Below, piece by piece: positions 1 through 37,067 of a stretch of 37,067 nt of DNA; position 1 is the first letter of the stretch, and each line of letters starts with the position of its first letter. Both the position numbers and the translations under genes were made by a program. This DNA is from Candidatus Stahliibacteriota bacterium (GTDB lineage: Bacteria; Hydrothermota; Tepidihabitantia; SM23-42). The DNA lies in the NCBI GenBank assembly GCA_030602565.1, contig JAUVZL010000026.1, forward strand, positions 1-37,067, read 5' to 3'. The notes under the pieces are model-generated. The model did not search any database and was not told where the DNA came from. It worked only from the letters and a program-made list of their open reading frames with translations.

Positions 1-1
1 A

Positions 2-1300
2 AATGGACGTACTGCATGTGTATTTTCTGAAGATTTTACAGTATTCGGTGGTTCCCTGTCAAAGACATATGCCGAGAAGATATGTAAATTACAGGACCTG
101 GCACTCAAAATGGGATGTCCAATTATCGGTCTCAAAGATTCGGGTGGGGCAAGGATCCAAGAAGGGGTGGATAGTCTTGCCGGTTACACTGATGTTTTCT
201 TAAGGAATGTGCTTTCTGCAGGAGTCGTACCCCAGATTTCAGCGATCATGGGTCCGTGTGCAGGCGGTGCAGTTTATTCTCCAGCAATGACCGATTTTGT
301 CATAATGGTAATGGGTTCTTTGATGTTTTTGACTGGGCCAGACGTTGTTAAGGCAGCAACTCATGAGGATGTTACATTTGAGGAACTCGGCGGCGCAATG
401 GTTCATAATGAAAAATCAGGTGTTGCACATTTTGCAGCTGAATCAGAAGTCGAATGTATCGAGTTGATTAAAAATTTACTGTCGTTCATACCTAATAATA
501 ATCTTGAAGACCCTCCTTTTGTTGAATCGACTGATGATATAAATCGTATGGATAAGGAACTGGATAAGATTGTTCCAGATAGCCCAAATAAACCATATGA
601 TATGCATGAGGTAATAAAAAAATTAATTGATAATGGTGATTTCTTGGAGGTTCATAAACATTATGCAAAAAATTTGATTGTTGGTTTTGCAAAATTCAAT
701 GGCAAGTCAGTTGGTATTGTTGCAAATCAACCAGCAGTCCTTGCCGGAGTTTTGGATATAGATTCGGCAATGAAAGGTGCACGATTCGTGCGTTTTTGTG
801 ATTGTTTTAATATTCCGATTGTAACCTTTGTTGATGTTCCAGGATTTTTACCCGGGACTGCCCAGGAATGGGGCGGCGTTATTAAGAACGGTGCGAAACT
901 TCTTTATGCTTTTTGCGAGGCGACCGTGCCGAGGGTGACCGTGATCACGCGCAAGGCATATGGCGGTGCTTATTGTGTTATGAGTTCAAAACACACTCGT
1001 GCTGACATGAATTTTGCCTGGCCCAGCGCAGAAATCGCAGTAATGGGTCCTGCTGGTGCAGTCAAGATTCTGTATAGAAAGGAGCTTAAACAAGCAAAAG
1101 ATCCAAAGGCATTAGAAAAGAAGCTCGTTGATGAATATACAGAAAAGTTTGCAAATCCTTTTGTGACCGCAAGTAAAGGTTATATCGATGCGATAATAAA
1201 ACCATCTGAAACAAGACCAAGGATTATAGAGGCTCTTGATATGATCGAGAACAAACGCGATACCAATCCGCCGAGAAAACATGGGAATATACCGTTATAA
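2..1300 (+). CDS. pccB: Propionyl-CoA carboxylase, carboxyltransferase (beta) subunit, 5' end outside the window
   Basis: Transfers the carboxyl group from carboxybiotin to propionyl-CoA, giving methylmalonyl-CoA. About 432 residues are visible. The reading frame is open from base 2 with no start codon, and by comparison with the usual 510-520 residues about 80 N-terminal residues are missing. Crotonase-fold carboxyltransferase motifs are clear: a [10 protein letters not shown] segment near base 137, [16 protein letters not shown] near base 250, a TGPDVVK segment near base 333 typical of propionyl-CoA carboxylases, and the C-terminal half with DVPGFLPG and the [12 protein letters not shown] glycine-rich loop. 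An ATG at 110 is internal, since the conserved sequence runs upstream of it. It is followed by its biotin carboxylase, biotin carrier and methylmalonyl-CoA mutase, which supports propionyl-CoA as substrate. Acetyl-CoA or butyryl-CoA use cannot be excluded. Confidence 0.93.
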
Positions 1301-1302
1301 AA

Positions 1303-1380
1303 CACCTAAATACCTAAATACCAAAATGCCTAAACAAATACAGATATTTAAACATCTAAATACCTAAAAATCCATAAAGG
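1303..1380 (+). repeat. Family A repeat copy 1 (CCTAAATA units, no gene)
   Basis: The spacer between pccB and the biotin carboxylase gene is made almost entirely of CCTAAATA-like units (ACACCTAAATACCTAAATAC and variants ATGCCTAAAC, CATCTAAATACCTAAAA). All are in the same orientation as the 5' arm of the copy at 4982. It ends about 10 bases before the start codon at 1388. Unlike the copies at 4982 and 22215, it lacks the inverted TTTAGGTATTTGCTT arm. Confidence 0.8.
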
Positions 1381-1387
1381 AAAAAAA

Positions 1388-2887
1388 ATGTTTAAAAAAA
1401 TTCTTGTTGCCAATCGTGGGGAGATTGCGGTCAGAGTACTCAGGGCGTGCCGCGAAATGAGTATTTCATCAGCGACAGTCTTTTCTGATGCTGATCGGAC
1501 TGCTTTACACACCCGTTATGCTGATGAAGTCTATCACCTGGGTCCAGCACCAGCTGCAGAGAGTTATTTAAGGATTGATAAGATCATTGAGGTTGCCAAA
1601 CGTGCAAAGGTAGAGGCGATTCATCCAGGCTATGGATTTCTTGCTGAGAACACAGGTTTTGCTGAAGCCTGTGAAGCATCAGGTATTGTATTCATTGGTC
1701 CAACGTCAAAAGCAATAAGGCTATTGGGCGATAAGATCATCTCGAAAAAAACGATGAGCGATGTGGGTATACCAGTTATTCCAGGAAGTGGCGGTGCCGT
1801 GGTTGATGAATCAGAAGCTCAGACCATGGCTAAACAGATAGGTTTCCCCGTATTTATAAAAGCAGCGGGCGGTGGTGGCGGAAAGGGGATGCGTGTTGTA
1901 AGAGAGATGAAGGAGTTGACCAGCGCCATGAAACAGGCTGTTAGCGAAGCGCAGTCTGCCTTTGGTAACCCAACTGTGTTCATAGAGAAATTCCTTGAAG
2001 CACCCCGTCACATTGAATTCCAGATCCTTGCAGATCATCACGGCAATGTCGTGCATCTTTTTGAAAGAGAGTGTTCGGTCCAGCGGCGTCACCAGAAATT
2101 GATCGAGGAATCGCCGTCTGCGATTATGACCCCGGACTTGCGTGCCAGGATGGGGCAGGCAGCAGTTCAGGCGGTAAAGGCATCCAACTATACGAATGCC
2201 GGTACGGTTGAGTTCATGGTCGACAAGAACAGAAGTTTCTATTTTTTAGAAATGAATACACGGTTACAGGTGGAACACCCAGTTACTGAGTTAATTACTG
2301 GTATTGATATTGTTAAGGAGCAGTTCAAGATTGCGGCTGGGCAACGACTGTCAATAAAACAAGATGGAATTAGAATGAATGGTGCGGCTATTGAATGTCG
2401 TATTTCTGCTGAAGATCCTGAGAACAATTTTGCGCCGTCGACTGGTAGGATTGTAGAGATCATTGAACCTGGTGGTCCAGGCGTTAGAATTGACAGCGGC
2501 GTTTATGAGGGGTTTGAAGTACCGATCTACTATGATCCTCTTATCGCCAAACTTCTGGTCTGGGCAACATCAAGGGATCAAGTGATAAAAAGGGCGAAGC
2601 GAGCCCTTAAAGAGTACTCGATAAGAGGAATTAAGACCTCAATTCCTTTTCATCTTTTGGTCATGAACACCCCTGAATTCATTAAAGGTGAGTACGATAC
2701 TACATTTATTGATAAGGTTCTGGGTAAGGTGAAATACAAAAAAGAGAACCATGAAGTGGCGGCAATCGCCGCAGCTATTGGGCGAATTTTAAAGGAAAAA
2801 CGAGCAAAGATTTCAGAAGCAAAAAAAGAGGCTGGTGTCAACCCGTGGAAATTATCAGCAAGGCAGATGGGGTTAAGGAATATGTAG
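1388..2887 (+). CDS. pccA: Biotin carboxylase subunit of acyl-CoA (propionyl-CoA) carboxylase
   Basis: ATP-dependent carboxylation of biotin on the carrier protein encoded next. It has 499 residues, close to stand-alone biotin carboxylases (about 450) with a short extra tail. It starts with the family N-terminus MFKKILVANRGEIAVRV. It has the ATP-grasp glycine loop GGGGGKGM near residues 159-166, RHIEFQILAD near residue 207, and the catalytic MNTRLQVEHP segment with Arg292 at the same number as in E. coli AccC. The biotin carrier is a separate gene 32 bases downstream, so the alpha chain is split. The start is the ATG at 1388 with AAGG upstream. Its position between pccB, the carrier and the mutase points to the propionyl-CoA enzyme. 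Confidence 0.93.
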   Translation: MFKKILVANRGEIAVRVLRACREMSISSATVFSDADRTALHTRYADEVYHLGPAPAAESYLRIDKIIEVAKRAKVEAIHPGYGFLAENTGFAEACEASGIVFIGPTSKAIRLLGDKIISKKTMSDVGIPVIPGSGGAVVDESEAQTMAKQIGFPVFIKAAGGGGGKGMRVVREMKELTSAMKQAVSEAQSAFGNPTVFIEKFLEAPRHIEFQILADHHGNVVHLFERECSVQRRHQKLIEESPSAIMTPDLRARMGQAAVQAVKASNYTNAGTVEFMVDKNRSFYFLEMNTRLQVEHPVTELITGIDIVKEQFKIAAGQRLSIKQDGIRMNGAAIECRISAEDPENNFAPSTGRIVEIIEPGGPGVRIDSGVYEGFEVPIYYDPLIAKLLVWATSRDQVIKRAKRALKEYSIRGIKTSIPFHLLVMNTPEFIKGEYDTTFIDKVLGKVKYKKENHEVAAIAAAIGRILKEKRAKISEAKKEAGVNPWKLSARQMGLRNM

Positions 2888-2889
2888 CG

Positions 2890-2905
2890 GTTTGATTTAT
2901 CAAAC
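2890..2905 (+). other. Hairpin just after the biotin carboxylase stop codon
   Basis: A perfect 7-bp inverted repeat GTTTGAT / ATCAAAC with a TT spacer lies two bases after the TAG stop at 2885-2887. It has no T-run, so it is not a classical terminator, and the carrier gene starts only 15 bases on. A processing or mRNA-stability role is possible but unproven. Confidence 0.5.
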
Positions 2906-2919
2906 AAAACACATAAAAA

Positions 2920-3411
2920 ATGGCTTATATAACTAAAATAGATAATAAAGAATTCAAGGTAGACCTAAAACAAGAAGGTAAAGATTTTAAGGTCTACTTA
3001 GATGGTAAAGAAATAAAGGTTGAGGTAGCCCATGAACAAGGCGCTCAGTTGACTTTAATAGTTGACGACAAACCATTCAATGTTATTCTAGAAACCGACG
3101 ACCTTATTGTCGTTGCAGGTGAATCATACAACGTGGAGATATTTGATGAACAAGTAGAGAAATTCATGAAGGCAAGCACGGGCAAATCTGAAAAGCGGGA
3201 ATTGGCAGTGAAAGCAGCGATGCCAGGTTTGATTATCGAGGTGACTGTTAAGCAAGGTGACAAAGTTACCGAGGGACAAGGTTTGCTCATAATTGAAGCG
3301 ATGAAGATGCAGAACGAGATGCAAACGCCAAGAGATGGCGTTGTCAAAACGATAAAAGTGAAAAAAGGTCAAACTGTTAATAGCGGAGAGACACTGATTA
3401 TAATAGAATGA
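2920..3411 (+). CDS. Biotin carboxyl carrier protein of the propionyl-CoA carboxylase
   Basis: A 163-residue carrier. Residues 1-85 are beta-rich and resemble the biotin-carboxylase/carboxyltransferase linking (BT-like) region found in propionyl-CoA carboxylase alpha chains. Residues 95-163 are a biotinyl/lipoyl domain with the EAMKMQNE motif; Lys129 is the biotin attachment site and should be modified by the BirA-like ligase at 27079. A short lysine/serine-rich linker joins the two parts. It swings between the biotin carboxylase (1388) and the carboxyltransferase (2). A homologous carrier at 22310 serves the second carboxylase. No good Shine-Dalgarno is visible; the ATG at 2920 is the first in frame. 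Confidence 0.92.
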   Translation: MAYITKIDNKEFKVDLKQEGKDFKVYLDGKEIKVEVAHEQGAQLTLIVDDKPFNVILETDDLIVVAGESYNVEIFDEQVEKFMKASTGKSEKRELAVKAAMPGLIIEVTVKQGDKVTEGQGLLIIEAMKMQNEMQTPRDGVVKTIKVKKGQTVNSGETLIIIE

Positions 3412-3430
3412 AATGATACTGCGTTAAATT

Positions 3431-4981
3431 ATGCTTTTTTCTCCAGATGACATAAAAGATCTGAACTACAAGGAAGACCTTGGTAAGCCTGGTGAGTATC
3501 CATTTACGCGTGGGGTATATCCCACAATGTATACGGGTCGGCTATGGACTATGCGCCAGTATGCCGGTTATGCGACCGCTGAAGAATCGAATCGTCGCTA
3601 CTGTTATTTACTGAAACAGGGGCAGACAGGTCTATCTGTTGCATTTGATTTACCAACCCAGATGGGTTATGATTCGGACCATGAACTGGCGACTGGTGAG
3701 GTGGGTAAGACCGGTGTTGCCATTGATACACTTGAGGATATGGAGATACTGTTTAAAGGAATACCGCTTGATAGAGTGAGTACGTCAATGACAATCAATG
3801 CTACCGCGGCAATTCTTCTGGCAATGTATATTGCAGTTGGTGAAAAGCAGGGCGTGCCAAAAGAGAGATTATCCGGTACTGTTCAGAATGATATCCTTAA
3901 GGAGTATATTGCGCGCGGCACATACATATATCCGCCTACAGCATCGATAAAGATTACTGTCGATATCATGAGATATTGCAGCAAGTCCCTGCCCAGGTGG
4001 AACACGATTTCTGTTTCCGGGTATCATATAAGAGAAGCCGGCGCAACTGCAGTACAAGAGCTTGCTTTCACACTTGCAAACGGAATGGCTTATGTGCAGT
4101 ATGCAATTGAGCGGGGTGGACTTGATGTGGATTCGTTTGCGCCGCGTATTTCATTTTTCTTTAATGCACACAATAATTTCTTTGAAGAAATTGCCAAGTT
4201 TAGAGCTGCCAGGAGGATCTGGGCGCGTGCCATGAAAGAACGATTCGACGCAAAGAACCCGAAGTCGTGGATGCTTCGATTCCACACTCAGACTGCCGGT
4301 TCAACATTGACTGCCCAGGAACCTGATAATAATGCGATACGTGTTGCATTACAGGCACTCGCTGCAGTTCTGGGCGGGACCCAGAGTCTGCATACGAATT
4401 CGCGCGATGAAGCCTTGACCCTGCCCACTGAGGAATCAGTTGTACTTGCCCTGCGCACTCAGCAGCTCATTGCATACGAAAGCAGAATCCCAGATGTGAT
4501 TGATCCTTTAGGTGGATCTTATTATATCGAGTCATTAACAGATACTATTGAAAAAGAGGTGAATGAGCATCTAAAGAAGATTGATTCGATGGGTGGCGTT
4601 CTAATTGCTATTGAGAAAGGATATTTTCAGGAGGAAATCCACCGCAGTGCATATGAGTATCAAAAAGCCATTGAACAAGATGATATAAGTGTGATTGGCG
4701 TAAACAAATTCGCGTCTTCTGATGAAGGGAAGAAGTTCACGACAATGAGGGTTTCGTCTAAAACAGTGAAGAAACAGCTGCAAAGGATTAAACGCGTTAA
4801 AGCTAGGCGTAATAACGCAAGGGTGAAATCGCTGCTGAAAAAATTAGAGGGATCAGCGATTAATAATGAAAACTTGATGGAACCAATCTTGGCGTGCGTG
4901 AAGGCGTATGCTACAATTGGTGAAATTTCAGATACGTTGAGAGACGTTTATGGAGAATATAAAGAGAAGAACATATTCTAG
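3431..4981 (+). CDS. Methylmalonyl-CoA mutase, catalytic (large) chain without B12-binding domain
   Basis: Adenosylcobalamin-dependent rearrangement of (R)-methylmalonyl-CoA to succinyl-CoA. It has 516 residues and covers only the substrate-binding TIM barrel; the B12-binding domain must be a separate subunit, which is not in the window. Visible motifs are [17 protein letters not shown] with Tyr44 (equivalent to Tyr89 of the Propionibacterium enzyme, which favours methylmalonyl-CoA over 2-hydroxyisobutyryl- or isobutyryl-CoA), [19 protein letters not shown] with His199 (equivalent to His244), [14 protein letters not shown] and [12 protein letters not shown]. This split layout is common in archaea and many anaerobes. 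It follows the propionyl-CoA carboxylase genes by 20 bases; the epimerase lies at 7969 and the cobalamin adenosyltransferase at 27783. Confidence 0.94.
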
Positions 4982-5438
4982 ATGCCTAAAATACCTAAAC
5001 ACCTAAATGCCTAAAAAAGTTGCGAAGAAATACAGTGTGAGTGATAAACTAAAAGAAAGAGCTTACAGATTTGCATTAAGTATCTTAGAACTCGCTGCAA
5101 TGTTGCCTAATACTGACGAAGGTCGGATTATAAGAAGGCAGCTTTGTAAATCAGGTACATCAGTTGGTTCTAATTTAGAAGAAGCAGATGGTTCCTTAAC
5201 ATTGAATGATTTTATATATAGGGTCGATATTGCTTTTAAAGAAGCTAAAGAGACAAGATATTGGTTACGAATAGTGATTGCCCGAAAATTATTAAAGGAA
5301 AAAGTAGTTGTGCCTCATCTTGGTGAGTGTGTTGAGCTTATAAAAATTCTGTCGACAATTATCTACAAATGTTTAAAATAGATTTTAGGTGTTTAGGTAT
5401 TTTGGACTTTTAGGTATTTGCTTCTAAAAGGAGGTTTT
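4982..5438 (+). repeat. Family A repeat copy 2, enclosing a four-helix-bundle gene
   Basis: The 5' arm (4982-5016) is CCTAAAATACCTAAACACCT-like. The 3' arm (5382-5424) is its inverse, TTTTAGGTGTTTAGGTATTTTGG plus TTTTAGGTATTTGCTT. Bases 4988-5007 and 5384-5403 are exact reverse complements over 20 bases. The enclosed gene begins inside the 5' arm (its first codons ATG CCT AAA AAA are repeat sequence) and stops at 5381, where the 3' arm begins. A ribosome-binding site (AAAGGAGG) for the next gene follows immediately. This is a gene-bearing version of the gene-less copy at 22215. Confidence 0.85.
5007..5381 (+). CDS. Four-helix-bundle protein (23S rRNA intervening-sequence / bAvd-like family)
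   Basis: A 124-residue, strongly helical, basic protein. It carries the family signature SGTSVGSNLEEADGS (residues about 50-64) and later FKEAKETRYWL (about residues 79-89). The family (S23/IVS four-helix bundle) includes proteins encoded in 23S rRNA intervening sequences and the accessory protein of diversity-generating retroelements; most members have no known function. No reverse transcriptase or variable repeat is nearby. The gene fills the space between the two arms of a family A repeat, and its first codons are repeat sequence, so it looks like the cargo of a small mobile element rather than part of the surrounding metabolic operon. Confidence 0.88.
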   Translation: MPKKVAKKYSVSDKLKERAYRFALSILELAAMLPNTDEGRIIRRQLCKSGTSVGSNLEEADGSLTLNDFIYRVDIAFKEAKETRYWLRIVIARKLLKEKVVVPHLGECVELIKILSTIIYKCLK

Positions 5439-6527
5439 ATGATTTTCGGTATTCCTCGAGAAATTCCGCCTTTTAAAAACACGCCGGAATATAGAGTTGG
5501 TTTTTCTCCTATGGCAGCAAAGGAACTTATGTTATACGGCGCAAAATTCTATGTTGAATCAAAAGCCGGTGAAGGTGCAGGGTTCCCAGACGAAGACTAT
5601 GAAAAAGCTGGTGCAACTATTGTTTACTCAAAGGAAGAAGCCTATCGACGAGCAGATATTGTCCTGAAGGTCAGAAGACCTCAACAAGAAGAATACCCGT
5701 ATATGAATGAGGGACAGATCTTAATGGGTTTTATCCATATGGTCACTGCTCGCAAAGCTTTTATTAAAACTGTTCAGGACAAAAAAATGACCATCATCGG
5801 CTATGAAATAATGCAAAATGAGGATGGTCGACTTCCTGTCGTTATACCGATGAGTGAGATAGCCGGTAAGCTTTCAGTGCAGATCGCTGGTAGATTATTA
5901 GAATCACCAGGTGGGGGAAGAGGTATTCTACTGGGTGGCATAGCTGGTATCCCACCAGCTGAAGTCGTGATCCTGGGCGCTGGTACTTTAGGTTGTAATG
6001 CTGCAAAATCTTTTGCCTTTTCTGGTGCCAATGTTTATGTGCTGGATGTCGTTCGTGATAAGCTCGATAGTCTGGTATGCCAAACCAGTGGTAGTCGGAT
6101 CACCACAATGTTTTCTACCAAACATAATATTGAAAAACTTCTCAAGTTTGCTGACGTTGTGATTTGTGCTGTTCTGGAACCAGGTAAACGCTCACCGATT
6201 CTCATTACAAAAGAAATGGTGAGTTCAATGCGTCCTGGTGCGGTTTTGATCGATTTCTCTATTGATCAGGGTGGTTGTTCTGAGACGTCGAAGATATCAC
6301 CGAGCGGTCAGTTTATCTACACGGTTGATGGGGTTATTCATTTCTGCATGCCGAACGCGACAACGCTCGTTGCTCGGACTGCGACACACACAATCAGTTC
6401 AGGGATCTATCCGTTTCTTAAGATCTTAACTGAAAAAGGTATAGAAACAACTTTGAAAGAGAACTATGCTTTGAAGCGCGGCATTTATGTCGAGCGTGGT
6501 GTCATCAAGGAGGAGTACAAAATATGA
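5439..6527 (+). CDS. ald: Alanine dehydrogenase / NAD(P)-transhydrogenase-alpha-like oxidoreductase
   Basis: Probably interconverts L-alanine and pyruvate plus ammonium with NAD. The 362 residues match the usual 360-375. The N-terminus MIFGIPREI with Arg19 in the EYRVGFSP segment binds substrate carboxylate. The ILKVRRPQ lysine and the His in GFIHM correspond to the catalytic Lys and His, the GAGTLGC nucleotide-binding loop is at residues 180-186, and DFSIDQGGCSETS holds the catalytic Asp. The C-terminal HFCMPNATTLVARTATH segment is typical. The start is the ATG at 5439, six bases after AAAGGAGG; an upstream in-frame TTG at 5418 is less likely because it lies inside the repeat. It overlaps the CoA-transferase gene by four bases (ATGA), implying coupled translation. 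A related amino-acid dehydrogenase cannot be excluded. Confidence 0.85.
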   Translation: MIFGIPREIPPFKNTPEYRVGFSPMAAKELMLYGAKFYVESKAGEGAGFPDEDYEKAGATIVYSKEEAYRRADIVLKVRRPQQEEYPYMNEGQILMGFIHMVTARKAFIKTVQDKKMTIIGYEIMQNEDGRLPVVIPMSEIAGKLSVQIAGRLLESPGGGRGILLGGIAGIPPAEVVILGAGTLGCNAAKSFAFSGANVYVLDVVRDKLDSLVCQTSGSRITTMFSTKHNIEKLLKFADVVICAVLEPGKRSPILITKEMVSSMRPGAVLIDFSIDQGGCSETSKISPSGQFIYTVDGVIHFCMPNATTLVARTATHTISSGIYPFLKILTEKGIETTLKENYALKRGIYVERGVIKEEYKI

Positions 6528-7819
6528 GCTGGTTCGACGATTATAAAGAAAAAAAATGTTCTATTGATGAAGCTGTTTCGGTTGTCAAAGACAATGACCG
6601 GATCTATGTCAGCGGTAATGCGGCAACTCCATTTGGATTGATGGATGCGCTTGAGAAGCGAAAGGATGAACTGCATAATGTCGAACTTGCGCATGTGTTG
6701 TTATTCGGTGATGAACCTTTGTCAAAGCCCGGTATGGAAGGTCATTTCCGGCACAACTCACTTTTTGTCGGTCCGGCTGACCGTGCAGCAGTCAATGCTG
6801 GTAAAGCAGATTATATTCCGGTTTTTCTCTATGAGATACCGAGTTTTTTTTATACAGGTCTTTTGCCGGTCGATGTGGCTTTTATGCATCTATCACCACC
6901 TGATGAACACGGTTTCATGAGTTATGGTGTTGAATGTCTGGCTTCAAAAGCTGCTGCAGAATCAGCTAAGATCGTGGTCGCCCAAGTCAATGAGAAGATG
7001 CCGCGTGCTCTGGGTGATTCGTTCATTCACGCAACAAGAGTGTCCAAGATAGTTGAGATTTCAAAGGACTTACCTGAGCTGCAGCCCATTCCGTTCACCG
7101 ATGTTGAGAAGAAGATCGGCGCGAATGTTGCCAGTCTGGTCGAAGACGGTTCCACTGTCCAGTTGGGCATTGGCGGCATTCCAAATGCTGCGCTCAAAGC
7201 AATGTTTGATAGAAGAGACCTCGGGGTTCATACTGAGATGGTCTCAGACAGTATAATTGAAGCTATTGAAGCAGGTGTTGTTACCGGTTCGAAAAAAACC
7301 CTGCATACCGGTAAGATTATTGCGACATTTTATTTAGGGACCAAAAAGATCTACGAATTTATCGATAATAACCCAGTATTTGAGACCCACCCATGCGATT
7401 ACACAAACCATCCCTACATAATCGGGCAAAACGAAAAGATGGTTGCGATAAATTCTGCTATAGAAGTCGACCTTACCGGTCAGGTGTGCTCGGATTCTAT
7501 CGGCACAAGGATTTATTCAGGTTTTGGTGGTCAGCTCGATTTTATAAGGGGAGCTGCTCAATCCAAAGGCGGTAAACCGATAATCGCCTTGCCTTCGACT
7601 GCCAAGGGTGGTAAGCTATCCAAGATTGTGCCCACTTTACAGGTCGGTGCAGGTGTAGTGACGACCCGGGCAGATGTCCACTACGTGGTAACAGAATACG
7701 GAATTGCCTATTTGCACGGCAAGAACCTGCGCCAGCGCGCCGAGGCGCTTATTTCCATAGCTCATCCGGATTTCCGTAATGCACTTGAAGAAGAAGCGAA
7801 GAAGAGGAAGCTATTGTAG
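6524..7819 (+). CDS. Acetyl-CoA hydrolase/transferase family CoA-transferase (4-hydroxybutyrate/butyryl-CoA type)
   Basis: Moves CoA between acyl-CoAs and acetate or another short acid through a glutamyl-CoA intermediate. It has 431 residues, like AbfT/Cat1/Cat2 enzymes. Glu238 in the HTEMVSDS segment sits at the same number as the catalytic Glu of 4-hydroxybutyrate CoA-transferase. Other family marks are GIGGIPNA near residue 213 and the C-terminal TEYGIAYLHGKNLRQRAEAL followed by ISIAHPDFR. Its start overlaps the stop of the alanine dehydrogenase by four bases. In this context it could release acetate, propionate or a branched acid at the end of amino-acid fermentation; the actual acyl group cannot be read from sequence. 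Confidence 0.88.
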   Translation: MSWFDDYKEKKCSIDEAVSVVKDNDRIYVSGNAATPFGLMDALEKRKDELHNVELAHVLLFGDEPLSKPGMEGHFRHNSLFVGPADRAAVNAGKADYIPVFLYEIPSFFYTGLLPVDVAFMHLSPPDEHGFMSYGVECLASKAAAESAKIVVAQVNEKMPRALGDSFIHATRVSKIVEISKDLPELQPIPFTDVEKKIGANVASLVEDGSTVQLGIGGIPNAALKAMFDRRDLGVHTEMVSDSIIEAIEAGVVTGSKKTLHTGKIIATFYLGTKKIYEFIDNNPVFETHPCDYTNHPYIIGQNEKMVAINSAIEVDLTGQVCSDSIGTRIYSGFGGQLDFIRGAAQSKGGKPIIALPSTAKGGKLSKIVPTLQVGAGVVTTRADVHYVVTEYGIAYLHGKNLRQRAEALISIAHPDFRNALEEEAKKRKLL

Positions 7820-7868
7820 TCTACTTGTGAAGAAAAAAATGCTTATGGCGTAATGAAATGCAATAGAA

Positions 7869-7951
7869 GTCACCCTGAATTTGTTACCGGGAAAGTCACC
7901 CTGAACTTGTTTCAGGGTCTAACGGAGATGCTGAAACAAGTTCAGCATGAC
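7869..7951 (+). repeat. Family D hairpin repeat (CCTGAACTTGTTTCAGG type)
   Basis: Bases 7901-7915 (CTGAACTTGTTTCAG) and 7931-7945 are exact reverse complements over 15 bases, separated by GGTCTAACGGAGATG. A partial extra copy of the left arm (GTCACCCTGAATTTGTTACC) precedes it at 7869. Hairpins of this wording are widespread in intergenic DNA of unrelated bacteria. It fills most of the space before the epimerase gene. Confidence 0.8.
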
Positions 7952-7968
7952 AGTGTTAAGGGTTTAAG

Positions 7969-8367
7969 ATGAACATGAAACTAGATCATATTGGTATCGC
8001 AGTTAAATCGATTGAAGATAGATTGCACATATGGGAAGATGCGTTGGGTTTGGCTTTAATCAGTGTTGAGGAAATCAAGGATCAAAATGTTAAAGTTGCT
8101 AAGTTGGATATCTGTGGGCCCCATATTGAATTGTTAGAACCAACAAGCGAAGAGAGCGCTGTTTTCAAATTCATAGAAAAAAAGGGTGAAGGATTACACC
8201 ACCTATGTTTTCAAGTGACTGATATTGAAAAGGCACTAGCCAATATGAAAAGCCACAATGTCCGGTTGATCGATGAGGTTCCGAGAATTGGTGCATCAGG
8301 GGAAAAGATCGCTTTTATTCATCCCAAAGATATGGGTGGAGTTTTGATTGAATTGTGCCAAGAATAG
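7969..8367 (+). CDS. mce: Methylmalonyl-CoA epimerase
   Basis: Interconverts (S)- and (R)-methylmalonyl-CoA, linking propionyl-CoA carboxylase to the mutase. It has 132 residues and a vicinal-oxygen-chelate fold. Metal ligands and catalytic residues are visible: His7 in LDHIGIAV, Glu in HIELLEP, His in LHHLCFQV and Glu in GGVLIELCQE. The start at 7969 has AAGGG about ten bases upstream; a second in-frame ATG at 7975 would also leave the fold complete. It lies between the CoA-transferase and the methionine gamma-lyase-like gene. Confidence 0.93.
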   Translation: MNMKLDHIGIAVKSIEDRLHIWEDALGLALISVEEIKDQNVKVAKLDICGPHIELLEPTSEESAVFKFIEKKGEGLHHLCFQVTDIEKALANMKSHNVRLIDEVPRIGASGEKIAFIHPKDMGGVLIELCQE

Positions 8368-8412
8368 GGTTCTAGTACCGTTTCAAATTTTAACAAAATT
8401 CAAGGAGGAATA

Positions 8413-9579
8413 ATGCATATTGAGTCAAAGATCGTGCACGGGGGACAGCACCCTGATAAAGAAACTGGTGCTCTTGCGCCACCGATTTATCAGACATCGA
8501 CTTTTGCCTTCCGTAGTGCTGAACATGGTGCGCGGCTCTTTAAGCAAGAGGAAAAAGGGTACATTTATACAAGACTTAGTAATCCGACGATCGATCTTTT
8601 GGGAAGCAAGATTGCTCTATTGGAATCTGCTGAGGCAGGTGTGGTTTTCGCATCTGGTCTGGCAGCAATTTTTAACGTCGTTGTGACGCTTACCAAAGCC
8701 GGTGAACACGTTGTCTCTGACAACACTATTTATGGCGGTACTTATGCATTGTTCAAGAGCATTCTGCCCAAGATAGGTATTGAGGTAACATTCTGCAATA
8801 CGGCAGATGCAGATCAATTGGTTTCTTGTATTAAGGATAATACACGGTTGATCTTTACTGAGACGCCGGCAAATCCGACCCTGAAGATTGTTGATATTGC
8901 TCGATGTTCAGAGATCGCCCGCGCCAAAAATATCCCTTTGTGTGTTGATAATACCTTTGCCACACCGTATCTCCAGAGACCAGTGGAACTTGGCGCTGAC
9001 ATCGTGGTCCATTCAGCGACTAAATATTTTAGTGGACACGGCGATATTATTGGCGGCGTTGTTGTTGGGAAAAAGGATTTCGCGCATCAGCTGTGGGAAG
9101 ATGCTAAAGAGATCGGTGCCTGTAGTTCGCCTTTCAATGCCTGGCTTGTTTTGCGGGGTCTGAAGACCCTGGCTGTGAGAATGGACCGACACTGTGAAAG
9201 TGCCATGAAGATTGCCGAGTATCTTGCAAAGCACGATAAGGTTGAGAAGGTTTACTACCCTGGTCTTACGTCGCACCCAGGCTATGAATTGGCAAAGAAA
9301 CAGATGAGCGATTTTGGTGGCATGCTTGGGTTTGATGTGAAAGGTGGTAAGGAAGCAGGCAAGACAATAATGAATTCAGTAAAGTTGTGTATTCTTGCAG
9401 TCAGTTTGGGTGATGTAGATACACTCATTGAGCATCCTGCTTCAATGACCCATTCAACGTATTCAGATGAAGAATTACGTGGGTGCGGGATTAACCCAGG
9501 TTATGTTAGAATATCGGTTGGGCTTGAACATGTTGATGATCTGATTGCTGATCTTGATCAAGCCCTTTCCAAGATATGA
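8413..9579 (+). CDS. Methionine gamma-lyase / cystathionine gamma-lyase family PLP enzyme
   Basis: A PLP enzyme of the Cys/Met metabolism family, 388 residues. Lys204 in HSATKYFSGHGD binds PLP. SGHGD and the SLGDVDTLIEHPASMTHSTY segment resemble methionine gamma-lyases, which cleave methionine to methanethiol, ammonia and 2-oxobutyrate. The residue matching Cys116 of the Pseudomonas enzyme is Gly here (IYGGTYALF), so strict specificity for methionine is uncertain; cystathionine gamma-lyase is the main alternative. Either product, 2-oxobutyrate, becomes propionyl-CoA, which suits the neighbouring carboxylase, epimerase and mutase. A strong Shine-Dalgarno (AAGGAGG) precedes the ATG. Confidence 0.88.
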   Translation: MHIESKIVHGGQHPDKETGALAPPIYQTSTFAFRSAEHGARLFKQEEKGYIYTRLSNPTIDLLGSKIALLESAEAGVVFASGLAAIFNVVVTLTKAGEHVVSDNTIYGGTYALFKSILPKIGIEVTFCNTADADQLVSCIKDNTRLIFTETPANPTLKIVDIARCSEIARAKNIPLCVDNTFATPYLQRPVELGADIVVHSATKYFSGHGDIIGGVVVGKKDFAHQLWEDAKEIGACSSPFNAWLVLRGLKTLAVRMDRHCESAMKIAEYLAKHDKVEKVYYPGLTSHPGYELAKKQMSDFGGMLGFDVKGGKEAGKTIMNSVKLCILAVSLGDVDTLIEHPASMTHSTYSDEELRGCGINPGYVRISVGLEHVDDLIADLDQALSKI

Positions 9580-9590
9580 TCTTGGAAAGG
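9564..9590 (+). other. Perfect 12-bp palindrome spanning the methionine gamma-lyase stop codon
   Basis: CCTTTCCAAGAT (9564-9575) pairs exactly with 9579-9590 across a three-base loop. The left arm and loop are the last codons of the gene; the right arm begins within the TGA stop. There is no T-run afterwards; family B repeat sequence starts at once. Confidence 0.7.
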
Positions 9591-9713
9591 AAGATTCAGA
9601 CAGATGGAAGCGGATGCAAACAGAATTTTTGTCAAATTAAATCCGTCTACATCTTAATTTGCCGATAGGTTAATCCGTTTACATCTACTTTTTCCAGAGG
9701 AAAAAGAAAGGAG
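9591..9713 (+). repeat. Family B repeat copy 1 (no gene)
   Basis: Contains the family B units in order: GATTCAGACAGATG, GCGGATGCAAACAGAATTTTT, AAATCCGTCTACATCTTAAT, TTGCCGATAGG, AATCCGTTTACATCT, then the terminal hairpin CTTTTTCC-AGA-GGAAAAAG (9688-9706, 8 bp). AAAGGAG follows directly and serves the HMG-CoA synthase start at 9720. Confidence 0.85.
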
Positions 9714-9719
9714 CGTTTA

Positions 9720-10766
9720 ATGGTTGGAATTGTTGGCTATGGTTCTTATTTACCGAGATATAGGATCAAGGTCGAGGAGATTGCCCATCAATGGGGCAGG
9801 GATCCTGTAACAGTGAAACGAGGTTTGATGCTCAACGAGAAAACTGTACCTGGAATGGATGAGGATACGATAACCATATCTGTTGAGGCAGCAAAGAATG
9901 CATTAAAAAGAGCTAATATCGACCCAGCTGAGATTGGTGCATTGTACGTCGGTTCAGAATCGCACCCCTATGCTGTAAAACCATCCGGGACTGTGGTTGC
10001 TGAAGCTCTGGGTGCTGTTCCAAATGTTCACATAGCGGATTATGAATTTGCCTGCAAGGCAGGAACTGAAGCAATGTTTGTTGCCTACGGTTTGGTTAAG
10101 GCTGATCTTGTGAAGTATGCGCTCGCCATTGGTGCTGATACTTCGCAGGGCGCACCAGGTGATGCTCTTGAGTTCTCTGCCTCAGCCGGTGGTTCAGCGT
10201 TTATTTTCGGAAAAGAAGGCGTTATCGCTGAAGTCCTGGATACGTTTTCATACACGACCGATACACCAGATTTCTGGCGCCGAGAAGGGGCTTTTTATCC
10301 ATTGCACGGTGGTCGATTTACTGGCGAGCCGGCTTATTTCAAACACATATTAGGTGCAGCAAAAGCGATTCTTGACAAGAGCGGGTATAAACCAGCTGAT
10401 TTCGCTTATGCAGTCTTTCACATGCCGAACGGAAAATTTCCATTAACCGCGGGTAAAAGATTGGGTTTTACCAAGGCACAGATGGAACCGGGTTGGATAG
10501 TGCCTTTAATGGGCAACACCTATTCAGGGTCGTCACCTACGGGATTCGCTGCGACGCTCGATATTGCCAAACCAGATGATTTAATACTATTGGTTTCTTT
10601 TGGTTCAGGCGCGGGCAGTGACGCATTCATATTCAAAATGACCAAACGGATTGATGATGTGCGTGACAAAGCAGAAAAGCTAAAAAGTATGCTTGAGAAC
10701 AACCGTATCTACCTTGATTACGGTCAATATGCGAAGTATCGGGGTAAGATCATAATGAACGAGTAA
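9720..10766 (+). CDS. Hydroxymethylglutaryl-CoA synthase, archaeal type
   Basis: Condenses acetyl-CoA with acetoacetyl-CoA to HMG-CoA. It has 348 residues, the length of archaeal HMG-CoA synthases (about 350) and shorter than eukaryotic ones (over 450). The catalytic triad is visible: Glu80 in [12 protein letters not shown], Cys112 in [13 protein letters not shown] and His234 in [10 protein letters not shown]. It begins with the family-typical [14 protein letters not shown]. It is followed within 12 bases by an SCPx-type thiolase and then a DUF35 protein, the order known from archaea, where the three proteins form one complex that passes acetoacetyl-CoA directly from thiolase to synthase. The start at 9720 has AAAGGAG upstream, supplied by the end of a family B repeat. 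Confidence 0.93.
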
Positions 10767-10777
10767 AGGGGGTTAGT

Positions 10778-11926
10778 ATGAGAGAAGTGGCAGTAGTTGG
10801 TTGTGGGATGACGAAATTTGGTGAGCTCTGGGAAAAGTCTCTGAGAGACATATTCGTTGAAGCTGCGCTAAAGGCAATCGATGACGCAGGCGTGGATCAT
10901 ATTGATTCAATGTATGTAGGTGCAATGACCCCAGGACTCTTTGTTGGCCAAGAACACATTAGTGCTTTGATGGCTGATTATCTGGGTATAGCACCAATAC
11001 CAGCGATGCGCGTTGAGTCAGCGTGTTGTTCAAGCGGCATGGCGCTGAGACTCGGTCTTTTTGAAATCTCCTCAGGTTACAGTGATATAGTTTTGGTCGG
11101 TGGCGTTGAAAAGATGAATGACGGTGCTGATGCTACTTACGCGCTTGCCACTGCAGCAGATCAGGAATATGAGGTGTATCAAGGTGTGACTTTTCCTGGT
11201 CTTTACGCCTTAATTGCTCGAGCACATATGCATCGTTACGGTACAACAAGGGAACAGCTGGCTGCAGTATCGGTAAAAAATCACCACAACGGTACGATGA
11301 ATCCCAATGCCCAATTTCAAAGAGAAGTCACCCTTGAGCAAGTCATGAATGCGACATTGGTTGCTGATCCGTTGACTGTGCTCGACAGTTCGCCAGTATC
11401 TGATGGCGCAGCATGCGTTGTTCTCACATCAGTTGATTTTGCCAAGCAGCTGAAAGTACCGTCGGTTAAGATACTCGGTTCAGGTGCCGCCACTGATACA
11501 CTTGCCCTGCATAATCGTGAAGACATTACCACTTTGAAGGCGGTCAAACTGTCGGGCAAGGCTGCCTATAAGATGGCTGGAATAAAACCATCAGATATTG
11601 ATGTGGCTGAGGTCCACGATTGTTTTTCAATCGCCGAGATCTGTATTATTGAGGAATTGGGTTTTACTGAAAAAGGCAAAGGTGGTCCTTTTACTGAACA
11701 GGGAAACACGGCTTTGGAAGGTAAAATTCCAGTCAACCCATCGGGCGGTTTGAAATCAAAGGGGCATCCGGTTGGTGCTACAGGTATTGCGCAAGTTGTT
11801 GAGGTGGTTGAACAGTTGCGTGGAAATGCCGGTAAACGTCAGGTGAAGAACGCAAAGATCGGGTTGACTCAAAACATGGGCGGCTCAGGAGGATCATCCG
11901 TTGTTCACATTTTTACGACGACGTAA
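10778..11926 (+). CDS. SCPx/archaeal-type acetyl-CoA C-acetyltransferase (thiolase)
   Basis: Forms or cleaves acetoacetyl-CoA. It has 382 residues. The nucleophile region is [12 protein letters not shown] (Cys83 or Cys84), the [10 protein letters not shown] segment carries the HDCF signature of SCPx-type thiolases, and [17 protein letters not shown] provides the active-site His. Adjacent to HMG-CoA synthase and DUF35, it is expected to be the acetoacetyl-CoA-producing part of the three-protein complex. Strong Shine-Dalgarno AAAGGGGG. A second thiolase of the same class lies at 25812 without its own DUF35. Confidence 0.92.
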
Positions 11927-11928
11927 AA
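11911..11928 (+). other. Hairpin spanning the thiolase stop codon
   Basis: TTTTACG (11911-11917) pairs with CGTAAAA (11922-11928) across ACGA. The TAA stop at 11924-11926 is part of the right arm. Like the palindrome at 9564, it marks the 5' border of a family B repeat. Confidence 0.55.
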
Positions 11929-11935
11929 ATATGAA

Positions 11936-12050
11936 GCAGATTCAGACAGATGTTAGCAGATGCACACGGAATTTTTGTCAAATTAAATCCGTCTACATCT
12001 TAATTTGCCGATAGGCAAATCCGTTTGCATCTATTTTTCCGAAAGGAAGG
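11936..12050 (+). repeat. Family B repeat copy 2 (no gene)
   Basis: Units GATTCAGACAGATG, GCAGATGCACACGGAATTTTT, AAATCCGTCTACATCTTAAT, then the internal hairpin TTTGCC-GATA-GGCAAA (12004-12019), AATCCGTTTGCATCT and the terminal element TTTTTCC-GAAA-GGAAGG. The Shine-Dalgarno GGAAGGAGG of the DUF35 gene grows directly out of the 3' side of that hairpin. Confidence 0.87.
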
Positions 12051-12057
12051 AGGTTTC

Positions 12058-12447
12058 ATGCCATCACCGACATATCGAAGAGAGATGCCTCAGAGATACC
12101 GGCTCGAAGCAGCCAAGTGTAAGAAATGTGGTAAATTGTTTTTTCCTCCACGCCTGGTATGCGCGGGTTGTGGGTCTAAAGAATTTGACAAAACAAAGTT
12201 GTCAGAAACCGGGACAATTCTCTCCCACACAATGATCAGGGTTGCGCCAGCAGATTTTGCTACGCAAGTTCCCTATGCAATTGCCATTGTTGAGTCAGAT
12301 AATGGCGTCAGGGTCACAACTCAGGTCGTTGACTGCAAGCCAGAGGATCTTGAAATCGGCAAGAAAGTAAAGTTTATTTTCAGGAAGTTGTATGAGGAAG
12401 GACACACGGGGATTATTTGTTATGGTTATAAGACAGTACTAGTCTAA
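12058..12447 (+). CDS. DUF35 zinc-ribbon/OB-fold acyl-CoA-associated protein
   Basis: A 129-residue protein with an N-terminal zinc ribbon (CKKCGKLFFPPRLVCAGCG, four cysteines at about residues 21-40) and a C-terminal OB fold that binds CoA in homologues. In archaea this protein bridges thiolase and HMG-CoA synthase and forms a shared CoA-binding site; gene order here is the same. The start chosen is the ATG at 12058, six bases after GGAAGGAGG; upstream in-frame starts would begin inside the repeat. Confidence 0.92.
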   Translation: MPSPTYRREMPQRYRLEAAKCKKCGKLFFPPRLVCAGCGSKEFDKTKLSETGTILSHTMIRVAPADFATQVPYAIAIVESDNGVRVTTQVVDCKPEDLEIGKKVKFIFRKLYEEGHTGIICYGYKTVLV

Positions 12448-12470
12448 ATTCGAAATACTAAATGACTTCA

Positions 12471-12570
12471 CCCCGTTAGATATGAACTTAATTCTTCTTT
12501 TCAATTATTTATGATGTGATGAGGATGATTTGGTGCGTTTAGCTTTTAAGGATTGTTTTATCTAACGGGG
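12471..12570. repeat. Family C element 1: 100 bp with 12-bp terminal inverted repeats
   Basis: The left end CCCCGTTAGATA and the right end TATCTAACGGGG-like sequence are reverse complements over about 12 bases. The interior is AT-rich and non-coding. Related ends occur at 12696, 17903, 25476 and 25601, so this is a dispersed MITE-like family. Confidence 0.7.
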
Positions 12571-12695
12571 CAGGCAAGCACGAATGACAGAAATCACAAA
12601 TTAAAAACATATACCCCCACCTTCTTCCCCCTTTAAGGGGGAGGATTAAGGAGAGGGTAATTTGAACATTTGAATTTGGATTTTAGATATTGTTC

Positions 12696-12797
12696 ACCCC
12701 GTGAAATAGGAGTAACCTTATTATGGGAAAAGAAAAAGGAAAACAATCAAAGTTAGTGAAGATAGAATCCTTCAAGGAAGGCTGTATTTCACAGGGT
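12696..12797 (+). repeat. Family C element 2: 102 bp, ends ACCCCGTGAAATA / TATTTCACAGGGT
   Basis: Terminal inverted repeats match at 12 of 13 positions. An ATG at 12723 opens a lysine-rich frame of 30 codons (MGKEKGKQSKLVKIESFKEG, then on). The element at 25601 has the same size, the same end type and an ATG at almost the same distance from its left end, which suggests both derive from one parent transposon by internal deletion. Assignment to an IS family (IS1595-like is my guess) is weak. Confidence 0.5.
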
Positions 12798-12838
12798 AAA
12801 GGATTTAGATATTAGTGCTTAGGATTTAGAAGGAGATT

Positions 12839-14446
12839 ATGTTTAAACTAGAATCAAAAATAAGCGTAAACAGCGCTGATTACAAAGAGAACAAAGCAGC
12901 TATGCAAGAAGCGGTGGGGGTCTTGAAGGAACGTCTTGCATCGGTGAAAAAGGGCGGCCCTGATTACATGCATAAAAAGCACAAAGACCGCGGTAAGTTC
13001 TTTGTGCGTGAGCGGCTACGGCTTTTGCTCGATCCGGATACGCCTTTTCTTGAATTGAATGCGTTGGCGGCTTGGGATATGTATGACAACCGCCATCCAT
13101 CAGCAGCAATCATTACGGGTATTGGTGTTGTCCACAATAGAGAGGTTATGGTCATTGCCCACGATGCTACGGTAAAAGGCGGAACCTATGTTCCGGAAAC
13201 CATAAGGAAGCATATCCGCGCGCAAGAGATCGCCATGGAAAACCGGCTGCCATGTATATACCTGGTCGATTCAGGAGGCATATTCCTGCCGCTTCAAGTC
13301 GGGACATTCCCTGACCGTTTCCATTTCGGCAGAATATTTTTTAACCAAGCACATATGTCAGCCGAGAATATCCCTCAGATATCAGTGGTCATGGGGTTTT
13401 GTACCGCAGGCGGTGCGTATCAGCCGGCGATGAGTGATGAAGTAGTCATTGTCAAAGGTGTAGGCACTATCTATATTGGCGGGCCTCCTCTGGTAAAGGT
13501 GGCAACCGGTGAAGTTGTTAGTGAGGAGGACTTGGGTGGTGCCGATGTTCATTGTCGTATCTCTGGTGTCGCTGACCACTATGCGCTCAATGACGAACAC
13601 GCCATCGAGATTACCCGCAATATCGTGGAGAATTTGGGCGAGCAGTTAAAATACCCGCTTGCAAGGAAAGAACCAGAAGAACCAGCATACGATCCATCAG
13701 AACTGTACGGGATTATCCCCAAAGACCTCAAGAAGACTTTTGATATGAGGGAGATTATTGCGCGTATTGTTGACCGCAGTGAATTCCATGAATTCAAGGA
13801 ACTATACGGGCTTACTATTGTTTGCGGTTTTGCGCGTATCATGGGTTATCCAGTTGGCATCCTTGCGAATAATGGAGTTTTGTTTTCGGAATCTTCCCAA
13901 AAGGGTGCGCATTTTGTTACGATGTGTGCAATTAGGAAAATACCATTACTTTTCATACAGAATATTACCGGTTTCATTGTCGGTAAAAGGTACGAGCATC
14001 AGGGTATTGCTAAAGACGGCGCTAAACTGGTACACGCGGTAGCTAATGCCCAGGTACCCAAGTTCACGGTCATAATAGGTGGGTCATACGGTGCGGGCAA
14101 CTATGGTATGTGCGGACGGGCGTATGATCCGCGACTTTTGTGGATGTGGCCAACTGCCAGGATATGTGTTATGGGTGGTGAACAAGCTGCTGGTGTTCTA
14201 ACTGATATCAAAGTAAGGGCTTTGACAAAAAAGGGGACGAAACCCACGGCCCAACAGATAGAGGAAATCAGAAGACCTATCCTGGCAAAATACGAGAACG
14301 AATCAAGTGCCTACTTCTCAACTGCTCGATTATGGGACGACGGGATTGTTGATCCTTTAGACACGCGCCAGTTACTCGGTTTGGCTATTGCCATGTCACT
14401 CAACGCGCCGATCCCTGACCACAAATTTGGAGTTTTCCGAATGTAA
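12839..14446 (+). CDS. mccB: 3-Methylcrotonyl-CoA carboxylase, carboxyltransferase (beta) subunit
   Basis: Transfers CO2 from carboxybiotin to 3-methylcrotonyl-CoA, giving 3-methylglutaconyl-CoA. It has 535 residues, the usual MCC-beta length. Diagnostic segments are YLVDSGGIFLPLQ, MGFCTAGGAYQPAMSDE, QNITGFIVGKRYE (MCC-like, replacing the DVPGFLPG of propionyl-CoA carboxylase) and GSYGAGNYGMCGRAY with WMWPTARICVMGGEQAAG. Its biotin carboxylase (20703) and carrier (22310) lie 6-8 kb downstream, separated by accessory genes, and methylglutaconyl-CoA hydratase is at 19052. A Shine-Dalgarno AAGGAG precedes the ATG. Geranyl-CoA carboxylase is the nearest alternative. Confidence 0.9.
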   Translation: MFKLESKISVNSADYKENKAAMQEAVGVLKERLASVKKGGPDYMHKKHKDRGKFFVRERLRLLLDPDTPFLELNALAAWDMYDNRHPSAAIITGIGVVHNREVMVIAHDATVKGGTYVPETIRKHIRAQEIAMENRLPCIYLVDSGGIFLPLQVGTFPDRFHFGRIFFNQAHMSAENIPQISVVMGFCTAGGAYQPAMSDEVVIVKGVGTIYIGGPPLVKVATGEVVSEEDLGGADVHCRISGVADHYALNDEHAIEITRNIVENLGEQLKYPLARKEPEEPAYDPSELYGIIPKDLKKTFDMREIIARIVDRSEFHEFKELYGLTIVCGFARIMGYPVGILANNGVLFSESSQKGAHFVTMCAIRKIPLLFIQNITGFIVGKRYEHQGIAKDGAKLVHAVANAQVPKFTVIIGGSYGAGNYGMCGRAYDPRLLWMWPTARICVMGGEQAAGVLTDIKVRALTKKGTKPTAQQIEEIRRPILAKYENESSAYFSTARLWDDGIVDPLDTRQLLGLAIAMSLNAPIPDHKFGVFRM

Positions 14447-14463
14447 TCCGCATTCTGCGGATT
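14445..14463 (+). other. Hairpin at the mccB stop codon
   Basis: AATCCGCA (14445-14452) pairs with TGCGGATT (14456-14463), loop TTC. The left arm starts inside the TAA stop codon. It marks the left border of the gene-bearing family B element. Confidence 0.55.
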
Positions 14464-15007
14464 TAGATTCAAACGGATGAATGCGGATGCAAACGGATTT
14501 TTTCAAAATTTGATATAAACAGATTATAGCGGATGCACACGGATAAGTTGTTACATAAAGAGTTAACATATAAGATAATTGGTATTTTATTCAAGGTACA
14601 CAGCAGTCTTGGCTGTGGATTCACGGAAAGGATATACCAACGTGCGATTGAGGTTGAGCTCGAGAAAGTCGGTATGTTATTCGAGGTTGAAAAAGAAATC
14701 GATATTGTATATGATGGTCAAAAAATCGGGAAATATCGATTAGACATAGTAGTTGAAAATAAGGTCATACTTGAGTTGAAAGCGACAGATCGCTTACCGA
14801 AGATATTTCGTGAACAATTGATTTCTCAACTAAGAGCATCACCGTATGAAGTTGGTCTATTGGTGAATTTTGGAACGCCAAAACTATATTATATGCGTTT
14901 TGCAAGAAAGAAATCTGTTTGAATCTTAATTTGTCGATAGGCAAATATGAATCCGTCTGAATCCGCTCCAATCCGTTTGCATCTATTTCTCTGAAAGAGA
15001 AAGGGGG
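14464..15007 (+). repeat. Family B repeat copy 3, enclosing a GxxExxY gene
   Basis: The 5' part (14464-14545) has AGATTCAAACGGATG, GCGGATGCAAACGGATTTTT and AGCGGATGCACACGGATAAG. The 3' part (14918-15007) has TCTGTTTGAATCTTAATTTG, TCGATAGGCAAAT, AATCCGTCTGAATCCG, AATCCGTTTGCATCT and the terminal hairpin TTTCTCT-GAA-AGAGAAA (14986-15002). The gene-less copies have the same 5' and 3' parts joined directly. The gene's first codons (ATG CAC ACG GAT) are repeat sequence, and its last codons also lie in it. Confidence 0.87.
14533..14922 (+). CDS. GxxExxY protein (PD-(D/E)xK-like)
   Basis: A 129-residue protein with the family name motif GFTERIY at about residues 33-39, and a nuclease-like core YRLDIVVENKVILELKA (Asp, then Glu-x-Lys) at about residues 64-80. 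The family is related to PD-(D/E)xK nucleases and its function is unknown. Both ends of the reading frame lie within family B repeat sequence, and gene-less copies of that repeat occur four more times in the window. That makes this a cargo gene, or the enzyme, of a small repeat-bordered element rather than a metabolic gene. Confidence 0.88.
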   Translation: MHTDKLLHKELTYKIIGILFKVHSSLGCGFTERIYQRAIEVELEKVGMLFEVEKEIDIVYDGQKIGKYRLDIVVENKVILELKATDRLPKIFREQLISQLRASPYEVGLLVNFGTPKLYYMRFARKKSV

Positions 15008-15011
15008 TTTA

Positions 15012-15341
15012 ATGAAAAAAGTAAGTCTTAAAGATATTATCAAGGATGTCAAAGAACCGTGGCAAATCAAGGATATTGCCTATATTAATGATACTGCTTT
15101 GCGTATCGCCAAGATCCACGGTGTTTACAACTGGCACACGCACCGCGATGAGGATGAATTCTTCATAGTACTCAAAGGTAAGATTTTTATAGATACTGAA
15201 GAAGGTGCAGTCGAACTCAGAGAGAATGAAGGCTATTTGGTGAAAAAGGGGAAGCGGCACCGTTCGCGTGCAAAAAAACCTGCCTGGATACTGCTCATTG
15301 AACCGATCAAAACGAAGACCTTGGGTGAAGATAATCAATGA
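15012..15341 (+). CDS. Small cupin-domain protein
   Basis: A 109-residue single cupin domain. The metal-binding motif WHTHRDEDEFFIVLKG (residues about 37-52: two His, then Glu) is followed by a second-motif-like KKGKRHRS. Such stand-alone cupins are mannose-6-phosphate-isomerase-like or of unknown substrate; sequence alone gives no reaction. The gene follows the gene-bearing family B repeat, whose final hairpin flows into the Shine-Dalgarno AAAGGGGG. It may be the last gene of the mccB transcript. Confidence 0.85.
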   Translation: MKKVSLKDIIKDVKEPWQIKDIAYINDTALRIAKIHGVYNWHTHRDEDEFFIVLKGKIFIDTEEGAVELRENEGYLVKKGKRHRSRAKKPAWILLIEPIKTKTLGEDNQ

Positions 15342-15860
15342 CTGGAGTAGATTCTAAACAAATACAAAGTTATAAATTCAAATATTCTAAATATTGTTTT
15401 GAATTTTGGTCATTTCGGTTAAGAAATTGTTTAATCTGTAGTGGCAGTCCGCTGCACAGTTTGGAGTAGCGAGACTTGTCTCGCACTGACTGTCTACAGG
15501 AGTAGGGGCTTTAGCCCCGTTAAATAATATTGATAGATAGACAAAAGCGAATAAAATATAAATATGAACAAAGTAATGACAAAAATTGTCAAATTTTGCC
15601 AATTGAAAGAGATAGCTGGTGCTTCAGCTAACATCGGTATAAACTGAATACTTCGTCTATCCTCCTATTTTGGGAGTATAGACGAACCAGTTCGTTTATG
15701 AACGAGTTAGGCGAAAAAGGTTGGTCCCAAGGAGAAATCCACCGAGCAGCAACGCGTCAATCACAGAAATGGCAGTAGCAATTACAACGAGGCTAAGAAC
15801 AGTAGCGACGGTAATATGAGTAGAAGTAATGCTGTAACGCCCTAATGTAAAAACAATCAC
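15342..15860. other. 519-base non-coding stretch with several hairpins
   Basis: No supported gene. It holds a hairpin GCGAGAC-TT-GTCTCGC near 15469-15484; GGGGC-TTTA-GCCCC at 15505-15518, running into a lone family C end CCCCGTTAAATA at 15515; a long imperfect hairpin TTCGTCTAT...ATAGACGAA (15652-15686); and TCGTT-TATG-AACGA just after it. The reverse strand between 15696 and 15860 reads as a hydrophobic frame, but nothing supports it as a gene. Confidence 0.6.
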
Positions 15861-16214
15861 ATGGCCTATAAAACTAAAAGAAAACACACTCTTCGCGAAT
15901 TGATGGAACTCGCCGTGGCAGAAGGCGATCGTTCTATCCCCGAGCATACCAACAGAGAAGATCCGTTTGTTGGAGCGATTGTAGCAACGAAAGATGGAGA
16001 GATTCTATCAAGGTCTCACCGAGGCGAGTTACGGGTTGGCGAGCATTGTGAATTCACACTGCTTGAAAGAAAACTTCGTGATCGAGACCTAACCGATTGT
16101 GTCCTGTATGTTACGTTGGAGCCGTGTACTGATGAATCCAGAGGTCAGGCAAAGTGGGGCTGTCGGAACGAGAATACAAGGAATTATTGTACATTCAGGC
16201 ACATGAGCCTGTAA
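15861..16214 (+). pseudogene. Truncated deaminase (CMP/dCMP-type zinc-binding domain)
   Basis: A 117-residue frame. It has a zinc-deaminase core: the HCEFTLLE segment (His and Glu) near residues 74-81, and EPCTDESRGQAKWGC near residues 94-108 (the PC...C pair). The sequence then becomes unlike the family and stops. A second frame beginning at 16154 overlaps it and encodes a winged-helix tail of the kind fused to such deaminases, so the gene looks internally deleted and frameshifted. The deaminase half may still fold, but its C-terminal helices are missing. Substrate unknown. Confidence 0.6.
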
Positions 16215-16351
16215 CCCGAGCACAGTTTGCTAAAGAGTTCGACCTGCCAGCGAAGACCGCGCAAAACCACCTCAGCCGCCTTATTCAGATCGGTGTGGTG
16301 TTTACAAAAGGAAAGGGAAAGGCAATAAGATATTATCATAGAAAAGGTTAG
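16154..16351 (+). pseudogene. Winged-helix C-terminal fragment, broken from the deaminase gene
   Basis: Sixty-five residues with an MarR/ArsR-like winged-helix pattern: SEREYKELLYIQAHEPVTRA, then a recognition-helix-like stretch KTAQNHLSRLIQIG and the wing GKGKAIRYYH. It lies in a different frame from the deaminase and overlaps its end. It is best read as the far end of one ancestral deaminase-(missing middle)-wHTH protein; a free-standing small regulator is the alternative. Confidence 0.5.
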
Positions 16352-16590
16352 ACAAATGAGTCGAAACATGCACCGATTCGCGCCAAGATGTCCGCCAACG
16401 TGGCGCGATTCAGGGTACGAATAACGCCGTTGATGCGATTCGCGCCGACATACGCGCCAAAGTGGCGCGAATGCTACTAATGCCCGATGAAAAGAACGAC
16501 GTGAAAATCAAATCATAGAGGATGCAGGTATTGTCTATCCTGAGAAATAGATTCAAATAGATTGTTCAAAGATCTGAAGGAAATAAAATT

Positions 16591-16695
16591 ATGGGAAATT
16601 TATTAGATAACTTAAGAATCTTACTTCAAAAAGATGAATGGTTAGTTAGCGAGGTGGATAAAGAGTTAAATAAGGGGTTTTATGCCCAAAAATAA
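16591..16695 (+). pseudogene. Possible N-terminal scrap of a type III DNA methyltransferase
   Basis: Thirty-four codons preceded by AAGGAA. The pattern LLDNLRILLQKDEWLVSE resembles the first residues of type III Mod proteins (L..L..LL..DERFVSE). The frame then stops. The resemblance is by eye over few residues, so the identification is weak, but RhuM genes are often found in restriction-modification loci. Confidence 0.3.
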
Positions 16696-16786
16696 CACAA
16701 AAAAAGGTGAATTGGGCAAAAAATCAACCTGTTCCTATTTGGATCAGGTTGTCGCAACGGCATTGCTAATTTTTTAAGTGATAACT

Positions 16787-16840
16787 ATGCTCTACGAAAC
16801 ATTTAATTCATTAAAAGAAGCGCACAGGCAAGGTTTATAA
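16787..16840 (+). pseudogene. Short coding fragment MLYETFNSLKEAHRQ, first copy
   Basis: Seventeen codons followed by TAA, ending just before the RhuM-Fic start. The same peptide with two substitutions (MLYEVFNSLKEAHGQ) is encoded at 17846 right after that gene. Over 46 bases the copies differ at about eight positions, mostly silent third bases, which suggests both were once part of translated genes. Identity unknown. Confidence 0.5.
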
Positions 16841-16844
16841 ATCT

Positions 16845-17843
16845 ATGGCAAAAAATAAGTTTAATAAAGGTGAAATTGTCATTTATCGAACCGCTAAAAA
16901 AGAAGTGGAGTTAAAAGTGCGGTTGGAAAAGGAAACAGTGTGGCTTGATGCACATCAAATGGCACAGGTTTTTAGTATTGATAGAACCGTAATTGTAAAG
17001 CATATTCGTAATATTTATAAAACTGGCGAATTGCCCGAGACTTCAACCTGTGCAAAAATTGCACAGGTTGCCGCTGATGGGAAAATTCGACGAATGAATC
17101 TTTATAATCTAGATATGATTATTTCTGTGGGCTATCGGGTGAATTCCAAACGTGCCACCCAGTTTAGGATTTGGGCGACAAAAGTGCTTAGAAGTTATCT
17201 GGTGCAAGGATACGCCATCAACCAAAAGCCACTTTTGGAAACACGGGAGAAATTTAAAGAATTGCAAACCGCCATTACTTTTTTGCAGGAAAAATCAAAA
17301 AAAGAGTTATTATCGGGACAGGCGGGCGAGATTTTAAATCTACTCTCAAGTTATGCCAAAACCCTCACATTACTTGAAGAATACGACAAAGGAAAATTAA
17401 AGACGGCAAAGGGCAGGAAAGCAAAATTTGTTTTGAAGTATGAAGAGTGTCAGCGGATTGTCAAAGAAATAAAAAAAGAATTGATTGCAAAAAAAGAAGC
17501 CAGTGATATTTTTGGTAGAGAAACAAGGGGCGCTTTTGAGGGAATTATAAAAGGATTGTATCAAACATTTAACCGCAAAGAATTATATCCAACAATAGAA
17601 GACAAAGCGTCTCATTTGCTTTATTTCACAATTAAAGACCATCCCTTTACTGATGGCAATAAACGTATTGCCTCTTTTTTATTAGTGTATTTTTTGGACA
17701 AAAACAACTATCTCTATCGTGAAAAGGGGGAAAAGAAAATAAATGATAACGCTTTGGTATCTTTAGCCCTTTTAGTTGCTGAAAGCGATCCAAAAGAAAA
17801 AGATATTTTGATAAAGATTATCAGGAATTTAACAACGGAATAG
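16845..17843 (+). CDS. RhuM-domain protein with C-terminal Fic/Doc domain
   Basis: A 332-residue protein. Residues about 9-120 are a RhuM/virulence-associated DNA-binding-like domain (IVIYRTAKKEVELKVRLE, DRTVIVKHIRNIYK, YNLDMIISVGYRVNS, FRIWATKVLRSYL). Residues about 205-330 form a Fic domain with the motif HPFTDGNKR at 266-274. The Gly and Lys at the end of that motif fall between canonical AMPylating Fic (HPFxxGNGR) and Doc-type kinase motifs, so nucleotidyl or phosphate transfer onto a target protein is plausible but not determined. Such RhuM-Fic proteins occur in defence and mobile islands. The gene is AT-rich and bounded by two related short coding fragments, supporting acquisition as a cassette. 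Confidence 0.87.
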   Translation: MAKNKFNKGEIVIYRTAKKEVELKVRLEKETVWLDAHQMAQVFSIDRTVIVKHIRNIYKTGELPETSTCAKIAQVAADGKIRRMNLYNLDMIISVGYRVNSKRATQFRIWATKVLRSYLVQGYAINQKPLLETREKFKELQTAITFLQEKSKKELLSGQAGEILNLLSSYAKTLTLLEEYDKGKLKTAKGRKAKFVLKYEECQRIVKEIKKELIAKKEASDIFGRETRGAFEGIIKGLYQTFNRKELYPTIEDKASHLLYFTIKDHPFTDGNKRIASFLLVYFLDKNNYLYREKGEKKINDNALVSLALLVAESDPKEKDILIKIIRNLTTE

Positions 17844-17845
17844 CG

Positions 17846-18019
17846 ATGCTTTACGAAGTTTTTAACTCACTAAAAGAAGCGCACGGGCAGGAAAGCAGGT
17901 TGACCCCGTTAGATGTTTACTATCTAACGGGGTTGATATTAAAGAGGTTCAAATTTTTGAAGAAGCTGTTGAAAATAAAATTTTGGGTTAGACTATTTAT
18001 AGGGAAAATGCGCAGATGA
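17846..18019 (+). pseudogene. Fragment MLYEVFNSLKEAHGQ, second copy, reading into a family C element
   Basis: A 57-codon frame. The first 15 codons match the fragment at 16787. The frame then reads through a family C palindrome (17903-17933) and continues into a lysine-rich tail that does not look like conserved protein. Its TGA stop overlaps the ATG of the next gene by one base pair of codons (ATGA at 18016), which may be chance. It is probably a gene interrupted by the palindrome. Confidence 0.45.
17903..17933. repeat. Family C minimal palindrome
   Basis: ACCCCGTTAGAT and ATCTAACGGGGT are perfect 12-bp inverted arms around GTTTACT. The arms match the ends of the element at 12471, so this looks like the two ends joined with the interior lost. 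Confidence 0.75.
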
Positions 18020-19059
18020 ATACGCCGTCGATTGAGGAATGGAAAGAGGTATATAAATTGGCAATGGAGTTTAAGGAGATGGGCGCCTGGAATTGGATGT
18101 CGGATTCAGAAGTCTTTGGTGTTCAGAATCCTGCTAATGGAGAGATAGGGTATTGTTGTGTCCTGGGCGGAGCCGGTGAATTTTTCGGACTCGCGGTATA
18201 TCTCGGTACTGAAGGACTGAATGCTTATCTTGATCTTCAATCTGGCAGGATAGGCATTAAGAATGACCCATTTGAAGTATTGCTTTCCAAGAAGTGTCTG
18301 GTTATGTCATTTGAAAACAAGTCACAGTTGTCAAAGGAAGATTTACGCGTGATTAAAAAACTCGGGTTGGTATTTAAAGGAAAACATGCCTGGCCTCAAT
18401 TCCGATGGTATGAGCCTGGATATTACCCCTGGTATCTGAATAGAGACCATGTCATATTCCTGTCACTGTGTCTAAATCAGGCAAAGGATGTCGCTCCCAG
18501 GGTGAGAAAAGAGCCGGATTTGCTTATTCGGCAACATGGTGATCTCTATTTTGTGCGGGTACCGAGACAGCAGGATAATAATATTGAATGGACCGATGCG
18601 TGGCTAAAGCCGGTGGAGTTACAAAAAGTCGTACGGGTTACTTATGATTTTGATACTGCACAATTGAAGGACATTGAAACGACCGCCTCCCGTACAGACA
18701 TGGAATGGGAGATTGATGCGTTTTTTGTGCCGATGTGTGTTAGAGAGAAAGATGAAAAACCACATTATCCACTGGCATTTCTGTGCGTTGATAGAACCAG
18801 TGATTTTATCCTAAGTGTTCATCTTGCTCATCATGCCCGTTACGAAAGGGATTTTATCGATTATTTTGTAAACATAATTAAAGAGCATAAAATATTGCCA
18901 AAGAAAATTTTGATAAAGAAACAAGAATTGGGAACGTATCTCGAACCGCTTCTCGAAAAATTCTCAATCGAACTAAACCTTGTTACAAAATTCGCCGTGT
19001 TAGATAAGGCGCGCCGGAGTTTGTCACAAGAGTTAACCAAAGGAGAGAAGTATGTCTGA
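18016..19059 (+). CDS. Hypothetical protein, DUF7309/DUF6930-like
   Basis: A 347-residue soluble protein of unknown function. The N-terminal part has WNWMSDSEVFGVQNPANGEI and GAGEFFGLAVYLGTEGL, and the middle PGYYPWYLNRDHVIFLSLCL; these fit the uncharacterised DUF7309-DUF6930 protein type as I remember it. No signal peptide, membrane helix or catalytic motif stands out. Its last 8 bases overlap the start of the methylglutaconyl-CoA hydratase gene and contain that gene's Shine-Dalgarno region (AAAGGAGAG), so the two are co-transcribed and probably translationally coupled, although no functional link is known. Confidence 0.65.
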   Translation: MNTPSIEEWKEVYKLAMEFKEMGAWNWMSDSEVFGVQNPANGEIGYCCVLGGAGEFFGLAVYLGTEGLNAYLDLQSGRIGIKNDPFEVLLSKKCLVMSFENKSQLSKEDLRVIKKLGLVFKGKHAWPQFRWYEPGYYPWYLNRDHVIFLSLCLNQAKDVAPRVRKEPDLLIRQHGDLYFVRVPRQQDNNIEWTDAWLKPVELQKVVRVTYDFDTAQLKDIETTASRTDMEWEIDAFFVPMCVREKDEKPHYPLAFLCVDRTSDFILSVHLAHHARYERDFIDYFVNIIKEHKILPKKILIKKQELGTYLEPLLEKFSIELNLVTKFAVLDKARRSLSQELTKGEKYV

Positions 19060-19855
19060 TATAGTTCTGAAGACAGTAGAGTACACAGTGCATAATGCTA
19101 TTGCGCGTGTAACCCTTAACCGTCCAGAGGTTCATAATGCTTTTAATGATGTAATGATCAAGGAGCTTAGTGTTGTTTTTGATGAGGTTGAAAAGAATCA
19201 AGATATTAGGGTTGTGGTCTTAACTGGTAAAGGTAAGTCTTTTTGTGCGGGTGCTGATCTGAACTGGATGAAACGTGTGAAGGACTACTCCTACGATGAT
19301 AACCTGAAAGGGTCTTTAAAACTGGCTGATATGTTTTATAAGATCTATGCTTCACCAAAACCGACCATTGCCAGAGTTAATGGCACAGCAATTGGTGGTG
19401 GTACTGGGCTTGTTGCAGTTTGTGATATTGCCATTGCATCGGTTAAGGCAAAGTTCAGTTTCAGCGAGGTGAAACTCGGTCTTATCCCGGCGTGCATTTC
19501 ACCTTACGTAATGAAAAAATGCGGTGAAGGGAAATGTCGTGAATTCTTTTTAACCGGTGAAAGGTTGACCGCCGAAAGGGCATTTAATGCCGGGTTGGTT
19601 AACGCGGTCGTTGAGTTAGAAGAAATTGATAAATATGTTGACGAACTGGTCAGCAAATTAATATCCAGTGGTCCAGAGGCGATTAAGGACTGCAAAGAAT
19701 TATTAAGAAATGTTGCTGAAATGTCTCTCGAAGAAGCAAAGAAATACACGGCCGAGGTTATTGCTAAGCTGAGAATATCAAACGAGGGACAGGAAGGGAT
19801 GGCTGCATTTTTGGAAAAGCGAAAACCCAAATGGGATTCAGATTTAGGTAGATAA
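19052..19855 (+). CDS. liuC: Methylglutaconyl-CoA hydratase (LiuC-like enoyl-CoA hydratase)
   Basis: Crotonase-family enzyme of 267 residues, interconverting 3-methylglutaconyl-CoA and HMG-CoA. The oxyanion region AIGGGTGLVAVCDIAIAS has Gly119 where ordinary crotonases have the first catalytic Glu, and SFSEVKLGLIPACISPYVM keeps the second (Glu139). Both the G-G-G-x-G-L-V-A and the SEVKLGLIPA-x-ISPYV patterns are typical of methylglutaconyl-CoA hydratases. It fits with the 3-methylcrotonyl-CoA carboxylase genes (12839, 20703, 22310) and HMG-CoA synthase (9720). The start overlaps the upstream gene by 8 bases and has AAAGGAGAG. Confidence 0.87.
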   Translation: MSDIVLKTVEYTVHNAIARVTLNRPEVHNAFNDVMIKELSVVFDEVEKNQDIRVVVLTGKGKSFCAGADLNWMKRVKDYSYDDNLKGSLKLADMFYKIYASPKPTIARVNGTAIGGGTGLVAVCDIAIASVKAKFSFSEVKLGLIPACISPYVMKKCGEGKCREFFLTGERLTAERAFNAGLVNAVVELEEIDKYVDELVSKLISSGPEAIKDCKELLRNVAEMSLEEAKKYTAEVIAKLRISNEGQEGMAAFLEKRKPKWDSDLGR

Positions 19856-19866
19856 TAACAGAAATC

Positions 19867-20094
19867 ATGAAAGATACAGGAATCGAATCCGAAAGATTTC
19901 AGATAGAGATTTTCCGCAAGATGCCGCCCGAAACTAAGTTGAATCTTTCGGTTGAGCTGACAAAAGTTGCAACAGAATTGGTTAAGGCGGGCATTAAACA
20001 TCGCCATCCAGAATTTACCAAAGAGGAAATAGAGACAGAATTTAAGAAAATCCTCCTTACTGAGGAGATATTTCGCAAAGTATATAAGCAATGA
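19867..20094 (+). CDS. Small helical protein, probable partner/antitoxin of the following nucleotidyltransferase
   Basis: Seventy-five residues: a pattern of FQIEIFRKMPPETKLNLSVE, ELVKAGIKHRHPEFTKEEIE and a C-terminal ILLTEEIFRKVYKQ. Proteins with this arrangement (MPPE.KL, AGI..RHP, LL..E.F..KVY) regularly precede a nucleotidyltransferase gene in other bacteria, and I recall them being named after mycobacterial Rv0078B as possible antitoxins. It overlaps the next gene by four bases (ATGA). Its insertion between two carboxylase-pathway genes is typical of a toxin-antitoxin pair. No function is proven. Confidence 0.7.
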   Translation: MKDTGIESERFQIEIFRKMPPETKLNLSVELTKVATELVKAGIKHRHPEFTKEEIETEFKKILLTEEIFRKVYKQ

Positions 20095-20633
20095 CGCAAA
20101 CTGAAATCTTATTAAAAATTATCGATCTATTTACAAAATGCAAAATCGAGTACATGATCACTGGTTCATTTGCCAGCAATCTACACGGTGTCCCAAGAGC
20201 CACATTTGATGCCGATATTGTTATAAAAGCTGATCAAGGCTCGTTAAAAAAATTTACAAAAGAAGTCAGCAAAGATTTCTACGTTGAGGAAAAAAATACA
20301 AAAAGTCAAAAAGGAATGTTTAATATTATTCATTATAATACTGGTTTTAAAATCGACCTAATTCTTATTAAACGCCGCGGTTATAGTCAAACCGAATTCA
20401 GTCGCCGTCAATTAATTGATTTTGCAGGTCGCCGATGCTGGTTTTCGTCTCCAGAAGATACTATCTTATCTAAACTTGAGTGGTCAAAGTTCGGTGCATC
20501 TGAGAGGCAATTTAATGATGCCCTGGGTATCGCCAAAGTTCAAAGTGAAAAATTGGATTGGGAATATCTACGCAAATGGGCAAAGGAATTAAATGTTGTT
20601 GAGTTGTTGGACAAGATATTACGAAACTTATAG
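20091..20633 (+). CDS. Nucleotidyltransferase-fold protein, putative toxin of a two-gene module
   Basis: A 180-residue protein with a minimal nucleotidyltransferase fold: TGSFASNLHG at residues 24-33 (the GS motif), FDADI with Asp40 and Asp42, and a third acidic residue Asp89 in FKIDLILIK. This matches DUF6036/AbiEii-like nucleotidyltransferases. With all three acidic residues present it is likely active, perhaps adding nucleotides to RNA or protein, but the target is unknown. Coupled to the small helical protein upstream by ATGA overlap. Confidence 0.75.
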   Translation: MTQTEILLKIIDLFTKCKIEYMITGSFASNLHGVPRATFDADIVIKADQGSLKKFTKEVSKDFYVEEKNTKSQKGMFNIIHYNTGFKIDLILIKRRGYSQTEFSRRQLIDFAGRRCWFSSPEDTILSKLEWSKFGASERQFNDALGIAKVQSEKLDWEYLRKWAKELNVVELLDKILRNL

Positions 20634-20638
20634 AGCAC

Positions 20639-20702
20639 ACAGATATATTTATCTGTATGAATCCGCTGTAATCTGTTTGCATCAATTTTTGCGGAGCAAA
20701 AA
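20639..20702 (+). repeat. Family B repeat copy 4 (5'-truncated, no gene)
   Basis: Starts with a hairpin ACAGATA-TATT-TATCTGT (20639-20656), then TGAATCCGCTGTAATC, TGTTTGCATC and the terminal hairpin TTTTTGC-GGA-GCAAAAA (20686-20702). The hairpin touches the ATG at 20703, and the only Shine-Dalgarno-like bases (GCGGAG) are its loop and stem. The C-G pair next to the loop is swapped relative to copies 1 and 5, keeping pairing. Confidence 0.8.
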
Positions 20703-22214
20703 ATGTTTAAGAAAATTCTAATTGCCAACCGTGGTGAAATTGCAATTCGCATCGCCCGCGCATGCCATGAAATGGGTATTGCAACAATCGGCGTATATTC
20801 TACGGTTGATGCCAATTCATGCCACCTTTGGCACATGGATGAGGCGGTCTGCATTGGTGACCCTGCACCCCAGGCAAGTTATTTGAACATCCAAACTATT
20901 ATTGAGCAAGCACGCAGAACCGGGGCTCAAGCAATTCATCCTGGTTATGGATTTCTGGCAGAGAATGCACGGTTTGTCAAAGCTTGCGAGGATGCCGGGA
21001 TTATGTTCATCGGGCCGAGCTCCAGGGCGATGGCTTTGGTAGGTGATAAAGTTGCATCGCGCAATACAGTGAAGCATGTCGATGTGCCGATTATCCCCGG
21101 TATGGAAACGAGTAGCACAGATCTGGTTACATTCAAAAATATGGCTGCCCAAGTGGGTTATCCGGTTATTGTTAAAGCATCAATGGGCGGCGGCGGTAAA
21201 GGCATGAGAGTTGTGCGCAGTGAGCAAGAACTCGAAGCCAGTGTTAACGCCGGGCAAAGAGAGGCTCAGAGCGCCTTTGGTGACGCTACGGTTTACCTTG
21301 AGAAATATATTGAGAAGCCCCGGCACATTGAGTTTCAAGTTATTAGAGATACCCATGGTAATGTTGTCCATTTATACGAGCGCGAATGTTCTATTCAACG
21401 TCGCCACCAGAAGATAATTGAGGAGACGCCTTCCCCAGTCCTTGATAATGCTCTGCGCACTAAGATGGGTGAAGCGGCAAAAAGAGTTATTGAAGCTGCT
21501 GACTACACCAATGCTGGAACCGTTGAATTTCTCGTAGACCAGAACAAAAAATTCTATTTCCTGGAAGTAAATGCGCGTGTTCAAGTCGAACATCCGATTA
21601 CCGAGATGGTTACTGGTATAGATTTAGTACGCCAACAGATTCTGGTCGCGGCTGGAGGAAAACTCGGGTTCCAGCAAAAAGATATAAGTCAACGCGGGCA
21701 TGCAATAGAATCACGTATTTACGCTGAAGATCCAGACAACAACTTCATGCCGTCGCCAGGTAAGATACTATTCCTGCTTGAGCCAAGTGGGCCGGGTATC
21801 AGGGTAGATTCAGGGATATATCAGGGCTGGAATGTACCACCTCATTACGATCCGATACTTTCCAAGCTAATAACCTGGGCTGAAACAAGAAAAATATCAC
21901 TCGCCCGCATGTCCTGCACTTTAGAAAACTATATTATCCTCGGTATCAAAACCAATATTGGTTTCTTGAAGCGCATTATGGATACAGAGAAATTCATAAC
22001 TGGTGAGTACCATACGCATTTTATTGATGATAATGAAGAAGCCCTAATCCCTCAACATGAGAACATAGCCCAGGTTTTAATTGCCGCTTCTTTGATAAAG
22101 ACATTAAGGAGAACAGGGGTCAGTGCCCAAATCGCCTCCAAAGCAGCGCAGGTTCACAAAATAACGACGCCGTGGCAAGAATTGGGTTCTTGGGAAATAT
22201 GCAAACATGATTAA
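20703..22214 (+). CDS. mccA: Biotin carboxylase subunit of the second acyl-CoA carboxylase (3-methylcrotonyl-CoA type)
   Basis: A 503-residue ATP-grasp biotin carboxylase, closely similar in plan to the one at 1388. N-terminus MFKKILIANRGEIAIRI, GGGGKGMRVV near residue 161, RHIEFQVI, and VNARVQVEHP with catalytic Arg292. The carrier domain is again a separate gene 95 bases downstream. Its expected partners are mccB (12839) and the carrier at 22310. Start ATG at 20703 directly against the terminal hairpin of a family B repeat; translation may depend on opening that hairpin. Confidence 0.9.
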   Translation: MFKKILIANRGEIAIRIARACHEMGIATIGVYSTVDANSCHLWHMDEAVCIGDPAPQASYLNIQTIIEQARRTGAQAIHPGYGFLAENARFVKACEDAGIMFIGPSSRAMALVGDKVASRNTVKHVDVPIIPGMETSSTDLVTFKNMAAQVGYPVIVKASMGGGGKGMRVVRSEQELEASVNAGQREAQSAFGDATVYLEKYIEKPRHIEFQVIRDTHGNVVHLYERECSIQRRHQKIIEETPSPVLDNALRTKMGEAAKRVIEAADYTNAGTVEFLVDQNKKFYFLEVNARVQVEHPITEMVTGIDLVRQQILVAAGGKLGFQQKDISQRGHAIESRIYAEDPDNNFMPSPGKILFLLEPSGPGIRVDSGIYQGWNVPPHYDPILSKLITWAETRKISLARMSCTLENYIILGIKTNIGFLKRIMDTEKFITGEYHTHFIDDNEEALIPQHENIAQVLIAASLIKTLRRTGVSAQIASKAAQVHKITTPWQELGSWEICKHD

Positions 22215-22304
22215 ATGCCTAAATACCTAGACACCTAAATATCTAAAAAATAAATTTAGGAATTTAGGTATTTTGGTCCGCCGAAGGCGGATTTAGGTAT
22301 TTGC
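22215..22304 (+). repeat. Family A repeat copy 3 (both arms, no gene)
   Basis: The 5' arm ATGCCTAAATACCTAGACAC... is followed after a short A-rich join by the 3' arm TTTAGGAATTTAGGTATTTT and, after a small hairpin TCCGCC-GAA-GGCGGA (22277-22291), the end TTTAGGTATTTGCTT. The order and ends match the arms on either side of the four-helix-bundle gene at 5007, as if that gene were absent here. The small hairpin sits exactly where copy 2 has only GACT. Confidence 0.82.
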
Positions 22305-22309
22305 TTATT

Positions 22310-22798
22310 ATGGAATATAAATTCATACATCTAAATAAGACCCATGTAGTGAAAATCAAGAAATCTGATGGTGGCTATCAGGTTTCTATTGATGGCAAGG
22401 ATTATGATATCGCTGGCTTTATGAATAAAGACAATATCATCTCTTTTGAATTACACAAGAATCTGAACAACATCTATTATGCACAAGATAAGGATACGAT
22501 ATACTTGGCAGTTGGCGGGGACTATTACACGCTTGTTTTGGAAAGAGGGAATGTGTTTAAAGGAGCTGGTGCACAGGCGCAAAAGGGCGATAGTGTGAAA
22601 TCGTCCATGCCTGGACTGCTCGTAAAGGTTATGGTAATGGTCGGTGATGAAGTTAAAGAGGGAACCACCCTTGCGATAGTTGAAGCCATGAAGATGCAAA
22701 ATGAATTGCGTGCGCCGCGGGATGGTATTGTCAAGAAAATCAACTATAAAGAAGGTGACCAGGTCGAAGCCCTTAAACCAATAGTTGAGTTGGAATAG
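22310..22798 (+). CDS. Biotin carboxyl carrier protein of the second acyl-CoA carboxylase
   Basis: 162 residues with the same plan as the carrier at 2920: a beta-rich linking region (residues 1-85), a short linker, then a biotinyl domain with EAMKMQNE and attachment Lys128. Start is the ATG at 22310; an in-frame TTG at 22301 lies in the repeat end and is less likely. No clear Shine-Dalgarno is visible. It probably serves the 3-methylcrotonyl-CoA carboxylase (20703 plus 12839), though exchange between the two carboxylases is possible. Confidence 0.9.
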   Translation: MEYKFIHLNKTHVVKIKKSDGGYQVSIDGKDYDIAGFMNKDNIISFELHKNLNNIYYAQDKDTIYLAVGGDYYTLVLERGNVFKGAGAQAQKGDSVKSSMPGLLVKVMVMVGDEVKEGTTLAIVEAMKMQNELRAPRDGIVKKINYKEGDQVEALKPIVELE

Positions 22799-22809
22799 GA
22801 GAAATAGGA

Positions 22810-23190
22810 ATGTACAGTAAGAAAGTAATGGACCATTTTATGAATCCGCGGAACGTAGGTGAACTCAAGAATGCTGATGGCGTCGGTGAAGTTGGCAACC
22901 CTGTCTGCGGTGATGTTATGACTTTCCATATCAAGGTTGAAAATGGTAGAATAAAGGATGTTAGGTTCAAAACCTTTGGATGTGGAGCGGCGATTGCTGT
23001 ATCCAGCATGGTGAGCGAAATGGCAAAAGGGAAAACACTTAAACAGGCAATGAAGATTACAAACAAAATGGTTGTTGGCAAGTTAGGGGGATTACCGGCG
23101 ATAAAGCTGCACTGTTCGAATCTGGGTGCTGATGCATTACACAAAGCAATTGAGAATTATTTGGCAAAGAAAAAGAAAAAGAAAGATTAA
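22810..23190 (+). CDS. IscU/NifU-N-type Fe-S cluster scaffold
   Basis: A 126-residue scaffold for building Fe-S clusters. Three conserved cysteines are present: Cys33 in GNPVCGDVM (with Asp35), Cys58 in FGCGAAIAVSSM and Cys102 in LHCSNLGADAL. The C-terminus is a lysine run. The asymmetry (no NifS cysteine desulfurase beside it) means the sulfur donor is elsewhere. It sits between the carrier and crotonase genes with 11- and 9-base spacers, so it is probably in the same transcript. Confidence 0.9.
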   Translation: MYSKKVMDHFMNPRNVGELKNADGVGEVGNPVCGDVMTFHIKVENGRIKDVRFKTFGCGAAIAVSSMVSEMAKGKTLKQAMKITNKMVVGKLGGLPAIKLHCSNLGADALHKAIENYLAKKKKKKD

Positions 23191-23199
23191 GGAGGTAAG

Positions 23200-23988
23200 A
23201 TGACATTCAACAACATAATTATTGAGAGCGAAGGCAAATTGGGGATTCTTAAGATTAACCGACCTGATGTCTTGAATGCTGTAAATGTGGCGACAATACT
23301 TGAGATTGAGCAGGCAATGCATCATTTTAATGATGATGACAACATCTATGTGGTTATCATAACTGGTCAAGGCAAGTCATTTGTGTCAGGTTCAGATATT
23401 GCACGTTTGATAGAGATGGATGGACTAAAGGCACGGGAATACAGTCGGATCGGCCAGCGTGTTTTATCCTATATCGAAAATATGGAAAAACCAGTTATTG
23501 CGGCAGTGAATGGTTATGCCCTTGGTTCAGGATGTGAGCTTGCCATGGCTTGCGATATAAGGGTTGCTTCTGAAAAAGCAAAATTCGGTCAGCCTGAAGT
23601 GAAACTCGGCATAATCCCTGGTCATGCTGGAACACAGCGCCTTGCCAGATTAGTGGGTATAGGAAAAGCCAAAGAGCTCATTTTCACAGGTGATCTAATC
23701 GACGCTCAGGAGGCATTGAGAATAGGTTTAGTAAATAAAGTTGTTCCTCTTGATAAATTTATGGATGACGTAAAGAGTATCGCCAATAAGATAGCAGATG
23801 CGGGCCCGACTGCAGTACATATTGCCAAAACTGTGATCAATCGCGGTATTGATACGAATCTTACAACAGCGAGTTCCTATGAAATGGAAGCCTTTAGCAT
23901 TCTTTTCTCTACTGATGAAGCGAAAGAAGGCATGAAGGCGTTTTTGGAAAAGCGAAAGCCCAAGTGGGCTTTAGATTCAAACGGATAA
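23200..23988 (+). CDS. Enoyl-CoA hydratase (crotonase)
   Basis: A 262-residue crotonase with both catalytic glutamates, Glu113 in LGSGCELAMACD and Glu133 in FGQPEVKLGIIPGHAGTQRL, unlike the hydratase at 19052. It likely interconverts crotonyl-CoA and 3-hydroxybutyryl-CoA, together with the 3-hydroxyacyl-CoA dehydrogenase (24097) and thiolase (25812) that follow. The strong Shine-Dalgarno AAGGAGG fixes the start. The last codons (LDSNG) come from family B repeat sequence; the paralog at 19052 ends differently just after the same KRKPKW motif. Confidence 0.93.
   Translation: MTFNNIIIESEGKLGILKINRPDVLNAVNVATILEIEQAMHHFNDDDNIYVVIITGQGKSFVSGSDIARLIEMDGLKAREYSRIGQRVLSYIENMEKPVIAAVNGYALGSGCELAMACDIRVASEKAKFGQPEVKLGIIPGHAGTQRLARLVGIGKAKELIFTGDLIDAQEALRIGLVNKVVPLDKFMDDVKSIANKIADAGPTAVHIAKTVINRGIDTNLTTASSYEMEAFSILFSTDEAKEGMKAFLEKRKPKWALDSNG
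23955..23972 (+). other. Hairpin at the end of the crotonase gene
   Basis: AAAGCCCA (23955-23962) and TGGGCTTT (23965-23972) are perfect inverted arms with a two-base spacer, inside the codons for KPKWAL. The right arm merges into family B sequence TTTAGATTCAAACGGAT. Confidence 0.55.
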
Positions 23989-24090
23989 TTACGGATGCAG
24001 ACGGAATTTTTATCAAATTTAATCCGTTTGCATCTTAATTTGCCGATAGGCAAATCTGTCTGCGTCTATTTTTCCGAAGGAAAAAGGAGG
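23971..24090 (+). repeat. Family B repeat copy 5 (no gene)
   Basis: Begins inside the crotonase coding end with TTAGATTCAAACGGAT, then ACGGATGCAGACGGAATTTTT, AAATTTAATCCGTTTGCATC, internal hairpin TTTGCC-GATA-GGCAAA (24040-24055), TCTGTCTGCGTCT and terminal hairpin TTTTTCC-GAA-GGAAAAA (24069-24085). GGAGG follows immediately for the gene at 24097. Confidence 0.87.
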
Positions 24091-24096
24091 TTTTAG

Positions 24097-25434
24097 ATGA
24101 CATTGGATGATAGGCTGCAAAATGTGGCGATTGTCGGTGCGGCGGGAAAGATGGGTAGTGGTATCGGTGTTATGATCGCCCAGGAGATGGCCAAGCTGAA
24201 GTTAAAAGCGGAGAATAAAAACAAGGTGTACCGAACTAATCTTATTGATATCAGTGAGACGGCGCTCGATGGTTTACGTGGCTATATGATAACACAGCTG
24301 ACCAAAGTAGCGGAGAAATCCACTGTTCACTTGAGGAAATTATACGAGGAACGCCAGGATCTCATTGAGAATGCTGATATCATAAGGACCTTTGTTGACA
24401 ATGCTTCATCAGTGCTCAATTTTACGACTGATCTCAATGCGGTTAAAGACGCCCACTTGGTTTTTGAAGCGATTGTTGAAAATGACAAGGTAAAAACAAA
24501 AATCTACCGAAAAATGAAGAAATTATGTTCTCCAGATACCATGTTCTTAACGAATACATCGAGCATTCCGATTTCATATCTTGATGAACAAGCAGGTCTT
24601 GATGGTCGTCTGATCGGCTACCACTTCTACAACCCACCAGTTGTGCAGCGTTTAGTCGAGGTCATCGCGGCGGATAACACTGTCGAAGAGCTGAGAAAAA
24701 TCGGTGATGAGTTGGGAAAACGGCTGCGCAAGAAATTAGTTTCCTCGTGTGACATATCAGGTTTTATCGGCAATGGTCATTTCATACGCGACGGTTTGTA
24801 TGCACTGAGTGAAGTAGAACGTCTTAAAAGCACTTTTCGCTATCCTGGTGCGATCTATGTTGTCAATAGAATTACCCAGGATTTTCTCTTGAGACCCATG
24901 GGTATTTTTCAACTCATTGATTATGTTGGGGTTGATGTATTCCAGTGTATTTTGAGAGTCATGCGGACTCATCTTGACGACACAAGTCTCAGGAGCAGAT
25001 TTGTCGACAAGCTGGTTAAGCAGCATGTGCTGGGTGGACAATATGCTGATGGTTCCCAAAAAGACGGTTTTCTCAAATATGAAAGGAATCGCCCTGCGGG
25101 TATCTATAATTGCAGCAAGAAAGACTATTTCATGCTTAATGATAAGTGGAAGAAGAAGGTGGATGCCAAGATTGGATCACTCCCTGACGGTTTTGCTCCA
25201 TGGAAAGCACTCCTGATAAACCCCAAGAAAGAAGATGCTCTACAAAGTCATTTTGATAAGCTAAAGAAGATGGATACACTTGGTTCAAGGCTCGCGGTCG
25301 ATTTTCTTAAGAAGACAAAGGCGATAGGTGAACAGTTGGTCAATGACGGCGTTGCGGCTTCAACTAAAAATGTTAATGCGGTTCTAACGAATGGATTTTA
25401 TTGGTTATACGGGCCGATAAATAATTACGTATAA
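24097..25434 (+). CDS. 3-Hydroxyacyl-CoA dehydrogenase, long form
   Basis: NAD-dependent oxidation of 3-hydroxyacyl-CoA. N-terminal Rossmann fold with GAAGKMGSG at residues 14-22 (GxxGxMGxG), HLVFEAIVEN with the catalytic Glu, TNTSSIPIS, and GYHFYNPPVVQRLVEV with the catalytic His, followed by the helical domain starting at SGFIGNG. It has 445 residues against about 285 for the usual single-domain enzyme; the extra length is in the N-terminal insert (residues 25-100) and a C-terminal second helical region rich in Lys. It follows a crotonase and precedes a thiolase. Strong Shine-Dalgarno GGAGG. Confidence 0.88.
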   Translation: MTLDDRLQNVAIVGAAGKMGSGIGVMIAQEMAKLKLKAENKNKVYRTNLIDISETALDGLRGYMITQLTKVAEKSTVHLRKLYEERQDLIENADIIRTFVDNASSVLNFTTDLNAVKDAHLVFEAIVENDKVKTKIYRKMKKLCSPDTMFLTNTSSIPISYLDEQAGLDGRLIGYHFYNPPVVQRLVEVIAADNTVEELRKIGDELGKRLRKKLVSSCDISGFIGNGHFIRDGLYALSEVERLKSTFRYPGAIYVVNRITQDFLLRPMGIFQLIDYVGVDVFQCILRVMRTHLDDTSLRSRFVDKLVKQHVLGGQYADGSQKDGFLKYERNRPAGIYNCSKKDYFMLNDKWKKKVDAKIGSLPDGFAPWKALLINPKKEDALQSHFDKLKKMDTLGSRLAVDFLKKTKAIGEQLVNDGVAASTKNVNAVLTNGFYWLYGPINNYV

Positions 25435-25475
25435 GTAAATGCAGGATCGCTACGCTCGCAGGATCATTTCACTTG

Positions 25476-25536
25476 CCCCGTTAAATACATGCATAGGGAT
25501 AAAATTATTTGTTCGCTAAAATGTTATTTAACGGGG
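25476..25536. repeat. Family C element 3 (61 bp)
   Basis: Ends CCCCGTTAAATA and TATTTAACGGGG are perfect inverted repeats of 12 bp with an AT-rich interior. Confidence 0.72.
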
Positions 25537-25548
25537 TAAACAGGAGAT

Positions 25549-25788
25549 GCAGTATCGTCCCGACATTGGTCGGGACTCGTTAAAGAAAGAAAAGGGCGAG
25601 CCCCGTTAAATAATAAAAAGAGACTTGCGATGTCTACAGAAAACAAGTTTAGCAAAGAGATTAATGTGGTAAAAACCACAAATATCTTGTATTTTACAGG
25701 GCGAGCCGAAGGCGATACTGCGAGTTCCGTTAGGAACGATACTGCGAATCCGCCATGTTGCGTGGCGGATGATACTGCAATTACTGCG
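25549..25788. repeat. Hairpins with different stems joined by GATACTGCGA units
   Basis: GATACTGCGA occurs at 25714 and 25738 and as GATACTGCAA at 25771; its inverse GCAGTATC is at 25549. Between or beside these units lie hairpins of unrelated sequence: GCC-GAA-GGC (25705), GTTCC-GTTA-GGAAC (25724-25737), ATCCGCCA...TGGCGGAT (25748-25770) and GTCCCGAC-ATTG-GTCGGGAC (25557-25576). The family C element at 25601 lies within this array. Confidence 0.75.
25601..25702 (+). repeat. Family C element 4 (102 bp) with transposase-like start frame
   Basis: Ends GCCCCGTTAAATA and TATTTTACAGGGC match as inverted repeats at 11 of 13 positions; CGAG occurs on both outer sides. An ATG at 25630 opens MSTENKFSKEINVVKTTNIL, which then runs through the right end into the hairpin chain. 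Same size and layout as the element at 12696. Probably an internally deleted insertion sequence. Confidence 0.5.
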
Positions 25789-25811
25789 TTGTTTTTAAAA
25801 GGAGAGTTCTT

Positions 25812-27056
25812 ATGTCATTTTTCAGGAAAAAAATCTACGCCTGCGCGGGTTTTAACACGATATCATTGGGTAGTGGTAGAAAGGAGTTCCACCCCAAGAA
25901 ACCGCGTCCAGGTATTGAATATTATATTAAAGAGGCAGGTCTTGGATCAATCAATCAAATACAGAATCCTGAAGCAATAGATGAGGGTGTTCTTGGAAAC
26001 TTTGTTGCTGAAAGGTTTTGCAAACAGGGAAACCTTGGCGGGTTTTTCCCAATGGTTCATCCAACCTTCCAATACAAGCCCTGCATTCGTGTTGAAGGTG
26101 CCTGTGATTCAGGTGGTCTGGCGATAGTTGTTTCAATCAAGACGATTCTGGCTGACCTCGCAGATGTCGTTCTCTGCATTGGCGTTGAAATCCAGAATTC
26201 AGTTAAGGCAATCTATGGTGCTGACTATCTTGCTGCTGCTGGTTGGTTCTCTGGAGAAAGAAAAAAGGGTCATGCGTATTTCTTTCCTGATCAGTTCTCA
26301 CAACGTGCTGGTGCTTGCTTTGAAAAATTCGGCAAGGGAAAAGTCCGGGCCGGTATGGCTCAATGGTATGTCAATGCGATTGAAAATGCAAGGAAATACC
26401 CCCCTGCGCAGGAATTTCACAATAAGAACCCTGAGCTCTTTGCTACGGGCATGACGCCTCCTAACCCCAAGGTATTTTGTGAAAACATCAATGTTTTTGA
26501 CTGCTCAAAGGTTTCTGATGGTAGTGCCGCGCTGATTTTTGCTTCGGAAGAAGGTTTGAAAAAAATTGGCGTTGACCAGAAAGATGCCACTGAAGTTATA
26601 GCTTACGCGCAAGTTCAAGATAACTTAACAACCCCACCACCTGACTTAACCAAATTATCGACGTGCGCAATAGCAGCTAAACGTGCTTACGAACGTGCCG
26701 GTATCAAACCAGGTGATTTGAGCGTGCTTGAGGTCCATGATTGCTTTACCATTGCAGGTCTTTTGGCAATAGAAGCTGCAGGGTTTGCCGACTACGGTGA
26801 AGGTGCGGATTTTGTAAAGGATGGCAGAACTAAGTTGACCGGTACAATACCAACGAATACAACTGGTGGTCTTATTGGTTATGGTCATCCTACTGGTGCG
26901 ACCGGTGTTCGAGAGGCGGTTGATGTGGTCAACCAGCTAGTCGGCAAAGCAGATGACTGTCAGGTTAAGATTGGTGCGGATCGGCCTTATGGTATGATGT
27001 CCAGTATGGGTGGTAATGACATAACCGTGGTGGCGATGATATTTAGGCAAACATAA
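25812..27056 (+). CDS. SCPx-type thiolase (acetyl-CoA acetyltransferase-like), second copy
   Basis: A 414-residue thiolase. VEGACDSGGLAI contains the nucleophile Cys98, EVHDCFTIAG carries the HDCF signature, and NTTGGLIGYGHPTGATG the C-terminal His. It follows crotonase and 3-hydroxyacyl-CoA dehydrogenase and so completes a short-chain beta-oxidation or ketogenic set. It differs from the thiolase at 10778 in length and active-site flanks (ACDSGG against ACCSSG). Start at 25812 with AAAGGAGAG; longer frames upstream belong to repeat sequence. Confidence 0.9.
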   Translation: MSFFRKKIYACAGFNTISLGSGRKEFHPKKPRPGIEYYIKEAGLGSINQIQNPEAIDEGVLGNFVAERFCKQGNLGGFFPMVHPTFQYKPCIRVEGACDSGGLAIVVSIKTILADLADVVLCIGVEIQNSVKAIYGADYLAAAGWFSGERKKGHAYFFPDQFSQRAGACFEKFGKGKVRAGMAQWYVNAIENARKYPPAQEFHNKNPELFATGMTPPNPKVFCENINVFDCSKVSDGSAALIFASEEGLKKIGVDQKDATEVIAYAQVQDNLTTPPPDLTKLSTCAIAAKRAYERAGIKPGDLSVLEVHDCFTIAGLLAIEAAGFADYGEGADFVKDGRTKLTGTIPTNTTGGLIGYGHPTGATGVREAVDVVNQLVGKADDCQVKIGADRPYGMMSSMGGNDITVVAMIFRQT

Positions 27057-27078
27057 AAAGTAGCCTGTTGTCCCCTTT

Positions 27079-27786
27079 ATGATTATCGGCAGCAAACTAT
27101 ACTACTTTGACTCCCTGGAGTCTACGAACGAGTATGCAAAAACGCTCATAAAGGACGCTCCCGAAGGCGCAGTGATCCTTGTTGATGAACAGACTGGAGG
27201 CCGCGGAAGATTTGGTAGGCAATGGTACTCACCTAAAGGTGGCATTTGGATGTCGGTCATCCTGCATCCTCCTGATCCTTCATTGATTGCCATCATTGCC
27301 GGTATTGCAGTATGCAAGGCTTTGCATATGAATGGGGTCCTTCCAGGTATTAAATGGCCTAATGATATTGTGCTCAATGGCAAGAAAATCGGTGGCATCC
27401 TTACTGAAATTATTGATAAAATAGTTATTCTTGGTATCGGGGTCAATCTGAACATACGTGAGTTTCCAGATGAGCTTGAAGCTACTGCGAGTTCTGTATT
27501 TCTTGAGACGAAGAAACATCTCGAAAAAAAAATGGTCTTTGATACATTGTGTAAACAATTGGATGATTGCTATATTATGTTGAAGCAAAACAAAGTAACT
27601 GATTTGTTAACCGAATGGCGCCACTATACAATCTTACTTGGTCAGCAAGTGGTTATTGAGATGCCTGACAAAGAGCTGTCCGGTAAAGTCCTTGATATCA
27701 GCAGGGATGGCGCTTTGATAGTTATGCGTTCAGACGGCAAGATTATGAGGGTGGTTGCTGGTGTGTGCCATCTGAGAAAGAAATGA
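27079..27786 (+). CDS. birA: Biotin-protein ligase, short form without DNA-binding domain
   Basis: Attaches biotin to the carrier lysines (Lys129 and Lys128 of the two carriers here). It has 235 residues: catalytic domain with GRGRFGRQWYSPKGG (residues 41-55, the ATP/biotinyl-AMP loop), KWPNDIVLNGKKIGGIL with the biotin-binding lysine region, GIGVNLN, and a C-terminal SH3-like part. No N-terminal helix-turn-helix, so it should not act as a repressor. Its position next to two carboxylases and the cobalamin gene suggests supply of cofactors for the pathway. Shine-Dalgarno poor. Confidence 0.93.
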   Translation: MIIGSKLYYFDSLESTNEYAKTLIKDAPEGAVILVDEQTGGRGRFGRQWYSPKGGIWMSVILHPPDPSLIAIIAGIAVCKALHMNGVLPGIKWPNDIVLNGKKIGGILTEIIDKIVILGIGVNLNIREFPDELEATASSVFLETKKHLEKKMVFDTLCKQLDDCYIMLKQNKVTDLLTEWRHYTILLGQQVVIEMPDKELSGKVLDISRDGALIVMRSDGKIMRVVAGVCHLRKK

Positions 27787-28292
27787 TCCAGATATATACT
27801 GGTAGCGGTAAAGGCAAAACAACTGCAGCTTTGGGCTTGGCGCTGAGGGCAGTTGGCCACGGTCTCAAGGTAATAATGATTCAATTCATGAAAGGGAAGA
27901 TTAACTACGGCGAACTTGAGGCGGCTAAACACCTGCCTGGCTTAGTTATCGAACAATACGGTCGCCCTGATTTTGTGAATCCAGAAAATCCGGCAGAGGA
28001 AGATATCCGTTTAGCGCGCCAGGCATTCATGCGTGCCAAGGAGGTTATCAGAAAAAAGAGATTTGATATCGTCATTCTCGACGAAATCAACGTGGCGGTT
28101 GCTTTTGGACTTATCAAGGTCCAGGAAGTCATTGAACTGATGAAAAAAACACCACGAAAAAAAGAACTTGTTCTTACTGGTCGTTATATGCCCGGAGAAT
28201 TTGTTGAATATGCCGATCTGATAAGTGAGATAAAGGAAGTGAAACATCACTTCCAGAATGGCGCGTCCGCGCGTAAAGGTATTGAATACTAA
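27783..28292 (+). CDS. cobO: Cob(I)yrinic acid a,c-diamide adenosyltransferase (corrinoid adenosyltransferase)
   Basis: Makes adenosylcobalamin, the cofactor of the methylmalonyl-CoA mutase at 3431. 169 residues. P-loop GSGKGKTT at residues 7-14, FDIVILDEINVA, ELVLTGRYMP and the C-terminal HFQNGASARKGIEY are characteristic of the CobO/BtuR family. The ATG at 27783 overlaps the birA stop by four bases (ATGA) and is preferred over an in-frame GTG at 27765. Confidence 0.93.
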   Translation: MIQIYTGSGKGKTTAALGLALRAVGHGLKVIMIQFMKGKINYGELEAAKHLPGLVIEQYGRPDFVNPENPAEEDIRLARQAFMRAKEVIRKKRFDIVILDEINVAVAFGLIKVQEVIELMKKTPRKKELVLTGRYMPGEFVEYADLISEIKEVKHHFQNGASARKGIEY

Positions 28293-28383
28293 CAAGAGGG
28301 CTTAAAATGGTTAAAAGAGGGGAGAAAGCCTTACTCAGTGTTGACATGCATCTGTATGTAGATAGAATGGGATAGGAGGTTTG

Positions 28384-28569
28384 ATGATTGTACCAACTGA
28401 AAAAATATATGAAAGATTTGAGAACAAATACAAAGCGATTAACGTGGCATCCTTGGAAGCAAGGAAACTGAAAGATGACCAGGTAAAGGGTCTTTTAGAA
28501 GGACACGTGAATCCCATCTTTGAAGCGATTAGGAAGTTGTTCGCAGGTAAGATTAGGTATCAAGATTGA
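28384..28569 (+). CDS. rpoZ: RNA polymerase omega subunit
   Basis: A 61-residue protein with the omega core RFENKYKAINVASLEARKL, where NKY and S-EAR are the conserved points. Omega stabilises the beta-prime subunit. The start is the ATG at 28384 after TAGGAGGTTTG; the TTG three bases earlier would lie too near the Shine-Dalgarno. It overlaps coaBC by three bases, an arrangement (rpoZ-coaBC) common in bacteria. Confidence 0.82.
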   Translation: MIVPTEKIYERFENKYKAINVASLEARKLKDDQVKGLLEGHVNPIFEAIRKLFAGKIRYQD

Positions 28570-29744
28570 ACGTTGCCTTAGGCATAACCGGTTCTATTGC
28601 CGCATATAAATCCTTAGCACTCATAAGGCTGCTGAGAAAGAATGGCGCTGAAGTAAAAGTTGTGCTCACCAAATCGGCACTTCATTTTGTCACTGCAATG
28701 AGCTGCCAGACCTTATCAGCAAATGAAGTCTATATTGATCAGTTCGTGCTAACCAAAGGAATCAAACACCTGACTTTGTCATCGTGGGCGGATGTGTTGG
28801 TCGTTGCTCCAGCTACGGCGAATATTATCGGCAAAGCAGCGTGCGGCATTGGTGATGATTTGCTTTCAACTACGTTGCTTTCTTTTCAAAAACCTATATT
28901 GTTCGTGCCGGCTATGGACAGCGGTATGTGGGTAAACAAGATTGTTCAGGAAAATGTGAGCAGGTTGTGCAAAGCCGGTTTCCATATTCTGGAACCAAGC
29001 TGCGGTGCGCTGGCTTCGGGGAAAATAGGCAAAGGTCGTTTACCGTCTATTGCAATTATCCATAAGAAAATCCTTGCGCTCTGCCAGGGGTATAAATTTC
29101 TCAACAATATGAGATTTCTCGTATCCGGTGGTCGTACTGAAGAGGACATTGACCCGGTTCGAGTGATAACGAATCGTTCGTCCGGTCGTATGGCAAGAGA
29201 ACTTCTCTATGCCATTACCTGTCGCGGCGGTATTGCAAAAGGTGTGATAGGCGAGGTGACGGTAGATTTCCCTGAGGATATGGATATCATATACACCAGA
29301 ACCTCTGATGAGATGCTGAAAGGACTGAAAGCGCATATGAATTGGTGCGATTGTCTGATAATGGCTGCGGCAGTTGGTGATTATCGTCCAAAGACAAAGA
29401 AGACGAAGAAAATCCATGGTTCAGAACTCAGTCTTAGGTTGGAAAAGAACCAGGATTTGCTTAAAAAACTGACCTCGATGAAATTGTCTCCGCTGGTTGT
29501 AGGTTTTTCGCTCGAAGACAGTCTGCACTTAGCCAGAGGTAAGACAAAGTTAATATCAAAGAAATGTGATATGATAATCTTGAACAGTTCGTCTGCAGTA
29601 GCCAGTGAAACCACCCATGCAAAAATGCTCAAGAACAATGGTGAGGTTGTTTCGTTTGGCAAAATTACGAAATGGCAGCTCGCCAATACCATTCTTGACG
29701 AGTGCATCAAAGCACTCAGCAAGCGCCGTAAAAAGCGCAAATAA
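28566..29744 (+). CDS. coaBC: Bifunctional phosphopantothenoylcysteine decarboxylase / phosphopantothenate-cysteine ligase
   Basis: Two steps of coenzyme A synthesis. 392 residues. CoaC part (1-180): flavin-binding GITGSIAAYKS, catalytic His in KHLTLSSWADVLVVAPATAN, PAMDSGMW. CoaB part (185-392): SGGRTEEDIDPVRVITNRSSGRM, CDCLIMAAAVGDYRP and a Lys-rich segment, ending in a basic tail. It starts at a TTG overlapping the rpoZ stop; the following sequence MNVALGITGS fits the family N-terminus, so no ATG start is missing. Confidence 0.93.
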   Translation: MNVALGITGSIAAYKSLALIRLLRKNGAEVKVVLTKSALHFVTAMSCQTLSANEVYIDQFVLTKGIKHLTLSSWADVLVVAPATANIIGKAACGIGDDLLSTTLLSFQKPILFVPAMDSGMWVNKIVQENVSRLCKAGFHILEPSCGALASGKIGKGRLPSIAIIHKKILALCQGYKFLNNMRFLVSGGRTEEDIDPVRVITNRSSGRMARELLYAITCRGGIAKGVIGEVTVDFPEDMDIIYTRTSDEMLKGLKAHMNWCDCLIMAAAVGDYRPKTKKTKKIHGSELSLRLEKNQDLLKKLTSMKLSPLVVGFSLEDSLHLARGKTKLISKKCDMIILNSSSAVASETTHAKMLKNNGEVVSFGKITKWQLANTILDECIKALSKRRKKRK

Positions 29745-29760
29745 AGATAAACCATAAGAC

Positions 29761-31128
29761 ATGGAAGAAAAGCGCGTACCACCACATTCGTTAGACGCTG
29801 AAGAGGCTGTGCTCGGTGCCATGTTGCTTGATGCCCAGGCATTGCCCAAGGTTATGGAGATTCTCAATGAAAGCAATTTCTACTCGCCGATCAATCAGAA
29901 AATTTACCGGGCGACTCTCACCCTTTTCGGTGAGAACGTCACGGCCGATTTGGTGACTGTTACAGACTGGCTCAAACAGAATAAAATGCTCGAGGATATA
30001 GGTGGCCCCGAGTATTTGTCGAATTTAGTTGCTAATGTGCTAACCACGGCTAATGTTGAACATCATGCCAGGGTAATTCTAGACAAGGCAATCAAGCGCA
30101 GTATTATACAGACGTCGATGGAAATGTTGAAAAAGAGTTTTGAGGACAGTCAGGCAGCTGCAGAACTTGTTGACTACGCGCAGAACTCTGTGTTTCAAAT
30201 TAAAGAAACTGGTTTGAGAAAAGAACCCGTTCATATCCGGAGTTATATTACTAGGATACTGGAAACTGCTGAGGCGATGCGCGGAGAGCGTATGATAACC
30301 GGCATTGAAACTGGTTATTACAAACTGGATGAACTGACTTCAGGTTTTCAAAAGGGTGATTTTGTCGTTATCGCCGGCAGACCCTCAATGGGAAAAACGG
30401 CATTTGTTCTTAATATTGCTGCTTATGCAGCGATTGAGAATAGCATTCCAGTTGGCATATTTTCTATGGAAATGTCAGGCGAAGCACTCGTCCAAAGACT
30501 TCTCTGCAGCGAGGCAAGGGTGAGTTTGAGGAACTTGAGGCGTGGTATGTTACGCAATGAAGATTGGGTCAATCTTGCCACGGGTGCGGGCAAGCTTGAC
30601 AAGGCACCGATTTATATCGATGATTCAGCGACCTTGTCAATCTATGAAGTGAAGGCAAAAGCACGGCGGTTAAAAGCAGAGAATGACATAGGGATTTTGG
30701 TAGTCGATTATCTGCAGCTCTTAGAGGGACCGCAAACATTCCGTTCAACATCGAGAACCCAGGAAATATCAGAAATCTCAAGGGCGCTAAAGGCATTGGC
30801 AAAAGAACTGAATATCCCCTTGCTTGTCGTATCCCAGTTATCGCGCATGCCCGAGCAGCGTAAGGATAGGCGACCATTATTGTCTGATTTGAGGGAGAGC
30901 GGAGCGATCGAACAGGATGCCGATGTCGTGCTTTTCATCTACCGCGAAGAGGTTTATAACAGAGAAACTGATAAGAAAGGTATTGCCGAACTGCTCTTGG
31001 CAAAACAACGTAATGGGCCAACTGGCATGTTGGAACTGGGGTTTCAGGGTGATTTCACATTGTTTGCCCCTCTAACGTCCCGTGAAGAAATGGCAATAGA
31101 AGAAGAGGTAGAGGATGAATCTTTTTAG
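29761..31128 (+). CDS. dnaB: Replicative DNA helicase
   Basis: Hexameric helicase that unwinds DNA at the replication fork. 455 residues. N-terminal domain begins PPHSLDAEEAVLGAMLLD; linker; RecA-like motor with Walker A GRPSMGKT at residues 206-213, EMSGEALVQRLL, Walker B ILVVDYLQLL, LSRMPEQR, and LSDLRESGAIEQDADVV with the arginine finger region. No intein. It overlaps the mlaE-like gene by 14 bases. No clear Shine-Dalgarno. Confidence 0.96.
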   Translation: MEEKRVPPHSLDAEEAVLGAMLLDAQALPKVMEILNESNFYSPINQKIYRATLTLFGENVTADLVTVTDWLKQNKMLEDIGGPEYLSNLVANVLTTANVEHHARVILDKAIKRSIIQTSMEMLKKSFEDSQAAAELVDYAQNSVFQIKETGLRKEPVHIRSYITRILETAEAMRGERMITGIETGYYKLDELTSGFQKGDFVVIAGRPSMGKTAFVLNIAAYAAIENSIPVGIFSMEMSGEALVQRLLCSEARVSLRNLRRGMLRNEDWVNLATGAGKLDKAPIYIDDSATLSIYEVKAKARRLKAENDIGILVVDYLQLLEGPQTFRSTSRTQEISEISRALKALAKELNIPLLVVSQLSRMPEQRKDRRPLLSDLRESGAIEQDADVVLFIYREEVYNRETDKKGIAELLLAKQRNGPTGMLELGFQGDFTLFAPLTSREEMAIEEEVEDESF

Positions 31129-31852
31129 TCTGATCGGTGATTTCTCGACATTTTTCTTCCGGAGTCTGTTCATACCTTGGAAAATTCGTACGAGCAAAGG
31201 TAGGATACTGGAGCAAGTCTACAGTATTGGCATTGGTTCTCTGCCAATTATCATCATTATCGCGGCATTCACCGGTTTGGTTTCCACCGTTCAAGCAACC
31301 TACCAGATGATAGGTACAGTGCCGCGTTATATTATCGGTACCACGGTGGGCAGGATGGTTTTGATAGAGCTCGGTCCGATCCTGACCGCGTTAATGGTGA
31401 GTGGTCGTTGCGCGTCTTCAATGGCGGCAGAAATCGGCACGATGCGGGTTACTGAACAGATTGATGCCCTGGAGATAATGGCCATTGATCCTTATCGTTT
31501 CCTTAGTCTACCGCGTATTGTAGGTACGTTTATTTCTTTGCCGGTCCTCACGATTTTTGCTGAATTTGTTGCTTTGGCATGTGGCGCCGTGTATGCGCAT
31601 TATTTTCTGAACATACCGTTCAGTGTGTTCAGTTATGGCATTATCCACTTTTTCTCTATGCGTGATTTTCTCGGAGGACTCGTCAAGTCGCTATTCTTCT
31701 CGATTGTGATTGGTGCGTCTGGTTGTTATTTTGGGTTTATTGTTAAGGGCGGCGCCAAAGAAGTCGGCAGGGCAGCAACCTATGCGGTAGTTACGGCGTC
31801 GATCCTCATCCTTGTGCTGGATTTCCTGGTAGCTGTGGTAATCTTTGGATGA
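31115..31852 (+). CDS. mlaE: MlaE-family ABC transporter permease
   Basis: Inner-membrane permease of a phospholipid/lipid transport system. 245 residues with about five hydrophobic helices, the first at residues 32-50 and the last two in the C-terminal third. Family marks are ELGPILTALMVSGR with AEIGTMRVTEQIDAL (the conserved MlaE loop) and ALEIMAIDPYRFLSLPR. It overlaps dnaB and is followed without a gap by the ATPase and MCE genes. The presence of this set implies an outer membrane. Confidence 0.93.
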   Translation: MNLFSLIGDFSTFFFRSLFIPWKIRTSKGRILEQVYSIGIGSLPIIIIIAAFTGLVSTVQATYQMIGTVPRYIIGTTVGRMVLIELGPILTALMVSGRCASSMAAEIGTMRVTEQIDALEIMAIDPYRFLSLPRIVGTFISLPVLTIFAEFVALACGAVYAHYFLNIPFSVFSYGIIHFFSMRDFLGGLVKSLFFSIVIGASGCYFGFIVKGGAKEVGRAATYAVVTASILILVLDFLVAVVIFG

Positions 31853-32538
31853 TAGAAGTCAAGAATTTATCAAAAAAGTTTGACGACCTCATTGTCTTGG
31901 ATAATGTTAGTATTACCGTGGCTGAAGCACGTCTGGTTGTTATCCTCGGACCATCAGGTACCGGCAAGACGGTTCTTCTCAAGTCGATATTGGGGATATT
32001 GCCGGTTGACAGCGGGATAGTGTTATTCGATGGCAAATCCATTCAGACGGCTAAAGAAAATGAGATTTACGACATACGAAAACATGTCGGTTTTGTATTT
32101 CAAAGCACTGCATTGTTCGACTCAATGAACGTGTGTGAGAATATTGCTTTACCGCTTGTGGAACATACCAAGTTATCGAGCCGACAAGTCAGGGACAAAG
32201 TCCATGAGATTTTGGAGATAGTCGGCATGGCTGGTAAGGAAAGGCTTTATCCCGGTTCCCTATCTGGAGGTATGAAGCGCTTAGTTGCAGTCGGTCGAGC
32301 ACTTGCCTTGGACCCGAAATATTTATTCTATGATGAGCCGACCACGGGTCTTGACCCAGTAATGAGAGACCGGATCGTGCAGCTTATTATTGATCTAAGA
32401 AAGGATTATAAGAAGAGCGGTATTGTTGTCACCCATGACCTCGATACCGCAGAAAAAGTAGGCGATGACATCTATCTGCTGAAGAAGGGTAAGATCAGCA
32501 AGCTGGAACAGATTAAAAAGGAAGTCTATAATGGTTAA
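31849..32538 (+). CDS. mlaF: MlaF-family ABC transporter ATP-binding protein
   Basis: ATPase that powers lipid transport with the MlaE permease. 229 residues. Walker A GPSGTGKT at 34-41, Q-loop VGFVFQSTALFDSMNV, signature LSGGM in YPGSLSGGMKRL, Walker B KYLFYDEPTTGLDP and the switch His in VVTHDLD. The start ATG overlaps the permease stop by four bases (ATGA) and the end overlaps the MCE gene by eight. Confidence 0.94.
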   Translation: MIEVKNLSKKFDDLIVLDNVSITVAEARLVVILGPSGTGKTVLLKSILGILPVDSGIVLFDGKSIQTAKENEIYDIRKHVGFVFQSTALFDSMNVCENIALPLVEHTKLSSRQVRDKVHEILEIVGMAGKERLYPGSLSGGMKRLVAVGRALALDPKYLFYDEPTTGLDPVMRDRIVQLIIDLRKDYKKSGIVVTHDLDTAEKVGDDIYLLKKGKISKLEQIKKEVYNG

Positions 32539-33265
32539 ACAAATTAAAGCGACGTTTGTTGGTATATTCATCATTGTCGGTATAATCCTCTTTGTTCTTT
32601 TGTACACATGGTTTTCCGGCAGGCTTGGCTTACGAAATACCTATGATGTAGTAGTCATGTTTGACGATGTTTTGGGGTTGAGAATTGGTGATCCGGTGAT
32701 GGTTTATGGTATGGAAAAAGGCAAGGTCAAGGATCTGAAGATTGACCAGAACAAAATTAAATCGGTTCTTGCGATCAACCGCGATATCGTAATACCCGGA
32801 GATTCAAAGATTTCTATTAAGTCGATCAGTATGTTAGGTGCTGATCGGTATGTGAAAATCGTACCAGGTTCGTCTGACAAGACCGCAAGTGTGTATTATG
32901 GAACAGGCGGCGGACTTGATCTTGAAGGGTTTGGAGCACAGTTGGATAGTCTGATGTTGGTTATCAAGAATTTCAAGCTGGGAGACTTTGATTTGAATAA
33001 AATAGCCACAAAACTGACTCGGGACATGAATAGAAACCTCAAGATTTTGACTGAGGCGGTACAAGGTCCTGCTGAGAAGATCGAGCACCTAAGTGTAAGG
33101 TTAGATTCCTTGACGGCATTATTGAGTGGTGATGGAACCGTAGGTAAATTGATAAAATCAGACGAGTTATATGAAGAAGTCAGGCAGACCAACCAGGCTT
33201 TAAAAAGCCTTATTGAAGATATCAAGGAAAATCCTCAGAAATACATTAATATAAAGGTGTTTTAG
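32531..33265 (+). CDS. mlaD: MCE/MlaD-family substrate-binding protein
   Basis: A membrane-anchored periplasmic lipid-binding protein. 244 residues. One N-terminal membrane helix (residues 6-26, AGIFIIVGIILFVLLY-like) and an MCE domain with VMFDDVLGLRIGDPVMVYGM, SVLAINRDIVIPGDSKISIK and GADRYVKIVPG, followed by a helical region (residues 130-244) that forms the tube in homologues. Third gene of the mlaE-mlaF-mlaD unit. Confidence 0.92.
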   Translation: MVKQIKATFVGIFIIVGIILFVLLYTWFSGRLGLRNTYDVVVMFDDVLGLRIGDPVMVYGMEKGKVKDLKIDQNKIKSVLAINRDIVIPGDSKISIKSISMLGADRYVKIVPGSSDKTASVYYGTGGGLDLEGFGAQLDSLMLVIKNFKLGDFDLNKIATKLTRDMNRNLKILTEAVQGPAEKIEHLSVRLDSLTALLSGDGTVGKLIKSDELYEEVRQTNQALKSLIEDIKENPQKYINIKVF

Positions 33266-33522
33266 ACGGAGACATCATTTTAAAGTTCGAGAATTCACAT
33301 CATGCAAATCAAGAATACTGTACTGGAAATCGCAAAACACAAGCACCAAACTCCAAACAATGCTGAAATTCAAATATCAAAACTTCTCTATTTCTTATTT
33401 GTGGTTTAGGTCATTGGAGATTGTTTGTGCCGCGAAGCGAGCATCCTCGAAAATTTTGTCTCATTTTCATATCGTAGATTTTCGGGATTATTTGCCATTT
33501 GTGATTTGATGATTTTATTCTT
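33266..33522. other. 257-base gap before radA with A-rich repeat units in both orientations
   Basis: Forward units AAGCACCAAACTCCAAACAA and AATTCAAATATCAAAAC (33340-33385) are followed by inverse-type units GTTTAGGTCATTGGAGATTGTTTG (33404-33428) and TTTGCCATTTGTGATTTG (33490-33508). This is the same kind of layout as family A but with different unit sequence. No coding frame of interest. Confidence 0.6.
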
Positions 33523-34863
33523 ATGATAACGAGGTTTGTTTGTCAAAATTGCGGTGCGTCCGCGCCAAAGTGGCTTGGACGATGTCCGGGCTGTGGTGAA
33601 TACAATACAATGGTTGAGGAAGTCATTGAGACAAAGTCCAGACAAGTATTAAGAAAGTCAGAGGTGGTGAACCCACTGCCTTTATCAGAAATACCCTACC
33701 GCAAAGAAACGCGGACCGGGGTTGGGATAGGCGAGCTGGACCGCGTGCTGGGCGGTGGTTTTGTCAAAGGTTCTTTAGTTCTACTCGGTGGTGATCCAGG
33801 GATCGGTAAATCAACCTTGATGTTGCAGATATCTGGTATGATGGCGCGCGCGGGTAAGAAGATACTCTATGTTAATGGAGAAGAATCCGCATATCAAATG
33901 CGTATGAGGTCTGAACGATTGGGCATGGGAGTTCAAGGGATCAGTGTTCTTACTGTGACGCAACTCGATTCGATAATTGAAAGCGCTAGTGCTTATGAAC
34001 CGGATTTAATGGTAATAGATTCAATTCAAACGATCTACACGTCTCGCTTGTCGTCAGCACCAGGTAGTGTTGCTCAAGTCAGGGAGTGCGGTGGTGCATT
34101 GATGAGGTTTGCTAAAGAAAAGGGTGTGACAACCGTGCTTATAGGTCATGTCACGAAATATGGTGTTATTGCCGGCCCAAAAACTCTCGAGCATATGGTT
34201 GATGCAGTTCTGTACTTTGAAGGTGACAGTAACCAGCAGTACCGCATTATCCGTGCGATCAAGAACCGTTTTGGTTCGACTAATGAAATCGGCATCTTCG
34301 AAATGACTGCATCAGGTATAAAGGAAGTCATCAATCCCTCGTATCTTTTCATGTCGGATGCAACCTACTCAGGATCAGTTACCGTTGCGGTTATTGAAGG
34401 TTCAAGACCACTTCTTGTTGAGGTTCAGGCTCTGACCAGCCCCACCTTTTACAATTTCCCACAGCGAGTGGCGACGGGCATTGATTATAAAAGACTCTCC
34501 ATGCTTCTTGCAGTGTTAGAACGTCGTGCAGGGATAGGGGTCTACGGATTTGATTGTTTTGTCAATGCGGTTGGAGGTATAAAGGTCCTTGAAACTTCGA
34601 ATGATTTGGGGATTATGCTTGCGATCGCTTCTTCAGTAAGAGACGTGGCAGTTGATAAAGAGACCGTAGTAGTTGGCGAAGTCGGTTTGGGTGGCGAAGT
34701 CAGGTCGGTTTATGGGATATTGCCCAGGCTAAAAGAAGCTGAGAAGATGGGTTTTACCAGAGCGATTGTGCCGAAAAAGAATGCCCATCAAGACAGCGTG
34801 AAGATGAAGATTTTAGGTGTTGCCGATGTGAAAGAGGCGGTAAGACTAACTTTGAAGAAATAG
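33523..34863 (+). CDS. radA: DNA repair protein RadA (Sms)
   Basis: ATP-dependent branch-migration helicase in recombination repair. 446 residues. N-terminal C4 zinc finger CQNCGASAPKWLGRCPGCGE, Walker A GGDPGIGKS at residues 89-97, VNGEESAYQM, Walker B LMVIDSIQTI, the RadA motif KNRFGSTNEIGIFEM, and a C-terminal Lon-like domain with NAVGGIKVLE and VGEVGLGGEVR. Full length. No Shine-Dalgarno is seen before the ATG at 33523. Confidence 0.96.
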   Translation: MITRFVCQNCGASAPKWLGRCPGCGEYNTMVEEVIETKSRQVLRKSEVVNPLPLSEIPYRKETRTGVGIGELDRVLGGGFVKGSLVLLGGDPGIGKSTLMLQISGMMARAGKKILYVNGEESAYQMRMRSERLGMGVQGISVLTVTQLDSIIESASAYEPDLMVIDSIQTIYTSRLSSAPGSVAQVRECGGALMRFAKEKGVTTVLIGHVTKYGVIAGPKTLEHMVDAVLYFEGDSNQQYRIIRAIKNRFGSTNEIGIFEMTASGIKEVINPSYLFMSDATYSGSVTVAVIEGSRPLLVEVQALTSPTFYNFPQRVATGIDYKRLSMLLAVLERRAGIGVYGFDCFVNAVGGIKVLETSNDLGIMLAIASSVRDVAVDKETVVVGEVGLGGEVRSVYGILPRLKEAEKMGFTRAIVPKKNAHQDSVKMKILGVADVKEAVRLTLKK

Positions 34864-34905
34864 TCTGTCCTGAAAAGTTTTGGCTGCTTATTAGCAGGAG
34901 GAAGT

Positions 34906-35547
34906 ATGATATTTTTTAAGCGCGAAAATAGATTTGTTTTGGATTCATCAAGCATCATTGACGGCCGAGTCATTCATCTATTTGATAAGAGGATCTTTGA
35001 GGGTAAGATAATAATTCCTAAGTTGGTGCGATTCATTGTTAAAAAATTTATTGGACCCCGTGGCGAACGGTCAATCAGGATACTGAAGAGAAATACAACT
35101 GTCGAGTTCGTTGACGTAAAGGGTGATGGGTTAGTTGAGGAAGATTGTGTGTTAAAGGTGGCGCGCCGAAGGGGCGCCAAGGTCATTACGACATCAGATG
35201 AAATTCTAAGGTACGCAAAGCTCTACCCTCACGTAAAGATCCTTGATATTAGAGATCTCTATCGTTTACTCACACCCATTTTTACACCTAATAAACTCAT
35301 ATCCGTTAGGATTCTGAAACGAGGGATAAACCACACCGAAGGGGTTGGTTATATCGAAGGCATAAAGGTTGTCGTGGACAATGGTGCGAAGTACATAAAT
35401 CAAACCGTGAGTGTACGTGTGACAACGATGCTCTCTCTTGAGACGGGTAATCTCGTATTTTGTGTATTGGTTGAAGAAGAACGTAATAAACCACTAAACA
35501 TACACAAGGCTAAGAGAAAAGAGGGCCAGACTGATGGAACACATTGA
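34906..35547 (+). CDS. PIN-TRAM domain protein (YacL-like without membrane helices)
   Basis: 213 residues. PIN ribonuclease-like domain with acidic residues Asp13 (FVLDSSSIIDGR) and Asp20, EEDCVLKVARRRGAKVITTSDEILR, then a TRAM domain from about residue 130 (NHTEGVGYIEGIKVVVDNG). Bacterial YacL proteins have four membrane helices before the PIN domain; these are missing here and no signal replaces them. AGGAGG fixes the start. It overlaps the aminopeptidase gene by 14 bases. Confidence 0.88.
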   Translation: MIFFKRENRFVLDSSSIIDGRVIHLFDKRIFEGKIIIPKLVRFIVKKFIGPRGERSIRILKRNTTVEFVDVKGDGLVEEDCVLKVARRRGAKVITTSDEILRYAKLYPHVKILDIRDLYRLLTPIFTPNKLISVRILKRGINHTEGVGYIEGIKVVVDNGAKYINQTVSVRVTTMLSLETGNLVFCVLVEEERNKPLNIHKAKRKEGQTDGTH

Positions 35548-36595
35548 TGAGCTGCTTGCGAAACTGACCTTGGCAACTGGGATAGGATATGCCGGGAACG
35601 TGAAAAATGTAATTCATGATGAATTGCAGCGTTTGCAGATCAAAGGCACGATCGAGAAGGACGGCAGTGTTAGCGGTTATCTTAAGGGCAGAACAGATTG
35701 CGGTATCATGATAGCCTGTCATATAGATGAGGTCGGTTTCATGGTGAGTTCTATTGACGATGCTGGTCGACTCAGTCTCAGTAGTGTGGGAGGTATTGAC
35801 ATTAGCATATTACCAGCCCAGCAAGTAATGGTTCACGGTCGTAAATCGATAGAAGGTTATATTGGTGCCAAGCCGCCGCATCTGGTACCCAAAGAAGAGC
35901 GCAAGCAGCTTTTGCCGCTTGATAAGCTCTTTGTCGACACCGGGCTAGCGCCGAGCGTGGTGAGGAATATTATTGAAGTTGGTGATAGTGTTTCCTTTCT
36001 TGGCAAATACATGAAGCTACAGGGCGACCTGCGTGTTGTGAAATCCCTTGACAACCGTGCCAGTGTTGCTTGCGGCATACTCGTGATGCAGGAGTTGGCG
36101 CAACGGGAACGCGCATTTAACATATATTTCGTTGCTACTAGTCAGGAAGAATACACTGGTCTTGGAGCCCGGATTCATGCTTACCGTTTACCGATTGACT
36201 ATGGGATTGTCGTCGATGTTTCATTTGCCGAACATCCAGATTTGAAAGACCATGAGACTAACCCGCTGGGCAGTGGTCCAGTCATAGGCCGCGGCGCTAC
36301 AATACCTGAAAAACTTAGCGACCTGCTTATCGAAACTGCAAAGGAAAATGACATATCGTACCAGATTGAACCTTTGCCAACCTACACGGGTACAGATGCT
36401 GAAGGTATTGCTTTCAGTCGTGAAGGGATAGCGACGTGCGTTATCGGGATTCCACTGCGGTATATGCATACCCCAGTGGAAGTCGTTTGCCTGAAGGATA
36501 TCCAAAGGACAAAGCGTTTGATCGTCAGCTACATTGAGAAGCTGGCAGAGAAGGAAAGAATAAGCCGAACTTCACTACGTTCGGCTAAGTCCTAA
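35534..36595 (+). CDS. M42-family metallo-aminopeptidase
   Basis: A 353-residue cobalt/zinc aminopeptidase of the TET/CelM type that trims peptides, fitting an amino-acid-fermenting life style. Metal ligands: His63 and Asp65 in ACHIDEVGF, Asp in LDNRAS, Glu pair in TSQEEYTGLGA, Asp in VVDVSFAEHP, and a C-terminal His in YMHTPVEVV. The last codons (SRTSLRSAKS) are formed by a hairpin at 36563-36586, so the C-terminus may be altered by a repeat. Confidence 0.93.
   Translation: MEHIDELLAKLTLATGIGYAGNVKNVIHDELQRLQIKGTIEKDGSVSGYLKGRTDCGIMIACHIDEVGFMVSSIDDAGRLSLSSVGGIDISILPAQQVMVHGRKSIEGYIGAKPPHLVPKEERKQLLPLDKLFVDTGLAPSVVRNIIEVGDSVSFLGKYMKLQGDLRVVKSLDNRASVACGILVMQELAQRERAFNIYFVATSQEEYTGLGARIHAYRLPIDYGIVVDVSFAEHPDLKDHETNPLGSGPVIGRGATIPEKLSDLLIETAKENDISYQIEPLPTYTGTDAEGIAFSREGIATCVIGIPLRYMHTPVEVVCLKDIQRTKRLIVSYIEKLAEKERISRTSLRSAKS
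36563..36586 (+). other. Hairpin inside the end of the aminopeptidase gene
   Basis: AGCCGAAC (36563-36570) pairs exactly with GTTCGGCT (36579-36586) across an eight-base loop. It ends six bases before the stop codon region and has no T-run. Another case of a hairpin placed at a gene's 3' end. Confidence 0.55.
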
Positions 36596-36684
36596 ACTGA
36601 AATTCCGATATAAGCGTTTTTAATCATAATTTTCTTGAAATTTCTTATCTTTTTATGATCGGGTGTTATAATTACGATAGGGGG

Positions 36685-36713
36685 TTGACAAAGTTATTTT
36701 TTTATCGTATAAT
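36685..36713 (+). promoter_or_regulatory. Perfect sigma-70 consensus promoter of the DUF6788 gene
   Basis: TTGACA (36685-36690), a 17-base spacer, TATAAT (36708-36713). Every base matches the bacterial consensus. The expected transcription start, about seven bases further on, coincides with the GTG at 36720. Confidence 0.85.
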
Positions 36714-36719
36714 CTTAAT

Positions 36720-37067
36720 GTGAAAAGACGTTTAGGCATTAAGAAAGCAGGTAAAGGTAAGGCGAGCAAGATTAGGCAGCGGATTATTCAGCATTTCGCT
36801 GAGTCGAGTAAATTAAAGGGGGTTTTAGCAACGAGAAAGCCGATGGTGAAAGGGACGGTTTACGAGTATAGGAATCGTTGTGGTAAGAAGGGTTGTCGTT
36901 GTATGCGGGGTGAGTTGCATACGCGTATGGCGTTATCATATAGTGAGCAGGGTCGAACCAGGTTAAGGTATTTGAAGCCTGAGCAAGTGAGGAGGTATGA
37001 ATGGTTAACTGCGAACTATCGGCGGTTCCGTTCGGCGCGGGCGCGCTTGGTGAGATTAACCAGGGCT
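36720..37067 (+). CDS. DUF6788 protein, probably of a transposable element (3' end outside the window)
   Basis: 116 residues are visible and the frame is still open at the window end. The core GTVYEYRNRCGKKGCRCMRG with CGKKGCRC, a small zinc-knuckle-like cluster, and a following TRLRYLKPEQVRRYEWLTAN match DUF6788 as I know it, a family usually found just upstream of IS transposases. Translation from GTG at 36720; there is no Shine-Dalgarno, and the promoter places the mRNA 5' end at about the start codon, so a leaderless transcript is likely. A transposase gene is predicted just beyond the window. Confidence 0.75.
   Translation, partial: MKRRLGIKKAGKGKASKIRQRIIQHFAESSKLKGVLATRKPMVKGTVYEYRNRCGKKGCRCMRGELHTRMALSYSEQGRTRLRYLKPEQVRRYEWLTANYRRFRSARARLVRLTRA

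Follow-up and report, generated by a model that had tools for sequence, protein, structure and literature searches.

A shared stem is what usually identifies the palindromic repeats of one bacterial family. Integron attC arrays consist of single-stranded hairpins with constant ends and a variable middle, while MITEs such as ERIC are long imperfect palindromes lying in transcribed gaps. REP, BIME and REPIN sequences are short extragenic palindromes with a constant unpaired tag, often arranged as inverted pairs; they are found mainly between co-directional or convergent open reading frames (ORFs), and heterodimers are preferred over homodimers (PMC3733652, PMC2817692, PMC3116915). In REP/BIME sequences with a RAYT, by definition, one end of the palindrome carries a GTAG or CGTC tag (PMC3733652). 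The BOX of streptococci, in turn, is a composite intergenic element with a fixed outer organisation, in which the number of middle modules varies between relatives (PMC3049150). Here we describe an intergenic element in which, by contrast with the usual shared stem, the linker stays constant while the stems differ.

The element lies in the window, the whole stretch of 37,067 nucleotides that was analysed from a Candidatus Stahliibacteriota bacterium, and fills most of the 377 bases that separate a 3-hydroxyacyl-CoA dehydrogenase gene from a thiolase gene (Table 1; gene contexts are mechanical ORF calls, not annotation). It is made of hairpin modules on a fixed connector of 8-10 letters, arranged as two strings that face inward like a fishbone, with linkers of the form GCAG(T/G)ATC in the left arm, GATACTGC in the right arm and a core between the arms. 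Each module reads (G/A)A, stem-loop-stem, GAT(A/C)CTGC, and modules are strung head to tail; across the family the fourth base of the linker varies (GATA/C/G/T-CTGC). A sequence-only reading had described part of this as a chain of hairpins with unrelated stems joined by a 10-base unit, and its components are indeed present: three exact copies of GATACTGCRA on the + strand (at 25714, 25738 and 25771; shuffled windows average 0.09 copies, and three is never reached in 100 shuffles), one inverse copy, and the named hairpins GTTCC/GGAAC, ATCCGCCA/TGGCGGAT and GTCCCGAC/GTCGGGAC. The chain was correctly seen, but the stretch 25714-25787 is the right arm only, and two more inverse linkers lie beyond the stretch then considered. 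Likewise, the family-C insertion reported there exists, but as two CCCCGTTAAATA elements instead of one. The statement that the stems share no sequence was too strong, since GTTCC, ATCCG and GTCCC all fit RTYC, the commonest stem type of the family.

Table 1. Positions of the hairpin-module element, its parts and neighbouring features in the window.
Feature	Position	Strand	Description
3-hydroxyacyl-CoA dehydrogenase (3HCDH_N) gene	24097-25434		flanks the element on the left-arm side
Whole two-armed hairpin-module element	25441-25787	.	between the 3HCDH_N gene and the thiolase gene
Left arm, outer part	25441-25475	-	linkers, mini-hairpin, then ATTTCACTTG
Left arm outer linkers	25441-25448 and 25458-25465	inverse	GCAGGATC
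Left arm mini-hairpin	25449-25455		GC-TAC-GC; GC-GTA-GC in module orientation
Inserted family-C palindrome 1	25476-25536	.	CCCCGTTAAATA...TATTTAACGGGG, 61 bp
Left arm, inner part	25541-25579	-	CAGGAGAT, linker, hairpin, TCG
Left arm inner linker	25549-25556	inverse	GCAGTATC
Left arm hairpin	25557-25576	-	GTCCCGAC-ATTG-GTCGGGAC
Short core	25580-25600	.	last 4 bases CGAG (25597-25600), copy 1 of a 4-bp direct repeat
Inserted family-C palindrome 2	25601-25701	.	CCCCGTTAAATAATAA...TTGTATTTTACAGGG, 101 bp
Right arm module 1	25705-25721	+	hairpin GCC-GAA-GGC (25705-25713), linker GATACTGC (25714-25721)
Right arm module 2	25722-25745	+	GA, hairpin GTTCC-GTTA-GGAAC (25724-25737), linker GATACTGC (25738-25745)
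Right arm module 3	25746-25778	+	GA, hairpin ATCCGCCA-TGTTGCG-TGGCGGAT (25748-25770), linker GATACTGC (25771-25778)
Outer end	25779-25787	+	AATTACTGC; degenerate last linker, same form at other element ends
Thiolase gene	25812-27056		flanks the element on the right-arm side
Probable remnant of another copy	3406-3430	+	GAATGAAATGATACTGCGTTAAATT; directly upstream of the gene for methylmalonyl-CoA mutase (3431-4981)
Further family-C palindrome	12471-12570		

Over 91 distinct spacers the uninterrupted outer stem averages 4.34 bp against 0.64 bp in shuffles, none of which exceeds 0.98. The shortest modules are mini-hairpins of 7 nt (e.g. GC-GTA-GC, AT-GAA-AT or AC-GAA-GT), and in the 22 distinct short modules all 44 cells are paired, with 16 double changes and full covariation of both pairs (score 0.955, versus 0.50 when shuffled). 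In long stems, pairs 1-6 covary beyond every shuffle and RTYC...GRAY is favoured, GTCC/GGAC, ATCC/GGAT and GTTC/GAAC together making up 53 of 103. The stems are variable yet of one style, to which the three stems of the window conform; repetition of the same stem within one element is not significantly underused (P = 0.25-0.31).

The own genome (G000; 2.74 Mb in 104 contigs) holds 30 exact copies of GATACTGCRA, against 3 for the reversed-pattern control, and the pair pattern GATACTGCN{8,38}GATACTGC occurs nine times in it and never in the control, so the objection that the linker might be found at background frequency and away from palindromes fails. Twelve of the 30 copies lie within hairpin chains between genes; the remainder are single copies lacking such a chain, mostly in apparent coding sequence. 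The combination of a constant linker with variable palindromes is real; related genomes have it too, and it grows and shrinks by whole modules. The linker-pair pattern GATNCTGCN{8,38}GATNCTGC is found 18 times in the own genome (once in the control), 40 times in G003, 20 in G001, 21 in G012 and 24 in G013. When 147 genomes of the phylum are compared, hairpin chains with the GATACTGC pair pattern are confined to two families (f1 and f2) of one order, and G093 has the most pairs (56). In a three-linker scan of GTDB genomes, those of the matches listed that resemble hairpin chains by the stem check are of the WOR-3/Stahlbacteria type, and most others of the matches listed resemble repeats in coding sequence. 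No further chain appeared in a 394-kb sample of four large contigs, which indicates that copies are sparse. Copy numbers are lower bounds because metagenome assemblies break at repeats. The clusters consist of an inverse left arm followed by a direct right arm and fit tightly between ORFs that, by mechanical calls, are mostly co-directional or convergent.

About 14 orthologous gaps between genes hold elements, in up to three genera; orthology of a gap here means similarity of its flanks. The gaps shared by species and genera adjoin the genes for methylmalonyl-CoA mutase, mutS, RNase Y, a PHP-domain (dnaE-like) protein and formamidopyrimidine-DNA glycosylase, among others. Orthologous elements often differ by exactly one or two modules, or by one hairpin absent between two linkers. 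A single module separates G002 from G003 at the mutS gap, G012 from G003 at the methylmalonyl-CoA mutase gap, and G093:C78 from C61 of the own genome; two modules separate G003:C134 from G001:C283 and G093:C71 from G012:C204. One hairpin is missing in the comparison of the own genome with G003 at the PHP-domain gap, and at the RNase Y end G002 and G093 differ in modules from G012 and G003. The own genome also retains deletion remnants at two gaps where the G003 copies are full; at the methylmalonyl-CoA mutase gap the element is carried by G003, G012 and G001. Of the genomes shown, G000 and G003 alone carry an element upstream of the thiolase gene; in G001, G002, G004 and others the sequence at that place is different. 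Since, G003 apart, the other species examined lack the element there, the host probably does not require the window copy.

Stems at orthologous positions change mainly by single substitutions (32 broken pairs, 27 wobbles and 3 double changes). About half of the changes break a pair, so that at the level of sites individual stems are only weakly selected. This comparison rules out that stem diversity arises mainly by compensatory drift, and we conclude that the diversity comes mostly from module turnover under weak selection per stem. The same two right-arm modules are also found at a different gene in G093:C93, which suggests copying. No clean insertion of a whole element with a matching empty site was found.

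The palindromes lodged in the element belong to a MITE-like family of about 60-175 bp, CCC(C/T)GTTA(A/G)...TAAC(A/G)GGG, with further copies elsewhere in the window (Table 1) and at loci L031, L227, L310 and L312. Several copies lie inside linkers of hairpin elements, either at CTG^CRA or bracketed by the 4-bp repeat CGAG (palindrome 2, G093:C11 and G093:C15), and two copies elsewhere are bracketed by TAAA. Palindrome 1 is flanked by CACTTG and TAAACAGG and thus lies inside a left-arm CTG^CRA linker, and G093:C15 carries a related copy at the same linker position; the linker interrupted in G093:C15 is intact in G003 and G002, as is, in G012:C48, the linker corresponding to the G093:C11 insertion. 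Palindrome 2 has CGAG on both sides (25597-25600 and 25702-25705), and near copies of it are present in the G003 and G012 elements. These arrangements suggest that family-C insertion makes 4-bp target duplications, with a possible preference for module linkers. The window contains other repeats too: 8-bp repeats of the CCTAAATA type in several gene gaps and both orientations (1289-1387, 4978-5026, 5375-5413 and 22202-22277), a dispersed family around AGATTCAGACAGATG...AATCCGTTTGCATCT whose copies are about 70-90% alike (9586-9702, 11932-12048, 14459-14549 and 23967-24083), and another palindromic type, AAGTCACCCTGAACTTGTTTCAGGG...GCTGAAACAAGTTCAGCATGAC (7867-7951).

In module orientation, G.T mispairs outnumber C.A mispairs in right arms (22:7) and in left arms (11:3), as counted with a symmetric stop rule, the left-arm bias being marginal by itself (p = 0.06). 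GNA accounts for 25 of the 50 perfect triloops and TNC for none; GNA is a typical loop of stable DNA mini-hairpins. The module strand of the left arm is opposite to the transcript, so a constraint at the RNA level would predict the reverse bias there. Since wobbles and GNA loops follow the module strand in both arms, single-stranded DNA, not the transcript, is likely to be the relevant form. Compared with shuffles, the window element folds with z -8.9 as RNA and z -8.3 as DNA, and the G003:C134 element behaves alike (RNA z -8.3; the DNA-parameter fold is also significant). Left linkers are able to pair with right linkers, which gives the fold its resemblance to a fishbone. Cognate arms pair at -12.1 kcal/mol, compared with -1.4 for a reversed and -2.1 for a shuffled left arm, and with -18.2 for chimeric arms of different elements, a value that may partly reflect modules common to several elements. 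Cognate arms thus pair worse than mixed ones and do not look tuned to each other, and long perfect inverted repeats seem to be avoided or lost.

We consider it probable that the element is an order-restricted, non-autonomous, modular, REP/BIME/BOX-like intergenic repeat, whose modules turn over via slippage or recombination between linkers. Its two-armed anatomy, the conservation and covariation of its hairpins, its persistence at orthologous gaps and its gain and loss of whole modules are demonstrated, as are its decay by deletion and the second palindromic element inside its linkers. Modules would come and go as replication slips or recombination occurs between the short linker repeats, and module-strand hairpins in single-stranded DNA may aid this turnover. 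New stems would come mostly from module exchange and slow stem drift rather than from site-specific integration, and the arms would avoid turning into a single long perfect inverted repeat. The whole-module differences between orthologous arrays provide a natural record of array growth, shrinkage and long-inverted-repeat avoidance. Much more tentatively, the constant linker could be the recognised or recombining part, leaving the stem free, with a putative dedicated activity that lengthens, shortens and shuffles inverted module arrays in single-stranded DNA and with the linker (CTG^CRA) as a preferred landing site for the second palindrome.

One could instead see a mobile element of the REP/REPIN type, in which a Y1 (HUH, RAYT-like) transposase recognises the single-stranded module hairpin and the linker stands in for the GTAG tag. 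The strand-specific hairpin features of both arms would fit, as would the inverted arms, which resemble REPINs (PMC3116915), the modules recurring at a different gene in G093:C93 and the 13 Y1_Tnp genes that the genome encodes. The search for an HUH recombinase that the sequence-only reading had proposed does not bear this out, however: the flanks of 52 Y1_Tnp loci are enriched in GGGGTCAG and show no clear excess of linkers, and abundance is uncoupled, G012 having 21 module pairs and no Y1_Tnp match (at 89% completeness) and G011 having five Y1_Tnp genes and no module pair. Moreover, the GTAG/CGTC tag is absent and the stems are far more variable than described for the REPs of one RAYT, which leaves transposition by such an enzyme unlikely. 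Linkage to a RAYT was pursued by three family searches and flank 8-mers, with no link to the hairpin elements. Y1_Tnp genes are frequent in the order (L031-L040, L196-L225, L329-L340), and the GGGGTCAG/ATGGGGTC repeats enriched in their flanks are perhaps the enzymes' own recognition repeat.

A structure in the transcript, processing, stabilising or terminating RNA between operon genes and kept for its function in the mRNA, would agree with the very stable RNA folds of whole elements, with their position mainly between co-directional or convergent genes and with their long persistence at the same gaps. We nevertheless hold it to be improbable, as the wobble bias and GNA loops of the left arm are found on the strand that does not correspond to the transcript, DNA-parameter folds are significant too, and the same thiolase gap lacks the element in most relatives; in addition, the elements contain no Rfam family at the gathering score, only 6S RNA and tRNA being found elsewhere in the loci.

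Assembly by site-specific recombination, with folds like those of integron attC sites, had been the analogy first drawn, and modules that are gained or lost whole and hairpins with constant flanks do recall it. Yet there are no cassettes, the arms are mutually inverted, and the 12 partial matches to integron integrase TIGR02249 in the genome all fall below the 265-bit cut-off. The attC heptamers are absent from the modules; by eye, GTTAAAT/ATTTAAC occurs in the inserted palindromes only, and in the order opposite to attC. Nor does the proposed search for a tyrosine recombinase help, with seven PF00589 matches in the genome and none on the window's contig, so this origin is highly improbable. 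A tyrosine recombinase gene lies beside a tRNA gene and about 600 bp from another hairpin element (G000:C46:34415-34876 and about C46:35010-35095), which we treat as coincidence. Chance palindromes in low-constraint intergenic DNA, for which nothing speaks beyond the small size of single modules, are refuted by the shuffle and reversed-pattern controls and by the recurrence at orthologous gaps, and can be dismissed with near certainty.

How, then, does the element compare with known systems? Like integron attC arrays it has single-stranded hairpins with constant ends and a variable middle, but it lacks cassettes, an integron integrase and, by eye, the RYYYAAC...GTTRRRY frame in its modules. 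With ERIC-type MITEs it shares a long imperfect palindrome in a transcribed gap, although it consists of repeated modules on a linker and the MITE-like sequences here are the inserted CCCCGTTAAATA elements. As in BOX, it is a modular composite whose internal module number varies at orthologous gaps; it is set apart by description only, boxA, boxB and boxC being defined by their own sequences (PMC3049150), whereas this element has small hairpins of differing stems on a constant linker and inverse arms. Its extragenic palindromes, inverted pairs and position between co-directional or convergent ORFs are those of REP/BIME, but its tag is CTGC(G/A)A...GAT(A/C) and not GTAG or CGTC, many different stems share one linker in each genome with several modules per arm, and there is no linked RAYT gene, nor does abundance track the presence of a RAYT. 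A literature search by motif sequence gave only unrelated matches among those listed, and inward-facing hairpins on a fixed connector are a design for which we found no counterpart in the REP/BIME and BOX literature. As cognate arms pair worse than mixed ones, the heterodimer protection from clearance that has been proposed (PMC3733652) becomes testable. In its workings the element is closest to REP/BIME mosaics, and it resembles BOX in that its module number varies; we file it as neither.
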